Origin: Candidatus Aminicenantota bacterium
GTDB taxonomy: Bacteria; Acidobacteriota; Aminicenantia; Aminicenantales; UBA4085
Length of the DNA stretch: 64,000 nucleotides
Direction: 5' to 3'
Assembly: GCA_026393895.1 (NCBI GenBank)
Contig: JAPKZG010000092.1
Span: 1 to 64,000 of the forward strand
Within the stretch, counting starts at the first letter, position 1. Each line of letters opens with the position of its first letter. The notes below the pieces were generated by a model that had not been told where the DNA came from, made no database searches, and worked only from the letters and a program-made list of their open reading frames with translations. The position numbers were made by a program, and so were the translations under genes. This document shows positions 1 through 64,000 of the stretch, in pieces.

Positions 1-358
1 CTGGGACGAAGTCAAGGATCGGCTGAAGATCTCCGGACAGAAACTCTCCGGCGGACAGCAGCAGCGGCTGTGCATCGCCCGGACCCTGGCCCTCAAGCCC
101 GAAGTGATCCTCTACGACGAGCCGTGTTCCGGTTTGGATCCGATCTCGACGGCCAAGGTCGAGGAATCGATGCTCGAACTGCGGACGGACCACGCCCTCG
201 TCCTCGTGACGAACAACACCAAGCAGGCGGCCCGCGTCGGGACGCGGACGGCCTTTTTCCTGATGGGCGAAATGATCGAGATCGGGCCGACGGACCGGAT
301 TTTCACGGCTCCGGCGGACAAACGGACGGAAGATTACGTCGTCGGCAGATTCGGATGA
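1..358 (+). CDS. pstB: Phosphate ABC transporter ATP-binding protein PstB, C-terminal part (5' end outside window)
   Basis: The reading frame is open from base 2 to a TGA at 356-358. It encodes the C-terminal half of a PstB-type ATPase, which drives inner-membrane phosphate import with PstC/PstA. Visible motifs are an intact ABC signature ([13 protein letters not shown]), Walker B with catalytic Glu (VILYDEP) and D-loop (SGLDP). The H-loop position reads VTNN instead of the usual VTHN, so the switch histidine appears to be Asn. The next gene starts 4 bases after the stop and encodes a second PstB-like ATPase with the opposite defect. Family assignment is firm; loss of the H-loop His is seen directly. 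Confidence 0.93.
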
Positions 359-362
359 GGCC

Positions 363-1145
363 ATGAAGGAAACCGGACGCCCAAACCCCGACACGCCCGT
401 CATCGAAGTCCGCAGCCTCGACCTCTGGTACGGCGATTTTCAGGCCTTGAAGAACGTTTCCGCCTCCATCCGGCCGCGGATAATCACCGCGCTGATCGGC
501 TCGTCGGGCTGCGGGAAAACCACTCTTCTCCGCTGTCTCAACCGGATGAACGACCGGATCGACGAGGTTCGAATCGAGGGCGAGATTTTCTTTGGCGGCA
601 TGAACATCCGGCAAAAAGACGTGTCGCTGACGACGCTGCGCAAGCGGATCGGGATGGTTTTCCAGCGGCCGAATCCGTTCCCCTTGAGCATTTATGAAAA
701 CATCGCCTTCGGACCGCGCGTCCACCGCCTCGCATCGGGGAGCACGCTGGACGGCATCGTCGAGGAAAGCCTCCGGGCAGTGAATCTCTGGGACGAGCTC
801 AAGGACCGTCTCCGGAAAAACGCCCTCGACCTCTCGCTCGAACAAAAACAGCGGCTCTGCATCGCCCGCCTCGTCGCGGTCAAGGCCGAAGTGCTGCTGA
901 TGGACGAACCCTGCTCGACGCTCGACCCCATGGCCACGATGAAGGTCGAGGAGCTGATGCACCGGCTCAAGGAACGCTACACGATCGTCATCGTGACCCA
1001 CAATATGCAGCAGGCCGCCCGCGTCTCGGACGAAACCGGGTTCATGCTGCTCGGCGAACTGGTCGAATTCGCCCGGACGACGGACATCTTCACCCGCCCG
1101 ATCGACAAGCGGACGGAAGACTACATCACCGGCCGGTTCGGCTGA
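363..1145 (+). CDS. Second PstB-like phosphate ABC ATPase with degenerate signature motif
   Basis: This 260-residue protein matches full-length PstB in size. Walker A is GSSGCGKT (46-53), the Q-loop region is [17 protein letters not shown] (about 99-115), Walker B is VLLMDE (177-182) and the H-loop His is H213 (VTHN). The ABC signature is degenerate: LSLEQ at 157-161 replaces LSGGQ. It follows the other pstB by 4 bases, so the two are presumably co-expressed. Since ABC ATP sites are composite, this partner plus the upstream one could form one consensus and one degenerate site. PstB normally works as a homodimer, so an obligate heterodimer is inferred and not proven. Confidence 0.9.
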
Positions 1146-1148
1146 TTT

Positions 1149-1217
1149 CTACTTTTCGAGCTCGGCCAGCCAGTTTTGGGCGAACGCCAGGATCAAGGCC
1201 GGAGTTTTCATCTTCAT
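1149..1217 (-). other. Tiny 22-codon reading frame, possible gene remnant
   Basis: A 22-residue frame begins MKMKTPALILAF and ends AQNWLAELEK. It has an AAGGA-type ribosome site 5 bases before the ATG and lies in the gap after the pstB pair. The start looks like a secretion signal but no mature protein follows. It could be an internally deleted gene or chance. No function is proposed. Confidence 0.15.
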
Positions 1218-1371
1218 CGGATTCCTTCATTCGTATGATAGGACGGACTGACAAAGATAATTCCGGAGAGACGCAAAGGCAAGAATAATCCGCCGTCCGC
1301 CCGGCCGGCCCGGCGTGCGACCAACTCCCTCAAATTTCTGATATACTGATATCCCATAAAAGGAGACGACC

Positions 1372-2931
1372 ATGACCGACAAACGCCGCTATTTTGCCGC
1401 GGGAGCTCTTTTGCTGTTTATCCTGGGAGCCGCCGGGTCGATCGCCGCCCCCGCCCAGCAGCCTCCCCGCCCGCCCGAGTTCAAGGAAATCATGATCGCC
1501 CGCAATATCCCCGACCTCGCCGCCCGCCTGAAGGAATTCGAGCGCATCAAGGCGGCTTATCCCGAAAGCACGATGATGGCCTTGATCGACGACTCCATTC
1601 ACGGTATCAAAATAGAACTATGCTCCTCGCTGGACGACGTTTTGGCTCTGCAAAAAACGGTCGCCGGACAAGGGGAGGGTTTCGAAAAAATCTACTCGTT
1701 GTACGGCGCGGCCATGGAAATCGCCACCCACCGCAATTTGCCCGTTTTCGACAAGGCCGGGGTCGTCAAGGCCGTTCTTTTCTACAAAGATGAAGCCGGC
1801 AAACTCCTCCAGGACCAGGCCTACGTCCAGTCCGTTCCGGAGGATGAACGGCCTTACCTCTCCGAATATGCCCATGAGATTCAAATCGGCGAAGCGATGT
1901 CATATCTCAACGCCGGCGAGCCGGAGAAAGCCATGAACGCCCTGAACGCCTATAAGTCCGCCGGCGGAGCGCCGGAAGGCATGTTCTGGTACACGTTCGC
2001 CGAGGCGGCGGGGAAACTGGGAAAGAACGCCGACGCCCTTTTGGGCTACATGGACGCAGCCATTGAAAATTACGAAGATGCCGAGGCCAAGGCCGGGGAC
2101 ATGTGGATCAAGGTCAACGGCAAAGCCGACGGCTTCGACGCCGCCCTTGAAGCCAAACGGCGGGAACTGCCTTACCACCCGGAGGAGTTCGCGGCCCCGG
2201 CCGACTGGAAGGGCAAGGCCGTCCTGGCCGAGATCTTCACCGGATCGGAATGCCCGCCGTGCGCCGGCGCGGATATCGGATTCGACGGCCTCATCGAATC
2301 CGTTCCCGGAAAATTCCTGGCGATCCTTGAATATCATCTCCCCATTCCCCGTCCCGACCCGATCATCAATCCGGCGACGAAGACCCGCCAGCAGTATTAT
2401 GGGGTCAACAGCACGCCTTCCACCTTTTTCGACGGCGAAGCTAAGGCCGGGGGCGGGGGCGGACGGGCCAACGCGGCCGAAAAATACAAAGAATATCTCG
2501 CCGAAATCAAACCCCGCCTGAGCGCCCTTCCCGAAGCCCGGCTCACGGCCAAAGCAGCCCGGACCGGCGATGAAATCACCGTCGACGTCGCGATCGAAAA
2601 GCCCGTCGAAGGAGCCGAGATTTTCGTCGTTCTCGTCCAAAAAGAAGTTCGTTTCCAAGGAGGCAACGGAATCGTCTTCCATAAGATGGCTGTCCGCGAC
2701 CTCCGGGTCGTTGCGCCGGATGCGCCCCGGGCGGTCTTCGACCTGGCCGCCTCCGAGAAAGCGACGGACGAATACCTGACCGAGTTCGAAAAAACTTACG
2801 ACCGTATCCCGAATTACAAGTTCGCGAAACGGTGTTTTCAAATCGACCGGAACGCGCTCCAGGCCGTTGTTTTCATCCAGGACAAACAGACCAAGAAGGT
2901 TCATAACGCGTTCTCCGTGGACGTGAAGTAA
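1372..2931 (+). CDS. Secreted thioredoxin-fold protein with CPPC motif
   Basis: This 519-residue protein has an N-terminal signal peptide (hydrophobic run about 10-26, then AAPAQQ). Next comes a helical, TPR-like region (about 40-270) and a thioredoxin-like domain containing C294-P-P-C297. A probable cis-proline is P349 in the VNSTPSTFFDG stretch, followed by about 150 residues of beta-rich tail. It is probably a periplasmic or outer-membrane-associated thiol protein; the redox substrate is unknown. The ATG is supported by AAAGGAG (about 1358-1364) and a TATACT box at 1342-1347. The next gene starts 21 bases after the stop on the same strand. Confidence 0.75.
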   Translation: MTDKRRYFAAGALLLFILGAAGSIAAPAQQPPRPPEFKEIMIARNIPDLAARLKEFERIKAAYPESTMMALIDDSIHGIKIELCSSLDDVLALQKTVAGQGEGFEKIYSLYGAAMEIATHRNLPVFDKAGVVKAVLFYKDEAGKLLQDQAYVQSVPEDERPYLSEYAHEIQIGEAMSYLNAGEPEKAMNALNAYKSAGGAPEGMFWYTFAEAAGKLGKNADALLGYMDAAIENYEDAEAKAGDMWIKVNGKADGFDAALEAKRRELPYHPEEFAAPADWKGKAVLAEIFTGSECPPCAGADIGFDGLIESVPGKFLAILEYHLPIPRPDPIINPATKTRQQYYGVNSTPSTFFDGEAKAGGGGGRANAAEKYKEYLAEIKPRLSALPEARLTAKAARTGDEITVDVAIEKPVEGAEIFVVLVQKEVRFQGGNGIVFHKMAVRDLRVVAPDAPRAVFDLAASEKATDEYLTEFEKTYDRIPNYKFAKRCFQIDRNALQAVVFIQDKQTKKVHNAFSVDVK

Positions 2932-2952
2932 GGGGAAAGAGACGGAAACGAG

Positions 2953-5538
2953 ATGGCGGCCGGATCAAAGCCCGAAACGGTGCGCGCGCTGGAATCGGTC
3001 TTTGTTGACCAGAAGGTTCTCCGGCCGTTCCGTCTACGGCGCTACGAACCGGGCGCGGTTCTGGAATTTGAAATCCGCGGGATCTTTCCGGACGGCCGCG
3101 CCCGCGTCCGTCTGGAAATCCTCAAATTCGTAGGCGGGGGTTACGCCGGACAGGTTTACCAGGTCGTTCCGCGGTCGATCGAGCCGGTCGAAGGCCGGGT
3201 GAAAGGCCTGGAAGCCGGCCGGATCTGCGCCCTTAAAATTTTGATCCCGCCGTCGGGATTCGGTTCCCGAATCCGAAATTTATTCTACGGTCTCGGATTT
3301 CAAGCTCCGTTCTCACTCCAATCGCTCGCCACCGCCGGCCGCTCCCAGGCGCTCTGGCAGAAATTCATCCGCCGGGCCGCCCGCGTGGAGTTCGGCCGGG
3401 ACGACGCCGTCGTCGACATCATCGGGACGTTCCGCGACGACCGTCTGGGCAGCTACGGCGAACTCAGTGAATGGGTCGACGGCCGGATGTGGCGGTTCGA
3501 GGTCGACGACGACCTCAACGCCAGGCGGCGCTGGAAACCGGGAGACCCGGAGGGCGGAGCCGGTTCCCCCGAATACCGGACGAAACGCGATTTCATGAAA
3601 CGGCTGGTCGCGCTGCTGCGGAACATGGGCGCCGTCGAGCTCGCCCGCCAGTACGAATGGTGGTCGCTGAAAAGCCAGCCGAACGCCATGAAGCGAACGG
3701 CCGCCGACCCGGACCCGCGGGCCGGCCTGGTCGCCGTCGATTTCCGGGCCGGGATGACCCTGACGCCGTTCAACCCGCAATGTCCGGTCGACTTCAAATT
3801 GATTTTTCAGGGGCTCGGCCGCGGGCGGCTCGTCCAGTTCGACAAGGGCGATTTCCGGAAGCTGGGACGGTATCTGGACGACCACGCCGAAGCGTTCGCC
3901 GACCTCCGGCCCGCCTTCGAGGAGTTGAAGCGGGAGGACGCCGCCTACCGCGACTCCCTCATCGATGTCACCTTTCATCACGTCCGACTGTTTTCCGGCC
4001 GGCTCCGCCGCCGGATCATGGATGGTTTCCGCGAGGGCTGGCGGGTCCGGAACGTCACGGACGACGCGGCCGCCGCCGGCTTGAAAAAAAGCGGGCTGCT
4101 GTCGTTCCTGTTTCTCCTGGCGCCGTGGGCCGCGGTGGCAACGCCCGTTCTTTTTTTCTTTGCCTGGCCGGGGCGGGTTTGGTGGAAATATCCGCTGTGG
4201 TTGCTGCCGCTATTCCTCGCGCCGCTCGTTCGAAAACTGTGGGGCCGGAGAGACCTCCGCCGCCATTTCGGCCGGATGCTCACAAACGTCCGGTATTTCC
4301 TTAGAGCGGGCCGGGCCCGTATCGCGGAAGCGATGGTCCGCTGGGTGCGGAGCGGCCGGGCTTCGGACAAGCGGGCCCTCAAAATCGCGAACGGTCCGTG
4401 GCGGTATTATTTCCAGCTGCCGTTGACCGTCCTTCCGCCGGGATTTCACCGGTTTTTGACCGAGCGGGAGTATTTCCGGGAACGGATCCGGGTGATGTTC
4501 GTTCAACCTGTCCGGCTCCTGGTTCATCCGGCCGAACGCGAACGCTGGATGATCGAAATGATTGAGCAGGGCGAAAAAAACGGTATGCTGACGGCCGCCG
4601 AGGCCGATCGCATCCGCGGCCAGGTCAAGGAACCCTATATCCAGAAATACCTCAAAAGCCTCGCCGTCCACGCCGCGACTCTGTTCGTATCGGAAACGGT
4701 CTTTCTCACGGCTGCATTGGTTTATGTCCTGGCTCATCCGGAATTATCCTGGCAGGCGGCGACGCTCCGGGCAGGGGTTGTCATCGGCGCGCTGAATCTT
4801 CTGCCGATCTCGCCGGGATCCCTGGTCCGGGGATTTTACGTCATCGGCCTGATGATCAAGGAACGGAACTTCAAGGACTACAACATCGCCTTTGGCGTGA
4901 GCTTTTTAAAAGTATTGGGGTATTTGGCCTTCCCGATTCAAATGACCTACCGCTATCCCGACCTGGCCCGGTTCATGGCCGGCCATTGGGCCAATGAAGC
5001 CGTTCATCGCGTGCCGGTCTTCGGCGAAAAAGGCGCCTGGCTCGAGCATTTCGTTTTTGACGCGTTTTACAACTTCCCGCTCACTCTCAGAAGGCGAATC
5101 CGGACGCGAGCGGAACGGCGGGCGGGGGAACGAAAGCGGGGCTGGACCACACCTTTGGTCGTATTAGCCGCGGCGGCGGTCTTAGGAGCGCTGGAAGCGG
5201 GATTCGCGAAAATCGCGGGAGGCGCGCCGTCGTTCGGCCGGATGTGGTGGCTCGCAGTCTGTATTCCGCTCATCGCCGGGGCGGTGATCGCCCGCGCGGC
5301 GTCGGGGCTCCGGATGGGTCAACGCGTCATTCGCGGAATGCTCGGCGGCGCAACCCTCGGGCTGTTCGCCGGAATCGCGCCTTACGCCAAGGCGCTGGGG
5401 CCGTATTTCGGAACGGCCGTTATCGCGGAGAACGTTCCTCTGGGCTTGGCGATCGCCAAGTCGGGAGTCGGCTTATTGCTTTTATTCGGAATCCTCGGCC
5501 TCATCGGCGGAGTGATCGCCGAAACCCGCCGTCCTTGA
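2953..5538 (+). CDS. Large membrane protein with divergent protein-kinase-like N-terminal domain
   Basis: This 861-residue protein has a cytosolic N-terminal third with kinase-like landmarks: a glycine-rich loop at about 61-70 (GGGYAGQVYQ), an ALKIL lysine (K95), a hinge-like YGELSEW, an SLKSQPN catalytic-loop-like stretch and VDFRAG where kinases have DFG. The catalytic-loop Asp seems to be Ser, so it may be a pseudokinase. The C-terminal part carries about eight or nine hydrophobic segments (roughly 375-425, 570-660 and 735-860). It is probably co-transcribed with the thioredoxin-fold gene upstream. I do not recognise a named family; the kinase-like fold is an inference from motif order. 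Confidence 0.6.
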   Translation: MAAGSKPETVRALESVFVDQKVLRPFRLRRYEPGAVLEFEIRGIFPDGRARVRLEILKFVGGGYAGQVYQVVPRSIEPVEGRVKGLEAGRICALKILIPPSGFGSRIRNLFYGLGFQAPFSLQSLATAGRSQALWQKFIRRAARVEFGRDDAVVDIIGTFRDDRLGSYGELSEWVDGRMWRFEVDDDLNARRRWKPGDPEGGAGSPEYRTKRDFMKRLVALLRNMGAVELARQYEWWSLKSQPNAMKRTAADPDPRAGLVAVDFRAGMTLTPFNPQCPVDFKLIFQGLGRGRLVQFDKGDFRKLGRYLDDHAEAFADLRPAFEELKREDAAYRDSLIDVTFHHVRLFSGRLRRRIMDGFREGWRVRNVTDDAAAAGLKKSGLLSFLFLLAPWAAVATPVLFFFAWPGRVWWKYPLWLLPLFLAPLVRKLWGRRDLRRHFGRMLTNVRYFLRAGRARIAEAMVRWVRSGRASDKRALKIANGPWRYYFQLPLTVLPPGFHRFLTEREYFRERIRVMFVQPVRLLVHPAERERWMIEMIEQGEKNGMLTAAEADRIRGQVKEPYIQKYLKSLAVHAATLFVSETVFLTAALVYVLAHPELSWQAATLRAGVVIGALNLLPISPGSLVRGFYVIGLMIKERNFKDYNIAFGVSFLKVLGYLAFPIQMTYRYPDLARFMAGHWANEAVHRVPVFGEKGAWLEHFVFDAFYNFPLTLRRRIRTRAERRAGERKRGWTTPLVVLAAAAVLGALEAGFAKIAGGAPSFGRMWWLAVCIPLIAGAVIARAASGLRMGQRVIRGMLGGATLGLFAGIAPYAKALGPYFGTAVIAENVPLGLAIAKSGVGLLLLFGILGLIGGVIAETRRP

Positions 5539-5614
5539 ATTCCCTCGGCTTCAAGCCCGGTTCGCGAAATGAGGGAGTGCCGCACCCCTTAGGAGATTCT
5601 CCGCCGAATTCTCG

Positions 5615-5633
5615 GATGCTTTTGACAAGCATC
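5615..5633. other. Small hairpin between convergent genes
   Basis: A perfect 7-bp stem (GATGCTT/AAGCATC) with a 5-base loop lies in the 169-base gap between two convergent genes. There is no T-run on either strand, so it is not a clear intrinsic terminator. The rest of the gap holds nothing I recognise. Confidence 0.3.
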
Positions 5634-5707
5634 ACGGCACTCCGTTCGTCTGCGGGAGACATAACGCACATTACAACCGCTGAGCCGGAAACGCGTGAGA
5701 CGCGCAA

Positions 5708-7660
5708 CTAGAAAAGGGACTGCGTCGTCATTTGGAGAATCAGGAGAACCGGACTCGCCAAGGCGAAGAGAAAAACGAGAGCCGGTTCCCATCGGGACGA
5801 AGCGTCCCCGGTTTTGATTTCCAGGACGAATTTCAACAGAACAAGCGCGATCAGGGTCAGGGGGGCGGTGTAGAGGTCGAAATCCCGATAGCCGAGGTCG
5901 AAATTCCAGAAATAAAAAATTACGAGCAGGAAGACTCCGGCCGCCAGTAGAAAACGGTCGATCAGCTCATCCTTGAATTTCCTAAGAGACAATGATGCCC
6001 AGACGAGGAGAGGCAGGGGGACGGCCAGGAGCAAAGCCCAGGCCCGTTCCCAAAGATAGCGCATCTCGAACACCAGGACGCCGTTCGAATTCGTCTGCCG
6101 GCCGGAAAAGAAATCCACGAACATTCCCCGGTCTCCGCCGCCGGTTATGTTCTGAAACGAAATTTTGAAACCGAGAAGCCGAGCGGCCCCGAACGCCGCG
6201 ACAATGACCATGGCCGCGGCCCCTCCGGATAAAGCCCAGCCCTTGACCAGGGTTCCGAAACCGCGCGGCCGTCCATTTTTCCCGGCCCGGAGGATCGGTA
6301 AAAGAAAAACGGCCGGGAGAACGACCCAGGCCGATCCGTGAAATAAACCGGCAACCGCCGCCCAGACGGCCGCGAGTACGAGATCGCGGTTCCGTCCTCC
6401 CTCCGGGCTGAGAAAGCGTCGTGCCGAAATCGCCGCGGCCAGGAGAAACGGGAGCGGAAAATAAGCGAATTCAGGATACCCGATCAAGAAGGCCTGGAAC
6501 CCGAACGTCGAGGCGAGGATCAGGAACAATGCTTTTTTTTCGCGGGAAAAGCGCGTTTCTCCGGAAATGAAAACCGTCAGGGCGATCAGGGTCAGAATTC
6601 CCATGAGCTTCGCCGTCAGGACTTGGGCAAAGGAGGATGTAACGGACGGAACGAAAACCCGGCAAAGATGCAAGATCGCTTTTGTCAGAGGAAAGCTTAA
6701 GAATTCGGCGCCGAATAAAAGCCTCGACTTTAAGTTCAGAATACTCATCCATTGAGACGAGTCGCCGCAAATCGGAACTCGATAATCGGGATAAATCAAT
6801 AATCCCAAAGCCGAGAGAAGAAGGGGCCAGATATAAAGACGAAGACGGTATTTGCGAAAAATCAAATAGACGAGGGTGAGCCCGGCGCCCAAGGCCGCGT
6901 TGAAGGCCAGAATCCGGGGCAGGCGGGCGCCGAGCCCTCCGGCGAATCCAAAAAATGAGCCCGGGTGAAAAACGATCTCGAGAACGGCCGCGGCCGCCGT
7001 TCCCAGGAACCCCGTCGCGATCAGGCGGACGAGCCCGTCGTCGGCCGAGGTCTTCCCCCAGAGCATTCTAAGGATCCAAACCGCCGCCGTTAAAAACAAC
7101 AGGGATATGAAGAAAACGAATAAAACCTTGACGAAAAACACCGAAGGACGAAACACCGGTCGGAAAATCACCTCGACTTTCATGGTCCTGACGCCCGCCC
7201 GGGCGGGCGTCAGGCGGATCGTCCAGTCGGTCAAATCCTCCGCGGCGGGAACCGCGTATCGTTTCGGAGAAATCATCCGAAACCGGGATTTCCGAGGTCC
7301 GACGGAATTCGACGTCGTGGGGACGAGAACTTCGATCCCGGCCAGACGTTCCGACGCGACGAGATGAACGTCGCCTTCGCGGACGACGTTCGGATAAAAT
7401 ATACTCGCGAGGGGAAGGGAAAAACGGCCGTCTTTAGAACTGGATATGCGTTGCGTTTTTGAATACGAGCGATGGAAAAGGAACCACTCATCAGCGGCCA
7501 GAAAAAGACAGGCCAGGACGGCGGCCGAGACGAGAACGCGCTCTTTCAGCGACGGAAGGAAATTTCCTTTTTCCCTCGGCGCAGGAATGACTGCTCCGGC
7601 CGATGAGCCTCCGCGATTTAACACGCCGGGAGTGTACTTCCAGTCGCTCGGGGATGTCAA
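5708..7660 (-). CDS. Polytopic membrane protein, possible membrane glycosyltransferase-like
   Basis: This 650-residue integral membrane protein has an N-terminal hydrophobic anchor (about 42-56), a roughly 100-residue extracytoplasmic beta-rich segment, then about ten or eleven TM segments. The arrangement recalls GT-C membrane glycosyltransferases or similar undecaprenyl-sugar proteins. I see no diagnostic motif apart from a conserved-looking GDSSQW, so the function is open. The longest frame begins with TTG at 7660, inside a 60-base dispersed repeat. A GTG at 7624 is an alternative and the true start is uncertain. It is convergent with the upstream kinase-like gene. Confidence 0.6.
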   Translation of the reverse strand: MTSPSDWKYTPGVLNRGGSSAGAVIPAPREKGNFLPSLKERVLVSAAVLACLFLAADEWFLFHRSYSKTQRISSSKDGRFSLPLASIFYPNVVREGDVHLVASERLAGIEVLVPTTSNSVGPRKSRFRMISPKRYAVPAAEDLTDWTIRLTPARAGVRTMKVEVIFRPVFRPSVFFVKVLFVFFISLLFLTAAVWILRMLWGKTSADDGLVRLIATGFLGTAAAAVLEIVFHPGSFFGFAGGLGARLPRILAFNAALGAGLTLVYLIFRKYRLRLYIWPLLLSALGLLIYPDYRVPICGDSSQWMSILNLKSRLLFGAEFLSFPLTKAILHLCRVFVPSVTSSFAQVLTAKLMGILTLIALTVFISGETRFSREKKALFLILASTFGFQAFLIGYPEFAYFPLPFLLAAAISARRFLSPEGGRNRDLVLAAVWAAVAGLFHGSAWVVLPAVFLLPILRAGKNGRPRGFGTLVKGWALSGGAAAMVIVAAFGAARLLGFKISFQNITGGGDRGMFVDFFSGRQTNSNGVLVFEMRYLWERAWALLLAVPLPLLVWASLSLRKFKDELIDRFLLAAGVFLLVIFYFWNFDLGYRDFDLYTAPLTLIALVLLKFVLEIKTGDASSRWEPALVFLFALASPVLLILQMTTQSLF

Positions 7661-7668
7661 TTTCAGCG
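7608..7668. repeat. Dispersed repeat, copy A
   Basis: This segment is about 89% identical to 16770-16831, same orientation, with one single-base gap and a few substitutions. Both copies lie beside minus-strand genes. The start codon of the 5.7-7.7 kb membrane gene falls within this copy. Confidence 0.75.
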
Positions 7669-8093
7669 GAAACCGGGAAAGCGGTCTTGACCTGCCGTCA
7701 CTTAGAGTACCGCCTTTTCAGGCAGAGGAACCCACTTAAAGCCCATCAGGCGATGCTTCTTGCTGCCTCAATCAAATGTTATCCGAATATTCGGGATTTA
7801 AACAGAGGAGCCGTCTCGCCATCACGATGCCCTTAATGGCTCCCCGAGTCCTGATGGTTGCTTCCCTACGAACGTTGGATGGAAAATCGACATTGCGATC
7901 GACGATCGTCTTGCGCTCGCCAATCGGAGGGGCTCCATACCTTTTCTTTCTCTCCAGGAAGTAATATTATTGCCTGTCGGCATTCAAGGCATCACATGGC
8001 GGCAAAGGCGGTCATATGATCGGTTAACAATGCCTTGCCGCGGGAGATGATGGCCGGGACAACCCGCTCCGAGCCGCCGGCGCGCCGCAGACT
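7669..8093. other. Intergenic stretch without a recognised gene
   Basis: About 425 bases lie between two minus-strand genes. Short frames on both strands (for example minus strand about 7940-7780) are interrupted and match nothing I know. Together with the adjacent repeat copy this looks like decayed or insertion-prone DNA. Confidence 0.4.
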
Positions 8094-9071
8094 TTACTTC
8101 TTGATCGCGTTGAGAATGTTCTTGGCCAGGGCCGCCCGTTCGCCTTCGGGCTCGAGCGTCAGGAACTTTTCGAACATTTTTGCGGCACTGTCGTTATCGG
8201 CCTTGTTGAGATACACGTAGCCCATCTTGAGGTACGGGTCGGGCCACTCCGGCTTGATCTGAGTCGCCAGCTCGAAATACTTCTGAGCCTCCTCGAGATT
8301 CTGGTTGGAGAAATAGATTTCGCCGACGTTGTAGGCCAGGATTTCATCCTTGGGCGAGCGTTCGATCGATTGCCGGAAATATTCCTGGGCTTCGGCGAGC
8401 TTGTTCTGCTTGAGATAGATGTCGCCGATGCCGGCCAGGGCTTTGCCCGACACGTCCTTGCCCAAGGTCGGGTCGCACGACGAGAGCTCGATGATCTTAT
8501 TGTAGAGTTCCGTCGCTTTATCGAACTCTCCCTTCTCCCGGTAGGCATCGGCTATGTTGAGCTGGACCTGGTAAGCCCGGGGGTTCATCTCCAGGAATAG
8601 CTCGTACTGGGCGATGGCCTCATCGTATTTCCCGTCCTTGTAGAGCTGGTTCCCTAACTCGAGAAAGATGAACGACGATTCGTCCTGGATGATTGCTCCG
8701 CTCGTGTTGTCCGCGCTGACTTTCTTTATCTTGACCCAAACCTTGGGGTTGCGAGCGAGCTGGGTTACCGAGACCGTTTGGGTGTATGGTTCATAGCCCT
8801 TCATGACAACCGCGAGCTCCCATTGACCCGTTCCCAGGCCCAGGAACGACCACTCGCCTTTCTCGTCGGTTTTAGTCTCGTGCTTGACCCCGCCGGCGTC
8901 CTGCGTGTAAGACAGAGTGACCTGGACGCCTTCGAGGGGCTCGCCATTTTGGTCTGTGACGACGCCGTAGAGGTGGGCGGTGCCGCGTCCCGCTTGGGCA
9001 AAAACAAGGCCGGCGGCAATAAATATGACCATGAGACCGAGCAAAAATGCTCGAGGGGTTTTGGTGTTCAT
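8094..9071 (-). CDS. Secreted carboxypeptidase-regulatory-like/TPR protein
   Basis: This 325-residue protein starts at MNTKTPRAF, where a GGAGG site lies 6 bases before the ATG. A longer frame to 9116 lacks such support. Order: signal peptide (1-26, ending VFAQ), a CarboxypepD_reg-like beta sandwich (about 33-110, with GVVTDQNGEPLEGVQVTL), then at least five TPR units (about 130-320). CarboxypepD_reg domains are common in Aminicenantes and Bacteroidota envelope proteins, while TPRs mediate protein contacts. It is probably a periplasmic scaffold working with the GWxTD genes upstream. Co-regulation is inferred from location only. Confidence 0.8.
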   Translation of the reverse strand: MNTKTPRAFLLGLMVIFIAAGLVFAQAGRGTAHLYGVVTDQNGEPLEGVQVTLSYTQDAGGVKHETKTDEKGEWSFLGLGTGQWELAVVMKGYEPYTQTVSVTQLARNPKVWVKIKKVSADNTSGAIIQDESSFIFLELGNQLYKDGKYDEAIAQYELFLEMNPRAYQVQLNIADAYREKGEFDKATELYNKIIELSSCDPTLGKDVSGKALAGIGDIYLKQNKLAEAQEYFRQSIERSPKDEILAYNVGEIYFSNQNLEEAQKYFELATQIKPEWPDPYLKMGYVYLNKADNDSAAKMFEKFLTLEPEGERAALAKNILNAIKK

Positions 9072-9137
9072 TCGTAACCTCCATCCATAATAATATGAGA
9101 GCAAATATCGTGCCATCCTTGTCTTTGGGTCCGTCCA

Positions 9138-9173
9138 GGAGAGAGAAGCCCCTCTCTATGTTCGGCTCTCTCC
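9138..9173 (-). promoter_or_regulatory. Leader hairpin upstream of the CarboxypepD_reg/TPR gene
   Basis: On the minus strand GGAGAGAGCC pairs with GGCTTCTCTCTCC with one bulge. A TATAAT hexamer lies upstream at 9209-9214, so the hairpin would be in the 5' leader. It contains GGAGAG sequence that can also pair locally with CTCTCT, so alternative folds are possible. Regulatory meaning is unproven. Confidence 0.3.
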
Positions 9174-9303
9174 TTCAGTTGTCCGGTTCATTGACCTCAA
9201 CAGGGGACATTATATCATTTTTCCGGGATCGAAGGAATAACGCCCGAGCTTAGGCTATCCGATTAAATGAGTTGACAAGTGCTCGCCCCGACAGGGGAAG
9301 CGT

Positions 9304-10212
9304 TTAGATTGAGAGTTTGATCCGCCTGTAGGCTTTGCTTCCGTCATTGGCGTTCTCAAGGGTCAGCCTTAGCCAATAATCGCCCTCTCGCGCCTCGACC
9401 GGAACCTCGATGACATGATTCTTATCCTGGGATTCCCGGAGCTTGTCTTCCGTTATTTCGAGCGGATATTCGGTACGGGATTGACGGATCTCCTTCCCGT
9501 CCGTCTCCATGAGATCGAGGGTCAGGATGAATGTCGCCCGCAGGGTTTTATCCTTGACATCGAACCGGATCGCCCGGAAGGGGATGGCGACCTCGACCAA
9601 AGCCCGGCCGGGTTTGGTTTCCTTAACCTTGACACTGAAGTCGATTTGCTCCTTCTCGGCCGCGATCTGGGGCTGCCATTCCATCTGGGCCCGGTTGAGG
9701 ATCGAGAGCTGTTCGACGCTCACCGGGTCGAGTTTGTAGTTGCCGTTCCACCACTCGTCGGTGAAAACGATCGGGAAGAACCCGTAGTACCAGATCTCGG
9801 TCGGCACGCCGTAGAAGGTGATCCCTCGGGGGTAGGTGATCCGGTTCGTGGGCGGGCCGAGCAGGATATAGACCCGGCCGCGGTCCTGGAGCCAGCCGGG
9901 CTCGGCGGCTTCGGTGAACAGATGGTTCGCTTCGGCGATGCGGGCGAAGTACTGGTCCTTGAATTCGTTGGCGCCGGTTTCCGGCCGGGGGGCACGCTTT
10001 TCCCAGAACTCATCCACAAACGCTTTCCTGTCTCCGGCCGGGATGGCCAGGAAGCGTTCCCGTTCCTGCTTCGTAATGATGTAACGGACCTTGGAAAGGA
10101 AATCCCGGCTCTCATCGTCCAAGCTCTTGACGGCCTGGGACGTGGCGCAGGCGGCAGCCAAGGCGGCCATCGCCAGGACTAAAACGCCGAGATGCCTTCC
10201 CGAAGCTTTCAT
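9304..10212 (-). CDS. GWxTD-domain lipoprotein
   Basis: This 302-residue protein has a lipobox-like signal (LAAACATS, Cys at about 22), then a GWxTD domain: FVDEFWEKRAP about 20 residues before the family-defining segment PGWLQDRGRVYILLGPP, and a beta-rich C-terminal region (about 190-302). GWxTD proteins are uncharacterised envelope proteins frequent in Aminicenantes and related phyla. The start ATG overlaps the stop of the upstream 697-residue GWxTD gene by 4 bases, implying translational coupling. Note the variant GWLQD in place of GWxTD. Confidence 0.85.
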   Translation of the reverse strand: MKASGRHLGVLVLAMAALAAACATSQAVKSLDDESRDFLSKVRYIITKQERERFLAIPAGDRKAFVDEFWEKRAPRPETGANEFKDQYFARIAEANHLFTEAAEPGWLQDRGRVYILLGPPTNRITYPRGITFYGVPTEIWYYGFFPIVFTDEWWNGNYKLDPVSVEQLSILNRAQMEWQPQIAAEKEQIDFSVKVKETKPGRALVEVAIPFRAIRFDVKDKTLRATFILTLDLMETDGKEIRQSRTEYPLEITEDKLRESQDKNHVIEVPVEAREGDYWLRLTLENANDGSKAYRRIKLSI

Positions 10213-12302
10213 TTTTTTTGCTTGAGCTCTTGGACCCTCTCCTTGAGTTTCGGTTGATTCGGTTCGATCCGAAGCGAGTGCTCCCAGGCGGCGAGAGCTT
10301 CCGCGATATTCCCCACCTGGCTATAGCACTCCCCGACGGCATTGAGGACATTCAGGTTGGCCCCGAAATGGGCCAGGTAATCCTTGTAATAAGCAATCGC
10401 CTCCGCGTGCTCGCCAAGGGCCTGACAAGCCCGGCCCGCGGGTTCTAGGAATTCCCACTTCCGGTCGTCGGCGAGGAAGGGCTGGGCGGCGGCCTTCACT
10501 CCCGCATACTCCTTGAGTTCGAGAAGGAGCCGGGCGTAATCGAGGGCGAAGGAGGCCGAGTTCGGGTCGCGCCGGACGGCCGCTTCAAGAAGGGGCCGCG
10601 ACTCGGCGAGGTCCTTCTTATTCATGTACTGAAGCCCGACGATGTTGGAAAACTGAGGCGCGTTCGACGGCGGCAGCGGGATGGACAGGACCCAAGGCCG
10701 CATCAGGCTCGGAAGGGCCGTGATCAGGAAATGCTCTTCTACGGCGATACGCTGGGCACGGGCGGCGTTCTGGACGGAGATGCGGAGGATATAATAGGCG
10801 GGCGACCAGTTCGCCAGGGAGAATTTCTCGAATATATTCGTCCGGTCCGGGTATTCGGCGAGGGTTTTCGTGACGGTTTGAACAGTCTCCGGCCCCTTTT
10901 CAGTTTCCTTAAGGATTGTATACTCGACGACGCCGCCGTTCCGGACATCCTCGGGCGCGTTCTGGAGCTGGAAAAACGTGTAGAGAGTTTCACCGGGGAG
11001 GAAGTCGTTGCGCGGCGATGGGGTCAGCTGAAGGTCACCGAAAAGGAAGGGCTTGGTCTGCCCGCGGTACCGGGAGGCCGTGTCGACCCTATTCGCGAGA
11101 GCGGGCGCGTAAAGAGTGAACGCTCCGGGCGCCGGGATGATAAGGCTGGCCTCGGCGGATGTGAACTCCCGAGAAACGCGGTTTTTGAGAAGGATGTTGA
11201 TTTTGTAGGAGCCGGGGATGAGCGGGAAGACGTCCTGGAAACTAAAGAGCTTGCCGCGGATGGCCGCAAGCTGCGACTCCGTCATATCGAAGGGGACGGA
11301 CCGGTTGAACTGGTAGACGACGACGCCCTGCGGGTCGGTCACGGAGACGTCCGCCTCGAGGTCAGCGTGATAGCGGTCCTCGACGGGCTCGAACGTCAGG
11401 CGCTTGGGCTCGATGAGGTAATGGACGAAGGCGAACCCTCCTGGGTCCTGATAAACCCGAATGAGGGCATCGCTGTCGATGTAGTTGGCCGTATAATCGA
11501 CTTCGATGATGTCCTTGTAGCGCAGGAGCTTTTCGGCGTACTCGTCTTTGACCTTCTCGAACGGGGCGGACGGGATGCGGGTTCCGAGAAGAATCTCCGA
11601 GGACATCGTCGGCCGGGGCGAGAGCAAACTTTCGCCGGGGATGAGGGATAGCGAGACGCTGGCAATCGCCGGCTCGATGTCCATCATCTGGAGGTAGGCG
11701 CTCTCATAATCTATCGGGTCACCCATGTAGTTATTGAGGAGCTTCTGCGGCCCGTCCTTCATCGGGCTGTAAAGGACGTAGTTGCCGGTCCCCTCCGCCT
11801 TGAAAAAGACGACGTTGAAGCTGTTGGGAAGGCCGAGAGAAGCCATTCCGTCATAAAACCAGATGATTGTCGGGAAGACCTGGGTCAGGTTCTCAAAACG
11901 GTCGATCGTCTTGGGTTCTCCGAGGAGGATGTAGATGCGGCCCATGTCGGTCCGCCATCCCGGACCGGGGAAGCCCCTTCCTAACCATTGGTTGGCGAAA
12001 GCGATACGCCGAGAGTGTTCCTCCCGGTACTCGTTCTTGTCCGTATCGGGCGTGGGATCGCGCTGCTTCCAGAACGCCTTGATGAAGACCTCGCGCTCGC
12101 GGTCGCTATCGAGCTGGAGGAAAACGTCGCGTTCCTTCGGGGTGATGATGTAGACGACTTCCTCCTCGAGCCACTTGCGGTACTGTGCCGGAAGATCCTT
12201 GGACGATTTCTTCTGGGCTTGGGCCGAGGCCGGTCCCGACAGGAAGAGGGCAAGGGATAAAACGAGCAAAAGCCCAATGACGAGAATAATCAGACGCTTC
12301 AT
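10209..12302 (-). CDS. Large GWxTD-domain protein with C-terminal TPRs
   Basis: This 697-residue protein has a signal peptide (about 1-28, ending ASAQAQ), a GWxTD domain with canonical PGWRTDMGRIYILLGEP (about 113-129), a long beta-rich middle, and TPR repeats near the C terminus (about 575-690). It begins the two-gene GWxTD operon and is driven by a good sigma70-type promoter (12317-12344). It is divergent from the TonB-dependent receptor at 12767, so both share a 464-base control region. An envelope location is well supported; molecular activity is unknown for the family. Confidence 0.85.
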   Translation of the reverse strand: MKRLIILVIGLLLVLSLALFLSGPASAQAQKKSSKDLPAQYRKWLEEEVVYIITPKERDVFLQLDSDREREVFIKAFWKQRDPTPDTDKNEYREEHSRRIAFANQWLGRGFPGPGWRTDMGRIYILLGEPKTIDRFENLTQVFPTIIWFYDGMASLGLPNSFNVVFFKAEGTGNYVLYSPMKDGPQKLLNNYMGDPIDYESAYLQMMDIEPAIASVSLSLIPGESLLSPRPTMSSEILLGTRIPSAPFEKVKDEYAEKLLRYKDIIEVDYTANYIDSDALIRVYQDPGGFAFVHYLIEPKRLTFEPVEDRYHADLEADVSVTDPQGVVVYQFNRSVPFDMTESQLAAIRGKLFSFQDVFPLIPGSYKINILLKNRVSREFTSAEASLIIPAPGAFTLYAPALANRVDTASRYRGQTKPFLFGDLQLTPSPRNDFLPGETLYTFFQLQNAPEDVRNGGVVEYTILKETEKGPETVQTVTKTLAEYPDRTNIFEKFSLANWSPAYYILRISVQNAARAQRIAVEEHFLITALPSLMRPWVLSIPLPPSNAPQFSNIVGLQYMNKKDLAESRPLLEAAVRRDPNSASFALDYARLLLELKEYAGVKAAAQPFLADDRKWEFLEPAGRACQALGEHAEAIAYYKDYLAHFGANLNVLNAVGECYSQVGNIAEALAAWEHSLRIEPNQPKLKERVQELKQKK

Positions 12303-12316
12303 GATGTTCTCATTTT

Positions 12317-12344
12317 ATCATATCCGAAGGCATCCCGGTATCAA
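12317..12344 (-). promoter_or_regulatory. Sigma70-type promoter for the GWxTD operon
   Basis: On the minus strand TTGATA (12344-12339), a 16-base spacer and TATGAT (12322-12317) lie just upstream of the ATG at 12302. Each box differs from consensus at one base. The leader would be very short. Confidence 0.65.
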
Positions 12345-12766
12345 CTCTTAATTTCATTAACGCACTTCGCCCCCCGCTCGTTGCAGGGTAAGAGTGGTCG
12401 CTTTCTGCGGCGCCTTAATCCAAATTAATGGATTTGAATACAAAAGAATGGATAAGGCGTAACTTTACAGTCTGAAAAAAATGACCTCCGGAGGCGGATT
12501 TATTTAACTTATTCCCTGTTGATAAGGCAGGAACCTCTGGAATCTCCTCTCCCCCTGAGGATCTCATTAATTGGCACGTTTATTGCTCAATAAACAAATA
12601 TGAAATTTGAAAGGAGGAGACTGAATGACTTGATGGATAAGTGTCGGCTATTGGGTGAGAGAACGCGCCTATCCCGTTGCCCGGGAACGGTTTGTGAGCT
12701 CTCAAGGGAGTATATAGGGATCGTATCATCCTCGGAGAGAAGGATGAACAAAAAAGGAGAGAATTA
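12345..12766. other. Divergent control region between GWxTD operon and TonB receptor
   Basis: This AT-richer stretch has a long imperfect hairpin at 12411-12459 (CGCCTTAATCC against GGATAAGGCG with one bulge, and an inner AATCCA/TGGATT stem). A GGAGGAG site at about 12614-12620 precedes two tiny overlapping frames. I see no convincing sigma70 promoter for the receptor. Confidence 0.4.
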
Positions 12767-12767
12767 A
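12633..12767 (+). CDS. Possible 44-codon leader ORF abutting the TonB receptor
   Basis: A 44-residue frame starts ATGGATAAG and ends in TAA whose last A is the first base of the receptor's ATG. Its own start overlaps the stop of an ATG-ACT-TGA minigene (12625-12633) that has the well-placed GGAGGAG site. The nested stop/start overlaps could couple translation. The peptide is Arg/Cys-rich and unlike known proteins; chance is a serious alternative. Confidence 0.25.
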   Translation: MDKCRLLGERTRLSRCPGTVCELSREYIGIVSSSERRMNKKGEN

Positions 12768-15700
12768 TGAAAAAGTTGCGAATCGTTTTCCTGCTGGCCA
12801 TAAGCGCGCTGCTTCTCGCCGGCACGCTTTCGGCCCAGCGATCTACTGGACAAATCTTCGGCAAAGTTGCGGACGATCAGGGGGTGCCTCTTCCCGGCGT
12901 CTCCATCACGGCGCAAGGGCCGCGCCTGGTCGGCCAGGCCACCGATATAACAAACGCCCTGGGCGGCTACCGGCTGCTCGCCCTTCCGCCAGGGACCTAT
13001 ACTATTGAGTACACCTTGGCCGGGTTCACGCCGCTCGCCCGGAAAGACGTCGTCGTCGGGGCTGAAATGACCGTAACCCTCGACATCACCTTGACGGCGA
13101 GCACGATCGAGGAGCAGATTACGGTAGTCGGGCAATCCCCGCTCATCGACGTCAAAAGCACGACCCGGGGCGCGGCGATGAACAGGCAAGTGTTCACCCT
13201 GCTGCCCAAGGGACGGAACTTTGACTCGCTTCTGGTCACCGTGCCCGGTGTGACCTACGAGCCCATGCTCGGCGGGACATCCGTCGACGGCGCCTCCGGT
13301 GCCGAGAACATGTGGTATGTCGACGGCATCAGTACTTCCAACCTGATCAACGGCACGAGCGGCCAGGGGGTCAATTTCGATTTCGTCGAGGAAGTCAACT
13401 TCAAGTCATCGGGCTACAACGCCGAATACGGCGGCTCCCTCGGCGGCGTCGTCAGCGTCCTGACCAGGTCGGGTGGGAACGAGTTTCACGGAGAGGTCCT
13501 GGGCTATTACACCGGCGAAGATCTGACGGCCCGCCGCCGTGATATCCTCGAATACAATATGTTCGACGGCTCGCGCGATCAGTCGGCCATGTACTACTCC
13601 TGGGAAGAATACGTGGGCAAGCAGAAGTGGTCCAACATCGAGGGCGGACTGAACCTGGGCGGCTACATCATCAAGGACCGGCTCTGGTTCTTCGCTTCGG
13701 CCATTCCCAACTACAACAATTTCACCCGGACACTTGACTACAGCATCCAGGGCCTCACAGATCCCTCGAGGGATATCAACCAAAAGCAGCTGGACTGGAA
13801 CGCCCAGGTCAAGATCTCGGCCCAGCCGTTCAAGAACCTTCGCGTCAGCGCCGGCTTCATCAATAACATGTCGACGGTGCGCGGTAGCGCCTCCGGTTTT
13901 CCCAGCTCCTACACAGCGAGCACAACCGTCGACTACGACGCCTACGATTTCGACTACCCGAACATGAGCGCCAGCGCCACCGCCGACTGGATCGTCTCCA
14001 GCAACTTCATGGTCAGCGCCCGCGGCGGCTTCTTCAGGACGGACCAGAACAACCAGCAACCCTGGCCGCCAACCACGAGTCCGTACTACGGTTTCCGTAT
14101 GGAACAGCCGTACCAGTATGCCTCGAGCAACAACCTGATGTTCCCGGAGATCCCCGCCGAACTACGGCACGTCCCGGGCTGGCAGAACTTTCCCCGCGCT
14201 AACGTCTTGGGCGTCCTCAAGACTGTCCGTCAGAAGATTAACGCCAACCTCGACCTGTCATACTTCGCAAGCCTCGGAGGCGAACACGCCATCAAGATCG
14301 GTGGCCAGTTTATCCGGCAGGGCGAGAACGTCGATCAGGGTGGTCAACAGCCGGTTGTCTACCTCGCTTGGAACCAAAATCTGACCATGTACGGGGTGGA
14401 CTACGCCCGGGGCTACTACGGTTGGTACGCCGTCCGCGGGAACACGGATTCCGGCCCCTACGGCTCGGTTTACAATGCGTTCAGTAATCAGTGGGCCTTT
14501 TACGCCCAGGACAGTTGGACCATCGGCCAGAGGCTCACGATCAATGCCGGCGTCCGGGCCGAGTCCGAGTACATCCCGAGCTACAGCCAGGATCCGCTCT
14601 ACGCCAGTGTGAAAGCCATCTCATTCCCCTTCGACAAGAAGATTTCGCCGCGGTTCGGCGTCATCTATGATGTCTTCGGCGACTCGAGCCTGAAGGCCTA
14701 TGGCTCGTTTGCCATCTACCAGGACGTCATGAAGCTCGACGTAGCGGCCAACGCCTTCGGCGGATTCAAGTGGAAGAGCGCTTACTACACCCTGGACGAT
14801 TGGGACTACACAAAGATCGGGGTCAACGGCAACTACCCGGGAACGTTATTGGAGGTTCTGGATTTTCGGGCTCCCTCCTTTGGCCAGGTCGACCCCGACA
14901 TAAGACCCTTCACCCAGCGGGAAATCGCCGTCGGCGTGGATAAGAAGCTCACTGAGGATTTCTCGGCCTCCCTTCGCGTCGTGAACAAGTCGGTCCTCTA
15001 CGCCGTCGATGACATGGCCATTGTCATTCCGGGCGTCGGTGAATCATACTTTTACAGCTGGATCGGCTCTCCCTTCATGGCCAAAAAATATGCCGAGGCC
15101 AAGGCGTTGGGCACGATGCCCGAGGGCGTGCCGAATATGCCGAAGGCCAAACGCGAGTACTGGGGCGTGAACCTCAGCTTGGACAAGCGGCTGAGCAACA
15201 ACTGGCTCATGGGCATTTCGGGGACATGGAGCAGCCTGAGGGGCAACTATTCCGGGTTGGCCAATTCCGACGAAAACGGCCGCAATAACCCCAACGGCGA
15301 GCGCTCGTTCGACCTGTGGTATTTCCAGCAAGACTATAACATGAACCCGATCGACGGCCCGCTCGCCACCGACCGGCCGCTCGTCTTCAAGGCGTACGGC
15401 AGCTACGTCTTCCCCATGGGTTTGACGGTCGGCGCGGTCATGCAGGCTATGTCCGGCACGCCGCTGACCACGTCCTGGAACTTCGACGGCCCGGGGTATT
15501 ACCCGTACAACCGCGGCGACCTCGGCCGGACTCCTATGCTTTACTACGCGGATGCCTATATCGAGTACAACTTGCGCCTGGCCGAACGGTACGGTCTCCA
15601 GTTCAGCGTCAACTTGAGCAACGTCTTCAACGTCGAAACTCCTACCTACATCAACACCCTTGTGTACAGGGACAACGTGTCGCACGACGACGCCGCTATC

Positions 15701-15814
15701 TTGACCAAAACATGGGTGCCTGATCCGGAAGCCGCGAAGGACGGCTTTTTCGGCAAAGCCAGCACTTTCTTCGCCCCGTTCCAAGCTCGCCTCGGAGTGA
15801 AATTCAGCTTCTAA
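12767..15814 (+). CDS. TonB-dependent receptor with N-terminal CarboxypepD_reg domain
   Basis: This 1015-residue outer-membrane protein has a signal peptide (1-24, ending LSAQ). A carboxypeptidase-regulatory-like domain (about 26-110) contains GKVADDQGVPLPGVSIT. A plug region (about 115-230) contains NMWYVDGISTS. A long aromatic-rich beta barrel ends in a C-terminal Phe (KFSF). This is the Oar/Cna-B-type TonB receptor layout typical of Acidobacteria and Aminicenantes, which import or bind large ligands. The substrate cannot be told. RBS AAAAGGAGAG lies 7 bases before the ATG, and a strong terminator follows at 15841. Confidence 0.9.
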   Translation: MKKLRIVFLLAISALLLAGTLSAQRSTGQIFGKVADDQGVPLPGVSITAQGPRLVGQATDITNALGGYRLLALPPGTYTIEYTLAGFTPLARKDVVVGAEMTVTLDITLTASTIEEQITVVGQSPLIDVKSTTRGAAMNRQVFTLLPKGRNFDSLLVTVPGVTYEPMLGGTSVDGASGAENMWYVDGISTSNLINGTSGQGVNFDFVEEVNFKSSGYNAEYGGSLGGVVSVLTRSGGNEFHGEVLGYYTGEDLTARRRDILEYNMFDGSRDQSAMYYSWEEYVGKQKWSNIEGGLNLGGYIIKDRLWFFASAIPNYNNFTRTLDYSIQGLTDPSRDINQKQLDWNAQVKISAQPFKNLRVSAGFINNMSTVRGSASGFPSSYTASTTVDYDAYDFDYPNMSASATADWIVSSNFMVSARGGFFRTDQNNQQPWPPTTSPYYGFRMEQPYQYASSNNLMFPEIPAELRHVPGWQNFPRANVLGVLKTVRQKINANLDLSYFASLGGEHAIKIGGQFIRQGENVDQGGQQPVVYLAWNQNLTMYGVDYARGYYGWYAVRGNTDSGPYGSVYNAFSNQWAFYAQDSWTIGQRLTINAGVRAESEYIPSYSQDPLYASVKAISFPFDKKISPRFGVIYDVFGDSSLKAYGSFAIYQDVMKLDVAANAFGGFKWKSAYYTLDDWDYTKIGVNGNYPGTLLEVLDFRAPSFGQVDPDIRPFTQREIAVGVDKKLTEDFSASLRVVNKSVLYAVDDMAIVIPGVGESYFYSWIGSPFMAKKYAEAKALGTMPEGVPNMPKAKREYWGVNLSLDKRLSNNWLMGISGTWSSLRGNYSGLANSDENGRNNPNGERSFDLWYFQQDYNMNPIDGPLATDRPLVFKAYGSYVFPMGLTVGAVMQAMSGTPLTTSWNFDGPGYYPYNRGDLGRTPMLYYADAYIEYNLRLAERYGLQFSVNLSNVFNVETPTYINTLVYRDNVSHDDAAILTKTWVPDPEAAKDGFFGKASTFFAPFQARLGVKFSF

Positions 15815-15840
15815 CCTGATCAAGCTCCAACTACAACTCA

Positions 15841-15878
15841 AACCCGCCCCGGCTCCGGCCGGGGCGGGTTTTCTTTTT
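15841..15878 (+). terminator. Intrinsic terminator after the TonB receptor
   Basis: A 13-bp perfect stem (AACCCGCCCCGGC/GCCGGGGCGGGTT, loop TCCG) is followed by TTTTCTTTTT. It lies 26 bases past the receptor stop. Confidence 0.92.
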
Positions 15879-16026
15879 CCATCTCTTTGACTTCCTGCAT
15901 CTCCCTATCCGGCCAGACCTCGCCCCCGTTTATCCTGCCTTGACTCTAACTACGGACGGGAAAGACGGAGAGACAGTCCTCCGCCCGATGGTTGGATAGA
16001 GATTGCCCCTCTTTTATGAACGCTTC

Positions 16027-16683
16027 TTATTTCTTTTTTTCGAGGGCTTCCAGGGCCTCTTTATACGTTTCCGGGTTGAGGGTGCCGAAGGTTACCATTT
16101 TATTGTAATTTTCGAGCGCGCCGATGTACTGATTGCCTTTGACGGCGGCGGGCGACATCTTCCATTCGTTGGGCGCGATAAAAGCAAAGACATACTTGAC
16201 GTACTGTTTTTGGACAGAATACGTCCAGACCTCGGCCCGATAGGCCTGGACGTCTTCATTGCTGCGATCGACCCCACCAGTGGCAGGTTGGCCGAGTTGC
16301 ATGCCCCAGTCCGAGTTCTGATCGATGTCGATGGATGCCGGGGGCCCGTTGAGAATGTAAATCCTGGCCCGGTCGGTGTTCCAAGGCTGGCGGGAATTCT
16401 CTCTCTTGAAGGCGTTCATGATGTAGCTCAGCCTTTCCTGGAATATCGTCCTGGACGCGGGATCTCTGGCGGCCCAGAAGAGATCCTGGAAATCTTTTTT
16501 CCCAGTCTCGGACAGCGTCCGATAGATGGTCTTCTCAAAATCCTGCATGATGGAATAGTGCTGGGTATACCAGACGTCTTTGGTCGGCATCATGTTGAGC
16601 CCGCACGAAGCCAGCAAAACAAGAGCAAGCAATACACCCGCCGCTCCCCGAAGGGATTTTAAAGCGACTCTTAATTGAGTCAT
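16027..16683 (-). CDS. Small GWxTD-type lipoprotein
   Basis: This 218-residue protein has a lipoprotein signal (LLASCGLN, Cys at about 27) and a GWxTD-like domain: DFQDLFWAARDP, then QPWNTDRARIYILNGPP, where WNTD replaces GWxTD. It ends in a Lys-rich tail. The start has AAAGGAGATGAGGC immediately upstream. It is the third GWxTD protein around the TonB receptor and is convergent with it. It is probably part of the same envelope system, though transcribed separately. Confidence 0.8.
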   Translation of the reverse strand: MTQLRVALKSLRGAAGVLLALVLLASCGLNMMPTKDVWYTQHYSIMQDFEKTIYRTLSETGKKDFQDLFWAARDPASRTIFQERLSYIMNAFKRENSRQPWNTDRARIYILNGPPASIDIDQNSDWGMQLGQPATGGVDRSNEDVQAYRAEVWTYSVQKQYVKYVFAFIAPNEWKMSPAAVKGNQYIGALENYNKMVTFGTLNPETYKEALEALEKKK

Positions 16684-16769
16684 GCCTCATCTCCTTTTCT
16701 TCTCATTGTCCTGATAGGTAACAGAATGATGTGATATCCCCTGACAGACTCCCGGTAGGAAGCCGCTAG

Positions 16770-16831
16770 GCCTCCGCGATTTTCCACGCCGGTAATGTAC
16801 TTCCAGTTGCTCGGCGATGTCAATTTCAGCG
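16770..16831. repeat. Dispersed repeat, copy B
   Basis: This is the second copy of the element at 7608-7668, lying between the GWxTD lipoprotein and the aspS stop codon. It can be read on the minus strand as EIDIAEQLEVHYRR-like sequence. Copy A reads similarly, so it may derive from a coding sequence. Confidence 0.75.
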
Positions 16832-16849
16832 AAACTCGCCGTCCCCGAA

Positions 16850-18607
16850 TTACTTCAGCTTCAGCCCCAGCTCGGTCAACTGGCGTTCGTCGACTTCCGA
16901 AGGTGAGTTCGTCATCAAATCCAGGGCGCTTGTCGTTTTCGGGAAGGGAATGACCTCGCGGATGGACTCCTCCCCGGCCAGAATCATGACCAGCCGGTCG
17001 AAACCGAAGGCAATCCCGCCGTGCGGCGGGGCGCCGAAACTCAGGGCTTCGAGGAAGTAGCCGAATTTCTCTTCGGTTTCCTTGTCCGACAAGCCCAGCG
17101 CCTTGAAGATCCGGCGCTGGAGGTCCATGTCATGGATACGGATCGAACCGCCGCCGACTTCGACGCCGTTGAGAATGAGGTCGTAGGCCTTGGCCCGGAC
17201 GGCCGCCGGCTCGGTTTCTAAAAGCGGAACATCCTCATCAACGGGAGAAGTGAACGGATGATGCATGGAGACGTGCCGGCGTTCCTCCTCGCTCCATTCG
17301 AACAATGGAAAGTCCGTCACCCAGGCGAATTTGAGCATTTTCTTTTTAGCCGCTTCGTCCATCGGCCAGGTCCGGCGGATCTCGCCAAGCACTTTAAGGG
17401 CCGCGGCCTTTTTATCGGCCACGAACAAGGCGAGGTCGCCGTCGTCGCCGCCGAGTGAAGCCCAGAGCTTGAGGAAATCGGGCTCGGCCAGTTTCAAGGA
17501 CGACTTCCAGCCGTCCTGCTTCTTGATCCAGAACAGACCCTTGGCCCCGAGCGACTTGGCCTTGTCATTCAATTTATCCAGCTGGCTGCGAGAATAATTT
17601 GCGGCCCCCGGGATGAGCAGGCCTTTCAGCTCCGCGCCCGCGCCCAACGCTCCCCGGATGAGGTCGGAAGCGATGTCGCGCCCCACCGCCGTCAGGTCCT
17701 TCATCTCCAACGGGACCCGGAGGTCGGGCTTGTCCGTTCCATATTTTTCCATCGCTTCGGCATAGGACAGACGCGGAAAGGGGCGGGAGATTTTTTGGCC
17801 GGAAAGGGCGAAAATCGCCTCCATCAATCCTTCGTTGAGCCCGAAAAATTCCTCGCGGTCGATGAAGCTCATCTCGATGTCGATCTGGGTGAATTCGGGC
17901 TGGCGATCGGCCCGGAGATCCTCGTCGCGGAAACAGCGGACGATCTGGAAATAACGGTCGAACCCCGAGATCATCAGCGTCTGCTTGAACTGCTGGGGCG
18001 ATTGGGGAAGCGCGTAAAAACGTCCCTTGTACACCCGGCTCGGGACGAGATAATCGCGAGCGCCCTCGGGCGTGGGGTTGGCCAGAATCGGGGTTTCGAT
18101 TTCGAGGAACCCGTTTCGGCTCATATAATTGCGGACGGCCAGGGCGGCGTCGTGTCGGAGACGGATCTGGCGCTGCATCTTCGGCCGGCGCAGGTCGAGA
18201 TACCGGTACTTGAACCGCAACTCCTCCGACGCCTGCGGCGGATCGGTAATCTGAAACGGCGGGAGCTTGGAAACGGCAAACACGCGAAGGCCGAGGGCTG
18301 CGACCTCGACGTCCCCCGTCGGCATTTCCGGGTTGACGGCCGAGCGGCGCCGGACGCGGCCGCGGACGCCGACGACCGATTCGTTCCGGAGTTTCTTGGC
18401 CTCCTCCATCAATTCGGGTTTATCCGATTGAAAGACGACCTGGGCCAGGCCTTCGCGGTCGCGGATATCGACAAAGACCAGGTGGCCCATGTCCCGGGTT
18501 TTCTGAACCCAGCCGCAAAGGACGACGTCCCGGCCCTCGTCGGCGGGCCGCAGGGCGCCGGCATAATCAGTCCGTTTCCAGGTCGCGCGTTCGGTTTCAT
18601 CGCTCAT
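16850..18607 (-). CDS. aspS: Aspartyl-tRNA synthetase
   Basis: This 585-residue class II synthetase charges tRNA-Asp. It has an N-terminal OB-fold anticodon domain (about 1-110), motif 2 FRDEDLRADRQPEFTQIDIE (about 222-241), a bacterial GAD insertion (about 290-420), MHHPFTSPVDED, and motif 3 GIAFGFDRLVMIL near 540. The length matches bacterial-type AspRS. It is the last gene of an accA-hisS-aspS transcription unit, 94 bases after hisS. Whether it also charges tRNA-Asn cannot be decided here. Confidence 0.97.
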   Translation of the reverse strand: MSDETERATWKRTDYAGALRPADEGRDVVLCGWVQKTRDMGHLVFVDIRDREGLAQVVFQSDKPELMEEAKKLRNESVVGVRGRVRRRSAVNPEMPTGDVEVAALGLRVFAVSKLPPFQITDPPQASEELRFKYRYLDLRRPKMQRQIRLRHDAALAVRNYMSRNGFLEIETPILANPTPEGARDYLVPSRVYKGRFYALPQSPQQFKQTLMISGFDRYFQIVRCFRDEDLRADRQPEFTQIDIEMSFIDREEFFGLNEGLMEAIFALSGQKISRPFPRLSYAEAMEKYGTDKPDLRVPLEMKDLTAVGRDIASDLIRGALGAGAELKGLLIPGAANYSRSQLDKLNDKAKSLGAKGLFWIKKQDGWKSSLKLAEPDFLKLWASLGGDDGDLALFVADKKAAALKVLGEIRRTWPMDEAAKKKMLKFAWVTDFPLFEWSEEERRHVSMHHPFTSPVDEDVPLLETEPAAVRAKAYDLILNGVEVGGGSIRIHDMDLQRRIFKALGLSDKETEEKFGYFLEALSFGAPPHGGIAFGFDRLVMILAGEESIREVIPFPKTTSALDLMTNSPSEVDERQLTELGLKLK

Positions 18608-18701
18608 CGGAATCTCGCTTTTTAGAGGAGTCTGGCCGTTATTCTAGAGGATTTCGAACGGGTTGTCCAAAAGGAGAACAAAAAAGAATCGGCGGCCCGC
18701 G

Positions 18702-19973
18702 TTATCCGACCCGGCCTTGAAGGGCGGCCAGGAGGACCCGGGGCGATCCGGACGTTTGCGTTCCCGTGGCCATGTCCTTGAGAAGAAATTCGCCCTTGGC
18801 CAGCTCATCCTCGCCGATGATCAGGACCCAGGACGCCCCGAGCTTGTCGGCCCGGCCGAATTGGCTTTTAAAACCCCGTCCGGCAAACTCGACGAGGGTC
18901 TCGACCCCGCCGACGCGGAACAGGCGGGCCAGCTCGACGGCCTTGGCTTTCGCCGCATCCCCGGCATGGACGACATAGACGAACTTCCGCGGCTCGGGTT
19001 TGAAGGAAAGCATGGCGATCAGCCGCTCGACGCCGCAGGCGAATCCGATGCCGCAGATGTCCGGCCCGCCGAAGTCCTTCATCATGTCGTCGTAGCGGCC
19101 GCCGCCCAAAACGGCGTTCTGCTGGCCGCCGCCCCGGTTGATCACTTCGAAGGCGGTCTTCGTGTAGTAATCGAGGCCGCGGACGAGGTTCGGCTCGACG
19201 CGGTGAGGAATCCCGGCGAGACCGAGATATTTCCGGACTTCGGCGAAATGATCCCGGCATTCGGAACATAGAAATTCCATGATTTGAGGAAATTCCTTGG
19301 CCAGCGCCCGGCACAACTCGACCTTGCAGTCGAAGATCCGGAGGGGGTTGATGTCGATTTTCCGCCGGCAGTCCTCGCACAGGCCGCCGCGAACTTTTTC
19401 GGCCTGGGCTCGAAGCGCCCGGGAATACCCGGGCCGGCAGGCTTTGCACCCCACGGAATTGACGAGGATTTCGGTTTCGGCGACGCCCAGAACGCGCAAA
19501 AGCGTGTCGGCCATTTCGATGATTTCGGCGTCGACAGCCGGGTCCTTTTCGGCGAATACTTCGACGTCGATCTGATGAAACTGCCGGTAGCGTCCCTTCT
19601 GGGGCTTGTCGTAGTGGAACATCGGGCCGATGTAGTAATACCGCATCGGCGTTCCCAGCAGGTCGAGCCGGTGTTCGACGATGGCCCGGGCCACCGACGG
19701 CGTGTATTCCGGCCGGAGGGTGATCGACCGGCCGCCCTTGTCGACGAAGGTGTACATTTCCTTCGTGACGACGTCGGTCGTCCGGCCCGTTCCCTTCTCG
19801 AAGAGTTCGGTATGTTCGATGATCGGCGCCCGCAATTCGCGGTAGCCGTAGCTTTCAAACAGCCGGGTCGCCGTCGTCTCGACTTTTTGCCAGATTTCCA
19901 CTTCGCCCGGAAGGATGTCGTGGGTGCCTTTGACGGCAGCGAGTTCCTTTTTCGGAGCTTGGTCTGAACTCAC
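18702..19973 (-). CDS. hisS: Histidyl-tRNA synthetase
   Basis: This 423-residue class II synthetase has KGTHDILPGE (about 14-23) at the start, motif 2 RPEYTPSVARAIVEH (about 82-96), GRYRQFHQIDVEVF, the histidine-specific motif RGLDYYTKTAFEV (about 264-276) and a C-terminal anticodon-binding domain (about 325-420). Its ATG overlaps the stop of accA by 4 bases, which implies coupled translation. Confidence 0.97.
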   Translation of the reverse strand: MSSDQAPKKELAAVKGTHDILPGEVEIWQKVETTATRLFESYGYRELRAPIIEHTELFEKGTGRTTDVVTKEMYTFVDKGGRSITLRPEYTPSVARAIVEHRLDLLGTPMRYYYIGPMFHYDKPQKGRYRQFHQIDVEVFAEKDPAVDAEIIEMADTLLRVLGVAETEILVNSVGCKACRPGYSRALRAQAEKVRGGLCEDCRRKIDINPLRIFDCKVELCRALAKEFPQIMEFLCSECRDHFAEVRKYLGLAGIPHRVEPNLVRGLDYYTKTAFEVINRGGGQQNAVLGGGRYDDMMKDFGGPDICGIGFACGVERLIAMLSFKPEPRKFVYVVHAGDAAKAKAVELARLFRVGGVETLVEFAGRGFKSQFGRADKLGASWVLIIGEDELAKGEFLLKDMATGTQTSGSPRVLLAALQGRVG

Positions 19974-20941
19974 GAGACGACGTAGACCCCCATCTTGCGG
20001 AACTTGGCATAGCGCTCGTCGACGAGATCGTCGGCCGTTTTGGCTTTGAGCTTGGTCAGCGTCTGGTGGACGATTTTATCCGTGTTTTTAAAGGTCGTTT
20101 CGGGATCGATATGCGCGCCGCCCGGCGGCTCGGGGATGATCTTATCGATGACCCCGAGCTTCAGCAAGTCGGCGGCCCGTATATGCAGGTTCTCGGCGGC
20201 TTGCTGGACGGCCGACTGGTCTTTCCAGAGGATGGCCGCGCAGCCTTCGGGAGAGATGACCGAATAATAGGCGTTCTCGAGCATGAGGATCTGGTCCCCG
20301 ACGCCGATCCCCAGCGCGCCGCCGCTTCCGCCTTCACCGATGATGACGCAGACGATCGGGACGCGGAGGCCGGACATGACCTTCAGGTTGAAGGCGATCG
20401 CTTCGGCCTGGCCCCGCTCTTCGGCCCCGATGCCCGGGTACGCGCCTTGCGTGTCGATGAAGGTAATGACCGGGAATCCGAATTTTTCCGCTTCCCGGAA
20501 GACGCGGTAGGCCTTGCGGTACCCTTCGGGGTTCATCTGGCCGAAGTTACGGTCGATGCGTTCGCGGGTCGTCCGGCCTTTCTGATGGCCCATCACGGCG
20601 ACGGTCTGGCCTTTATAGAACGCCAGGCCGGCGACCAGCGCCGGGTCGTCGCCGAACCGGCGGTCGCCGTGCATTTCCATGAAATCGGTCATCAGCGCGT
20701 TGATGTATTCGAGGGTCAGCGGCCGCTTGGGATGACGGGCGACCTGGACGATCTGGCTCGGGATCAGCCGGGGCTGGAGTTTCTGCCATTCGGTTTCGAT
20801 TTCGAGACGGAGGGCGGCGACTTTTTCCTTGAATCCGGGCTCGCCGGCCAGAAGAAGGGCGTCGATCTGCTCCTTCAGGGCGGCGATCGGCTTTTCGAGC
20901 GCGTAAAAATCCTCAGGTTTTGTCATCGAACTCTCTGCCAT
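19970..20941 (-). CDS. accA: Acetyl-CoA carboxylase carboxyltransferase subunit alpha
   Basis: This 323-residue subunit transfers the carboxyl group from carboxybiotin to acetyl-CoA, with AccD as partner, in fatty acid synthesis. It shows the crotonase-like core with GEGGSGGALGIGVGD and AYYSVISPEGCAAILWKD. The listed ATG would leave a leader of about a dozen bases. An in-frame ATG at 20926, preceded by AGAGAG, is a plausible alternative. It heads the accA-hisS-aspS unit; accD lies at the far end of the window. Confidence 0.96.
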   Translation of the reverse strand: MAESSMTKPEDFYALEKPIAALKEQIDALLLAGEPGFKEKVAALRLEIETEWQKLQPRLIPSQIVQVARHPKRPLTLEYINALMTDFMEMHGDRRFGDDPALVAGLAFYKGQTVAVMGHQKGRTTRERIDRNFGQMNPEGYRKAYRVFREAEKFGFPVITFIDTQGAYPGIGAEERGQAEAIAFNLKVMSGLRVPIVCVIIGEGGSGGALGIGVGDQILMLENAYYSVISPEGCAAILWKDQSAVQQAAENLHIRAADLLKLGVIDKIIPEPPGGAHIDPETTFKNTDKIVHQTLTKLKAKTADDLVDERYAKFRKMGVYVVS

Positions 20942-20959
20942 GTGGAATGATACCCTGAT

Positions 20960-20989
20960 ATTCTATAGGCCGTCCCGAAGTCCTGTCAA
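20960..20989 (-). promoter_or_regulatory. Sigma70-type promoter for accA-hisS-aspS
   Basis: On the minus strand TTGACA (20989-20984), an 18-base spacer and TAGAAT (20965-20960) lie just upstream of accA. The -35 is perfect and the -10 has one mismatch. The 220 bases beyond hold nothing recognised. Confidence 0.7.
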
Positions 20990-21211
20990 GGGAAGGACGA
21001 GGATCCCACTCCGCTCCGGCCCTCATCTCCCTCTCCTCTTTCCCAACAGGCACAAAGGATCTGGGGGAAGGCGCCGCGCTATTGGTTATCGAGCCGGGAG
21101 AAATGATTTAAGAGGAAATCGACCGAAGTAAAAAAGACATTCGTCTAAACATCAAGACAGCACTTCGGAGCAAAGGCGGGAAGGATTCGGCTCAAACGCA
21201 AAGAAAGCGGA

Positions 21212-21427
21212 TCAGGCGGCTGGTTTCGTCTTTTTTTTCGTCGAAATCCGGAACGGCACGTAAAGCGGACAGAACCCGATAAGACTCGTCACGATGAAGA
21301 CGATCGCCAGGACACCCAAAACGATCGCGAGAGTTCCGTTGATCTGTTTGGTTAGGTAGAGGACCGCGATCACGGCGGCGACAATGAGCCGGATGACCCG
21401 GTCGACCGGACCCATGTTGGTTTTCAT
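21212..21427 (-). CDS. DUF2892-type small membrane protein
   Basis: This 71-residue protein begins MKTNMGPVDRVIR, with AAAGGAG 8 bases before the ATG; a longer frame to 21550 lacks support. The GxxDRxIR start and two TM segments (about 12-27 and 32-52), with a GFCPLY motif, match the DUF2892/YgaP-like family. These are inner-membrane proteins, some attached to rhodanese domains. The specific role is unknown. Confidence 0.85.
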   Translation of the reverse strand: MKTNMGPVDRVIRLIVAAVIAVLYLTKQINGTLAIVLGVLAIVFIVTSLIGFCPLYVPFRISTKKKTKPAA

Positions 21428-21548
21428 CACTTTTTCTCCTTTCCGACGGGCAAACGCCTTGTCTTTGCCTAATAAGTAGTTCTTTAGAGGAAAAACGTCA
21501 AGATGCGGACTTCGTGATGCGGGTCGGATACTCCCCGGATCCCGGGGC

Positions 21549-21580
21549 AATTCGGGGACAGGTGACTCAAATCCCGAATT
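21549..21580. repeat. Short inverted repeat, possible REP-like remnant
   Basis: A perfect 8-bp stem (AATTCGGG/CCCGAATT) has a 16-base loop containing GACAGGTGAC. It lies 3 bases beyond the flavodoxin stop, without a T-run. The GGGGACAGGTGAC string resembles other palindromes in this window. Confidence 0.35.
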
Positions 21581-21583
21581 CTC

Positions 21584-22054
21584 TCAGGCCAGACGCCGGG
21601 CGAAATCGCGGACGGCCGCTTCGTCAAACTTCGAGACCGAGGCGGAGACCTTCGCGACCTTCCGGACGATGGTCCGTTCGAGGAAGTTCATTTTGTCAAA
21701 ATCGAAGGCGCCCCCGAAATGGGCGACCGCGGCGGCGCCTGAAATCAGGTCGGCCGGAAAAGCCTTTTCGAGCTGCTGGCGGGCTTTTTCGCCCTCCTCC
21801 ATGCAACTGACGAACAGCCCCAGTTTCTTTTGACGCAGGACGTCGCGGTTTTTTTCGCAGAACACTCGGACGGATTTCTGGATCATTCCGGCGTGGATGG
21901 ACCCGCCGACGACGACCGTGTCGTAGGCGTCCAGGCCCGGGGACGGGTCCGTCTTCAACTCGGAAAGGATGGCGCCGGGAAGAAGCGAGGCCAGGATCTC
22001 GGCGTATTTGCGGGTGCAGCCGTGTGTGGTGGCGTAAACGATCAACGTTTTCAC
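21584..22054 (-). CDS. Flavodoxin-domain protein, HemG-like
   Basis: This 156-residue flavodoxin-fold protein starts at GTG 22054, with GAGGAGG 5 bases upstream; an ATG at 22075 is less well placed. The FMN-phosphate loop is YATTHGCTRKYAEIL. VVVGGSIHAG and FVSCMEEGEKA match the HemG-type menaquinone-dependent protoporphyrinogen oxidase family. Many close relatives are just flavodoxin-like, so the enzymatic call is tentative. Confidence 0.8.
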   Translation of the reverse strand: MKTLIVYATTHGCTRKYAEILASLLPGAILSELKTDPSPGLDAYDTVVVGGSIHAGMIQKSVRVFCEKNRDVLRQKKLGLFVSCMEEGEKARQQLEKAFPADLISGAAAVAHFGGAFDFDKMNFLERTIVRKVAKVSASVSKFDEAAVRDFARRLA

Positions 22055-22136
22055 GCGAACCTCCTCGATCTTCATCCGAAATCTTATACGGCAACGAAGA
22101 AAATTGGTTTTCCCGTACTATTCCCCGTTTCGATAT

Positions 22137-22868
22137 TCAGCGGCGGGAAGCGGCCGCCCGTTGCCGGACAACTTCAAAGAAAAAAATCGAAGCGGCCGAG
22201 GCGACGTTAAGGGAATTGACCTTGCCCCGCATGGGGATGGAGAGGACCCGGTCGCATTTCTTCCGGATCAGCGGGCGAAGGCCGCTTCCTTCCGAGCCGA
22301 GGACGACAGCCACAGGCTCGGTGTAATCGAACTCAAAGAACAACCCGTCGCCGCCGCTTTCCGCCCCGACGAGCCAAAATCCGCGTTTTTTCAGTAATTC
22401 CATAGTCTGGGCGAGATTGGGGACGCGGGCGATCCGGAGATGTTCGAGGGCCCCGGCGGAAACCTCGAAGACGGTCTCCGTCAGGCCGGCCGAACGGCGT
22501 TCGGGAAGCACCACCCCGTCCGCCCCGGCGCCTTCGGCGCTCCGGAGGATGGCTCCCAGGTTCTGGGGGTCTTCGATCTCGTCAAGAAGGACGAGGAAGG
22601 GGGCGGGGCCGGCGGTAGCGAGAATTTCCTCGAGCGTGACATATTCCTTGGGCGAGAGAAGCGCGACGACGCCCTGGTGGTGGGGCGACATCTTGTCGAG
22701 GGCCTGTTTTGGCAGGAACAGGTAGGGAATATGGTTCGTCTTGGCCAGGCCGATGATCGTCCCGAGCGGCCGATGGCCTTCCTCTTTCTGGAGAAAGAGC
22801 TTGTTGACCCGCTTGGGCGAGGCCTTGAGGATTTCGACGACGGGATTGATGCGGTTGATTTGATCCAT
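22137..22868 (-). CDS. rlmB: 23S rRNA 2'-O-ribose methyltransferase, RlmB/SpoU type
   Basis: This 243-residue SPOUT methyltransferase has an N-terminal substrate-binding domain (about 1-75, starting INPVVEILKA) and a C-terminal knot with DEIEDPQNLGAILRSAEGAG, VLGSEGSGLRPLIRKKCD and IPMRGKVNSLNVASAASI. It methylates 23S rRNA at the G2251-equivalent position if it is true RlmB. It is divergent from carA. Confidence 0.92.
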   Translation of the reverse strand: MDQINRINPVVEILKASPKRVNKLFLQKEEGHRPLGTIIGLAKTNHIPYLFLPKQALDKMSPHHQGVVALLSPKEYVTLEEILATAGPAPFLVLLDEIEDPQNLGAILRSAEGAGADGVVLPERRSAGLTETVFEVSAGALEHLRIARVPNLAQTMELLKKRGFWLVGAESGGDGLFFEFDYTEPVAVVLGSEGSGLRPLIRKKCDRVLSIPMRGKVNSLNVASAASIFFFEVVRQRAAASRR

Positions 22869-22917
22869 GATCGCTCCCCGCGATTATACGCCGTTTCCTC
22901 CCCTTCAAAAATAGTTG

Positions 22918-22946
22918 TTGAGCGGGACGGCGCTGAATTGTATAAT
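22918..22946 (+). promoter_or_regulatory. Sigma70-type promoter for carAB
   Basis: TTGAGC (22918-22923), a 17-base spacer and a perfect TATAAT (22941-22946) lie 24 bases before the carA ATG. Confidence 0.75.
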
Positions 22947-22970
22947 ACCGCGAACTTTCGGAGCCCTCCC

Positions 22971-24047
22971 ATGAAAGCGGTCCTCGTTCTTGAAGACGGC
23001 AGCGTCTGGCCGGGCGAAGGTTTCGGATCCTTCGCCAAGGTCTCGGGGGAAGTTGTTTTCAATACCGGGATGGTCGGCTACCCCGAATCCATCACGGACC
23101 CGTCCTATCACGGCCAGATTCTTTGCCAGACTTATCCCCTGATAGGGAATTACGGCGTTTCCTCTAAATCCTTTGAATCCGACAAGCCCAAGATCCAGGG
23201 ATATGTCGTCAGCGAACACTGCGAAGCCCCGTCCCACGCCTCATCGGAAAAGAGCCTTGACGTCTGGTTCAAGGAAAACAGTATCCCCGGGATCGCCGGC
23301 CTCGATACCCGGGCCTTGACCAAGAAGCTCCGCCTCCACGGCGTCATGCTCGGAATCCTCGAGACGTATTACACCAAGGTCGACCTGGCCGCCCTGCGCC
23401 GCGAAGCCCGCTTGATCCCGGACCCGAACAAACGCCACCTCGTCGGAGAAATGACGGTCAAAAAAATCAAAGTCTACAACCGCGACGGGGCCAAAACCGT
23501 CGTCTTGATCGATTGCGGGGCGAAGCTCAATATCCTCCAAAGCCTCCTCCGCCGCGGGTTGAAGGTCGTCCGGGTGCCGGACGACACGCCGGCCGCCAAA
23601 ATCCTCGAATATGCTCCCGACGGCCTCTTCATCTCGAACGGGCCCGGCGATCCAAAAAAATGCGCGGCGACGATCGAAACCCTCCGCTTTTTCCTGCAGG
23701 GCCGGATTCCGATCTTCGGCATCTGTCTCGGCCACCAGTTGCTCTCACTCGCGGCGGGCGCCGACACCTACAAGCTCAAGTTCGGCCACCGGAGCCAGAA
23801 CCAGCCTTGTCTCGAAGAAGGAACGAAGCGCTGCTACATCACCAGCCAGAACCACGGGTATGCGGTGGATGTCCGCGCCCTCCCCAAGGATTGGCATCCC
23901 TGGTTCACCAACGCCAACGACGACACGAACGAGGGCGTCCGCCACATCTCCAAACCGTTTTTCAGCGTTCAATTTCACCCGGAAGCCGCGCCCGGGCCGA
24001 CCGACACGGATTTCCTGTTCGACCGTTTTTGCGGGATGCTCGGATGA
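22971..24047 (+). CDS. carA: Carbamoyl phosphate synthase small subunit
   Basis: This 358-residue glutaminase subunit supplies ammonia to CarB for pyrimidine and arginine synthesis. It starts MKAVLVLEDGSVW; the frame is open further upstream but a good promoter lies just before this ATG. The N-terminal domain has the SFGEVVFNTGMVGYPE-type region. The C-terminal class I amidotransferase has nucleophile Cys in FGICLGHQ, and His/Glu in SVQFHPEAAPGP. Its stop overlaps the carB start by 4 bases. Confidence 0.97.
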   Translation: MKAVLVLEDGSVWPGEGFGSFAKVSGEVVFNTGMVGYPESITDPSYHGQILCQTYPLIGNYGVSSKSFESDKPKIQGYVVSEHCEAPSHASSEKSLDVWFKENSIPGIAGLDTRALTKKLRLHGVMLGILETYYTKVDLAALRREARLIPDPNKRHLVGEMTVKKIKVYNRDGAKTVVLIDCGAKLNILQSLLRRGLKVVRVPDDTPAAKILEYAPDGLFISNGPGDPKKCAATIETLRFFLQGRIPIFGICLGHQLLSLAAGADTYKLKFGHRSQNQPCLEEGTKRCYITSQNHGYAVDVRALPKDWHPWFTNANDDTNEGVRHISKPFFSVQFHPEAAPGPTDTDFLFDRFCGMLG

Positions 24048-27000
24048 AAAAAACAAAAGTCCTGATTTTGGGAAGCGGCGCCCTCAAAATCGGCGAGGCG
24101 GGCGAATTCGATTATTCCGGGAGCCAGGCCATCAAGGCCCTCAAGGAAGAAGGCCTCGAAGTCGTCCTGATTAATCCCAACATCGCCACCATTCAAACTT
24201 CGGAATTCCTGGCTGACAAAATCTACTTCCTGCCCGTGACCCCGGCCTTTGCCGAGAAAGTCATCATCCGCGAGAAGCCGGACGGCATCCTCCTCTCGTT
24301 CGGCGGCCAGACCGCCCTCAACTGCGGCGTCGCCCTGGCCAAATCGGGTGTGCTCGCCCGCCACGGCGTCGAAGTACTCGGAACCCCGGTCCAATCGATC
24401 GAAGACACTGAGGACCGGGAGCGTTTCAACGTCCGCCTGGCCGAAATCGGCCTGAAATCCCCCAAGGGAGTCGCCGCCTCGACGATCGAGGAAGGTCTCC
24501 AAATCGCCCGACGGATCGGATACCCGGTCATGGCCCGCGTCGCCTACGCCCTCGGCGGGCGCGGCAGCGGCCTGTCGCAAAACGAGACCGAACTCCGGGA
24601 AACCTTGAAAAAGGCCTTCGCCGCCGCCCCCCAGGTCCTGATCGAGGAATACCTCGAAGGATGGAAAGAGGTCGAATACGAGGTCGTCCGGGACAGGGAC
24701 GACAATTGTGTCGCCGTCTGCAACATGGAAAATTTCGACCCCATGGGAATCCATACGGGCGAGAGCATCGTCATCGCCCCTTCGCAGACGCTGACCAACA
24801 CCGAATACCATATGCTCAGGGAGATCGCCCTCAAGGCCGTCCGTCACCTGAAAATCGTCGGCGAATGCAACATCCAGTACGCCCTCCACCCGAAAAACGG
24901 CGATTACCGGATCATCGAGGTCAACGCCCGGTTGTCGCGGAGTTCTGCCCTCGCCTCGAAGGCCACCGGATATCCGCTGGCGTCCGTCGCGGCCAAGCTC
25001 GCCCTCGGCCGGTCCCTCCTTTCCCTCCCGAATTCCATCACCCGGAAAACTTCGGCCTGCTTCGAACCCGCCCTGGACTATCTCGTGGTCAAGATCCCGC
25101 GCTGGGACCTCAAGAAGTTCCGCCGTGTCTCTAAAAAGATCGGATCAGAAATGAAATCGGTCGGGGAAGTAATGGCCATCGGCCGGTCGTTCGAGGAAGC
25201 CCTCCAGAAGGCGACCCGGATGCTCCAAATCGGGGTCTACGGCGTCGTCGGCAACGACAGTTATTCGTTCGACGACCTTGAACTCGAACTCCGGCAGCCG
25301 ACCGACGAGCGTCTGTTCGGTCTGGCCGAGGCCCTCAAAAAGGGCTGGGACGTCGACCGCATCCATCAACTGACGAAGATCGACCGCTGGTTCATCACGA
25401 AGATCAAGAACATCGTCGGGGTCGAAGCGCGTCTGCGCGAGCTCGAAAAGGGAGCCGTTCTGCCGAAGGATCTCCTCGGCGAGGCCAAGAAGCGCGGTTT
25501 TTCGGACAAACAGATCGCCATCCTTACCGGGTCCAAAGAAAGCGCCGTCCGGGCGCGACGGGAACGCCTGCGGATCCGCCCGGTCGTCAAACAAATCGAT
25601 ACCTTGGCGGCCGAATATCCGGCCAAAACAAATTATTTGTACGAAACGTACCATGGGACCGAAGACGACGTCGCTTTCGTCCGGAAGAACAACAAGAAGG
25701 TGATGGTCCTCGGCTCGGGCTCCTACAGCATAGGCTCGTCCGTGGAGTTTGACTGGTGCTGCGTGTCGGCGGTCCGGGCGCTGAAAAGACTCGGCTACGA
25801 AACGCTGATGATCAATTACAATCCGGAGACGGTTTCGACGGATTACGACATCTGCGACCGCCTCTACTTCGAGGAACTCAGCTTCGAACGCGTCCTGGAC
25901 ATCTACCGGAGGGAAAATCCCCGCGGGGTCATTCTCTCCATGGGCGGGCAGATTCCTAACAACATCGCCATGAAATGCCACCGGGCCGGCCTGCGCATCC
26001 TCGGCACCTCGCCCGAGTCCATCGATACGGCCGAAAATCGGTTCAAGTTTTCCAAACTGCTGGACGATCTCGGCATCGACCAGCCCGCCTGGCGGGAGCT
26101 TCGGAGCGTGCCGGAGGCCAAGGCCTTCGCCCGGAAGGCCGGGTATCCCGTATTAGTCCGGCCGTCCTACGTCCTGAGCGGGGCGGCCATGAGCGTCGTT
26201 TTCGACGAGAACGACCTTCAGGTCTATCTCCAGAAGGCCTCCCGGGTTTCGCCCGCCTACCCGGTTGTGATCAGCAAGTTCATCCTCAAGGCCAAGGAGA
26301 TCGAATTCGACGCGGTGGCCTGCGACGGAAGGATCGTCGCTTCGGCCGTGATCGAACACGTCGAAAACGCGGGCGTCCATTCGGGCGACGCAACGATGGT
26401 CCTGCCCCCGCAAAAGACGTACATCGCTACCATGCGGAAAGTCCGCGACACCGGCCGCCGGATCGCCGAAGCCCTTAAAATCACCGGACCGTTCAACATC
26501 CAGTTCCTCGCCAAGGATAACGCCATCAAGGTCATCGAATGCAACCTCCGGGCGTCGCGTTCGTTCCCCTTCGTTTCCAAGGTGGCCAAGGTGAATTTCG
26601 TCGACCTGGCGGTCGAAGCGATGATGGGCCGGAATCCTAAAAATAAAACGTCCACCCTCGATCTGAATTACGTCGGAGTGAAAGCGCCGCAGTTTTCCTT
26701 CTCCCGGTTGAAGGGCGCCGATCCGACCTCGGGCGTGGAAATGGCCTCGACCGGGGAAGTCGCCTGCCTCGGCGAAGACGTCCAGGAAGCGTTCCTCAAA
26801 TCGCTGCTCTCGGCCGGATATTCCCTCCCGAAAAGGGGGATTTTGATCAGCATCGGGAGCCGGGCAGACAAGTTGAGGTTTCTCGAGTCCGCCCGGACGC
26901 TCCAGGGAATGAGCCTCCCGATTTTCGCGACCGAACAGACCTCGCGATTATTGGCGGACAACGGGATTCCCAACCTTCTTCTCCACAAGGTTCACGAGAA

Positions 27001-27235
27001 AAAACGCCCCAACATCCGGGATTTCATCGCCGAACGGAAAATCGATTTCGTCATCTCGATCCCCGACCCGGAGCGAAAGGCCGCTTTCGACAGCGATTAC
27101 GAATTGAGGCGGATGGCCGTGGATTTTTCCATTCCCCTTTTGACGAATCTCCAGGTGTCGGAACTGTTCGTCCAGTCCCTTGCGGTAAAAAATCCCGAAG
27201 ACCTCCTCATCAAACACTGGGCGGAATACGAATAA
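24044..27235 (+). CDS. carB: Carbamoyl phosphate synthase large subunit
   Basis: This 1063-residue protein has two homologous ATP-grasp halves. The N half begins KVLILGSGALKIGEAGEFDYSG and includes MARVAYALGGRGSG. The C half has KVMVLGSGSYSIGSSVEFDW and VRPSYVLSGAAMSVV. A C-terminal MGS-like allosteric domain (about 930-1063) binds effectors in the family. Length is typical. It is translationally coupled to carA through an ATGA overlap. Confidence 0.97.
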   Translation: MKKTKVLILGSGALKIGEAGEFDYSGSQAIKALKEEGLEVVLINPNIATIQTSEFLADKIYFLPVTPAFAEKVIIREKPDGILLSFGGQTALNCGVALAKSGVLARHGVEVLGTPVQSIEDTEDRERFNVRLAEIGLKSPKGVAASTIEEGLQIARRIGYPVMARVAYALGGRGSGLSQNETELRETLKKAFAAAPQVLIEEYLEGWKEVEYEVVRDRDDNCVAVCNMENFDPMGIHTGESIVIAPSQTLTNTEYHMLREIALKAVRHLKIVGECNIQYALHPKNGDYRIIEVNARLSRSSALASKATGYPLASVAAKLALGRSLLSLPNSITRKTSACFEPALDYLVVKIPRWDLKKFRRVSKKIGSEMKSVGEVMAIGRSFEEALQKATRMLQIGVYGVVGNDSYSFDDLELELRQPTDERLFGLAEALKKGWDVDRIHQLTKIDRWFITKIKNIVGVEARLRELEKGAVLPKDLLGEAKKRGFSDKQIAILTGSKESAVRARRERLRIRPVVKQIDTLAAEYPAKTNYLYETYHGTEDDVAFVRKNNKKVMVLGSGSYSIGSSVEFDWCCVSAVRALKRLGYETLMINYNPETVSTDYDICDRLYFEELSFERVLDIYRRENPRGVILSMGGQIPNNIAMKCHRAGLRILGTSPESIDTAENRFKFSKLLDDLGIDQPAWRELRSVPEAKAFARKAGYPVLVRPSYVLSGAAMSVVFDENDLQVYLQKASRVSPAYPVVISKFILKAKEIEFDAVACDGRIVASAVIEHVENAGVHSGDATMVLPPQKTYIATMRKVRDTGRRIAEALKITGPFNIQFLAKDNAIKVIECNLRASRSFPFVSKVAKVNFVDLAVEAMMGRNPKNKTSTLDLNYVGVKAPQFSFSRLKGADPTSGVEMASTGEVACLGEDVQEAFLKSLLSAGYSLPKRGILISIGSRADKLRFLESARTLQGMSLPIFATEQTSRLLADNGIPNLLLHKVHEKKRPNIRDFIAERKIDFVISIPDPERKAAFDSDYELRRMAVDFSIPLLTNLQVSELFVQSLAVKNPEDLLIKHWAEYE

Positions 27236-27265
27236 AAAAAAGCGCCGGGCCTCCCGGCCCGGCGC
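27232..27265 (-). terminator. Intrinsic terminator serving the minus-strand DUF4412-like gene
   Basis: A 10-bp perfect GC stem (GCGCCGGGCC/GGCCCGGCGC, loop TCCC, 27242-27265) is followed on the minus strand by eight U (27241-27234). It lies directly after the carB stop, between convergent genes, so it may act on both strands. The plus-strand tail GTATTTAT is weaker. Confidence 0.85.
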
Positions 27266-27301
27266 GTATTTATAATATCGAAGTAAAAAAGGACGGCCTC
27301 T

Positions 27302-28033
27302 TTATCTCTTCTGCAAATCCCCCATGCCGAGCGTGGCTTTCTTCGTGAAACCGGCGGGAACCGCGTAGGTTCCAGCCGGGGCGTCTTTTTGGGAAATCTC
27401 CACGACTTCGGTCGTCGAGTGAATCTTGGCGCCCATCATCTCGGCGTTCACTTCCGAGGAGATCTGATATCCCTTGATTTTCTTCATCTCTTCGACTGAG
27501 GCGTCATTCAGGCGCATCATCCCCTTGGTCATGGCCGGCATGAATTTTTCGGAGAATTTCACCGTGTCAAAAGGGACTTCGGTCGACGCCCAGATCTTGG
27601 TTTTCATGGGCATGCCCATGACCGTCATCGACATGTCGTAGCCCTGACAGTTCCACTGCCCGATTTTTTTCGTTTCACCGGTCGGAGATACAGTGGCCGA
27701 CATCACGATCATTCCGGCCATCGCCGCCATCTCGGGAGGCAGGAGCTTGGCAAAATCGACCGGAAGAGGCGTTTCGACATAGGACTTATTTTCGAAGCTG
27801 ATCATGCTGAACAAATTCTTGGACAAGTCGATGATGGTGCTGCTGTCCTTGCCGACCATGGCCATCGCGTTGTCGCTGATCCAGAGCTCGGAGATGGAGT
27901 CCGTGGCGGGCGTATTCTGCCCCATCATCGACATGGCGTCCGTATGCGCCTTGCTCTTGATGTAGACGTCCGCGCTCAGGAAGAGAGCGGATGTCGCAAC
28001 GATCATCAATCCCACAAAAAATTTCCTCATCAT
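27302..28033 (-). CDS. Secreted DUF4412-like protein
   Basis: This 243-residue protein has a signal peptide (about 1-20, ending LFLSAD). A Met-rich beta structure follows, with ELWISDNAMAMV, SFENKSYVETPLP and GQWNCQGYDMSM, resembling the DUF4412 family of periplasmic LolA/outer-membrane-like folds. Function is not known. RBS GGAAAGGAAAAC precedes the ATG. It follows a beta-barrel gene on the same strand by 71 bases. Confidence 0.7.
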   Translation of the reverse strand: MMRKFFVGLMIVATSALFLSADVYIKSKAHTDAMSMMGQNTPATDSISELWISDNAMAMVGKDSSTIIDLSKNLFSMISFENKSYVETPLPVDFAKLLPPEMAAMAGMIVMSATVSPTGETKKIGQWNCQGYDMSMTVMGMPMKTKIWASTEVPFDTVKFSEKFMPAMTKGMMRLNDASVEEMKKIKGYQISSEVNAEMMGAKIHSTTEVVEISQKDAPAGTYAVPAGFTKKATLGMGDLQKR

Positions 28034-28104
28034 GTTTTCCTTTCCGGCCCGGTCTCGGGCCCGTTTGAAATCGCTTTATTCCTGAAAATATCCGGTCGGT
28101 CGGA

Positions 28105-28632
28105 TTACTTGCTCAGAACGAAGGTCACGCCGATCGCCCCACCGAATCCTGTGTAGCTGCCAACGAGATAACCGTAGAGTTTTAGGCTGGCGGCGATTTT
28201 CGGAGAAAACCAATAACGACCTCCAACAAGCGGATAAAGACTAAGTCCCGAAGCCGCTGCGCTCCCCGATGAATAACCGGTATTGTAGCTTACGGAAACG
28301 ACAGAATACCCGAGCCCCGCTCCGGCATAAAGGTCGACTTTATCCGCGTCAAGTTTAGTGAAGTGATAATTTGCTTCCGCCGCGATCGTGATTAAGCTCA
28401 CTTTCCAAAATTCTTCACTCCAAAATTGGCCCATGACAGATCCGCCGACGCCTATATTTTCTGTTACGCCATATTCTCCACTGACACCAAGGGGGAGGCT
28501 GCCGCCCCAAGATGAAAACCCGATTTGCGGGGTCACGTAGATGCCGCCCTTCCAGAATTCCTTCGTGCCGGCTGCGGCCGTCCCGGCCAAAACCGCCAGC
28601 GCTAAAACCGTCACTAACACTATGCGTTTCAT
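28105..28632 (-). CDS. Outer-membrane beta-barrel protein
   Basis: This 175-residue protein starts MKRIVLVTVLALA, with GGAGGAAAT just upstream. A signal peptide (1-21, ending AAAG) is followed by amphipathic beta strands with a glycine/aromatic pattern typical of small OmpA-like/OmpW-like barrels. A perfect-consensus promoter drives it, so it is probably abundant. Confidence 0.75.
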   Translation of the reverse strand: MKRIVLVTVLALAVLAGTAAAGTKEFWKGGIYVTPQIGFSSWGGSLPLGVSGEYGVTENIGVGGSVMGQFWSEEFWKVSLITIAAEANYHFTKLDADKVDLYAGAGLGYSVVSVSYNTGYSSGSAAASGLSLYPLVGGRYWFSPKIAASLKLYGYLVGSYTGFGGAIGVTFVLSK

Positions 28633-28663
28633 ATTTCCTCCTCTCCGTTTTGGATTGAATTTA

Positions 28664-28692
28664 ATTATACGGGATGCGATCGGAATTGTCAA
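28664..28692 (-). promoter_or_regulatory. Perfect-consensus sigma70 promoter
   Basis: On the minus strand TTGACA (28692-28687), a 17-base spacer and TATAAT (28669-28664), 32 bases before the ATG of the beta-barrel gene. Both hexamers and the spacer are ideal. Confidence 0.9.
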
Positions 28693-28767
28693 GGAAATAT
28701 TTATATTATTCCTATGGTTTTAGTGTGTATACGCCTTCCGTTCCAAGGCCCGAGGGGGCGGGAATCA

Positions 28768-29139
28768 CTAGGGACGGCGCAATGCCCTTTTCAGGGCCAG
28801 GCGTACCCGGTCCCGCGTGAATCCTCCCTGGGCATAATCGAATAAAGCATCCACAATTTTCCGCCCGAAAAAATAAGCCCTGTAGAACCGGCTCTTATCC
28901 TGTTTGAACTCGCCGAAGTACGGACAAATCTGGCATTGAAAGGGGATCCCGCCCCGGGCGATCGTCCTTCGGATGCGGCGGGCTTTCCGGCTGTCCCATA
29001 TGTCCTCGAGGCCTTTTCTGGTCAGGTTTCCTATCTTCCCCCCCGGCCGGATGATGAAACAGCAGAAGTAGCAGTCCCCGTTGGCTTCCACGAGGAAGTT
29101 TTCCCAGGGTTTGCGGCATATCTGCCCGGCGGGTTTCAT
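28768..29139 (-). CDS. SPASM-domain protein, second half of a split radical SAM protein
   Basis: This 123-residue protein carries the Cys pattern of a SPASM auxiliary cluster domain: ICRKPW, then DCYFCC, then FQCQICPYFG, with GNLTRKGLEDIWDS between. The ATG overlaps the stop of the radical SAM gene by 4 bases. In most relatives both parts are one chain, so this is either a natural split or a one-base frameshift at the ATGA junction. Partner and substrate are unknown. Confidence 0.75.
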   Translation of the reverse strand: MKPAGQICRKPWENFLVEANGDCYFCCFIIRPGGKIGNLTRKGLEDIWDSRKARRIRRTIARGGIPFQCQICPYFGEFKQDKSRFYRAYFFGRKIVDALFDYAQGGFTRDRVRLALKRALRRP

Positions 29140-29918
29140 GTGTAGTATCCCGAAAACTCAGTGACGAGCTCGATGCCGTAGCTTTGAGCCTTGGCTCGCG
29201 CCTCATTGACGGCCGCCCGGAACCCGGGCAACTTCACATCGACCATCTGGTCGTGATAATTGAAAACAAATTCCCCGTTCCGGACCTCGTAGTTCTCCGT
29301 CGGGTTCAGTAAACCCAGGTGAATGATTCCCGCCCCGAGCTCTCTGGCAAGATCGACGAACGCGCCGGTCTCGGACTCGTTTTCTTTCATCAAAGTCATG
29401 TTGACCTTGATGACCGGGCGGTCGACCTCCAGCTCTTGTTTGATCCGGGTCAAGCGCTTGATGTTGCCGACGACTAGGTCGAAATTCGACCTCCTGATCT
29501 TTCGGTACGTTTCGCGTGTCGCCGCATCAAGGGAGAAGTCGATCATGCTGAGCTTCTTCGAAATGAAGGCCCGGCTCATCTCCTCCGTCAGGAGCAGGCC
29601 GTTTGAATTGAACTGGACCCAGGTTTTCTCCCGGTCAATGTTGTCGAGGAGGGCCATAAGCTTCCCCCCGAGCAGCGGTTCGCCGACGCCGTGGAGGGAT
29701 ATGGTCTTGAATCCCCGCAGGAAGGGGACAAGTCTTTCAAAGGCACTGTCGCTGATGTCGTAGCTGATATGTCTTTTATCGAAGATCCGGGGATAGCACA
29801 TGACGCAGGGCGGATGGATGTTGCACCGGGTGGAGGACTCGATCTCCAGAATGGAAGGGAGCGATCCCGCCCAGCCGCGGGCGGCCGATCGATTTCCCCG
29901 GTGTTTTTTCATGAACAT
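29136..29918 (-). CDS. Radical SAM protein, catalytic half
   Basis: This 260-residue radical SAM domain has the cluster motif CNIHPPCVMC (C-x5-C-x2-C), wider than the usual C-x3-C-x2-C. GVGEPLLGG is the SAM-binding GGE-like motif, followed by NSNGLLL. The protein ends EFSGYYT, then TGA overlapping the SPASM gene's ATG. ATGs at 29918 and 29912 are equally possible starts. The arrangement resembles radical SAM/SPASM enzymes of cofactor or peptide modification, but no precursor peptide gene is visible nearby. Confidence 0.85.
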   Translation of the reverse strand: MFMKKHRGNRSAARGWAGSLPSILEIESSTRCNIHPPCVMCYPRIFDKRHISYDISDSAFERLVPFLRGFKTISLHGVGEPLLGGKLMALLDNIDREKTWVQFNSNGLLLTEEMSRAFISKKLSMIDFSLDAATRETYRKIRRSNFDLVVGNIKRLTRIKQELEVDRPVIKVNMTLMKENESETGAFVDLARELGAGIIHLGLLNPTENYEVRNGEFVFNYHDQMVDVKLPGFRAAVNEARAKAQSYGIELVTEFSGYYT

Positions 29919-30056
29919 TCAACCCTGATTTTAGGCCAATATCTTATTCCAGGCCACCGGAAGATTCAATCCGGAGCCTTCGGGTCCCGGACATTAGAAT
30001 CATTAAGACTATCCCTCCCCCTTCCGTTCGTCCTCCCCTTATGGTAGAAAGAGGCG

Positions 30057-30998
30057 ATGCGCCGGAAGACCCTCTTTTTCCTCCTCCGCCTGGTCCTCGG
30101 CCTGGGCGGCCTGGTCGCCGTTTTCGTCTTTTCCCGAGCGAAGTTTCCCGAAATCGGCCGGGCGCTCCAAGGCGCAAACTGGGCCCTGCTGGTTCTCTCG
30201 TTCTCCCTCCACGCTTTCGGCCTGTTTGCCAGCGCCTACCGCTGGCAAATTCTGGCCAAGGCCCAGGGCGACCGCATCCCGCTCGGCTTTCTGACTAAAT
30301 CTTACCTCATCGGAAAATTTTTCAACACCTTCCTTCCGACCAGTTTCGGGGGCGACGTCGTCCGTATTTGGGACGGGTCGAAATTCTCCTCTTCGATCGT
30401 CAAATCGTCGGCCATCGTCGTCGTCGAGCGGATGACGGGCGTCATCGTCCTTTTCCTCTTCGCCCTCGTCGCCTCGCTCGGCCGTTTGGAAATGGCCGGC
30501 CGGGTGCCGTTCATCGGGGCGGCCATGGCCCTGGGGTTCGTCGGCCTGGCCGGGACCGTCGCGTTTCTCCTGCCGGCCGCCGGCCGGGCGCTTCGCCGGG
30601 GCCCCACCCGCGGATTCATCCGGAAAACCCTCGACAAGATGCTTCTGTTCCGGGAAGCCGTCGTCGCCTACCGGCGTTATCCGAAGCCGTTTTTCCGGGC
30701 GATGCTTTGGGCCGTTCTTCTTCAGCTCAACGTGATTCTCTACTTCATCTTGATCGGAAAAGCCCTCGGTCTTCCGATTCCCGCCTTCGATTATTTCATT
30801 TTCATCCCGCTGGTCCTTCTCGTTCAAATGCTCCCGGTCACCATCAACGGCCTCGGGGTTCGGGAAGGCGCCTACGTGGCGATTTTCGCCTACTACGGGC
30901 TGTCCTCGTCCGCCGCCCTGTCCTATTCGTTCATCGACCTGGCCTACAGCCTGATCATCGGCGCGGTCGGAGCGTTGCTCTATCTGACGCGAAAATGA
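30057..30998 (+). CDS. YbhN/UPF0104-type membrane protein (LPG synthase TM-domain family)
   Basis: This 313-residue integral membrane protein has about eight TM segments and the family motifs SYLIGKFFNTFLPTSFGGDVVR and LPVTINGLGVREGAY. Relatives include lysylphosphatidylglycerol synthase N-terminal flippase domains and YbhN proteins. It likely moves or flips a lipid, although the substrate is unknown. Its stop overlaps the next ATG by 4 bases, heading an operon with envC-like, S41-like and YibQ-like genes. Confidence 0.85.
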   Translation: MRRKTLFFLLRLVLGLGGLVAVFVFSRAKFPEIGRALQGANWALLVLSFSLHAFGLFASAYRWQILAKAQGDRIPLGFLTKSYLIGKFFNTFLPTSFGGDVVRIWDGSKFSSSIVKSSAIVVVERMTGVIVLFLFALVASLGRLEMAGRVPFIGAAMALGFVGLAGTVAFLLPAAGRALRRGPTRGFIRKTLDKMLLFREAVVAYRRYPKPFFRAMLWAVLLQLNVILYFILIGKALGLPIPAFDYFIFIPLVLLVQMLPVTINGLGVREGAYVAIFAYYGLSSSAALSYSFIDLAYSLIIGAVGALLYLTRK

Positions 30999-32185
30999 AC
31001 CGACGAAGGATCGCCGCGGCCTTGATCGGGGGATGGCTTGTCGTCGCCGCCGGCCCCGTCCGGCCGCTGCGCGGTCAGGCGAAACAGCCGGCCGCCTCCT
31101 CCGGTCAGGCCGCCGAATACGAAAAACGCCTGTCGGAGATCCGGTTCGACATCAACCGGCTCCGGTCGAAACTCGGCGAGGAGGAAAACCGGGAAAAGTC
31201 CGTGCTTTCCCAATTGGACCGGATCGCCGTGAAAAAACGGCTTCTGCGGAGCGAATGGAACCTCCTCCAGGTTCAATTGGCCCAAACCCGGGCCGACCGG
31301 GACGCCGTCGGAAAAAGCATTCCGGAGATGGAAAGCGCCCTGGCCGCCGACCGGGCCCGTCTCGCCCGCGTTCTCGCCGCCCTCTATAAACACGGCCGCT
31401 TCGGCATCGTCCGCTACGCCCTGGAAGCGCGCGACCTGCGGACCTTCGTCGACCAGGTCCGCGCGCTCGAAATCATCGCCGGCTCCCAGGACCGCCTAAT
31501 CACCGATTTTTCAACCCGGTTGACCGAGTTGGGACGGGCCGACCGGGAGCTCCGCGAAAAAGAAGCCGAGATCGCGGCCCTGACGGAACAATCGGCCGCC
31601 AAACGAACGGAGCTCGAGGCCGAGGAACGGAAAGACAAGACCCTCGTCGCCCAGATCAAAACGAACCAGAAAACCTACGAGCAGACGATCAGCGAGCTCA
31701 ACCTACGCGCCCAGGAGCTCGAAAAACTCCTCCGGAAACTGGAATCCCAGCCACACGCGACGGCGTTCCCCGGCCTCCCGTTCGCCGAAACGAAAGGCCG
31801 GCTCGACTGGCCCGTCAACGGGCGGGTCATTCAGGGCTACGGCCTCCAACGGGGCAGTTTCAACACGAAAACCGAAAACAACGGGATCGAGATCGCCCCG
31901 CCGTCGAACGACCTGACGATCCGGGCAATCCACGCCGGGAAAGTGGTTTACGCCGACTTCTTCCCGAGCTACGGCAACCTCCTCATCCTCGAGCACGGTG
32001 GGGGCTACCACTCGCTCTACGGCCACTGCGCCGAGTTTCTCGTCCGCAACGGCGACATTATCGGACCCGGAACGCCCGTGGCCGTCGTCGGCGACACCGC
32101 CTCCCTTTCGGGCGTTTCGCTCTATTTCGAGATCCGTTACCAGACCAAACCCGTCGACCCCTTGCTTTGGCTTCGGCGAAGGTGA
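30995..32185 (+). CDS. envC: EnvC-like murein hydrolase activator with non-catalytic LytM domain
   Basis: This 396-residue protein has a signal peptide (about 1-28), a long coiled coil (about 36-265) and a LytM/M23 domain (about 275-392). The zinc ligands of active LytM are missing: H-x-G-x-D is N296-G-I-E299, and the HxH before FE is SLYFEI. The C-terminal SLYFEIR...VDPLLWL matches E. coli EnvC, which activates amidases instead of cutting peptidoglycan. It is coupled to the YbhN-like gene by ATGA. It likely controls septal peptidoglycan splitting. Confidence 0.85.
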   Translation: MNRRRIAAALIGGWLVVAAGPVRPLRGQAKQPAASSGQAAEYEKRLSEIRFDINRLRSKLGEEENREKSVLSQLDRIAVKKRLLRSEWNLLQVQLAQTRADRDAVGKSIPEMESALAADRARLARVLAALYKHGRFGIVRYALEARDLRTFVDQVRALEIIAGSQDRLITDFSTRLTELGRADRELREKEAEIAALTEQSAAKRTELEAEERKDKTLVAQIKTNQKTYEQTISELNLRAQELEKLLRKLESQPHATAFPGLPFAETKGRLDWPVNGRVIQGYGLQRGSFNTKTENNGIEIAPPSNDLTIRAIHAGKVVYADFFPSYGNLLILEHGGGYHSLYGHCAEFLVRNGDIIGPGTPVAVVGDTASLSGVSLYFEIRYQTKPVDPLLWLRRR

Positions 32186-32217
32186 TAGGATTCTTTTTTA
32201 CGGAGCCAGAGACCCCG

Positions 32218-33357
32218 ATGAAATCTCCCCGTCCCCGGATCATCATCCCCTATGCCCTGGCGGTTGCGGCCGTCTTCCTGTTCCTGTGGACGCGCCCCCC
32301 TCTTCAGTCCTCTAAATTCCCTCCGGCCGAGGATTCCGACATCCTGGAAAGGGCCGTTCAACACATCCGCGACGATTATGTCGACGAAGCGGACCCGCGC
32401 CGGACGATGGAAGGCGCCTTCCAGGGGCTCATCGGATCACTCGATCCGATGTCGTCCTACTTGAACCACGACCTGATGGCCCGGGCGTCTTCCCCCCGCG
32501 TCGATCAGCTCTATGACGTCGGTTTGGCCGCCTATAAAAGGCCCGGAGCTTTCCCCGTCGTAGTCGGGATCGCCGAGGGGTCGCCGGCCGAAAAAGCCGG
32601 GATTCAAACAGGCGACGCGATCAGCGCGGTCGACGATCGTTCCACCCTCGTCTGGAGCCACAACGAATTCCGATTCGCTCTGAAAGACACGGAAGCGAAA
32701 CCGGTCAAACTCCGCCTGATCCACGAAAACGCGACATCCGAAAAAACGGTCGACCGGGTCGCGCCGTATCCGATCTCCCTCGCCTGGACCGAGGAAAAAG
32801 GAACGTCGGGCATCGTCCGGATTTTTCATCTTTTTTCCGGAACCGGGGCCGAGTTCAAATCCTCCGTCCTCCCGAAAGTCGCGGGGAGGAAAGAAACTCT
32901 CATCCTCGACCTTCGCGGCTGCCGCGAGGGAGAGATCGAGGAAGCAAGAATCCTGGTCAATCTCTTCGTGAAAAACCTTCAGGCCGGGACGATCGAGAAA
33001 AAGGGCGGGGTTAAAACCGCCTGGGCCTGCCCCGCCGAACCCGTTCTCCCCGACGTGCCCCTTGTGGTCTGGGTGGATCCGGCGACGATGGGCCCGTCGG
33101 AAATCGTCGCCGCGGTCCTGCGCGACCTCAAAAGGGCCGCGGTCGTCGGCACGACGACGGCCGGTTTCACGGCCGAGCAAAAGCTTTTTCCGCTCAAGAC
33201 GGGTGATGGGCTGCTCCTGACCGTCGGCGAATTCGTCCTTGCCTCGGGAGAGAAGATTTTTGAAAAAGGCGTCACGCCGGACGTCAAAATCGAGCCCGAC
33301 AAGAGATCCCGGCAGGACTATTTTGAGAAGACGAAGGGTTTGCTCCGTGGCCGCTGA
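32218..33357 (+). CDS. S41-family C-terminal processing peptidase-like protein, catalytic residues lost
   Basis: This 379-residue protein has an N-terminal anchor (about 9-24), a helical segment with the RDDYVDE region, a PDZ domain (about 100-175, GSPAEKAGIQTGDAISAV) and an S41 core. The nucleophile motif is normally SASASEI but here reads ATMGPSEI (289-296), with Gly at the Ser position (292). The general-base Lys of TFGKG is Phe (F317 in TAGFTAEQ). It is therefore probably a pseudopeptidase or PDZ scaffold. It lies between the EnvC-like and YibQ-like genes, a conserved cell-division neighbourhood. The start is ATG 32218; upstream frame extension has no support. Confidence 0.85.
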   Translation: MKSPRPRIIIPYALAVAAVFLFLWTRPPLQSSKFPPAEDSDILERAVQHIRDDYVDEADPRRTMEGAFQGLIGSLDPMSSYLNHDLMARASSPRVDQLYDVGLAAYKRPGAFPVVVGIAEGSPAEKAGIQTGDAISAVDDRSTLVWSHNEFRFALKDTEAKPVKLRLIHENATSEKTVDRVAPYPISLAWTEEKGTSGIVRIFHLFSGTGAEFKSSVLPKVAGRKETLILDLRGCREGEIEEARILVNLFVKNLQAGTIEKKGGVKTAWACPAEPVLPDVPLVVWVDPATMGPSEIVAAVLRDLKRAAVVGTTTAGFTAEQKLFPLKTGDGLLLTVGEFVLASGEKIFEKGVTPDVKIEPDKRSRQDYFEKTKGLLRGR

Positions 33358-33360
33358 ACC

Positions 33361-34212
33361 ATGAAACGAAAGCGCAAGCCGCTTTCCTGGCTCATCCCGC
33401 CGGCCGTGGCGATTCTCGCTCTCGTCTTTATCATCATCCTGAGCAAACGGCCGGCCAAAACCGGGGCGAAATCCGGCTCCGCCGACGTCCGGCCTTCCTC
33501 GTCCGCCCCCGGGAAAACGGACGCACGTTCGGTCCCCGCCGCCCCGCCGCCCCGGGCAGCGATCATCATCGACGACATCGGTTACAGTTTGGAAGCGATC
33601 GAAAATGTCTACGCCGTCGGCCGGCCGCTTACCGTCTCCATCCTGCCGTACGCGAACCTGACGGAGGAATCCGCCCGCCTTGCGGCCGCCTGCAACCTGG
33701 AAATCATGCTCCATCTGCCCCTCGAATCCAACGCGGGCAAAAACGGGACGAAGGACGTCGAAGGGACTATTTCGGCGGGGAAAACCGACAGGGAAGTCCG
33801 GACCGGCGTCGAAAAATGCCTCGCCCGGGTTCCGAACGCCCGCGGCGTCAACAACCATGCGGGGTCGGCGACGACGGAAGAGGCGAAGTTGATGCGGCCG
33901 ATTCTCGAAGTCCTCAAGGAGCGCGGGCTGTACTTCATCGACAGCCGGACGACTTCCGCGTCCGTCGCCCGTGAAGAAGCCGCGAAAATGGGCGTCCGGG
34001 CGGCGGCCCGGCAGGTTTTCATCGACGCGGAACCCGGCGAGAAGGCCATCACCGAAAAGCTCCGGGAACTCTTCCGTCTGGCGAAAAAAAACGGCCGGGC
34101 CGTCGGGATCTGCCACCCGAAACGCGAGTCTCTCGCCGCCCTGGCCCGCCACGCCGGCCTGGCCGACGCTTACGGCGTCACTCTCGTCTTCGCCTCCGCC
34201 ATCGTCGAGTGA
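33361..34212 (+). CDS. Divergent polysaccharide deacetylase, YibQ family
   Basis: This 283-residue protein has an N-terminal TM anchor (about 9-27), a low-complexity linker and a divergent polysaccharide-deacetylase domain (about 60-283). It has AIIIDDIGYSLEA, PLTVSILPYANL, IMLHLPLES and NNHAGSATT. YibQ sits next to envC in many Proteobacteria. It lies 3 bases after the S41-like stop, which supports co-transcription. The deacetylase activity of this family is unproven. Confidence 0.88.
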   Translation: MKRKRKPLSWLIPPAVAILALVFIIILSKRPAKTGAKSGSADVRPSSSAPGKTDARSVPAAPPPRAAIIIDDIGYSLEAIENVYAVGRPLTVSILPYANLTEESARLAAACNLEIMLHLPLESNAGKNGTKDVEGTISAGKTDREVRTGVEKCLARVPNARGVNNHAGSATTEEAKLMRPILEVLKERGLYFIDSRTTSASVAREEAAKMGVRAAARQVFIDAEPGEKAITEKLRELFRLAKKNGRAVGICHPKRESLAALARHAGLADAYGVTLVFASAIVE

Positions 34213-34324
34213 GGGAGTCCCTCCGGAAATGTTTCGCCCTCCGCCGCAGGCAGACCCCGAAAGGTTCGATTCGCCCGGCGGCTAAAATTTAAAAAGATAT
34301 CGGGTCGAAACAATCCGGTTGATT

Positions 34325-34948
34325 CTAAAACCCAATCCCGGCCAGAAACATGATCGCGCTGTTTTTGATTTTGCTATCGTCGCCGTCTGCCGCCTTCCAA
34401 CAGTTGCCCAGACCGAACGTATAACGGATGTCGAAGGTGAGGACGTTTTTGCCGAACGGCATCTCCAAGCCCCCCCCGAAAGCCAGGCCGAAATCCATCC
34501 CTTTGATATAATCCAGATCTTCCGAATCGGATTCGTCCCCATACTCCCCATAGACGGTCGCCCTGATTTTGAAGGCAAGGGCGGGCCCGGCGAAAACAAA
34601 CACGTTCATGTTCGTGCCCGCGGCGAATGAATATTTGGCCAGAATCGGAATTTCCAGATAGGTCAGCCGAAAACCTTGGGTCCCGCCGCCTTCCGACCAT
34701 TTCGTTCCTTTTTGGACGAGCAACAGTTCCGGCTGAATTGAAAAATCATTCGAGATGTTTAAGGTCAGGTATCCGCCCAGGGCGAAACCGATCTTGGCGT
34801 CGTTTTTTTCGATATCATCGCCGGTCATGGTCGCAATCACGAGGCCGCCCTTGACCCCTTTGGCGGTGATTTGAACCGCCTGGGCAGGCGAAACGGTCAG
34901 CGCCAGGACAAAGAACAACAGGCCGCACACGATCAGACTTTTTTTCAT
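34325..34948 (-). CDS. PorT-type outer-membrane beta-barrel protein
   Basis: This 207-residue protein has a signal peptide (about 1-24, ending PAQA). The domain then contains GVKGGLVIAT, QPELLLVQKG, LEIPILAKYSF, VFAGPALAFKI and DFGLAFGGGLEM, the repeating strand pattern of outer membrane beta-barrel/PorT proteins. It is driven by a near-consensus promoter at 34984-35012 and has GGAG before the ATG. Confidence 0.85.
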   Translation of the reverse strand: MKKSLIVCGLLFFVLALTVSPAQAVQITAKGVKGGLVIATMTGDDIEKNDAKIGFALGGYLTLNISNDFSIQPELLLVQKGTKWSEGGGTQGFRLTYLEIPILAKYSFAAGTNMNVFVFAGPALAFKIRATVYGEYGDESDSEDLDYIKGMDFGLAFGGGLEMPFGKNVLTFDIRYTFGLGNCWKAADGDDSKIKNSAIMFLAGIGF

Positions 34949-34983
34949 TTAACAAATCTCCATTAATAATCGAGTAGCCGATG

Positions 34984-35012
34984 ACTATATCAATCGGATT
35001 ATGGATTGTCAA
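34984..35012 (-). promoter_or_regulatory. Near-consensus sigma70 promoter for PorT-like gene
   Basis: On the minus strand TTGACA (35012-35007), a 17-base spacer and TATAGT (34989-34984), 35 bases before the ATG. Confidence 0.85.
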
Positions 35013-35066
35013 CGAAAACGCCCGGAACACGGGGTGAATCGGGGGATTCTAAGAAATCGGCCGCCC

Positions 35067-36833
35067 CTAGTCCCTCCGGACTTCAAAGAGGACGGTATTT
35101 TCGGCGATCTCCTTCAAACTCCGGCCGGCCGTTCCGCGCGGCAGGATCCAGCAATGGGCTTTTTTCCCCTGGAAATAATCCATGGCGTGGGTGATGACCC
35201 GGTGCAAGGGAACGCTCTCGCGGACGACCAGGTTGGCGACGATCATCAGCCAATTGATCGAATAATGGCTGATGTTCGACCCGCCGCGGAGGAGCTGGGT
35301 CACGGACGGTCCGGCGGTTTTCTTCTTGGCGTGGCCGAAGTCAGGGGCCTCGGGTTTCCCGACTGTCTTGAGTCCGGCCGACCGGGCTGATGCCTTCGCC
35401 CAGGCCGCCACCGCCCCGCAGGACGAGATGCGGTCGAAATCGCAATCGAAAATATCCATGACCAGCTCGAAGGCCGGTGAAAAACCCGTCTCGACCGGGA
35501 GCCGGAACGACGGCTTGAAAACTTCCGACGCTTCGGCCAGGCGGGGACGGAGAACGGCCGAAGCGGGGGCGTCCGCCGCCGCGGCGGCCTCATAAATCCG
35601 GGTGTCGCGGCGCACGTTCCTGATGTCCGAAAAAACCCCCCGCGGCAGATGCCAGCAGACGGCCTTGTCGACGCCGAAATATCCGATCGTGAAGGCCGCC
35701 GCCTTCTCCCGCGGCAGCCGGGCGCAGGTGAAGCAATTGGCCGCGGCCACGTTCCCGAACCGGCGGTAATTGATGGCGCTCGTTTCGATGTACTGGACGA
35801 GCGTATCGCCGTCGCCCATTTCGGGATTCGAAACCATCGGTTCGCCGAAGGGAATCATATCGATCGCCTTGCAGAGATCGCGGCTCCATTTGCCGACCTG
35901 TTTGAGGGAAGGTTTCTTTTTTTCGGGGAGGACGAAGTCCAGGGCGATTTCCTCGCCGTATTTGTCGATCTCGAGCCGCCGTTGAAACTCCGGGTACGGA
36001 ACGGCTGAAATATCGGGCGAATACCAGCTGGTTTTGATCCCAGCGGCCTTGAAATTGCGCCGGGCGTTACGCTCGGCGAACCTGAACGTGCGCCTCCCAC
36101 GCGATCCCGCGGTCAGGCTGAACGGCCCGCCCATGTAGCTGACGTTGGTGAATTGGACGACCCGGACATCGTCAAAAATGCACTCCATCTGCCGCCAGCT
36201 CCCCGGGGCCTCGAAGGGCTGAAGGAGAAGGGCGCCGGTCTGGTGGATGGTGATGCCGCCTTCGCGGAGGGCGGCGTAGACGCTCTCGTAAAAACTGGTG
36301 TCGAACAGGCTCCGGGCCGGGCCGATGGGATCGGTCGAGTCGATGATAATCACGTCGCATTGGCCCTTCATCTTCCGGATAACCTCGGCTCCGTCGCCGA
36401 TGATCAGATGAAAACGGGAGTCGTTCCAGATCCCCCCGGAAATCGCCGGCAGGTGCTCGCGGCAGGTGTCGACGACGACCTGATCGATCTCGGCCATCGT
36501 CACGCTCTTGACACCGGGATGGCGGAGAACCTCCCGGGCCACGCCGCCGTCGCCACCGCCGATAATCAGGACGTTTTCCGGCGTTTTTTCCCGGGCGAAC
36601 AACGGCCAGAGGCCGATCCACTCGTGATAAATGCCCTCGTCCTCCTCGGTCAGCTGGACGATCCCGTCCAGAACGAGGACGCGCCCGAACCTCTCGGTAT
36701 CGAGAATCATCAGCTTCTGAAAACCCGTCGGTTTTTCGGGAACGACGACCCGCTTGACCTTGAACCCGTAGGTCACGTCCGTATAGAGGTCTTCGTAGAA
36801 CCAGAGTTCCTTGCCGCGTTTCACCAGGCCCAT
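35067..36833 (-). CDS. Spermidine synthase fused to two AdoMetDC-like domains
   Basis: This 588-residue protein starts MGLVKRGKELWFYED, with AAGGAAAGG about 10 bases upstream. Residues 1-285 are a spermidine synthase (SpeE) with GGGDGGVAREVLRH (92-105), AEID and IIIDSTDPIGPA. Residues about 294-413 and 455-588 are two SpeD/AdoMetDC-like domains, each ending CWxLPRG (393-399 and 561-567), which suggests duplication. Domain A keeps FTC370 but reads IETSAI where SpeD has ESH. Domain B has ISH (521-523) but lacks the FTC cysteine. Typically SpeE uses decarboxylated SAM made by SpeD, so fusion would channel it. Whether either SpeD domain self-cleaves to a pyruvoyl enzyme is uncertain. Confidence 0.85.
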   Translation of the reverse strand: MGLVKRGKELWFYEDLYTDVTYGFKVKRVVVPEKPTGFQKLMILDTERFGRVLVLDGIVQLTEEDEGIYHEWIGLWPLFAREKTPENVLIIGGGDGGVAREVLRHPGVKSVTMAEIDQVVVDTCREHLPAISGGIWNDSRFHLIIGDGAEVIRKMKGQCDVIIIDSTDPIGPARSLFDTSFYESVYAALREGGITIHQTGALLLQPFEAPGSWRQMECIFDDVRVVQFTNVSYMGGPFSLTAGSRGRRTFRFAERNARRNFKAAGIKTSWYSPDISAVPYPEFQRRLEIDKYGEEIALDFVLPEKKKPSLKQVGKWSRDLCKAIDMIPFGEPMVSNPEMGDGDTLVQYIETSAINYRRFGNVAAANCFTCARLPREKAAAFTIGYFGVDKAVCWHLPRGVFSDIRNVRRDTRIYEAAAAADAPASAVLRPRLAEASEVFKPSFRLPVETGFSPAFELVMDIFDCDFDRISSCGAVAAWAKASARSAGLKTVGKPEAPDFGHAKKKTAGPSVTQLLRGGSNISHYSINWLMIVANLVVRESVPLHRVITHAMDYFQGKKAHCWILPRGTAGRSLKEIAENTVLFEVRRD

Positions 36834-36960
36834 GGCCGTTGTCCTTTCCTTGAAATCCGATGGAGCCACATTATAGCGAAACCCCGCCGGCGCGCAATGC
36901 CCCCACAATTGCCGATAGCGGATATTTCCCCCGGAGATATTCCCGAACGGGATGCAAATC

Positions 36961-37016
36961 GGAATTCCAGGGACATGAACGAAATCTCTTGATTTCGTAT
37001 CGTGTCCCGGAATTCC
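36961..37016. repeat. REP-like palindrome (GGAATTCC...GATTTCG)
   Basis: Two 26-base arms with 24 matching positions (one gap on each side) flank the loop TCTT. The core GGGACA followed by GATACG-type sequence resembles the GGGGACACAATACC core of the palindrome at 56632. It lies between the divergent SpeE fusion and lipoprotein genes. Confidence 0.75.
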
Positions 37017-37091
37017 TCAACCTGGGCTTTCCCGTCCTTGCTTTCCCGCACTGGTCGCGTTATGATTTTACCGTCCGACAGGAGAAAACCG

Positions 37092-37649
37092 ATGAAACGC
37101 ATCTCCTTTGCTTCCGGGGCCGCTTTTGCGGCGGGCGTGGTCCTGATTTGTCTGGGACAAACGGGCTGCAAGTCCTACAATGACCAGCAAATCAAAGCGT
37201 CCCTCGAAATCGTCGACGTGAACACCAGCTGGACGATGAAGGAATACCGGCAGTGGCCGAATCCCAAACTGACCCTGGTCCCGACCGTGACCTTCCGGCT
37301 CAAGAACAACTCGGCCGAAATCCTCCGCTTCATCAACGTCAACGCCATTTTCAAAGAGTTGAATGCCGTCGAGAATTTGGGCGATTGTTTCAGGGCCGCC
37401 ATCCGGAGCGAAGGCCTTGCCCCGGGCGCGACCAGCCCGCTGATCACCTTGAAATCCAATTTCGGAATCGCCGGGACGAACCTCGAATCCTTTAAAATCA
37501 ACCCCCAATGGCGGACGTATTACGTTAAGCTCTTCATCCAGATGGGAGGCCCGCGTCACGTTCCCATGGGCGAATTCCGCGTCTCCCGGCAGATCGATTT
37601 TCAGGAAGACAAGGCCGTCTACCAGGAGAAGAAACCCGCCGGGAAATGA
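37092..37649 (+). CDS. Lipoprotein of unknown function
   Basis: This 185-residue protein starts MKRISFASG, with AGGAG 8 bases upstream. The signal has a lipobox (LGQTGCKS, Cys about 27). The mature part is a small beta-rich domain with VTFRLKNNSAE and a C-terminal RVSRQIDFQEDK, resembling FxLYD/LEA-type fibronectin-like folds. No family is assigned. It is convergent with the SurA-type gene, 15 bases away. Confidence 0.65.
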   Translation: MKRISFASGAAFAAGVVLICLGQTGCKSYNDQQIKASLEIVDVNTSWTMKEYRQWPNPKLTLVPTVTFRLKNNSAEILRFINVNAIFKELNAVENLGDCFRAAIRSEGLAPGATSPLITLKSNFGIAGTNLESFKINPQWRTYYVKLFIQMGGPRHVPMGEFRVSRQIDFQEDKAVYQEKKPAGK

Positions 37650-37664
37650 CGGCCGGACCGGCGG

Positions 37665-38645
37665 TCAGCTTTTGTCTTCGAACGGGTTGGGTTTGAGAAT
37701 CTTGATGTAATTCTTCGTTTTGATTTCGGCCAGGAACTTCTGGACTTCCACGTTCTGTTTTTCTATACCGATTTTTTCGGTGATCGAACCCCGGGCTTCA
37801 TCGAACGGCAGAACGCGACTGTCCTTCCGGTCCTCCACCTGAAGCAAGTACCATCCGTTCTTGTTCTGGACCCAGGACGTCACCTCGCCCTTTTTCAGCG
37901 GTTTGACGGCCGCGAGCAAGGTCTTGTCGAGTTCGTTTTCTTTGAACGTTCCCAGACTGCCCTTGGCCTCCTTGAGGGGTTCGTCGGAATCGGTTTCCGC
38001 AACCGTTTCGAACGGCGTTCCGGACTTGACCTTCGCCTCGATCTCGGCTTTCCGCGCTTCCAGGGCGGCGGCTTCCTTGTTCTCAATCGTCAAATAGACC
38101 GCCCGCAGTTGATATTCGTCCGGAACGACGAATTCGTCCTGGTGTTTCTTGTAATAATCCACGATTTCCGCGTCGTCGATCACGACCTTCCGGCCGACCT
38201 CGTTGCGGAGGACCGCCTCCCGCATGATCCGCTTCTCCATCGTCCCGATCCAATCGTCGTAATTGTAGCCTTGCTGAGACAGGGCTCGTTTGAATTCGTC
38301 GTCGCTTTCGATCTCGTTGGTCTTCTTGATGTTCTCGACGATCATTTTCAACTGGTCCGTAACGTTGATGTTCATCGTTTTGGCCATCTGGAGGAGCAGA
38401 ACGTCCGTGATCATTTCGTCGAGGATGTGGGTCTTGACGAATTCGATCGCCTTGTCCAGGGCTTCTCCCTTGTACTGCGCCTGGGCCGCCTGGAGGCGTT
38501 CATCGTATTCGCGCTTGAACTCCGAAAGGGTGATGGCTTCGTCGTTGACGATCGCGACGATTTCCTCGACGACCTGCTGGGCCGAGCCGAAAACGGCCGC
38601 GCCGAGAAGAAGGATTCCGGCCAGGATGGTTTTACGCTGCAACAT
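37665..38645 (-). CDS. SurA-type periplasmic peptidyl-prolyl isomerase
   Basis: This 326-residue protein starts MLQRKTILAG, with AAGGAAGG before the ATG. Signal peptide 1-22 is followed by a SurA N-terminal chaperone region (about 24-160, VVEEIVAIVNDEAITLSEFK) and one parvulin domain (about 170-275, ending VQNKNGWYLLQVEDRKD). It likely helps fold outer-membrane proteins such as the barrels in this window. It follows a second PpiC-type gene whose stop is 10 bases upstream. Confidence 0.9.
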   Translation of the reverse strand: MLQRKTILAGILLLGAAVFGSAQQVVEEIVAIVNDEAITLSEFKREYDERLQAAQAQYKGEALDKAIEFVKTHILDEMITDVLLLQMAKTMNINVTDQLKMIVENIKKTNEIESDDEFKRALSQQGYNYDDWIGTMEKRIMREAVLRNEVGRKVVIDDAEIVDYYKKHQDEFVVPDEYQLRAVYLTIENKEAAALEARKAEIEAKVKSGTPFETVAETDSDEPLKEAKGSLGTFKENELDKTLLAAVKPLKKGEVTSWVQNKNGWYLLQVEDRKDSRVLPFDEARGSITEKIGIEKQNVEVQKFLAEIKTKNYIKILKPNPFEDKS

Positions 38646-38655
38646 GATGCCTTCC

Positions 38656-39633
38656 TTATCTGTTTCTTGAGTATACGAACGGAAGATTCTCCGCGGTAAC
38701 CTTCCATAACATCGTTTCTTTAAGGGAAACGATATGGGCGTCGATCGCCGTTTGGTTTCTTTGTTCGATGAGTTTGGCCTCGATGAGAGGGGCGGCCTCG
38801 TCCGGAGGCCTGAGCCGCGGTTCGAATTTTCGGTCAAGCCGGAAAATATGGAACCCGTAAGGCGATTGGACCACCTGGCTGATTTGGCCTTCCTTCAGGG
38901 CGAAAATGACTTTTTCCAGTTCCAGGGGGAGCTGGCCGAGACTGAAGACGCCCATCAAACCGCCGCTTGCCGCCTCGGGGCCCTCCGATTCGGCCCGGGC
39001 GACCTGCCGGAACTCTTCTTCGCCGGCGGACCGGAGTTTTTCAATGACCACGCTCGCTTTGCCTTCCGCCGACAGGAGGATTTGACTGACCTGGAGGCGC
39101 TCCGGTTGAAGGAATTCGTTCTTGTGGGCTTCATAATAAGATGCGACTTCATCCTCGGCGACGACAATGCCCCTGACCTGCAACGTCAGGTATTTTTCGA
39201 CAAGCACGCCTTCCAAAAAATCCTCCGGGTTGGCATCGGTCGCGGGGGCGTTCTCCCCGCCCCGATTCAATCGGAAAGCGTCCAGGGATTTTGATTTTTC
39301 TTCCCCGCTCAAGTCGATCCCCCGGGAAGCGGCCCGGCGGACGATCAGCTTCCGGTCGATAAAATCATCAAACAGCCGGCCGGCCGCCTCGGCCGTCAGG
39401 GCGACCTCGGAGTCGCCGACCGTTAAATAAGCGAACCGGGCGAAATCGGCGTTGGAATAGGAGACGTCTTCAATCGTCAGGACCGGGAGCGCGGCCTTTT
39501 TCGGATCATCCAGGCGGAATCCCTCCGCCAGGGGCGGAGAAACGGCTTTTTCCCCGCAGGCGCCCGTTCCCAGGCAGCAAACGGCCGCCGACGTTAAAAC
39601 GAGCGCGGACAGGACGTTCCGGTGTTTGTTCAT
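38656..39633 (-). CDS. PpiC-type peptidyl-prolyl isomerase lipoprotein
   Basis: This 325-residue protein has a lipoprotein-like signal (VCCLGTGACGEK), a SurA_N-like helical region and one parvulin domain (about 175-270: QVSQILLSAEG, GGLMGVFSLGQLP, VVQSPYGFHIFRLD). It is the middle gene of mfd-ppiC-surA on the minus strand. It is a foldase, probably anchored in the periplasm. Confidence 0.88.
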   Translation of the reverse strand: MNKHRNVLSALVLTSAAVCCLGTGACGEKAVSPPLAEGFRLDDPKKAALPVLTIEDVSYSNADFARFAYLTVGDSEVALTAEAAGRLFDDFIDRKLIVRRAASRGIDLSGEEKSKSLDAFRLNRGGENAPATDANPEDFLEGVLVEKYLTLQVRGIVVAEDEVASYYEAHKNEFLQPERLQVSQILLSAEGKASVVIEKLRSAGEEEFRQVARAESEGPEAASGGLMGVFSLGQLPLELEKVIFALKEGQISQVVQSPYGFHIFRLDRKFEPRLRPPDEAAPLIEAKLIEQRNQTAIDAHIVSLKETMLWKVTAENLPFVYSRNR

Positions 39634-39653
39634 CTGACTCGTAATTTTATATT

Positions 39654-42600
39654 CTATCCCATCCCTATCAACTCCAGCAAGAGCCGGGCGGTTTCACGGA
39701 GGATTTCGGCGTCCTTGGGAGACCGCAACGGCAGGCTCATGACGCCCTGCGGGGTCATCGATCCCCGGGTTTTGTTCAGAACGGCCGAAATCCGGGCCGG
39801 GTCGACATCCGTCGAAGGCTGGAACCTCAAAATGAGCCGGTGGTCGATTCGGTCGACGGCCGCGAGTTTCAGACGCTGGGCCAAGTGCTTGATCCGGCCG
39901 TAATGAAGGAGATGGTCGACGCTTTGCGGCGGAGGGCCGAAACGGTCCCGGATTTCCTCCTCGAGCGCCCGCACCTCGTCCAGGTCGGCGGCTGAGGAAA
40001 TCCGCTTGTACAGGTTGAGCCGGACGTTCATGGCCGGTATATAGGCCTCGGGGATACGGACTTCGACCCGGAGGTTGATTTCGCACCGGGCGTCCTCGAC
40101 CGCTTCGCCCTTGAGTTCCTTGATCGCCTGTCCGAGAAGATGGATGAAATAATCATACCCCACGGCCTCCATCGTCCCGTGTTGCTGTTCGCCGAACAGA
40201 TGCCCGGCCCCCCGGATTTCCAGGTCCTTCATCGCCAGGCGGAACCCGGACCCCAGTTCGCTGAATTCCTTGATGGCCTCAAGCCGCTTCCGGGCGATCG
40301 GAGTGAGTTCCGAAAAGGGAGGCACGAGAAAGTAGGCGAATGCCTGGCGGGAGGAACGGCCGACCCGGCCGCGCAATTGATAGAGCTGGGCCAGGCCGAA
40401 ATGATCGGCCCGGTGGACGAGAAGCGTGTTGACCAGGGGGATGTCTATCCCGTTTTCGATGATCGTCGTCGAAATGAGGACGTCGTGCTTCTGATTAATG
40501 AAATCGATCATCCTCTTCTCGAGTTCGGCCGGGGCCATCTGCCCGTGAACCGTCACAAGGCGCGCCTCCGGGACCCATTCGCGGATTTTCGCCGCCAGCG
40601 TGTCCATCTCCTCGATTTTGTTGAGAATGTAATAGACCTGGCCGCCGCGCGCGAGTTCCTGCTTGATCGCCCCCGTGATCAGCCGCGGGGAGAACGTCGT
40701 CACGACGGTATGGACGGCCAGGCGGTCCTTGGGCGGCGTTTCGATCAGGCTGATGTCGCGGAGGCCGGTCAACGAAAGGTTGAGGGTCCGGGGAATGGGC
40801 GTGGCCGTCAGCGTCAGGACGTCGACGCTGGCCGTCAAGTGCTTGATTTTTTCCTTGTGGGAGACGCCGAAGCGTTGTTCCTCATCGACGATGAGCAGGC
40901 CGAGGTCGCGGAAAGCGACGTCGGCCGAAAGGAGACGATGCGTTCCGACGACGACGTCGACCCGGCTGTTCTTCAGCTCGTCCAAGATTTTTCGCTGCTC
41001 GGCCTTGGACTGGAACCGGGTCAGGGCCGCGATGCGGACGGGAAACAGGACCATCCGCCCGGAAAACGTCTTGAAATGCTGGCTGGCCAGAACGGTCGTC
41101 GGGCAAAGAACGGCGACTTGCTTTCCGTCCATGACCGCTTTGAACGCGGCCCGGATCGCGACCTCGGTTTTGCCGTAGCCGACGTCGCCACAGAGAAGCC
41201 GGTCCATGGGGACGTCGGTTTCCATATCCGTCTTGATATCCCCGATCGAACGGAGCTGGTCCTCGGTTTCCTCGAATTCAAACGTCTTTTCGAATTCCTC
41301 CTGCCAGCTCCCCTCCGGGCTGAAGGCGAATCCCTTGATGGATTTGCGCTGGGCGTAAAGTTCCAGAAGCTCATGGGCCAGTTTTTGAACGGCCTTTTTC
41401 GTCCGTTCCTTGGTTTTCTGCCAGTTGCCGGTGCCGAGTTTGTCGAGGAGGGGAAGCCCGGTTCCGACGGGCGTGTATTTCTGGACGAGGTTTAAATCCT
41501 CGACGGGAACGAACAGGGTGTCGTCGTCCCGGTAGCCGAGTTCCATGAATTCGGCCGGGCGGCCTTCCACGTCCATTTTGACCAACCCCCGGAAAACGCC
41601 CACGCCGTAATCGGCATGGACGATGTAATCGCCGGCCTTGAGGTCCTGGAATTGGGTGATGGTCGGCCGGGCCGCGGGCCGGGCGGCGATGATCCGTTCC
41701 TCGGTGAGGATGTCCTCCTCGGCGTAGAAATACACCTTTTCCCGCGGATAGCCGAACCCGCGCTCGAGATCGCCCAGGCAGAGGCAGATCTCGCCGCTTG
41801 AGGCGGCCACCAGAGGCGAATCCGCCTCGAGCGAGGGAATTTCGCGCGTCGCGAGCAAGGCGCCGATTTTCTTCCGGATCTGGGCGGTGGACAGAAAAAT
41901 CACGCAGCGGTCGCGTTCCTCGTGAACCCGCCGCATCGTCTCGAGAAAGAAAAAGATCTTGTTATCGAACCGCGGCACGGGTTGGAAACCGAAGGCGAAC
42001 TCCCGGCGGTTGTCGGCGGATTCGAGCTCCCCGCAGAAAACGGCTTCGGCCCGGAGCCGCGCGTAGAGAGCGGTTGGATAAATCGCCTCGAGCGGAGGCG
42101 CGTCCGTCCTCGTTTTTCTAACGGCCGTCTCCTGGGCCCGAAGGTCGGTCATCACCTCGTCCCATTCCTTTTCGATTTCCTCCGGATGATCGAAGACGAA
42201 AACCGCGTCCGAAAGATATCGGGAAAACGGGACGGACGATGGGTCCGGGCCTACCGGCGCTTCCGCAAGCGAGGGAACGAGCGTGCTGTCCGTCTGGTGG
42301 ACGGCCCGTTGGGTGGAAGGGTCGAACTCGCGGAGCGAAACGATCCGGTCGCCGCCGAATTCAACCCGAACCGGATTTTTTTGCCAGGGGGAAAAGACGT
42401 CGACGATTCCGCCCCGGAAGGCGTATTCGCCCCGGAACGAGATCAAATCCTCCCGGGCATAGCCGAAAACCGCCAGGCGTTCGATCAAACGGTCCCGGTC
42501 AAAGTCGGCGTTCTTGTTCAAGCGGAGGAAAAGATCCGGCAGGCGCTCCGGGCCCGGAAACGGCCGAAGGAGCCCGAAGAGACTCGTCACGGTCAGGACC

Positions 42601-42995
42601 GGCGGGCGGCTCAACAGGTCGAAAAAATACCTCATCCGGGAAGCGACCGCGTCCAGCGACGGGGCGGCGCCCTGGTAGGGATTTTCAGACAAGGCCGGCA
42701 GGTTCCGGACGATTTTTGTCGAGCCGAGCTGACGGATGAAAAAGCGGGCCCGGTCCTCAAATTCGGCCAAGGGCCGGGAGGCCGGACGGACGAACACGAC
42801 CCGTTTCGGGCCGGAAAGAGCGAGCTGGACGAAAAGATACGGAACGGCCGCCTCCGTCAGTCCGGAAATCGAGAGGCGCGGCCGGTCCTCCGCCGCAAAC
42901 AGCGAGGCCTGCCCGTCCGGGCTTTTCGGAAGAGACGACACCGCCCGGACGAGGTCCTTGAATTCGGCCGTCTCCTTCAGGAAATCTAAACTCAT
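39654..42995 (-). CDS. mfd: Transcription-repair coupling factor
   Basis: This 1113-residue protein matches Mfd length. Order: UvrB-like N-terminal domains, RNA polymerase-interaction domain with DYIVHADYGVGVFRGL (about 450-465), and SF2 helicase with Walker A GDVGYGKTEVA, Walker B VDEEQRFGV, then TATPIPRTLNLSL and QLRGRVGRSSRQAFAYFL. A C-terminal TRCF domain follows (about 1000-1110). It removes stalled RNA polymerase and recruits UvrA. Its promoter lies inside the palindrome at 43015. It starts the mfd-ppiC-surA unit. Confidence 0.97.
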   Translation of the reverse strand: MSLDFLKETAEFKDLVRAVSSLPKSPDGQASLFAAEDRPRLSISGLTEAAVPYLFVQLALSGPKRVVFVRPASRPLAEFEDRARFFIRQLGSTKIVRNLPALSENPYQGAAPSLDAVASRMRYFFDLLSRPPVLTVTSLFGLLRPFPGPERLPDLFLRLNKNADFDRDRLIERLAVFGYAREDLISFRGEYAFRGGIVDVFSPWQKNPVRVEFGGDRIVSLREFDPSTQRAVHQTDSTLVPSLAEAPVGPDPSSVPFSRYLSDAVFVFDHPEEIEKEWDEVMTDLRAQETAVRKTRTDAPPLEAIYPTALYARLRAEAVFCGELESADNRREFAFGFQPVPRFDNKIFFFLETMRRVHEERDRCVIFLSTAQIRKKIGALLATREIPSLEADSPLVAASSGEICLCLGDLERGFGYPREKVYFYAEEDILTEERIIAARPAARPTITQFQDLKAGDYIVHADYGVGVFRGLVKMDVEGRPAEFMELGYRDDDTLFVPVEDLNLVQKYTPVGTGLPLLDKLGTGNWQKTKERTKKAVQKLAHELLELYAQRKSIKGFAFSPEGSWQEEFEKTFEFEETEDQLRSIGDIKTDMETDVPMDRLLCGDVGYGKTEVAIRAAFKAVMDGKQVAVLCPTTVLASQHFKTFSGRMVLFPVRIAALTRFQSKAEQRKILDELKNSRVDVVVGTHRLLSADVAFRDLGLLIVDEEQRFGVSHKEKIKHLTASVDVLTLTATPIPRTLNLSLTGLRDISLIETPPKDRLAVHTVVTTFSPRLITGAIKQELARGGQVYYILNKIEEMDTLAAKIREWVPEARLVTVHGQMAPAELEKRMIDFINQKHDVLISTTIIENGIDIPLVNTLLVHRADHFGLAQLYQLRGRVGRSSRQAFAYFLVPPFSELTPIARKRLEAIKEFSELGSGFRLAMKDLEIRGAGHLFGEQQHGTMEAVGYDYFIHLLGQAIKELKGEAVEDARCEINLRVEVRIPEAYIPAMNVRLNLYKRISSAADLDEVRALEEEIRDRFGPPPQSVDHLLHYGRIKHLAQRLKLAAVDRIDHRLILRFQPSTDVDPARISAVLNKTRGSMTPQGVMSLPLRSPKDAEILRETARLLLELIGMG

Positions 42996-43009
42996 GGGAG
43001 CGAACGGAC

Positions 43010-43038
43010 ATTATACGTACGGAGACAGCCAGGAACAA
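43010..43038 (-). promoter_or_regulatory. mfd: Probable mfd promoter embedded in a palindrome
   Basis: On the minus strand TTGTTC (43038-43033), a 17-base spacer and a perfect TATAAT (43015-43010). The -35 half lies inside the 59-base palindrome. The -35 is weak (3 of 6). Confidence 0.5.
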
Positions 43039-43073
43039 CCGCGGCGCGGTTGTTACTGGCTGTCTCCGTACGT
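43015..43073. repeat. Near-perfect 59-base palindrome (REP-like)
   Basis: Two 29-base arms with a single mismatch flank one central base. The arm contains CGTACGGAGACAGCCAG followed by AACAACCGCG. It sits at the boundary between mfd and the low-GC cassette island. There is no transposase nearby. Confidence 0.85.
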
Positions 43074-43187
43074 CCTCTATTGTGCCTTGACAATCAGGAC
43101 GAGGGGCGAAGGTGCATGACAATGATAAATTCGGGGCCGCATCACTATGTTCCAAGTAAAAGTAGTTAACTGCCGTGAGGCTCGCCG

Positions 43188-43248
43188 CTATAACGTAGCG
43201 TTTCAGCGGTACCCGCTCGCGGGCGTTCCCTGCAAGCGCTTGTTAGTC
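43188..43248 (-). other. attC-like site 4
   Basis: Core GACTAAC (43248-43242) and GTTATAG (43194-43188) flank arms GCGCTTGCAG...CCCGC and GCGGG...CTGAAACGC that pair imperfectly. It overlaps the 3' end of the 406-residue cassette gene. Confidence 0.7.
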
Positions 43249-44423
43249 AGCATGCCATCGATGTACGATCCTTCGCGTGTTATACCGTTTGAAAGTATCT
43301 CATCCAAGTCCTCAGGCCAAAGCATCGCTGGTCGTCCATCGGATCCACGGAAATTAGAACCAAGAGCGAAACCGTACCCAAGAACATTGTAGAGCTTGAT
43401 GGCTTGTGCGAGCGTAGTCGGTTCGGAGATGTGGAGGATTGAGTAGTAGAGCGCCATCTTGACTGAGTTTTGGCCTGCTTCGGCAGGGCTCATGTCTAGC
43501 CAAGGCGACGGCCGATTGCGGTAGACTTCTTCTCCAAGGCGTCCGAGACACCATAGGAAGATCTCGAATGCAGCATCGGCCAGGGCTTCGTGAGACCACC
43601 GCAGCACGATCTTCCACGCATCGGGCCCATTCTCAATAGCGATCGCTGAGGCGGCTGGTCTTGGCGGATTTACAATTAAGACGCGGCGATTTCCTCCTGC
43701 TCGAAAGCGGAAATGTCGCGATAACCGCCAAGACGATGGGATAACGGAGATCTTCAGCGGCTTATCCACCATCCGAACTGAATAACGCACATGCTTTCCA
43801 TCGGAAGACTGTGTCACTATAGTACGAGATACTCGAGATATGTGGTTACCGAGTTGCTTAGTTACTTTCTTCTGTGAGCAAAGGTACGATTTCACCTCTG
43901 CTATGCCAACAAGAATTGCGCGCTCCCGTGTGGAGGAGGTCACCAGCAAATGTACGTCAGCGGCTTTCGCCAGAGTTGTACCGCTCGACTTCGGTGCCAT
44001 GATAGAGTCGCCGACCCAGATCTGTGTAGCTCCAGGTATCCTCCGAGCCGTCTTGAGCTCCCCTGCAAGTTGCACAATCGGTCCCATTGCGAGCAACTCA
44101 GCGAGTGAACCCTGAATCGCAGTAACTACACGCGATACGGCGAACCGAATTGCCCAATAGTAATCCTCGGCACGTGCTGTTCCGGAATATTCTGAATCCG
44201 GGGCATCACAGTCCTTAAGCAAGTTTTTCATTCTCTCCGCATGTTTTCCGATTGCTTCAGACAAAGTACTGCGGAAAATCTCTAGCGGAGTCATTCGACA
44301 TGGAAATACAGCATCAGCCTCAACCGCCTTACCGAGAGCTTGAAGAAGGTCTTTTCGCAAGTGCGGTTCCAGCATACGCATCGTTAATGCGCTTGAGAAA
44401 TCTATTCTCTTTGGCGATCTCAT
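43203..44423 (-). CDS. Cassette protein, PD-(D/E)xK nuclease-like
   Basis: This 406-residue protein of the cassette array matches no family I can name. D156 in AADVHLLV, followed after a strand by AILVGIAE176-V-K178, plus an upstream helix with SLAELLA (E109), fits the D...ExK core of PD-(D/E)xK nucleases. The last residues (RLQGTPASGYR) are encoded within the attC-like site. The start ATG is 29 bases from the preceding core site; AAGGAG is 16 bases upstream, which is far. It may act in DNA restriction or defence; that is inference. Confidence 0.6.
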   Translation of the reverse strand: MRSPKRIDFSSALTMRMLEPHLRKDLLQALGKAVEADAVFPCRMTPLEIFRSTLSEAIGKHAERMKNLLKDCDAPDSEYSGTARAEDYYWAIRFAVSRVVTAIQGSLAELLAMGPIVQLAGELKTARRIPGATQIWVGDSIMAPKSSGTTLAKAADVHLLVTSSTRERAILVGIAEVKSYLCSQKKVTKQLGNHISRVSRTIVTQSSDGKHVRYSVRMVDKPLKISVIPSSWRLSRHFRFRAGGNRRVLIVNPPRPAASAIAIENGPDAWKIVLRWSHEALADAAFEIFLWCLGRLGEEVYRNRPSPWLDMSPAEAGQNSVKMALYYSILHISEPTTLAQAIKLYNVLGYGFALGSNFRGSDGRPAMLWPEDLDEILSNGITREGSYIDGMLTNKRLQGTPASGYR

Positions 44424-44451
44424 CTAGTCAAACCTGTCTCTCCTTAGATCC

Positions 44452-44526
44452 GACTAACGCCATACACAATCAGCTGACAATAAAGCGCGGCGCAATTGCC
44501 AGTCCGAGTCAATGCGGTTGTTATAC
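44452..44526 (-). other. attC-like site 3
   Basis: Minus-strand cores GTATAAC (44526-44520) and GTTAGTC (44458-44452), 75 bases apart end to end, with an AACCGCATTGACTCGGACT arm typical of integron attC sites. It lies between the 288- and 406-residue cassette genes. Confidence 0.7.
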
Positions 44527-44532
44527 GAGCTC

Positions 44533-45399
44533 CTATGCTTTTCCCGAAGCAATATCATAAACAAGCGACGCATAACCTACTAAGTATCTCGTTAGCTCGT
44601 CAAACGGGTCAAGCTGGATATCCAATGGAATCTCCGGATGTATTCTTATCTCCAATATTGAAATAACATTTTCATATTCACCCGTACCAAAAAACCTGTA
44701 GATAAAAGCCTCATAGTCCTCGTGATATTTTCCATTATTCCAGAAACCGCACTTTTTTAAAACGCTTTCCAGAAAGGCATCTCGACTGGTTACCAAGCCG
44801 CCTCTATGAACAATGTAATGGCGCAAATGAGCAATCAACTCAATTGCCAGCTTCAAATTTACATCCAATCTGTTTTTTATCTCAAGATCCACGAGCTGCG
44901 GATAGAGCTCACGTAGGCGAGTGAGAATTGATTGCGGAGTGTCTCGTTTGTTCTTGGCTCGATCCAGATACCAAGCGTAGTCCTTACCAACGAGGTCTGC
45001 AATAGAAATATTTCCGAAATCGCTCATTATCCATGACGAAATGTCTTTGTATCCAAGATGCGCGTAGGTAGCTTCTAAATAATCCTCGAATTCTTCATAT
45101 GCTTCAGCTAATAGCCAGCAATATTGCTTGTTCTTCTGAAAAACAACTAGCTTCTCTCGGTCTTCAAGTGAAGACTCACGGAATCCATATTTTTCCCAAG
45201 AACCGGTTTTGGGATCTATATAGTACATCGCATCCAACGATGAACTTGATTCTTTTGGTGCAGGATTTTCTTTCAGCTTTTCAGCGTATTGATTGAGCTG
45301 GAGGAGTTCTTTCTTTGCAGTGGCTTTGGCAGCTCGCTTGTATAGAACAATATCCGCAACTCGCTCACTGAAGATCAAAAAGATTTCTTTAAGTGTCAT
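44533..45399 (-). CDS. Cassette protein, HEPN-like
   Basis: This 288-residue soluble, mostly helical protein has IELIAHLR193-HYIV-H198RGG, which fits the R-x4-6-H catalytic motif of HEPN domains. These domains are RNases in many toxin and defence systems, or structural in others. A charged coiled segment precedes it. The ATG is about 27 bases after the previous attC core GTTATAC. Family is tentative; no antitoxin (for example MNT) is adjacent, so it may act alone. Confidence 0.6.
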   Translation of the reverse strand: MTLKEIFLIFSERVADIVLYKRAAKATAKKELLQLNQYAEKLKENPAPKESSSSLDAMYYIDPKTGSWEKYGFRESSLEDREKLVVFQKNKQYCWLLAEAYEEFEDYLEATYAHLGYKDISSWIMSDFGNISIADLVGKDYAWYLDRAKNKRDTPQSILTRLRELYPQLVDLEIKNRLDVNLKLAIELIAHLRHYIVHRGGLVTSRDAFLESVLKKCGFWNNGKYHEDYEAFIYRFFGTGEYENVISILEIRIHPEIPLDIQLDPFDELTRYLVGYASLVYDIASGKA

Positions 45400-45425
45400 T
45401 GTTCATTACCTGCGAAGGGCCATTC

Positions 45426-45483
45426 GTATAACGCCCGGCTTCAGCGGGAGCCCCCGGCGATCTAATGCATGCCGTCGTTATCC
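45426..45483 (-). other. attC-like site 2
   Basis: Minus-strand cores GGATAAC (45483-45477) and GTTATAC (45432-45426), 58 bases in total. Outer arms pair as ATAACG-CCGGC with GCCG-CGTTAT. The CCCGGCTTCAGCGGG stretch is common in attC sites. Confidence 0.65.
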
Positions 45484-45495
45484 CTCATTATATCT

Positions 45496-46395
45496 CTATG
45501 AGAAGATGGCGATTGGCAGTACCTGAAAGACCGGACCCTTCGCCTCGAGTTCCATGGAGGGGATCTTGAAGCCTTGAGTCTTTAATTGTTCAGACAATCC
45601 TGCGAGAGCATTATTCAGTATTTTCTCCGGCATAGCGCTAAGTGCGGTCTTTCTTATCAGATTGATCGAATCTTTATCGTCATTAATCACGCTTATTATT
45701 TTACCGAGCACATTAAAGTGGCCATCTACAAGATCAGACATAGTTGGGTCATTGAGAAACTCTCGTTCCAACGTTATCACCGCTCTATAACCGCAGGTCA
45801 ATATGTCCGTAATAATATCTACGGTGTCGCCCGCCTTCAGGCTTTCCAAGAATTGTTCCATCTGCGTTTTAATTGCTTTGTTTTTGTCTGGAGTCTGGAA
45901 TTTTTGAATCTTATTCTGTTGCTGAGGAGGGCCTTGAGAAAAAAGAATGGCCATATTCATGATCCCAATAAACGTATCCATGGTCTGGATTAATGGGTTC
46001 TTTCTCAATGGCGCCGTAAATTCTACGATCTGTCGTATCTCTGGTTTGTTATTGTCATCTATGAAACTCAACTTATTATCGGCAACAAGAATCTTTCGAA
46101 GCATTTGAAACATTGATGCCGGCGTGTGAACCTTTTCTTCGTTTATTTGAGTTCCCGAAGAACCATCTTTTTGTTTCTCCCTGTTTCCTGAAACATCTAT
46201 TCGCAGAAGGGCAGACAGGGCTTTATTAAGGCCAAAAGTCGCTCCGTACTGCTGCTTGTCACTGGCCGAAGACGATTCCATGGATGTAACCCTGGTGACT
46301 GTAGCAATCCCGCCTTGAAGCATGGCGATCATATCGAATACTATACGTTGGTTGAGATAGACGGGAATGATCAACTCGTTTTCAATGCTAGACAT
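45496..46395 (-). CDS. Cassette protein, possible DUF6414-like
   Basis: This 299-residue protein starts MSSIENELIIPVYLNQRIVFDMIAML, with GGGAGG before the ATG. The opening resembles the DUF6414 group, whose members have an IPxYL...FDLLA-like N terminus; this is a recollection and not a search. Strongly hydrophobic helices are absent and the middle is charged and Gln-rich. Function is unknown. It is preceded 28 bases upstream by the GTTAGCC core of attC site 1. Confidence 0.55.
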   Translation of the reverse strand: MSSIENELIIPVYLNQRIVFDMIAMLQGGIATVTRVTSMESSSASDKQQYGATFGLNKALSALLRIDVSGNREKQKDGSSGTQINEEKVHTPASMFQMLRKILVADNKLSFIDDNNKPEIRQIVEFTAPLRKNPLIQTMDTFIGIMNMAILFSQGPPQQQNKIQKFQTPDKNKAIKTQMEQFLESLKAGDTVDIITDILTCGYRAVITLEREFLNDPTMSDLVDGHFNVLGKIISVINDDKDSINLIRKTALSAMPEKILNNALAGLSEQLKTQGFKIPSMELEAKGPVFQVLPIAIFS

Positions 46396-46422
46396 CTGAA
46401 AGACCTCCCTTCTTTATCGCGG

Positions 46423-46493
46423 GGCTAACGTTCGAGCTAAGCGGCCATTTTGAGCGAAAGCGAAAAATGGTCCGCTTGAGCGAATGGTTAGGC
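46423..46493 (-). other. attC-like site 1
   Basis: Minus-strand cores GCCTAAC (46493-46487) and GTTAGCC (46429-46423), 71 bases. CATTCGCTCAAGCGG pairs with CCGCTTAGCTCGAACG and an inner hairpin pairs CCATTTTTCGC with GCTCAAAATGG. This is the most convincing attC in the array. Confidence 0.8.
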
Positions 46494-46582
46494 GCCAGGC
46501 ATACAACTTTCGAGATGCATAAGACATATTTTCACAATAGTATCTTGGCAGACAGCGTTAAGCACACCATGAAGATCTACAA

Positions 46583-47077
46583 TCATATAATCACGATAAG
46601 ACGTGTAACCACCACAACAAGAAGACAAGACCAAACAAACATAAACAAATAGAAAACTGACAACAGGCCTTTACGGCTAGAATAGTACTTAAGAGGAGGC
46701 TTGTGATTTCTCAATATTTCTAGGAGAGCTTTGTTATGAGCAGAAGGATGATTCCTGAAAATCCATACATCTGGAAGAGCCTTTTCCTCGAATTCAGCTA
46801 ATCTATACTCCCAATAACTTACCCAAAAGTACGCGCCCTTCACTACTCGAAGGGAGAAGACTGACAATAACATTCCTGTAACTGCAAGAGCGAGAGTCAT
46901 CATTGTCTCGTGAAGAGATGCACCACGAGCTACTCCAAGAAAAGCTTGCGTTGAAAAAGCTAGCAGCGCACCTTGAACAAGTACACATATATTGGATCGA
47001 GAGACAAAATGGTTCAACTCCAGTTCTCGACATTTTTGCAGAATCTCGAAAGCCTTATTAACGCTGTCATCATCCAT
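46583..47077 (-). CDS. Cassette membrane protein, RipA-like
   Basis: This 164-residue protein starts at MDDDSVNKAF, where GGAAGGAGG lies 5 bases before the ATG; a longer frame to 47104 would begin inside the core site. It has an amphipathic N terminus (EILQKCRELELNHF) followed by three or four TM segments and a WVSYWEYRLAEFEE stretch typical of RipA-family octameric membrane proteins. It is the first cassette of the array. Its physiological role is unknown. Confidence 0.65.
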   Translation of the reverse strand: MDDDSVNKAFEILQKCRELELNHFVSRSNICVLVQGALLAFSTQAFLGVARGASLHETMMTLALAVTGMLLSVFSLRVVKGAYFWVSYWEYRLAEFEEKALPDVWIFRNHPSAHNKALLEILRNHKPPLKYYSSRKGLLSVFYLFMFVWSCLLVVVVTRLIVII

Positions 47078-47095
47078 AATGCCCTCCTTCCTGGC

Positions 47096-47102
47096 GCCTA
47101 AC
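47096..47102 (-). other. Lone integron core site at the head of the array (attI-like)
   Basis: On the minus strand GTTAGGC is preceded by TATGTAAACGAT, reminiscent of attI ends such as the CTAAAACAAAGTTAGGC of class 1 integrons. No left half (RYYYAAC) occurs in the preceding 100 bases, so it is either attI or a partial attC. Confidence 0.5.
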
Positions 47103-47465
47103 ATCGTTTACATAGATCCATATAAAAACCGAATACCTCATTAAGTGCCGTAAAAGACGCCTGTGAAAGGAGTATCAGACAGGTCATAACCAATGAAATA
47201 TCAGCCGGTTGCGTCATAATGCGATTTTTATCAAGATGATTGATCCGAAATCGACGCGGACGGGACACCAAACAACGGCCGAAATAAACGGATTTTTCCG
47301 CTGCGACAAAACCGACTTCTAGCATTGTCCGCAACCAATTCCCTTGAATATAAATTGAGATTAACACCCTAATTTAAACGATGTCAAATAGATTGCGTAG
47401 AGCGCCGTCATCCCGATATAATGAACCGGTTATTTCCGATGTCCGCCGGCCGCAAGGAGAATCAC
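47103..47465. other. Flank of the cassette array without a clear gene
   Basis: About 360 bases. An 89-residue minus-strand frame (47367-47098) shows no known motif and I do not call it. TTGACA on the minus strand at 47387-47382 could be part of an array promoter, but no good -10 follows. Confidence 0.35.
47393..47422 (+). promoter_or_regulatory. Probable promoter of the C26-type hydrolase gene
   Basis: TTGCGT (47393-47398), an 18-base spacer and TATAAT (47417-47422). The earlier ATG at 47421 overlaps the -10 box, which favours the start at 47466. Confidence 0.5.
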
Positions 47466-48626
47466 ATGTCCCTCCGCTTTTCGCCGTCCTCGGCGCTTCC
47501 CGTGCTCGTTCTAATCGCCCTGGCCGTTTTCGGACGGGCGGCCGGAGCCCAATCCCCGGAGCGTTTTTTCGACACGGCGTCCGTCGCTCACGACACGGTC
47601 CGCCTGACGGTCTTTTACCCCTCCGTCAAAACCCTCAAGAACATCTTCGCCCTCAAGGCCCAAGGTTTCATTCCCTACAAAAACCTCGAGATCATCGGCG
47701 TTTATCACGTGAAGGAAAAAACGGACTACCGGGAATCGGTCCGGTATCTTCAGGACGAAAAAATCGAAGGCGTCCGTTTTCACGCGGTTGCCGCGGATTT
47801 GAGCGTCGAAACGCTGTATGGGCCGAACGCGGCCTCGGACGAGTTCCGGAAAATTTTCGACCTCTCCGACGGGATGATCTTCTTCGGCGGCCCCGACATG
47901 CCCCCGGCCGCCTATGGTGAAAAAACGGACTTCCGGACCGTCATCGAGGATCCGTACCGCCATTACCTCGAGTTGTCCATGATCTTCCATCTCCTGGGAG
48001 GCGGGCAAAACGAGGGCTTCAAGGGATTCCTTGAAAACCGGCCCGACTTTCCGATCCTCGGAATCTGCCTCGGGATGCAGAGCCTCAACGTCGGCGCCGG
48101 CGGAACGATGGTCCAGGACCTTTGGAGCGAGATTTACGGCAAAACCACCGTCGAGGAAGCCGTCGCTCTGGACCGGGAGCAATGGCACAAGAACCCTTAT
48201 GCCATGATCCCGCCGCTCGACCGGGATCTCGGCCCTTACATGCTCCATCCGATCAAGCTTTCGGCCGAAGGCCGCACCTGGAAAGCCATGGGGATGACCG
48301 CTGCTGACCGGCCGTATGTCGCGAGTTCCCATCATCAAAGCCTCGAAAAAATCGGGAAAGGCTTCACGGTCGTCGCGACCTCAACGGACGACCGGATCAT
48401 CGAGGCGATCGAACACGAAAAATTCCGAAACGTCCTGGGCGTCCAGTTTCATCCGGAGTTCCGGAAGCTCTGGGACGCGACGCCCGAATATAAAACCACG
48501 CCGGACGACCGCGATCTGTTCGGTTACCGGACGCAGCTCGAGGCCCATCCGCCGAGCTATGAATTTCACAAGCGGCTCTGGATCTGGTTTTTCACCCGGA
48601 TGAAAGCCCCGGGCCGGACGACCTGA
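47466..48626 (+). CDS. Secreted class I amidotransferase-like hydrolase (peptidase C26 family)
   Basis: This 386-residue protein starts MSLRFSPSS, with AAGGAG before it, and has a signal peptide (about 1-29, ending AGAQ). The class I glutamine amidotransferase triad is visible: Cys in GICLGMQSL and His/Glu in GVQFHPEF. PuuD-like gamma-glutamyl hydrolases share this core. A secreted member is unusual because the family is mostly cytosolic. It probably acts in the periplasm on gamma-glutamyl or related amide compounds. Confidence 0.8.
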   Translation: MSLRFSPSSALPVLVLIALAVFGRAAGAQSPERFFDTASVAHDTVRLTVFYPSVKTLKNIFALKAQGFIPYKNLEIIGVYHVKEKTDYRESVRYLQDEKIEGVRFHAVAADLSVETLYGPNAASDEFRKIFDLSDGMIFFGGPDMPPAAYGEKTDFRTVIEDPYRHYLELSMIFHLLGGGQNEGFKGFLENRPDFPILGICLGMQSLNVGAGGTMVQDLWSEIYGKTTVEEAVALDREQWHKNPYAMIPPLDRDLGPYMLHPIKLSAEGRTWKAMGMTAADRPYVASSHHQSLEKIGKGFTVVATSTDDRIIEAIEHEKFRNVLGVQFHPEFRKLWDATPEYKTTPDDRDLFGYRTQLEAHPPSYEFHKRLWIWFFTRMKAPGRTT

Positions 48627-48658
48627 GCGCTTTTTTCCCGGGGGCCGCCCCGGGGCGT

Positions 48659-49141
48659 TCAACCGCGGGCAAAATTCTTTCGAATTTTCTCGATGATGTT
48701 CGTGCTGGAATGTCCGCGGCGATAGGGGACGCGGTAAACCCGGCCCCCGGCGTATTCGACCTCCGCAGCTCCGACGATTTCGCCCGTGCCCCAATCACCG
48801 CCCTTGACCAAGACGTCGGGAAGCAGCGCGGCGATGATTTTTTGGGGGGTGTCTTCCTCAAACCAGGTGACGTAATCGATATCCGCCAGGGCGGCCAGGA
48901 CTTCCATCCGTTCGGCCAGGGGAAAGACGGGCCGGGCGGGGCCTTTCAGCCGCCGGATCGAAGCGTCGGAGTTTACCGCCACGATCAAGATGTCGCCCTG
49001 GGCCTTCGCCTGCCGGAACAGGTGAATATGCCCGCCGTGGATCAGGTCGAAACACCCGTTGGTGAAGACCACATGCAGGCCTTCGCGGCGCAGCCGGGCC
49101 CGGACGCGTTTCAACCTTTCGAGGGACCGGATTTTATTCAT
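48659..49141 (-). CDS. D-glycero-beta-D-manno-heptose-1-phosphate adenylyltransferase (HldE C-domain/RfaE2)
   Basis: This 160-residue nucleotidyltransferase has [17 protein letters not shown] (HxGH), VAVNSD and RGHSSTNII, the layout of RfaE2/HldE C-terminal domains. The partner kinase domain is not fused here. Its ATG overlaps the Wzt-like gene end by 8 bases, tying it to the polysaccharide operon and suggesting LPS heptose synthesis. Confidence 0.9.
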
Positions 49142-50576
49142 GTGATTTCGACGGCAGTTTGACCGTAATTTCCGGCGAGAACTCCCAGGCGTGGGCGAGC
49201 CGGGCCACGCCCTCGTCCCGGATCATCGAGGAAACGAGGAACGAATACATGTTCCGGTGGTAATCGTAAGGGTAACCGTCGCGCTTGTGGACGGCGAGGT
49301 CGAGATAGTAGGTCCCGTTGATCAGGGGAAGCGATTCGATCCGGCAGACGACCCGGCCCTCCCCCGAAAGAGCGACGGATTCATATTCCTCCAGGTTCGT
49401 GTTCGTCCCGTAACACATCACGCCCATGGAATTGGAAATGGCAATACCGAAAACGAAATCCTTAACCGGTTCCTTGGCCGCGATGTCCAACTCGATCACC
49501 AGGCTGTCTCCGGGATGGAAAACGTGTTTTTCCTCGCCCTTGGCGTTCCGGAGAACGACCCGCCGGATCTCGACTTCCCGCTTGCCCCACCGCTGTTCCC
49601 GGCGGCCTTCGTCGGATACGGCCGTCGTTTCGGCCGCGGCGGCGGGTGTTTCGACCGGACCGGCGGTTTCCACCGGCGCCGCAACAACGGGTTTATCCAT
49701 CGCCGGCTTGACGTCCGCCGGCAAAGAAACAGGAGCGTTTTCGATCGCCGGGGGAACGGCCGGGGCGGCCGCAGCGACCTCGACGGCCGCCGCCGCTTCT
49801 TCCTTCCGTTCCCGGAATTCGGTCTCTTGTTCCTCGGTGACGTCCTGCATGTAGGCGTCGACGACCCGCTTGGGTTCTCCCAGCATCCGGATTTTCCCGT
49901 CCTTCATCCAGGCGACCTTGTTGCATATTTTAGCCACCGTGGCCAGGTCGTGGCTGACGAAGAGGATGGTCTTTTTCCGCCGGCGGAAATCGTCGATCCG
50001 GTCGAGGCACTTCGGGACGAAGGCCGCGTCTCCGACCGCGAGGACCTCGTCGATGAGCAGAACCTCGGGGTTGACGTTAATGGCGATGGAGAACCCGAGC
50101 CGCATGTACATGCCCGAGGAATACGTCTTGACCGGCGCTTCGATGAACTCCTCGAGTTCGGCGAACCGGACGATTTCGTCGAATTTGCGGGTGATCTCCT
50201 TTTTGGAGAGCCCCAGCATGATGCCGTTGATAAAGACGTTTTCCCGTCCGGAAATCTCCGGATGGAATCCCGCCCCCAGTTCGATCAGGGCGGAGACCTT
50301 GCCCGTCACCGAAATCCGCCCGGAGGTTGGCTTGGCGATCCCGGCGACCAATTTGAGGATGGTGCTTTTGCCGGAGCCGTTTTCCCCGATCAGGCCGAAT
50401 GTCTGCCCTTTTTCGACATGCAAACTGATGTCGTCGACGGCCTTAACGAGTTCGTCCGGCCTGAGCGATCCGAAGAGATCCCCTTTGACGATGGCGCTCT
50501 TGAACGTTTGAAACCGGTGCCGGGACGAGTATTTCTGATAGATCCGGGTGACGTGATCGAGTTCGATGACGGCCAT
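49134..50576 (-). CDS. Wzt-like polysaccharide ABC exporter ATPase with C-terminal sugar-binding domain
   Basis: This 480-residue protein has an N-terminal NBD with GENGSGKST Walker [16 protein letters not shown] signature, [11 protein letters not shown] Walker B and VSHDLA H-loop. An Ala/Pro-rich linker (about 250-325) leads to a beta-sandwich (about 330-480) that matches Wzt C domains, which recognise the finished polysaccharide. It pairs with the Wzm-like permease; the two overlap by one base. Confidence 0.93.
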
Positions 50577-51385
50577 CAGACTTCCTCCGGGAACGAATCG
50601 CGGAGACGGTCGAATACCGCGTACCCGATCAGGAAAAGGACGACCGAAACAGCCAGAGTAACCCCAAGCTTTGTCCAGTCCGGCATCCGGCCGAAGAAGA
50701 GACAGTCATGATATCCCGCGATGATGTGGGTCATGGGGTTGAAATTTAGGACTTTCCGCAGCATCGACGACTCCGGCAGCGCCCCGAGCGAATAAACGAT
50801 GGGTGTGGAGAAAAACCAGAACGTCAGCAGGTTGCCGAGAATATCCTTGATGTCCCGGAAGTGAACGGTCAGGGCGGATAGCAAAAGGGCGAAGCCCAGG
50901 GTGAAGAGATATTGAACGAGCATGACGACGGGCAGCAAGAGAGCGTAAACCGTCGGCGGTTTTCCGAAAACAATCAGGAAAATCAGGAGGATCGGCAGGC
51001 CGAAGAGAAAATTGACGAAATTCGAGGACACCGAGACGATCGGCAGAATTTCGGCTGGAAAAATGATTTTTTTGATGAGGTTGCCGTTGATCATCAAGAC
51101 GTTGGCCGAGTCGTTCGAAGACGACGAAAACCACGTCCAGGGCAGGATCCCGGCAAAGAGGTACAGGGCGTACATCCAGGGTCCCTCCCCGAGGGAGGGA
51201 TCGCGCGGCTTGAGAATGAACCCGAAGACGACGGTGTAAACGATCATCAGGAGGAGCGGGTTGAAAAACGACCAGAAAAAGCCCAAGACCGTCCCCCGGT
51301 ACCGGGCTTTCAGTTCCCGTCCGACCAGGGTACGGATGAGGAGCCGGTGTTTATAGACTTCCCGTAAATTAGCGGCGAGTTTCAT
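50576..51385 (-). CDS. Wzm-like ABC-2 permease for polysaccharide export
   Basis: This 269-residue protein has six TM segments, LVGRELKARYRGTVLGFFWSFFNPLL at the N terminus and NPMTHIIAGYHDCLF near the end, matching the O-antigen/teichoic-acid exporter permease family. It moves lipid-linked polysaccharide across the inner membrane with the Wzt-like ATPase. Its start overlaps the TrmN6-like stop by 17 bases. Confidence 0.92.
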   Translation of the reverse strand: MKLAANLREVYKHRLLIRTLVGRELKARYRGTVLGFFWSFFNPLLLMIVYTVVFGFILKPRDPSLGEGPWMYALYLFAGILPWTWFSSSSNDSANVLMINGNLIKKIIFPAEILPIVSVSSNFVNFLFGLPILLIFLIVFGKPPTVYALLLPVVMLVQYLFTLGFALLLSALTVHFRDIKDILGNLLTFWFFSTPIVYSLGALPESSMLRKVLNFNPMTHIIAGYHDCLFFGRMPDWTKLGVTLAVSVVLFLIGYAVFDRLRDSFPEEV

Positions 51386-52124
51386 TCGACGGTCCTTCGA
51401 GCATCGCCGATACCTCCGGCGTGAATCCTCCGCCGCTTTCCGGATGAAGGATGAGCGGCGGAAGCACGGTTTCCTCTCCCGGAAAAGCGGCGGCGAACCG
51501 GAGTTCAGCCAAAAATAGATTCGGCCCTTCGTTTTCGCGCGGATGGATCCGCCGGACGACGGCCGGCCTCAAGCCCCGGCCTTCCGCGGCGCCGCGGAAT
51601 TCCCCTTCCCGGGCGGCCGGATAGACGAAAAAAGCCCGGCCGTCACCTTTCAAGAGTTCGGAAACGGTTCGCATAAGCTCCATAATATCGCACGTTATTT
51701 CGTGTTTTGCAATCGCCTTCTCCCTGTCCGGGCAGGGGGATCCGGCTTTTTTCTCATGGTAAGGCGGGTTGGAAAGCACGACATCGAACCGCCGCCCGGG
51801 CCGGTAGCTCCGCAGGTCGACCTCGACGATCTCGACCCGGCCGGCCAGGCCGTTTCCGGCAACGTTCCGGCGGGCCATGTCGGCCAGTCGCGGCTGGATT
51901 TCCACCGCGGTCAGGCGGCGGAACGGCCGGAAACCCAGCAGGACCGCCACCACCCCGTTTCCCGTCCCCAGCTCGCAGACGTCGTCGCCCGGGCGGATCT
52001 CGACGAACGCCGCAAGCAACGGCGCGTCCGTGGCGAAGCGATATCCTTTTTTCGGCTGGATCAGGCGGACGCGCCCCCGGTAGAAATCATCCAGGGTTTC
52101 ACCGGACCGGAGGGTGTCGTCCAT
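51369..52124 (-). CDS. tRNA1(Val) (adenine-N6)-methyltransferase-like protein
   Basis: This 251-residue class I SAM methyltransferase has ELGTGNGVVAVLLG (SAM loop) and LSNPPYHEKKAG, the NPPY motif of N6-adenine methylases of the YfiC/TrmN6 type. The opening GYRFATDAPLLA is also typical of this family. It is presumably a tRNA modification enzyme embedded in the polysaccharide locus. Confidence 0.85.
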   Translation of the reverse strand: MDDTLRSGETLDDFYRGRVRLIQPKKGYRFATDAPLLAAFVEIRPGDDVCELGTGNGVVAVLLGFRPFRRLTAVEIQPRLADMARRNVAGNGLAGRVEIVEVDLRSYRPGRRFDVVLSNPPYHEKKAGSPCPDREKAIAKHEITCDIMELMRTVSELLKGDGRAFFVYPAAREGEFRGAAEGRGLRPAVVRRIHPRENEGPNLFLAELRFAAAFPGEETVLPPLILHPESGGGFTPEVSAMLEGPSNETRR

Positions 52125-52136
52125 CGTCCTGTTTCA

Positions 52137-53474
52137 TCATCCGGGAATCGAGGTTTCCGGGGAAACAAGCAGGTTCAGAACTTCCCCGAAAATCGACCGG
52201 GCCGTCGTCTCGAAATTCGACCGGGAAAACAGGCGCGATTTTTTCCACGCCGCCCGCCCCAGCGCTTCGGTTTTCGCCGGGTCTCCGATCAAGGCCAGAG
52301 TACGCTCGAGCAGTTCGGCCGTGGAGCCGACCAGGAAACCGTTGACCCCGTGATCGACGATCTCGGGGAGTCCTCCGCCGTCATAAACGAGCGGGACCAC
52401 GGCGTTTTGCATGGCTTCGACCGTGGTCATGCCGAAATGTTCTGTTTCGCCGGGGTCCTCCCGCTTCACCCCGCACATGTGCCAGAACAGGGCGGCTTCC
52501 CGGTAAAGGGATTTTAATTCGGCGGCCGTGACATTGACTTTCAGTTCGACGCAGCCGCCGGCCTCGCCGGCGATCATGTCCTTCAATCCGGCCAGATACG
52601 GATTTCCGGGCTGGCTTCCGCCGGCCAGAATGAATTTCCAGCCGCCCACGGCCTCCGGCCGTTGCCGGCAAAGTTTCAGGAATGCTCCGATCATTTCCCG
52701 TTGTCTCTTGAATCCCTCCGGCTCGAACCTGGTCGCGGAAAGAATGATTTTTTTCTTGGGAACGTCGATCCCGCCAGCCTCCATGTCGACGGGCGGATAG
52801 AGCAGCCGGTGAGGGGCGAACCCCCATTTTTTCCCGATCCATTCGGCCGTATAGCGGCTGTTGCAGACCACCCGGGTGTATTGATCGGCGTAAAAATAGC
52901 TTCGCGGCCGACGTTCGGGAAAATGGCAGATTAAAACGGAAACGCAGGCCAGGGGAAAGACCATCTCATTCATGCTGTTGTTGACGAACACGTCATAGCG
53001 GCCGCTTTCCCGGCTGATCCGATGAAACGGATTTTCGATGTCGCGGGAAACCAGGGCCGGGTCGAGGTTGACCGCCTTCCGTTCATCGAAATACGGCAGC
53101 GGGATGACCTTGACCGGAATGGAGGACAGGTCCAGGTCGTACCACTCCCGGAACTTCCCATACCCGATGTCCCTGTTGGCCAGGATCGTGATGTCGAACA
53201 GGTCCTTCAAGGCCGAAATCATGGTCAGCCCGTATTTCTGAGCGCCGCCGATGAAATGAAACGCGTGGTCGTAGACGGCCAGGGTCGGTTTCCGAAGGCC
53301 GAGGGCCACCTCCCTTTTCATCAACTCATTGACGGCGGCCTGGATCCCCTTGCGACGCAAAATCTCCCCGACGGCCTCGGCCAACCCGGCGCCGGTCATC
53401 AGAGAGCCGTTTTTCATCTTCATCAAGCGGTCGGCTGATCCTTCTCGACCTCGACGGTCATCGGGGCGGTTCAT
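52137..53474 (-). CDS. Glycosyltransferase, GT4-like
   Basis: This 445-residue protein has a GT-B fold with the C-terminal motif EHFGMTTVEAMQNAVVPLVYDGGGLPEIVDHGVNGFLV (shown as its E-x7-E region around 350-385). The N-terminal half has HFIGGAQKYGLTMI. It starts within the end of the coiled-coil gene (17-base overlap); an ATG at 53423 is an alternative. Sugar donor and acceptor cannot be told. Confidence 0.8.
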   Translation of the reverse strand: MNRPDDRRGREGSADRLMKMKNGSLMTGAGLAEAVGEILRRKGIQAAVNELMKREVALGLRKPTLAVYDHAFHFIGGAQKYGLTMISALKDLFDITILANRDIGYGKFREWYDLDLSSIPVKVIPLPYFDERKAVNLDPALVSRDIENPFHRISRESGRYDVFVNNSMNEMVFPLACVSVLICHFPERRPRSYFYADQYTRVVCNSRYTAEWIGKKWGFAPHRLLYPPVDMEAGGIDVPKKKIILSATRFEPEGFKRQREMIGAFLKLCRQRPEAVGGWKFILAGGSQPGNPYLAGLKDMIAGEAGGCVELKVNVTAAELKSLYREAALFWHMCGVKREDPGETEHFGMTTVEAMQNAVVPLVYDGGGLPEIVDHGVNGFLVGSTAELLERTLALIGDPAKTEALGRAAWKKSRLFSRSNFETTARSIFGEVLNLLVSPETSIPG

Positions 53475-53994
53475 CCGCGGATCCGCCCCGGAGCCGGGCG
53501 GCGGCGTTCAGGCCCTCGAGTTTGTTCCGGAGAAGGGCGAGGTCTTCTTCGTACCCGGCAACCTTCTCCTCAAGCGCTTTCAGGCGTTCGGCCCGGCGGC
53601 CGTCCCGGACATGCAGGGTCCGGAACAGGGCCGCGACCTGACGGTTGAACCGGCTCTGGTCCCGGTTGAACCGGTTCTGGAGGTCCAGAGACGCGTTGAG
53701 CTGGGTGAACGTCGTTTTCAACAAGGCCCGTTTTAAGAACACGACCGGTCTGCCGAGCGTTTTCCGGTGTGACGTAATCGCCCGGATATCGGGCTTGGTT
53801 TCGACGAAGCCGTTGATCAACGGGATCGTATCCCGGAGATAATCGGCCAACTCCTTGTCCGACAATTCCTCCACCGGCGGGGCGAATTCCCGGTCGATTT
53901 CCCGTCCCAGGAGCTTCCTCAAGTCGGAAATCTCCTCCTTTTTCCGGTCCAGTTCTTCCTTCAAATACCGGATTTCCGCTTCAAGTTCATTCAT
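53458..53994 (-). CDS. Coiled-coil protein of the polysaccharide locus
   Basis: This 178-residue protein starts MNELEAEIRYLKEEL (AGGTGG 7 bases upstream; a TTG 6 bases earlier is less likely). An N-terminal coiled coil (about 1-45) is followed by a helical middle and another helical stretch (about 105-165, LKALEEKVAGYEEDLALLR). There is no enzyme motif. Coiled-coil proteins such as WbdD act as chain-length rulers in ABC-dependent O-antigen systems, so a ruler or tether role is possible but speculative. Confidence 0.6.
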   Translation of the reverse strand: MNELEAEIRYLKEELDRKKEEISDLRKLLGREIDREFAPPVEELSDKELADYLRDTIPLINGFVETKPDIRAITSHRKTLGRPVVFLKRALLKTTFTQLNASLDLQNRFNRDQSRFNRQVAALFRTLHVRDGRRAERLKALEEKVAGYEEDLALLRNKLEGLNAAARLRGGSADEPPR

Positions 53995-54007
53995 CGGCAA
54001 TCCACCT

Positions 54008-56593
54008 TTATAAAGGGAATTGAGGCCCGAGCATTTTTTGAAAAGCGTCTTTGACCTGCTCCACGGCGATCCCCCGGATGCAGCGCGCCTCGGAAAACTG
54101 GCAATTGATCGGGCACGGGGCGCACCTCAGGCCCAACTGGACGACCGAGTGGGTTGGTCCCCAGGGTTTGAAACGGTTGTATTCTCCTGCCCCGAACAAG
54201 CCGACCACGGGGACGCCGACGGCGACGGCGACATGCATGGGGCCGGAGTCGATGCCGACAAAGTACCGGCAGGATTTAAGGACGGAGGCCATTTCCCGAA
54301 TCGTGGTTTGCCCGGCGAGATTTACGGTCCGGTCGGAAGGCAGCGCCCGTTCGATTTCCTCCGCCAGCGCCCTTTCGGCTTTCCCGGCCAGGATCAGGAT
54401 CTTAGCGTCATAAGTATCCTGGAGCCACCGGGCCAATTCAACGAAACGGTCCGCCGGCCACCGGCGGAATTCCCAACGCGCACCGGGGGCGAGGGCGATC
54501 AGAAGCTCCCCGGCCGCGATCCGGTGCTTGTCCAGAAGGTCCCGGGCCGTCCGATCGTCTTCGGCCGTCGTCCAGACCTCCAGGGACGTGTCTTCAGCCC
54601 GTCCTCCGAGAAAGCGGAGGAGATCCATTTGGTATTCGACCTCGTGCTTCACGGCGCCCCGCTCCAAGCCGTTGGTGATCAAGCGGTTCACGCCGTCCCG
54701 GCCGAGGGAACGATAAACGTTCGGGGAATTGATGTAAGCCACGCGCCGGGGGGCCCCGCTGGCGGCCATCAGGATGAGGGAAGCCGCTTGCGGGGCGTCA
54801 TCGTTCCAGCGGAGGGAAACGGCCAGGTCGAAACGGTGTTTCGAAAAAACCCGGACCGCCAGAGTGAGCCCTTTCAGCCACCAGCGGATGCTTCCGTAAA
54901 AGGCGTTTTCCCAGCCTGCGATGCTTCGATAATTAAAGGGAACGAATTCATCGACATAGGGACATTTTTCGATGACGTTCATCAGGCCGGGCTGGACGGC
55001 CAGGACGATTTTGGACCGGGGCATGAACATCCGCAAGTTCCGAAGGAACGGCCCGGATAAAACGACGTCGCCGAGGTCGGCCGGTTGGACGACCAGGATT
55101 TCCCGCGGTTGGGCCGATTGGGGAACGGATCGGTCGCGGCCGAGGACCTTGTGAATCGACTTCAGAACCGGCGGAAAGAATAAAAGCGACAGCCGGCAGG
55201 AGATGACCCTCATCCCCGATTTCAACTTGGCGAACAACGATTTCGGCTTGAACAGGTGCCGTATCCGGATGAGAAAACCGCTCCACCGGAGCCATCGATC
55301 CGCGTTAGGGAGAATCCGCGTCGGGCGGCCCAGCCCGTCCCTCCCCGGCGTGGCGGGAAGGTTCGCGAAAACCCGGGCGGTTTGATCGGCCGGGGCATGT
55401 CCGGCGATTTCCGTCAATACGTTTTCGATCGCGTCAACGCTTTGATCGAGCCGGAATCTCTCCATGATCGTGCGCCGGGCTCCGGCGCGGAGCATTTTCT
55501 CAAGTGCCGGATCATTCAAGAACCGACGGAGGTCTTGGGCGCAAAGTTCCGGATTTTCGGGGGGAATCACCAGGGCGTTGACTCCATCCTCGAGGACTTC
55601 GGCGTTCCCGCCGATCGCCGTGGAGATGACGCCCAGGCCGCAGGCCATGGCTTCGAGCAGGGACGGAGTCAGGGATTCCACGCGAGCGGCGGGATAAACG
55701 AAAACATCATGGGCGAGATAAAAATCCGGCGAGGACCGGTCCGGGGAATAATCCACGAACGAAACGTCCCGGAGGACGCCGGCGGAAGCGGCCCGGTTTT
55801 GATAAGAGGCGACGATCTCGGGCAAACCGGGAAAGGGCCCGGCGATCGTCAAGGTCGCGCCGCCGTAACGCGCGTCCTGTTTTAAAATTCCCAAGGCTTG
55901 AATCGCCGTTTCTATTCCGCCTTGCGGCCCGAACGGCCCGAGATAAAGCAGGCGGGCCGGCTCAAACCGGGCCTCTTTCTTGAAGGGGAAACGGCGGATG
56001 TCGACCCCCGGGAAGATGACGGCCGGCTGCGGCGAAGATTTGCTAGCTCGCCCGGTCGCCTCCCGGATGTAACGGCTGGTGAAGATCACCGGCAAGTCGT
56101 AGAGCGGCCGGGGAAAGGCCGCCAAGCCGAATCGGCGCCTCAAATAGCGAAGGGCCCGACGGCCTCTCGCGCCCCGGGGCTGTTCCCGGTACCAGCGGTC
56201 CATTTCCCAGGTGGCCAGCCAATCGCTCCCGACATGCAGGCAGGCGGGAATTCCCAGGTCCCCGGCCAGGAGCGGAAGCGAGGCCGAGACCCGTGACAAA
56301 TCGAAGAAGAGCGCGACCTCCGGCTGAAATTCCCGGGCTAAATCGTGGAGAGCGATTTGATTGACGACTTCTTTTCGGAAAACGTCCTGCCAGTTGGAGA
56401 TGTCGTACCGGTCGCGGATCAGCCGGCGATGGATCAGCCCGGTTTCCGGGGCTTTGCTTTGCCCCGATCCGCCGGTCAGAACCTGGACCCGGTGTCCCCG
56501 CTCGATCAGCCCTTCCACGATATCGCGGCAGCCGAGATCCGCGGCCGCCCGGTCCGCGGGAGGATAGCCGTCGGTCACGACGAGTATGCGCAT
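54008..56593 (-). CDS. Bifunctional GT4-GT9 glycosyltransferase fusion
   Basis: This 861-residue chain joins two GT-B enzymes. Residues 1-about 400 are GT4: MRILVVTDGYPPADRAA and EAMACGLGVISTAIGGNAEVL. Residues about 490-861 are GT9 (heptosyltransferase-like): REILVVQPADLGDVVLSGPFLRNL, FVGIDSGPMHVAVAVG, and a Cys-containing CAPCPINCQFSEARC tail. A basic hinge (about 440-490) links them. GT9 proteins add LPS-core heptose, which fits with RfaE2 nearby. It is probably an LPS core or O-chain builder. Confidence 0.88.
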   Translation of the reverse strand: MRILVVTDGYPPADRAAADLGCRDIVEGLIERGHRVQVLTGGSGQSKAPETGLIHRRLIRDRYDISNWQDVFRKEVVNQIALHDLAREFQPEVALFFDLSRVSASLPLLAGDLGIPACLHVGSDWLATWEMDRWYREQPRGARGRRALRYLRRRFGLAAFPRPLYDLPVIFTSRYIREATGRASKSSPQPAVIFPGVDIRRFPFKKEARFEPARLLYLGPFGPQGGIETAIQALGILKQDARYGGATLTIAGPFPGLPEIVASYQNRAASAGVLRDVSFVDYSPDRSSPDFYLAHDVFVYPAARVESLTPSLLEAMACGLGVISTAIGGNAEVLEDGVNALVIPPENPELCAQDLRRFLNDPALEKMLRAGARRTIMERFRLDQSVDAIENVLTEIAGHAPADQTARVFANLPATPGRDGLGRPTRILPNADRWLRWSGFLIRIRHLFKPKSLFAKLKSGMRVISCRLSLLFFPPVLKSIHKVLGRDRSVPQSAQPREILVVQPADLGDVVLSGPFLRNLRMFMPRSKIVLAVQPGLMNVIEKCPYVDEFVPFNYRSIAGWENAFYGSIRWWLKGLTLAVRVFSKHRFDLAVSLRWNDDAPQAASLILMAASGAPRRVAYINSPNVYRSLGRDGVNRLITNGLERGAVKHEVEYQMDLLRFLGGRAEDTSLEVWTTAEDDRTARDLLDKHRIAAGELLIALAPGARWEFRRWPADRFVELARWLQDTYDAKILILAGKAERALAEEIERALPSDRTVNLAGQTTIREMASVLKSCRYFVGIDSGPMHVAVAVGVPVVGLFGAGEYNRFKPWGPTHSVVQLGLRCAPCPINCQFSEARCIRGIAVEQVKDAFQKMLGPQFPL

Positions 56594-56631
56594 GAATGCC
56601 TGGCTTTATTCCGAAATATATACCATCATTA

Positions 56632-56716
56632 AATTAGGTGACACAATACCTATTACCTTATTTCCTGAAATATCAAGGTCCATCGAATTAGGGTAATAGG
56701 TATTGTGTCCCCTATT

Positions 56717-56717
<1 letters not shown>
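56632..56717. repeat. REP-like inverted repeat with GGGGACACAATACCTATTACC arms
   Basis: The left arm (56638-56657) and right arm (56691-56711) match at about 20 of 21 positions. The arms end TGTGTC/GACACA and flank a loop of about 30 bases. It fills the gap between the GT4-GT9 start and atpC, and the atpC stop overlaps its right edge. It may also serve as an atp operon terminator, but no T-run follows. Confidence 0.75.
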
Positions 56718-59302
<2,585 letters not shown>

Positions 59303-59303
<1 letters not shown>

Positions 59304-60820
59304 CAGACCGACTCCTCGCGGAAGCGCCGGCTGAATTCGGTCAGGGCCGCGGCGATCGCCTGGTCCAGGTTTTTATCGAGCGCTTTCTTTTCTGCGATCT
59401 CGAGAAAAATGTTGGGGTGTTCCCGCTCGATGAAGGCGTACATTTTCTTCTCGTAATCGCGGATTTTGGGGACGGGGATCTCGTCCAAGTAGCCGCGGTT
59501 TCCCGCATAGATGATCAAAACCTGCTTCTCGATCGGGAGGGGTTCGAACTGGTTTTGCTTGAGGATTTCGGTCAACCGGACGCCCCGGTCCAATTGGGCT
59601 TGGGAAATGCGATCGAGTTCCGTCCCGAACTGGGCGAATGTCAGAAGTTCGCGGTATTGTTGGAGGTCGCCGCGAAGTTTACCGGCAACCTGCTTCATGG
59701 CTTTGGTCTGGGCGTTGGCGCCGACGCGGGACACCGAAATGCCGACGTTGATCCCCGGCCGGATGCCGGAGTTGAACAGCTCCGATTCGAGGTAAATCTG
59801 GCCGTCGGTGATCGAGATCACGTTCGTCGGGATGTACCCGGACACGTCGCCCGCCTGGGTTTCGATGATCGGGAGGGCCGTCAACGATCCTTCGCCGAAC
59901 GCCTCGTTCATCTTGGCCGCCCGTTCGAGCAACCGGGAATGGAGATAAAACACATCCCCAGGATAGGCTTCGCGGCCCGGCGGGCGGCGGAGGAGGAGCG
60001 ATATTTCCCGGTAGGCCGCGGCGTGTTTGGAGAGGTCGTCGTAGATGCAGAGCGCGTGCCGGCCGTTGTCCCGGAACCACTCGCCGATGGCGCACCCGCT
60101 GTATGGGGCCAAATACTGAAGAGGCGACGGGTCGGAAGCCGAGGCCACGACGACCGCGGAATACGCCATCGCCCCGTAATCCTCGAGCGTTTTGACGAAA
60201 TGAGCGACGGTCGAATTCTTCTGGCCGATGGCGACGTAAATACAGATGACGCCGGTGTCTTTCTGGTTGATGATCGTATCGAGAACGATCGCGGATTTCC
60301 CGGTCTGCCGGTCGCCGATGATCAGCTCGCGTTGGCCTCGTCCGATCGGAATCATGGAGTCGATCGCCTTGATCCCGGTCTGGAGAGGTTCACGGACGGG
60401 AAGCCGGTCGACCACACCCGGCGCCATCCGTTCGACCGGAAGAAAAATATCGCTCTTAATCGGGCCTTTGCCGTCGAGCGGCCGGCCAAGAGGGTCGACG
60501 ACCCGGCCGACAAGGGAAGGACCACAAGGCACGGAAATGATTCGATGCGTTCGCTTGACGAGATCGCCTTCGACGATCATGTGGCTCTCGCTCAGGAGAA
60601 CCACGCCGACACTGTCTTCTTCGAGGTTCAAGGCGAGGCCCGAGACGTCGTGCGGAAATTCCAAAAGTTCGTTGGACATGACCCGGTCCAGGCCGTGAAC
60701 CCGGGCGATGCCGTCGCCAACGGTGATGACCGTCCCGACTTCGCGGATATCGACCGTTTCCTCGAATCCTTCGATCTGGCGCTGGATGATCTTGCTGATC
60801 TCGTCCGCTTTAATGGCCAT
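59303..60820 (-). CDS. atpA: ATP synthase alpha subunit
   Basis: This 505-residue subunit starts [11 protein letters not shown]; the upstream open frame is unrelated sequence that overlaps atpH. Walker A is [10 protein letters not shown] and the C-terminal EALFAQF-like region is [12 protein letters not shown]. It forms the non-catalytic F1 sites. It overlaps atpH by 11 bases. Confidence 0.96.
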
Positions 60821-61367
60821 GAGGCACCCTTTCGCCGATGATGTCTTTGAGCCGCTCGATCTCGCCCTTGAGCGACGCGTCGTAGACCCGATTTCCTTTT
60901 CGGATGAAAAGCCCGCCGACGAGAGCGGGATCCAGGCTGTAGGAGCAGGACACCGGCGCGTTTTCCAAGCGGGAAAGCTCCGCTTCAAGCCGGCCCTTCT
61001 GCGTTCCGGACATCGGGACGACCGACCGGACCTCGAACGTCCGGATTCCGTGCCGTTCCTTCCATCGCGCGGGAAGATCCCGGACCACATCCGGCAGAAT
61101 TTCCAGGCGCCGGTGCCGAACCAGAAGGAGGAGGAACCGTTTCGTTTTTTCCCGGTACGTCTCCCGATCCAGGATTTCGCCGATGATCGCCGCTTTTTTT
61201 GAGGAGGACACAAACGGACGGAGAAGGACGGCTTGAAGGCGGGAATGGTTTAGGAGCAAATCCGCAAACCCGGAAAGCTCCCGATAGACGGACTGGAATT
61301 CGCCTTCGTCCGGCAGGGCGCCGGCAAGGCCTTCGGTGTATCGTTTAGCGAGCAGCTGATTCTTCAT
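60810..61367 (-). CDS. atpH: ATP synthase delta subunit
   Basis: This 185-residue peripheral-stalk subunit has [16 protein letters not shown] at the N terminus and [18 protein letters not shown] and [20 protein letters not shown] near the C terminus, the OSCP/delta pattern. It links F1 to the b subunits. Its start overlaps the b'/b gene by 23 bases. Confidence 0.94.
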
Positions 61368-62241
61368 GGATCGACTTCATTCTTTCGATGGACCGATCGA
61401 TCAGTTCGACCTGATCGGCGCCGGTCAGACGGCTTTTCATCCGGGTCTCGGCGATATCGGCGGCCAGTTCCGCCGTATATTCCTTGAGCTCCCGGATCCC
61501 GGCTTGAAGCCGGACGGCCACTTCCTGGGCCGCCAGCGTCCGGATCCGTTCCGCTTCCTTCGCGGCCAGTTCCTTGATTTTTTCCGTTTCGGCAAGGCCG
61601 TCGGCGGCGGCCCGGGCTTTCAGACGGGCGGCTTCGTTCTCGAGCGCCGCGGCCTGTATCCGGGCCTCGGCCAGCTTGGCTTCCGCCGTCAGCCGCTCCC
61701 GGCGGGCAACGTCGAGAAGATCACGGATCATTTCCGTTTTTTTCGTCAACATCGCCGTGACGGGTTTCCGCAAAAAAAAGATCATCGCGCCGAATAAAAT
61801 GACGAAATTGATGACTTGCCAAATGAACCCGGACCCGCCGGATTCGCGAGATTCGGCGGTTTTCTCGTCGACGGATGCGAACACCAGGAAAGGAACAAGA
61901 AGAAGCACGGCGAGGGCTCGTTTCACGCTCATGACCGGCTCATCAGCTTTTCTTCGATTTTCCGTGATCATCCGGTTCTTTTCCTTGAGGGCCGCAAGCT
62001 CGATCCGGCCGCGGGTTTCCTCGGCTTCCAGGCGGGCCGCCTTGAGTCCGGCCTCGACGTCCCTCAACCGGCGGGCCGATTCGTCCAGGTTCGATTGGGC
62101 CGCGGTCATGTCGTCCTGCAGACGTTTTTCCCGCTCGTCCATCACCTTCCGGAGAGGCTTGAAAAAGACGCGGTTCAGGACAAAAACAAGGATCCAGACC
62201 AGGGCAAAAGTAACGATGACGGTCGCGTCGATTTCAAGCAT
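61345..62241 (-). CDS. ATP synthase b' and b subunits in one reading frame
   Basis: This 298-residue frame carries two b-type units. Residues 1-103 (MLEIDATVIVTFALVWILV...) have a TM helix and the start of a stalk helix. From M104 (MSVKRALAVLLLV) a second N-terminal hydrophobic stretch, a linker (VDEKTAESRESGGSG), the TM segment (FIWQVINFVILFGAMIFFL) and a long stalk follow. In the +1 frame a short stretch (RKIEEKLMSRS, stop) ends in TGA overlapping ATG 61932, so an ancestral ATGA-coupled gene pair may have been merged by an indel. A true fusion is also possible. Subunits a and c are not in the window. Confidence 0.85.
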   Translation of the reverse strand: MLEIDATVIVTFALVWILVFVLNRVFFKPLRKVMDEREKRLQDDMTAAQSNLDESARRLRDVEAGLKAARLEAEETRGRIELAALKEKNRMITENRRKADEPVMSVKRALAVLLLVPFLVFASVDEKTAESRESGGSGFIWQVINFVILFGAMIFFLRKPVTAMLTKKTEMIRDLLDVARRERLTAEAKLAEARIQAAALENEAARLKARAAADGLAETEKIKELAAKEAERIRTLAAQEVAVRLQAGIRELKEYTAELAADIAETRMKSRLTGADQVELIDRSIERMKSIHEESAAR

Positions 62242-62280
62242 GAGGCTTCAGTCCGGCTGTTTTTCTGAAACCAAGAGTTT

Positions 62281-62309
62281 ATCATACCGATTCGTCAAAA
62301 ACCAAACAA
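62281..62309 (-). promoter_or_regulatory. Possible promoter of the F1 ATP synthase cluster
   Basis: On the minus strand TTGTTT (62309-62304), a 17-base spacer and TATGAT (62286-62281) lie 40 bases before the b'/b ATG. The -35 is weak. Confidence 0.45.
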
Positions 62310-62327
62310 GAGAAGCCCCGGGCCGGT

Positions 62328-63659
62328 TCAGGCGGACGGCCGGATTTTCTTGACTTCGCCGACCAGGAAGAGGCTCCCGGTGACGACGACCGTTCCGGCC
62401 GGGCCGGCGATACGGCGGGCCAGGGAAAGAGCCCGCCGAAGGTCGGGTTCGAGGATGATTTTCGCGGCAAACTCCGGCGCTTTCGCCCGGATTTCAGCGG
62501 GCGCGGCCGCCCGCTTATAAGGGATCGTCGTCAGGATGATCTTGCGGACCCGGGGAAAGAGGATTCGGGCGACGCGGCCGACGGCTTTGTCCTTCATGAT
62601 CGCGAAAACGAGAACGGGCGGCCGGGGACACGTCTTTTCGATGAACGCGGCCACGGCCGCGGCCCCGGCTTCGTTATGGGCGCCGTCGAGATAAACGCGG
62701 GGCCGCCGCCCGATTCGCTCGAGCCGGCCTTCCCATCGCGTCGTTCGAATGCCGTCCTCGATCGCCTTGGCTCCCACCGGGCGCCAAGACCGGTCGAGAA
62801 CCCGCGCGGCCGCCGCGGCCACGGCCGCGTTCCGGCCCTGGTGCTCTCCCGGAAGACCGGGAGAAAGATGATAGACATCGTCTCCGGTCCGGTAATCGAA
62901 GGAAGGCCGTCGGCCTTGGCGTCGCGGTTCAAACGAAGCACCGCGGCCGAAAACTTCGATCAAGGGCGCTTTTTCCTCCCGCGCCCGGCGCCGGATCACG
63001 GCCAGAGCCGGGCCGCGGGAAACGCCGCAAACGACCGGAATTCCGGGTTTGATGATCCCGGCTTTCTCGAAAGCGATCTTCGCCAGGGAATTTCCCAGAT
63101 ATTCCATATGGTCTTTGGACACGGTCGTGATGACCGAAACAAGGGGAATCACCACATTGGTGGCGTCGAATCTTCCCCCCATTCCGACCTCGAGGACCGC
63201 GCAATCGACGTGTTTTTCGCAAAAATGGAGCATGGCCGCGGCGGTCAGGACTTCAAAAAAGGTCGGGGAGGCCTCGAGCGTTTTCGCGGTCCGGAGTTTC
63301 TCGATCTTCGATTTGAGCGTCCCGATATGACGGCGAAGGTCCCGTTCGGGGATCAACCGCCCGTCGACGCGGATCCGCTCTTCGAGGCGGACAAGGTGAG
63401 GCGACGTGTAAAGCCCGACCCGGAGGCCGGCCCGCGACAGAATCTCGGCCAGCATCGCGCAGACCGACCCCTTGCCGTTCGTCCCGGCGACATGAATCGT
63501 GGAAAAGGCCAAGTGCGGATCGCCCAGCGTATCAAGCAGGATCCGCATGTTGCCCAGACCGAGCTTGATGCCGAACCGTTGAAGATCGTGCAAATACGCG
63601 CGCCAGGCGGCGGAGGTCGGTATTCTCGCCTGCGGCGCGGCGTTCCGCGGCGTGTTCAC
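62328..63659 (-). CDS. folC: Folylpolyglutamate synthase/dihydrofolate synthase
   Basis: This 443-residue Mur-ligase-family enzyme has [18 protein letters not shown] (ATP loop), [51 protein letters not shown] and [11 protein letters not shown]. It adds glutamate tails to folates or makes dihydrofolate. Its ATG overlaps the accD stop by 4 bases, and this accD-folC pairing is common in bacteria. Confidence 0.96.
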
Positions 63660-64000
63660 GCGGATTTGTTCAGAAAGAGCCGGAGCGCGCGGACCAGATA
63701 CGGCCGGAGGTTTTTCCTCGGGACGACCTCGTCGATCATCCCATGGCTCAGGAGAAATTCGGACCGCTGGAACCCTTTCGGGAGCTTTTCCTTGATGGTC
63801 TGCTCGATCACCCGCGGGCCGGCGAAACCGATGAGGGCGTTCGGTTCGGCGATGTTCAAGTTGCCCAACATGGCAAAACTGGCGGTGACTCCGCCCGTGG
63901 TGGGATCGGCCAGGACGGAAAAGAACGGCAACCCGGCCTTTTCCAGCCGGCCCAGGGCGGCGCTCGTCTTGACCATCTGCATAAGACTGAGGGCGCCTTC
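63656..64000 (-). CDS. accD: Acetyl-CoA carboxylase carboxyltransferase subunit beta, C-terminal part (5' end outside window)
   Basis: The frame is open to the window edge and encodes [12 protein letters not shown], then [36 protein letters not shown] and [20 protein letters not shown], the hallmark C-terminal region of AccD, which pairs with AccA (19.97 kb). It is translationally coupled to folC. Confidence 0.96.

Follow-up and report, generated by a model that had tools for sequence, protein, structure and literature searches.

A spermidine synthase fused to two SpeDC-like domains that share out one set of catalytic residues in Candidatus Aminicenantota

The fusion gene and its carriers

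The window (the whole 64,000-nucleotide stretch of DNA analyzed here) carries on its minus strand an open reading frame of 588 codons, which runs from an ATG at position 36833, with the Shine-Dalgarno-like AAGGAAAGG just upstream, to a stop codon at 35067. Its product joins a spermidine synthase (SpeE) to two SpeD-like domains, here called D1 and D2. Catalytic positions are numbered after Thermotoga maritima SpeD (S55, S63, H68, and C83).

35067..36833, minus strand: speE-D1-D2 fusion gene, 588 aa plus stop, predicted 65.6 kDa
35964..36833, minus strand: SpeE (aminopropyltransferase) domain, residues 1 to 290, with motifs QLTEEDEGIYHE, GGGDG, and DSTDPIGPA intact
35583..35960, minus strand: D1, first SpeDC-like domain, residues 292 to 417, predicted to supply the pyruvoyl serine and the cysteine
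35070..35474, minus strand: D2, second SpeDC-like domain, residues 454 to 588, predicted to supply S55/H68 and the DFGHAKKKTxGPS loop

Residues ~1 to 290 match spermidine synthase (PF01564, 7e-44; NF002010 above its cut-off), and the PF01564/PF17284 domains together with the GGGDG, YHE, and DSTDP motifs identify this part as SpeE; in some homologues of the fusion, GGGDG is replaced by GGGDC. The SpeD-like domains span residues ~292 to 417 and ~454 to 588 and end in CWHLPRG and CWILPRG, in line with an earlier sequence-only reading, which had described a SpeE domain followed by two SpeD-like domains each ending in CWxLPRG. In all three segments compared, pN is well under pS.

Scanning genome contigs with the single protein gave no matches, and scanning with an alignment recovered homologues. 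Of the 142 genomes from the class (Candidatus Aminicenantes), 24 have the D1-D2 region at E < 1e-100: 10 belong to the window's family (f1) and 14 to a single genus (g13) in family f6. Most named records with the region are assigned to Candidatus Aminicenantes or Acidobacteria, with one labeled Brevinematales and one Chrysiogenales. One genome (G400), with its D1-D2 and SpeE frames on separate contigs, is counted as a D1-D2 carrier and not as a proven fusion. Among the neighboring genes, which were clustered and only partly annotated, no polyamine-related neighbor shared beside the fusion was obvious. The D1-D2 copy with SpeE in the metagenome-assembled genome (MAG) labeled Brevinematales (Spirochaetota; L018:6001-6915) is the earliest-branching one and may reflect either horizontal transfer or a mislabeled bin.

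Since the window genome is itself a MAG, a chance fusion, a frameshift, or another annotation or assembly artifact had to be considered. Many genomes, obtained in independent studies, share this architecture, and it is under purifying selection; such recurrence refutes the artifact, to which we assign a negligible probability.

Kinship and residue partition of D1 and D2

By a canonical class-1b AdoMet decarboxylase (AdoMetDC; SpeD) we mean a ~120-aa domain scoring above the cut-off and combining the [S/E]ESH processing site, H68, TWPE, and TCG. The fusion holds no such domain: TIGR03330 does not match, PF02675 (AdoMet_dc) matches the window protein in D1 only and below threshold (19.4 bits versus a cut-off of 25), and the characteristic residues are lost. 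D1 and D2 instead resemble SpeDC, a pyruvoyl-dependent L-ornithine decarboxylase derived from AdoMetDC, of which a Gln, a Thr, a Phe, and a Tyr are diagnostic (Li et al. 2023, PMC10407285); the alignment positions given here for these four residues are our interpretation of that text. Nonfused relatives are single domains of ~115 to 120 aa from Desulfobacterales, Omnitrophota, and others. These single-domain proteins, recognized as SpeDC-like by the published diagnostic residues, speD/speE gene context, and grouping rather than by assay, show GYSLVQLIETSSITGHFSE..RTAYINIFSC, which holds S55, S63, H68, and C83 along with all four diagnostics.

A profile of the single-domain SpeDC-like proteins scores D1 at a median of 40 bits and D2 at 60, versus 5 and 4 for the canonical SpeD profile, and hhalign E values follow the same pattern (D1, 9e-20 versus 2e-4; D2, 1e-20 versus 2e-3). 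Profile comparison thus indicates that the kinship with SpeD is remote yet real. In the tree, a 100/100 branch separates D1, D2, and the SpeDC-like proteins from the canonical SpeDs, the inner order being unsure because of long branches. Profiles and tree therefore agree in grouping both domains with SpeDC and apart from SpeD. Furthermore, the AdoMet-binding residues E62 and E72, which are Glu in 19 of 19 canonical SpeDs, are absent from the SpeDC-like proteins, D1, and D2 wherever counted. Two of the four SpeDC diagnostics, Q347 and T351, are retained in D1, and the Phe and Tyr (F69 and Y77) are gone; D2 keeps Q513 and has Tyr524 at the position of the Phe.

Eight SpeDC-like loci have speD and speE close by, in the order speD-speE-speDC in seven of them; relatives in f6 that lack the fusion show speD-speDC-speE. 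A SpeE-SpeDC fusion would be expected to descend from the speD-speE-speDC order, as seen in Desulfobacterales and Omnitrophota relatives. A search for phage SpeDC relatives with an Omnitrophota query found none. Two genomes (G386 and G385) encode, besides their speD-speDC pair, a further SpeD homologue, HAKGTSAVQFILTSSIVIHT...FSC (L119:2129-2512, plus strand; L120:2156-2539, minus strand), which sits on a very long branch adjoining the SpeDC-like proteins.

The residue counts below refer to 23 aligned C-terminal sequences, that of the window and 22 from genome contigs.

35778..35780, minus strand: Ser352, predicted self-cleavage/pyruvoyl residue (S63), Ser in 23/23; the model strand breaks just before it
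35724..35726, minus strand: Cys370, putative catalytic acid (C83), Cys in 23/23
35763..35765, minus strand: Arg357, replacing His68 in the presumed dead half-site of D1, Arg in 23/23; register from strands
35802..35804, minus strand: Thr344, replacing Ser55 in the same half-site of D1, Thr in 23/23
35304..35306, minus strand: Ser510 (S55; human S229), Ser in 23/23
35265..35267, minus strand: His523 (H68; human H243), His in 23/23
35280..35282, minus strand: Gly518, replacing the processing serine, so that no pyruvoyl group is expected from D2, Gly in 23/23
35220..35222, minus strand: Arg538, replacing Cys83, unconstrained (R, Q, T, K, N, or D among homologues)

At S55, S63, H68, and C83, D1 reads T, S, R, and C in all 23 sequences; at the first three, D2 reads S, G, and H, again in 23/23, with six different residues at the C83 position. 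All four catalytic residues are thus retained, every one of them in one domain only, and S63, H68, and C83, which share one domain in SpeDC, are split between D1 and D2 throughout. The invariant stretches are TLVQY[IV]ETSAI.YR in D1, where IETS352 falls on the processing motif in the alignment with SpeDC-type decarboxylases, and APDFGHAKKKT.GPSV.Q....GSNISH in D2. The complementarity of the missing residues had been recognized in the sequence-only reading, with the roles of serine and histidine misassigned. Its statement that D1 keeps the cysteine of FTC370 is borne out; the processing site that it believed lost is present as S352 in IETS, even if the letters ESH are absent. For D2, it was right about the lost cysteine and mistaken in taking ISH (residues 521 to 523) as a processing site: both the alignment with SpeDC and the strands of the model place G518 at the processing position, and H523 corresponds to H68.

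The model of residues 292 to 588 is confident (pLDDT 91.4, pTM 0.92) and contains the SpeD fold twice. The strand starting at S352 matches the one starting at G518, and the fifth position on is R357 in the former and H523 in the latter, so the D1/D2 register is supported independently of the sequence alignment. A single modeled domain fits T. maritima SpeD (1tmi, TMt 0.86), and the D1-D2 pair fits human AdoMetDC (1msv/1jl0) across ~320 columns, which answers the earlier call for structure prediction of both domains. A PDB sequence search with D1-D2 gave no match. The full-length model reached a pLDDT of 75 overall on a shallow alignment, and its SpeE portion is too weak for use.

In human AdoMetDC, the pyruvoyl Ser68 lies in the N-terminal half together with Cys82, and Ser229 and His243 lie in the C-terminal half; D1 and D2 are partitioned alike. 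T. maritima Ser55 and Ser63 correspond to human Ser229 and Ser68 (PMC3975893), and the halves of eukaryotic AdoMetDC share out catalytic residues whose union is the bacterial pattern (PMC1282579). Because the partition equals that of the human enzyme, D1 and D2 very likely form one composite pyruvoyl site together, a possibility already raised in the sequence-only reading.

Each domain taken alone lacks two of the four catalytic residues, which could also mean that D1-D2 has no catalytic activity and is a module for regulating or oligomerizing SpeE or the separate SpeD, as the trypanosome prozyme does (PMC5201418); the model also matches AdoMetDC/prozyme structure entries. A dead module would have no need to retain S352 and C370, however, and the losses are exactly complementary: none of the 23 sequences departs from the four kept residues, in contrast to the free drift at the lost Cys83 position in D2. 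We regard this alternative as very improbable.

Other polyamine genes and the probable substrate of the proposed composite site

The fused SpeE is the only SpeE match above 30 bits in the window genome, which also encodes a separate canonical SpeD (128.8 bits), the intact speD that the sequence-only reading had proposed to search for. At L001 (905-1366 and 1468-1896, both plus strand), this canonical speD follows a gene that by eye resembles an Lrp/AsnC-type regulator, and it lies away from speE. Canonical SpeD is present in 9 of the 10 f1 carriers and absent from the 14 g13 carriers. A second type of protein, of ~410 aa and two domains, has EESH...NTCG in its N-terminal half; its C-terminal half matches PF01536 weakly, close to the cut-off.

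L147:2523-3743, minus strand: ~410-aa class-2-like AdoMetDC candidate (also at L145, L146, and L148 to L154)

This candidate for a divergent class-2-like AdoMetDC occurs in 18 genomes out of 142, and PF02675 matches none of these 18. They comprise all 14 g13 carriers (in one of which the protein is a fragment), two further genomes of g13, and two of the window's genus (G360 and G362). Its association with a missing PF02675 match (Fisher P = 6e-11, uncorrected for kinship) covers at least two lineages. All 24 carriers hence have a canonical SpeD or a class-2-like candidate besides the fusion.

A different arrangement is seen at L109 to L113 (G380, G381, G371, G333, and G332), with two-domain SpeD proteins of 278 to 334 aa and opposite polarity: the N-terminal domain keeps S55/H68, has GG for ES, and has no Cys, and the C-terminal domain has all four residues (MIAESHISLH...FDIFSC). 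In G380 and G381, this protein is the only SpeD family member found. A related frame in G146 (L114) has an apparently frameshifted N-terminal part.

The sequence-only reading had envisaged one chain that makes and uses decarboxylated AdoMet (dcAdoMet), with the composite site acting as a true AdoMetDC. SpeE requires dcAdoMet, AdoMetDC-aminopropyltransferase fusions are known in Pelagibacter (PMC11107197), and the g13 carriers lack canonical SpeD. This last argument is weakened by the PF01536 search, which found the class-2-like protein in SpeD-less carriers, so that the g13 carriers and G362 have that candidate instead. As both AdoMet-binding Glu residues are gone, the canonical SpeD profile barely recognizes D1 and D2, the domains group with SpeDC, and nearly all f1 carriers keep their canonical SpeD, we consider an AdoMetDC activity unlikely. 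The earlier reading had also named, as what would count against it, a canonical speD elsewhere together with loss of all pocket residues in both domains; the former is the case and the latter is not.

Since every carrier holds another AdoMetDC or a candidate for one, putrescine supply is the natural task for the composite site, a reasoning that Li et al. applied to SpeDC (PMC10407285). In the window genome, a draft MAG that is 93% complete, no OKR-type, alanine-racemase-type, or pyruvoyl ornithine or arginine decarboxylase (ODC/ADC) and no agmatinase scored over the cut-off, and these families are likewise missing from 14 of 14 g13 carriers, also draft MAGs. A recognized ODC/ADC is absent from 18 of the 24 carriers, absence never being certain in MAGs. 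In the other six, all in f1, a further possible ODC/ADC is encoded, be it a PLP decarboxylase from the ODC/ADC/LysA family, an OKR-type enzyme, or PvlArgDC; the putrescine argument is consequently strong only for the window genome, three other f1 carriers, and g13. One fusion carrier (G363:C132; L135 and L139) has a pyruvoyl arginine decarboxylase gene adjoining an agmatinase-family gene.

The loss of F69/Y77 in D1 and the invariant HAKKK of D2, an unusual basic run, mean that the substrate could differ from ornithine. The site may act on L-arginine, yielding agmatine and then N1-aminopropylagmatine, or on some unknown substrate: SpeD homologues have turned into arginine decarboxylases several times (PMC10407285), and agmatine can serve as a substrate for most of the bacterial spermidine synthases tested (PMC11107197). 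Against this, D1 retains the Gln and Thr that distinguish SpeDC from SpeD and ADC, and agmatinase was not found in the window genome or g13. Such a substrate seems to us a minor prospect, and ornithine is the probable one. The new SpeD function suggested in the sequence-only reading thus came close, the likely activity being one already known for SpeDC.

From the homology, residue partition, conservation, fold, and genome context computed here, we infer a course of events, from self-cleavage and site geometry to ornithine decarboxylation and channeling, that would run as follows. Within the chain, the duplicated SpeDC would fold into a pseudodimer that holds a single composite site. D1 would self-cleave at T351/S352 to generate the pyruvoyl group and contribute Cys370; D2 would provide the DFGHAKKKTxGPS loop along with Ser510 and His523, and the mirror-image site would be dead. 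L-Ornithine would be decarboxylated to putrescine, onto which the attached SpeE would move the aminopropyl group of dcAdoMet supplied by the separate SpeD. Taken as a whole, this account of a bifunctional polyamine enzyme, a SpeE with a duplicated SpeDC and one split site that makes and uses putrescine, is the one we favor with reasonable confidence.

Comparison with known systems

SpeDC, SpeD-SpeDC fusions, and AdoMetDC-aminopropyltransferase fusions are already known. The window protein resembles SpeDC in the ancestry of both domains, the IETS motif of D1, the S55/H68 loop of D2, and the Gln and Thr diagnostics; it differs in distributing over two domains, with SpeE attached, the four residues that SpeDC holds in a single ~120-aa domain, and in having lost the Phe and Tyr diagnostics from D1. 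SpeD-SpeDC fusions, including degenerate C-terminal ones of Lentisphaerota (PMC10407285), likewise have two SpeD-family domains per chain, one of them incapable of self-cleavage. In those proteins the N-terminal domain is a genuine AdoMetDC, and SpeE is encoded by a gene of its own, whereas both domains of the window fusion appear SpeDC-derived, with reciprocal losses and SpeE at the N terminus. The Pelagibacter fusion (PMC11107197) also combines a SpeD-family decarboxylase and an aminopropyltransferase in one chain, but in the opposite order and with a single class-1b AdoMetDC domain that makes dcAdoMet. Our searches, which covered the main text of openly accessible papers, found neither a SpeE-SpeDC-SpeDC' protein nor reciprocal half-site loss in bacteria.

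The closest likeness is to the eukaryotic class-2 AdoMetDCs (human and potato), with which the fusion shares duplicated fused halves, the pyruvoyl Ser and the Cys in the N-terminal half, the Ser and His in the C-terminal half, the fold, and, in all likelihood, one composite site. PF01536 (class-2 AdoMetDC) does not match the fusion, which is thus an analogue rather than a member of that class: its origin is separate and SpeDC-type, the AdoMet-binding Glu residues are absent, SpeE is fused to it, and its substrate is probably ornithine, not AdoMet. It has long been argued that eukaryotic AdoMetDC arose when two bacterial half-enzymes fused and then lost opposite residues. In the prokaryotic fusions of Li et al. 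(PMC10407285), the N-terminal domain stays a complete AdoMetDC; in the family described here, reciprocal loss has gone to completion in bacteria, apparently independently and within the ornithine decarboxylase branch, in steps open to bench tests. We lean toward a scenario in which duplication of a pyruvoyl ornithine decarboxylase and its fusion to the C-terminal side of SpeE were followed by subfunctionalization into complementary half-sites, so that the design of human AdoMetDC evolved again from a different ancestor. The result would be a candidate enzyme leading from ornithine to spermidine within one chain, possibly with channeling of putrescine, and it may account for the missing putrescine source of a lineage that has received little study.
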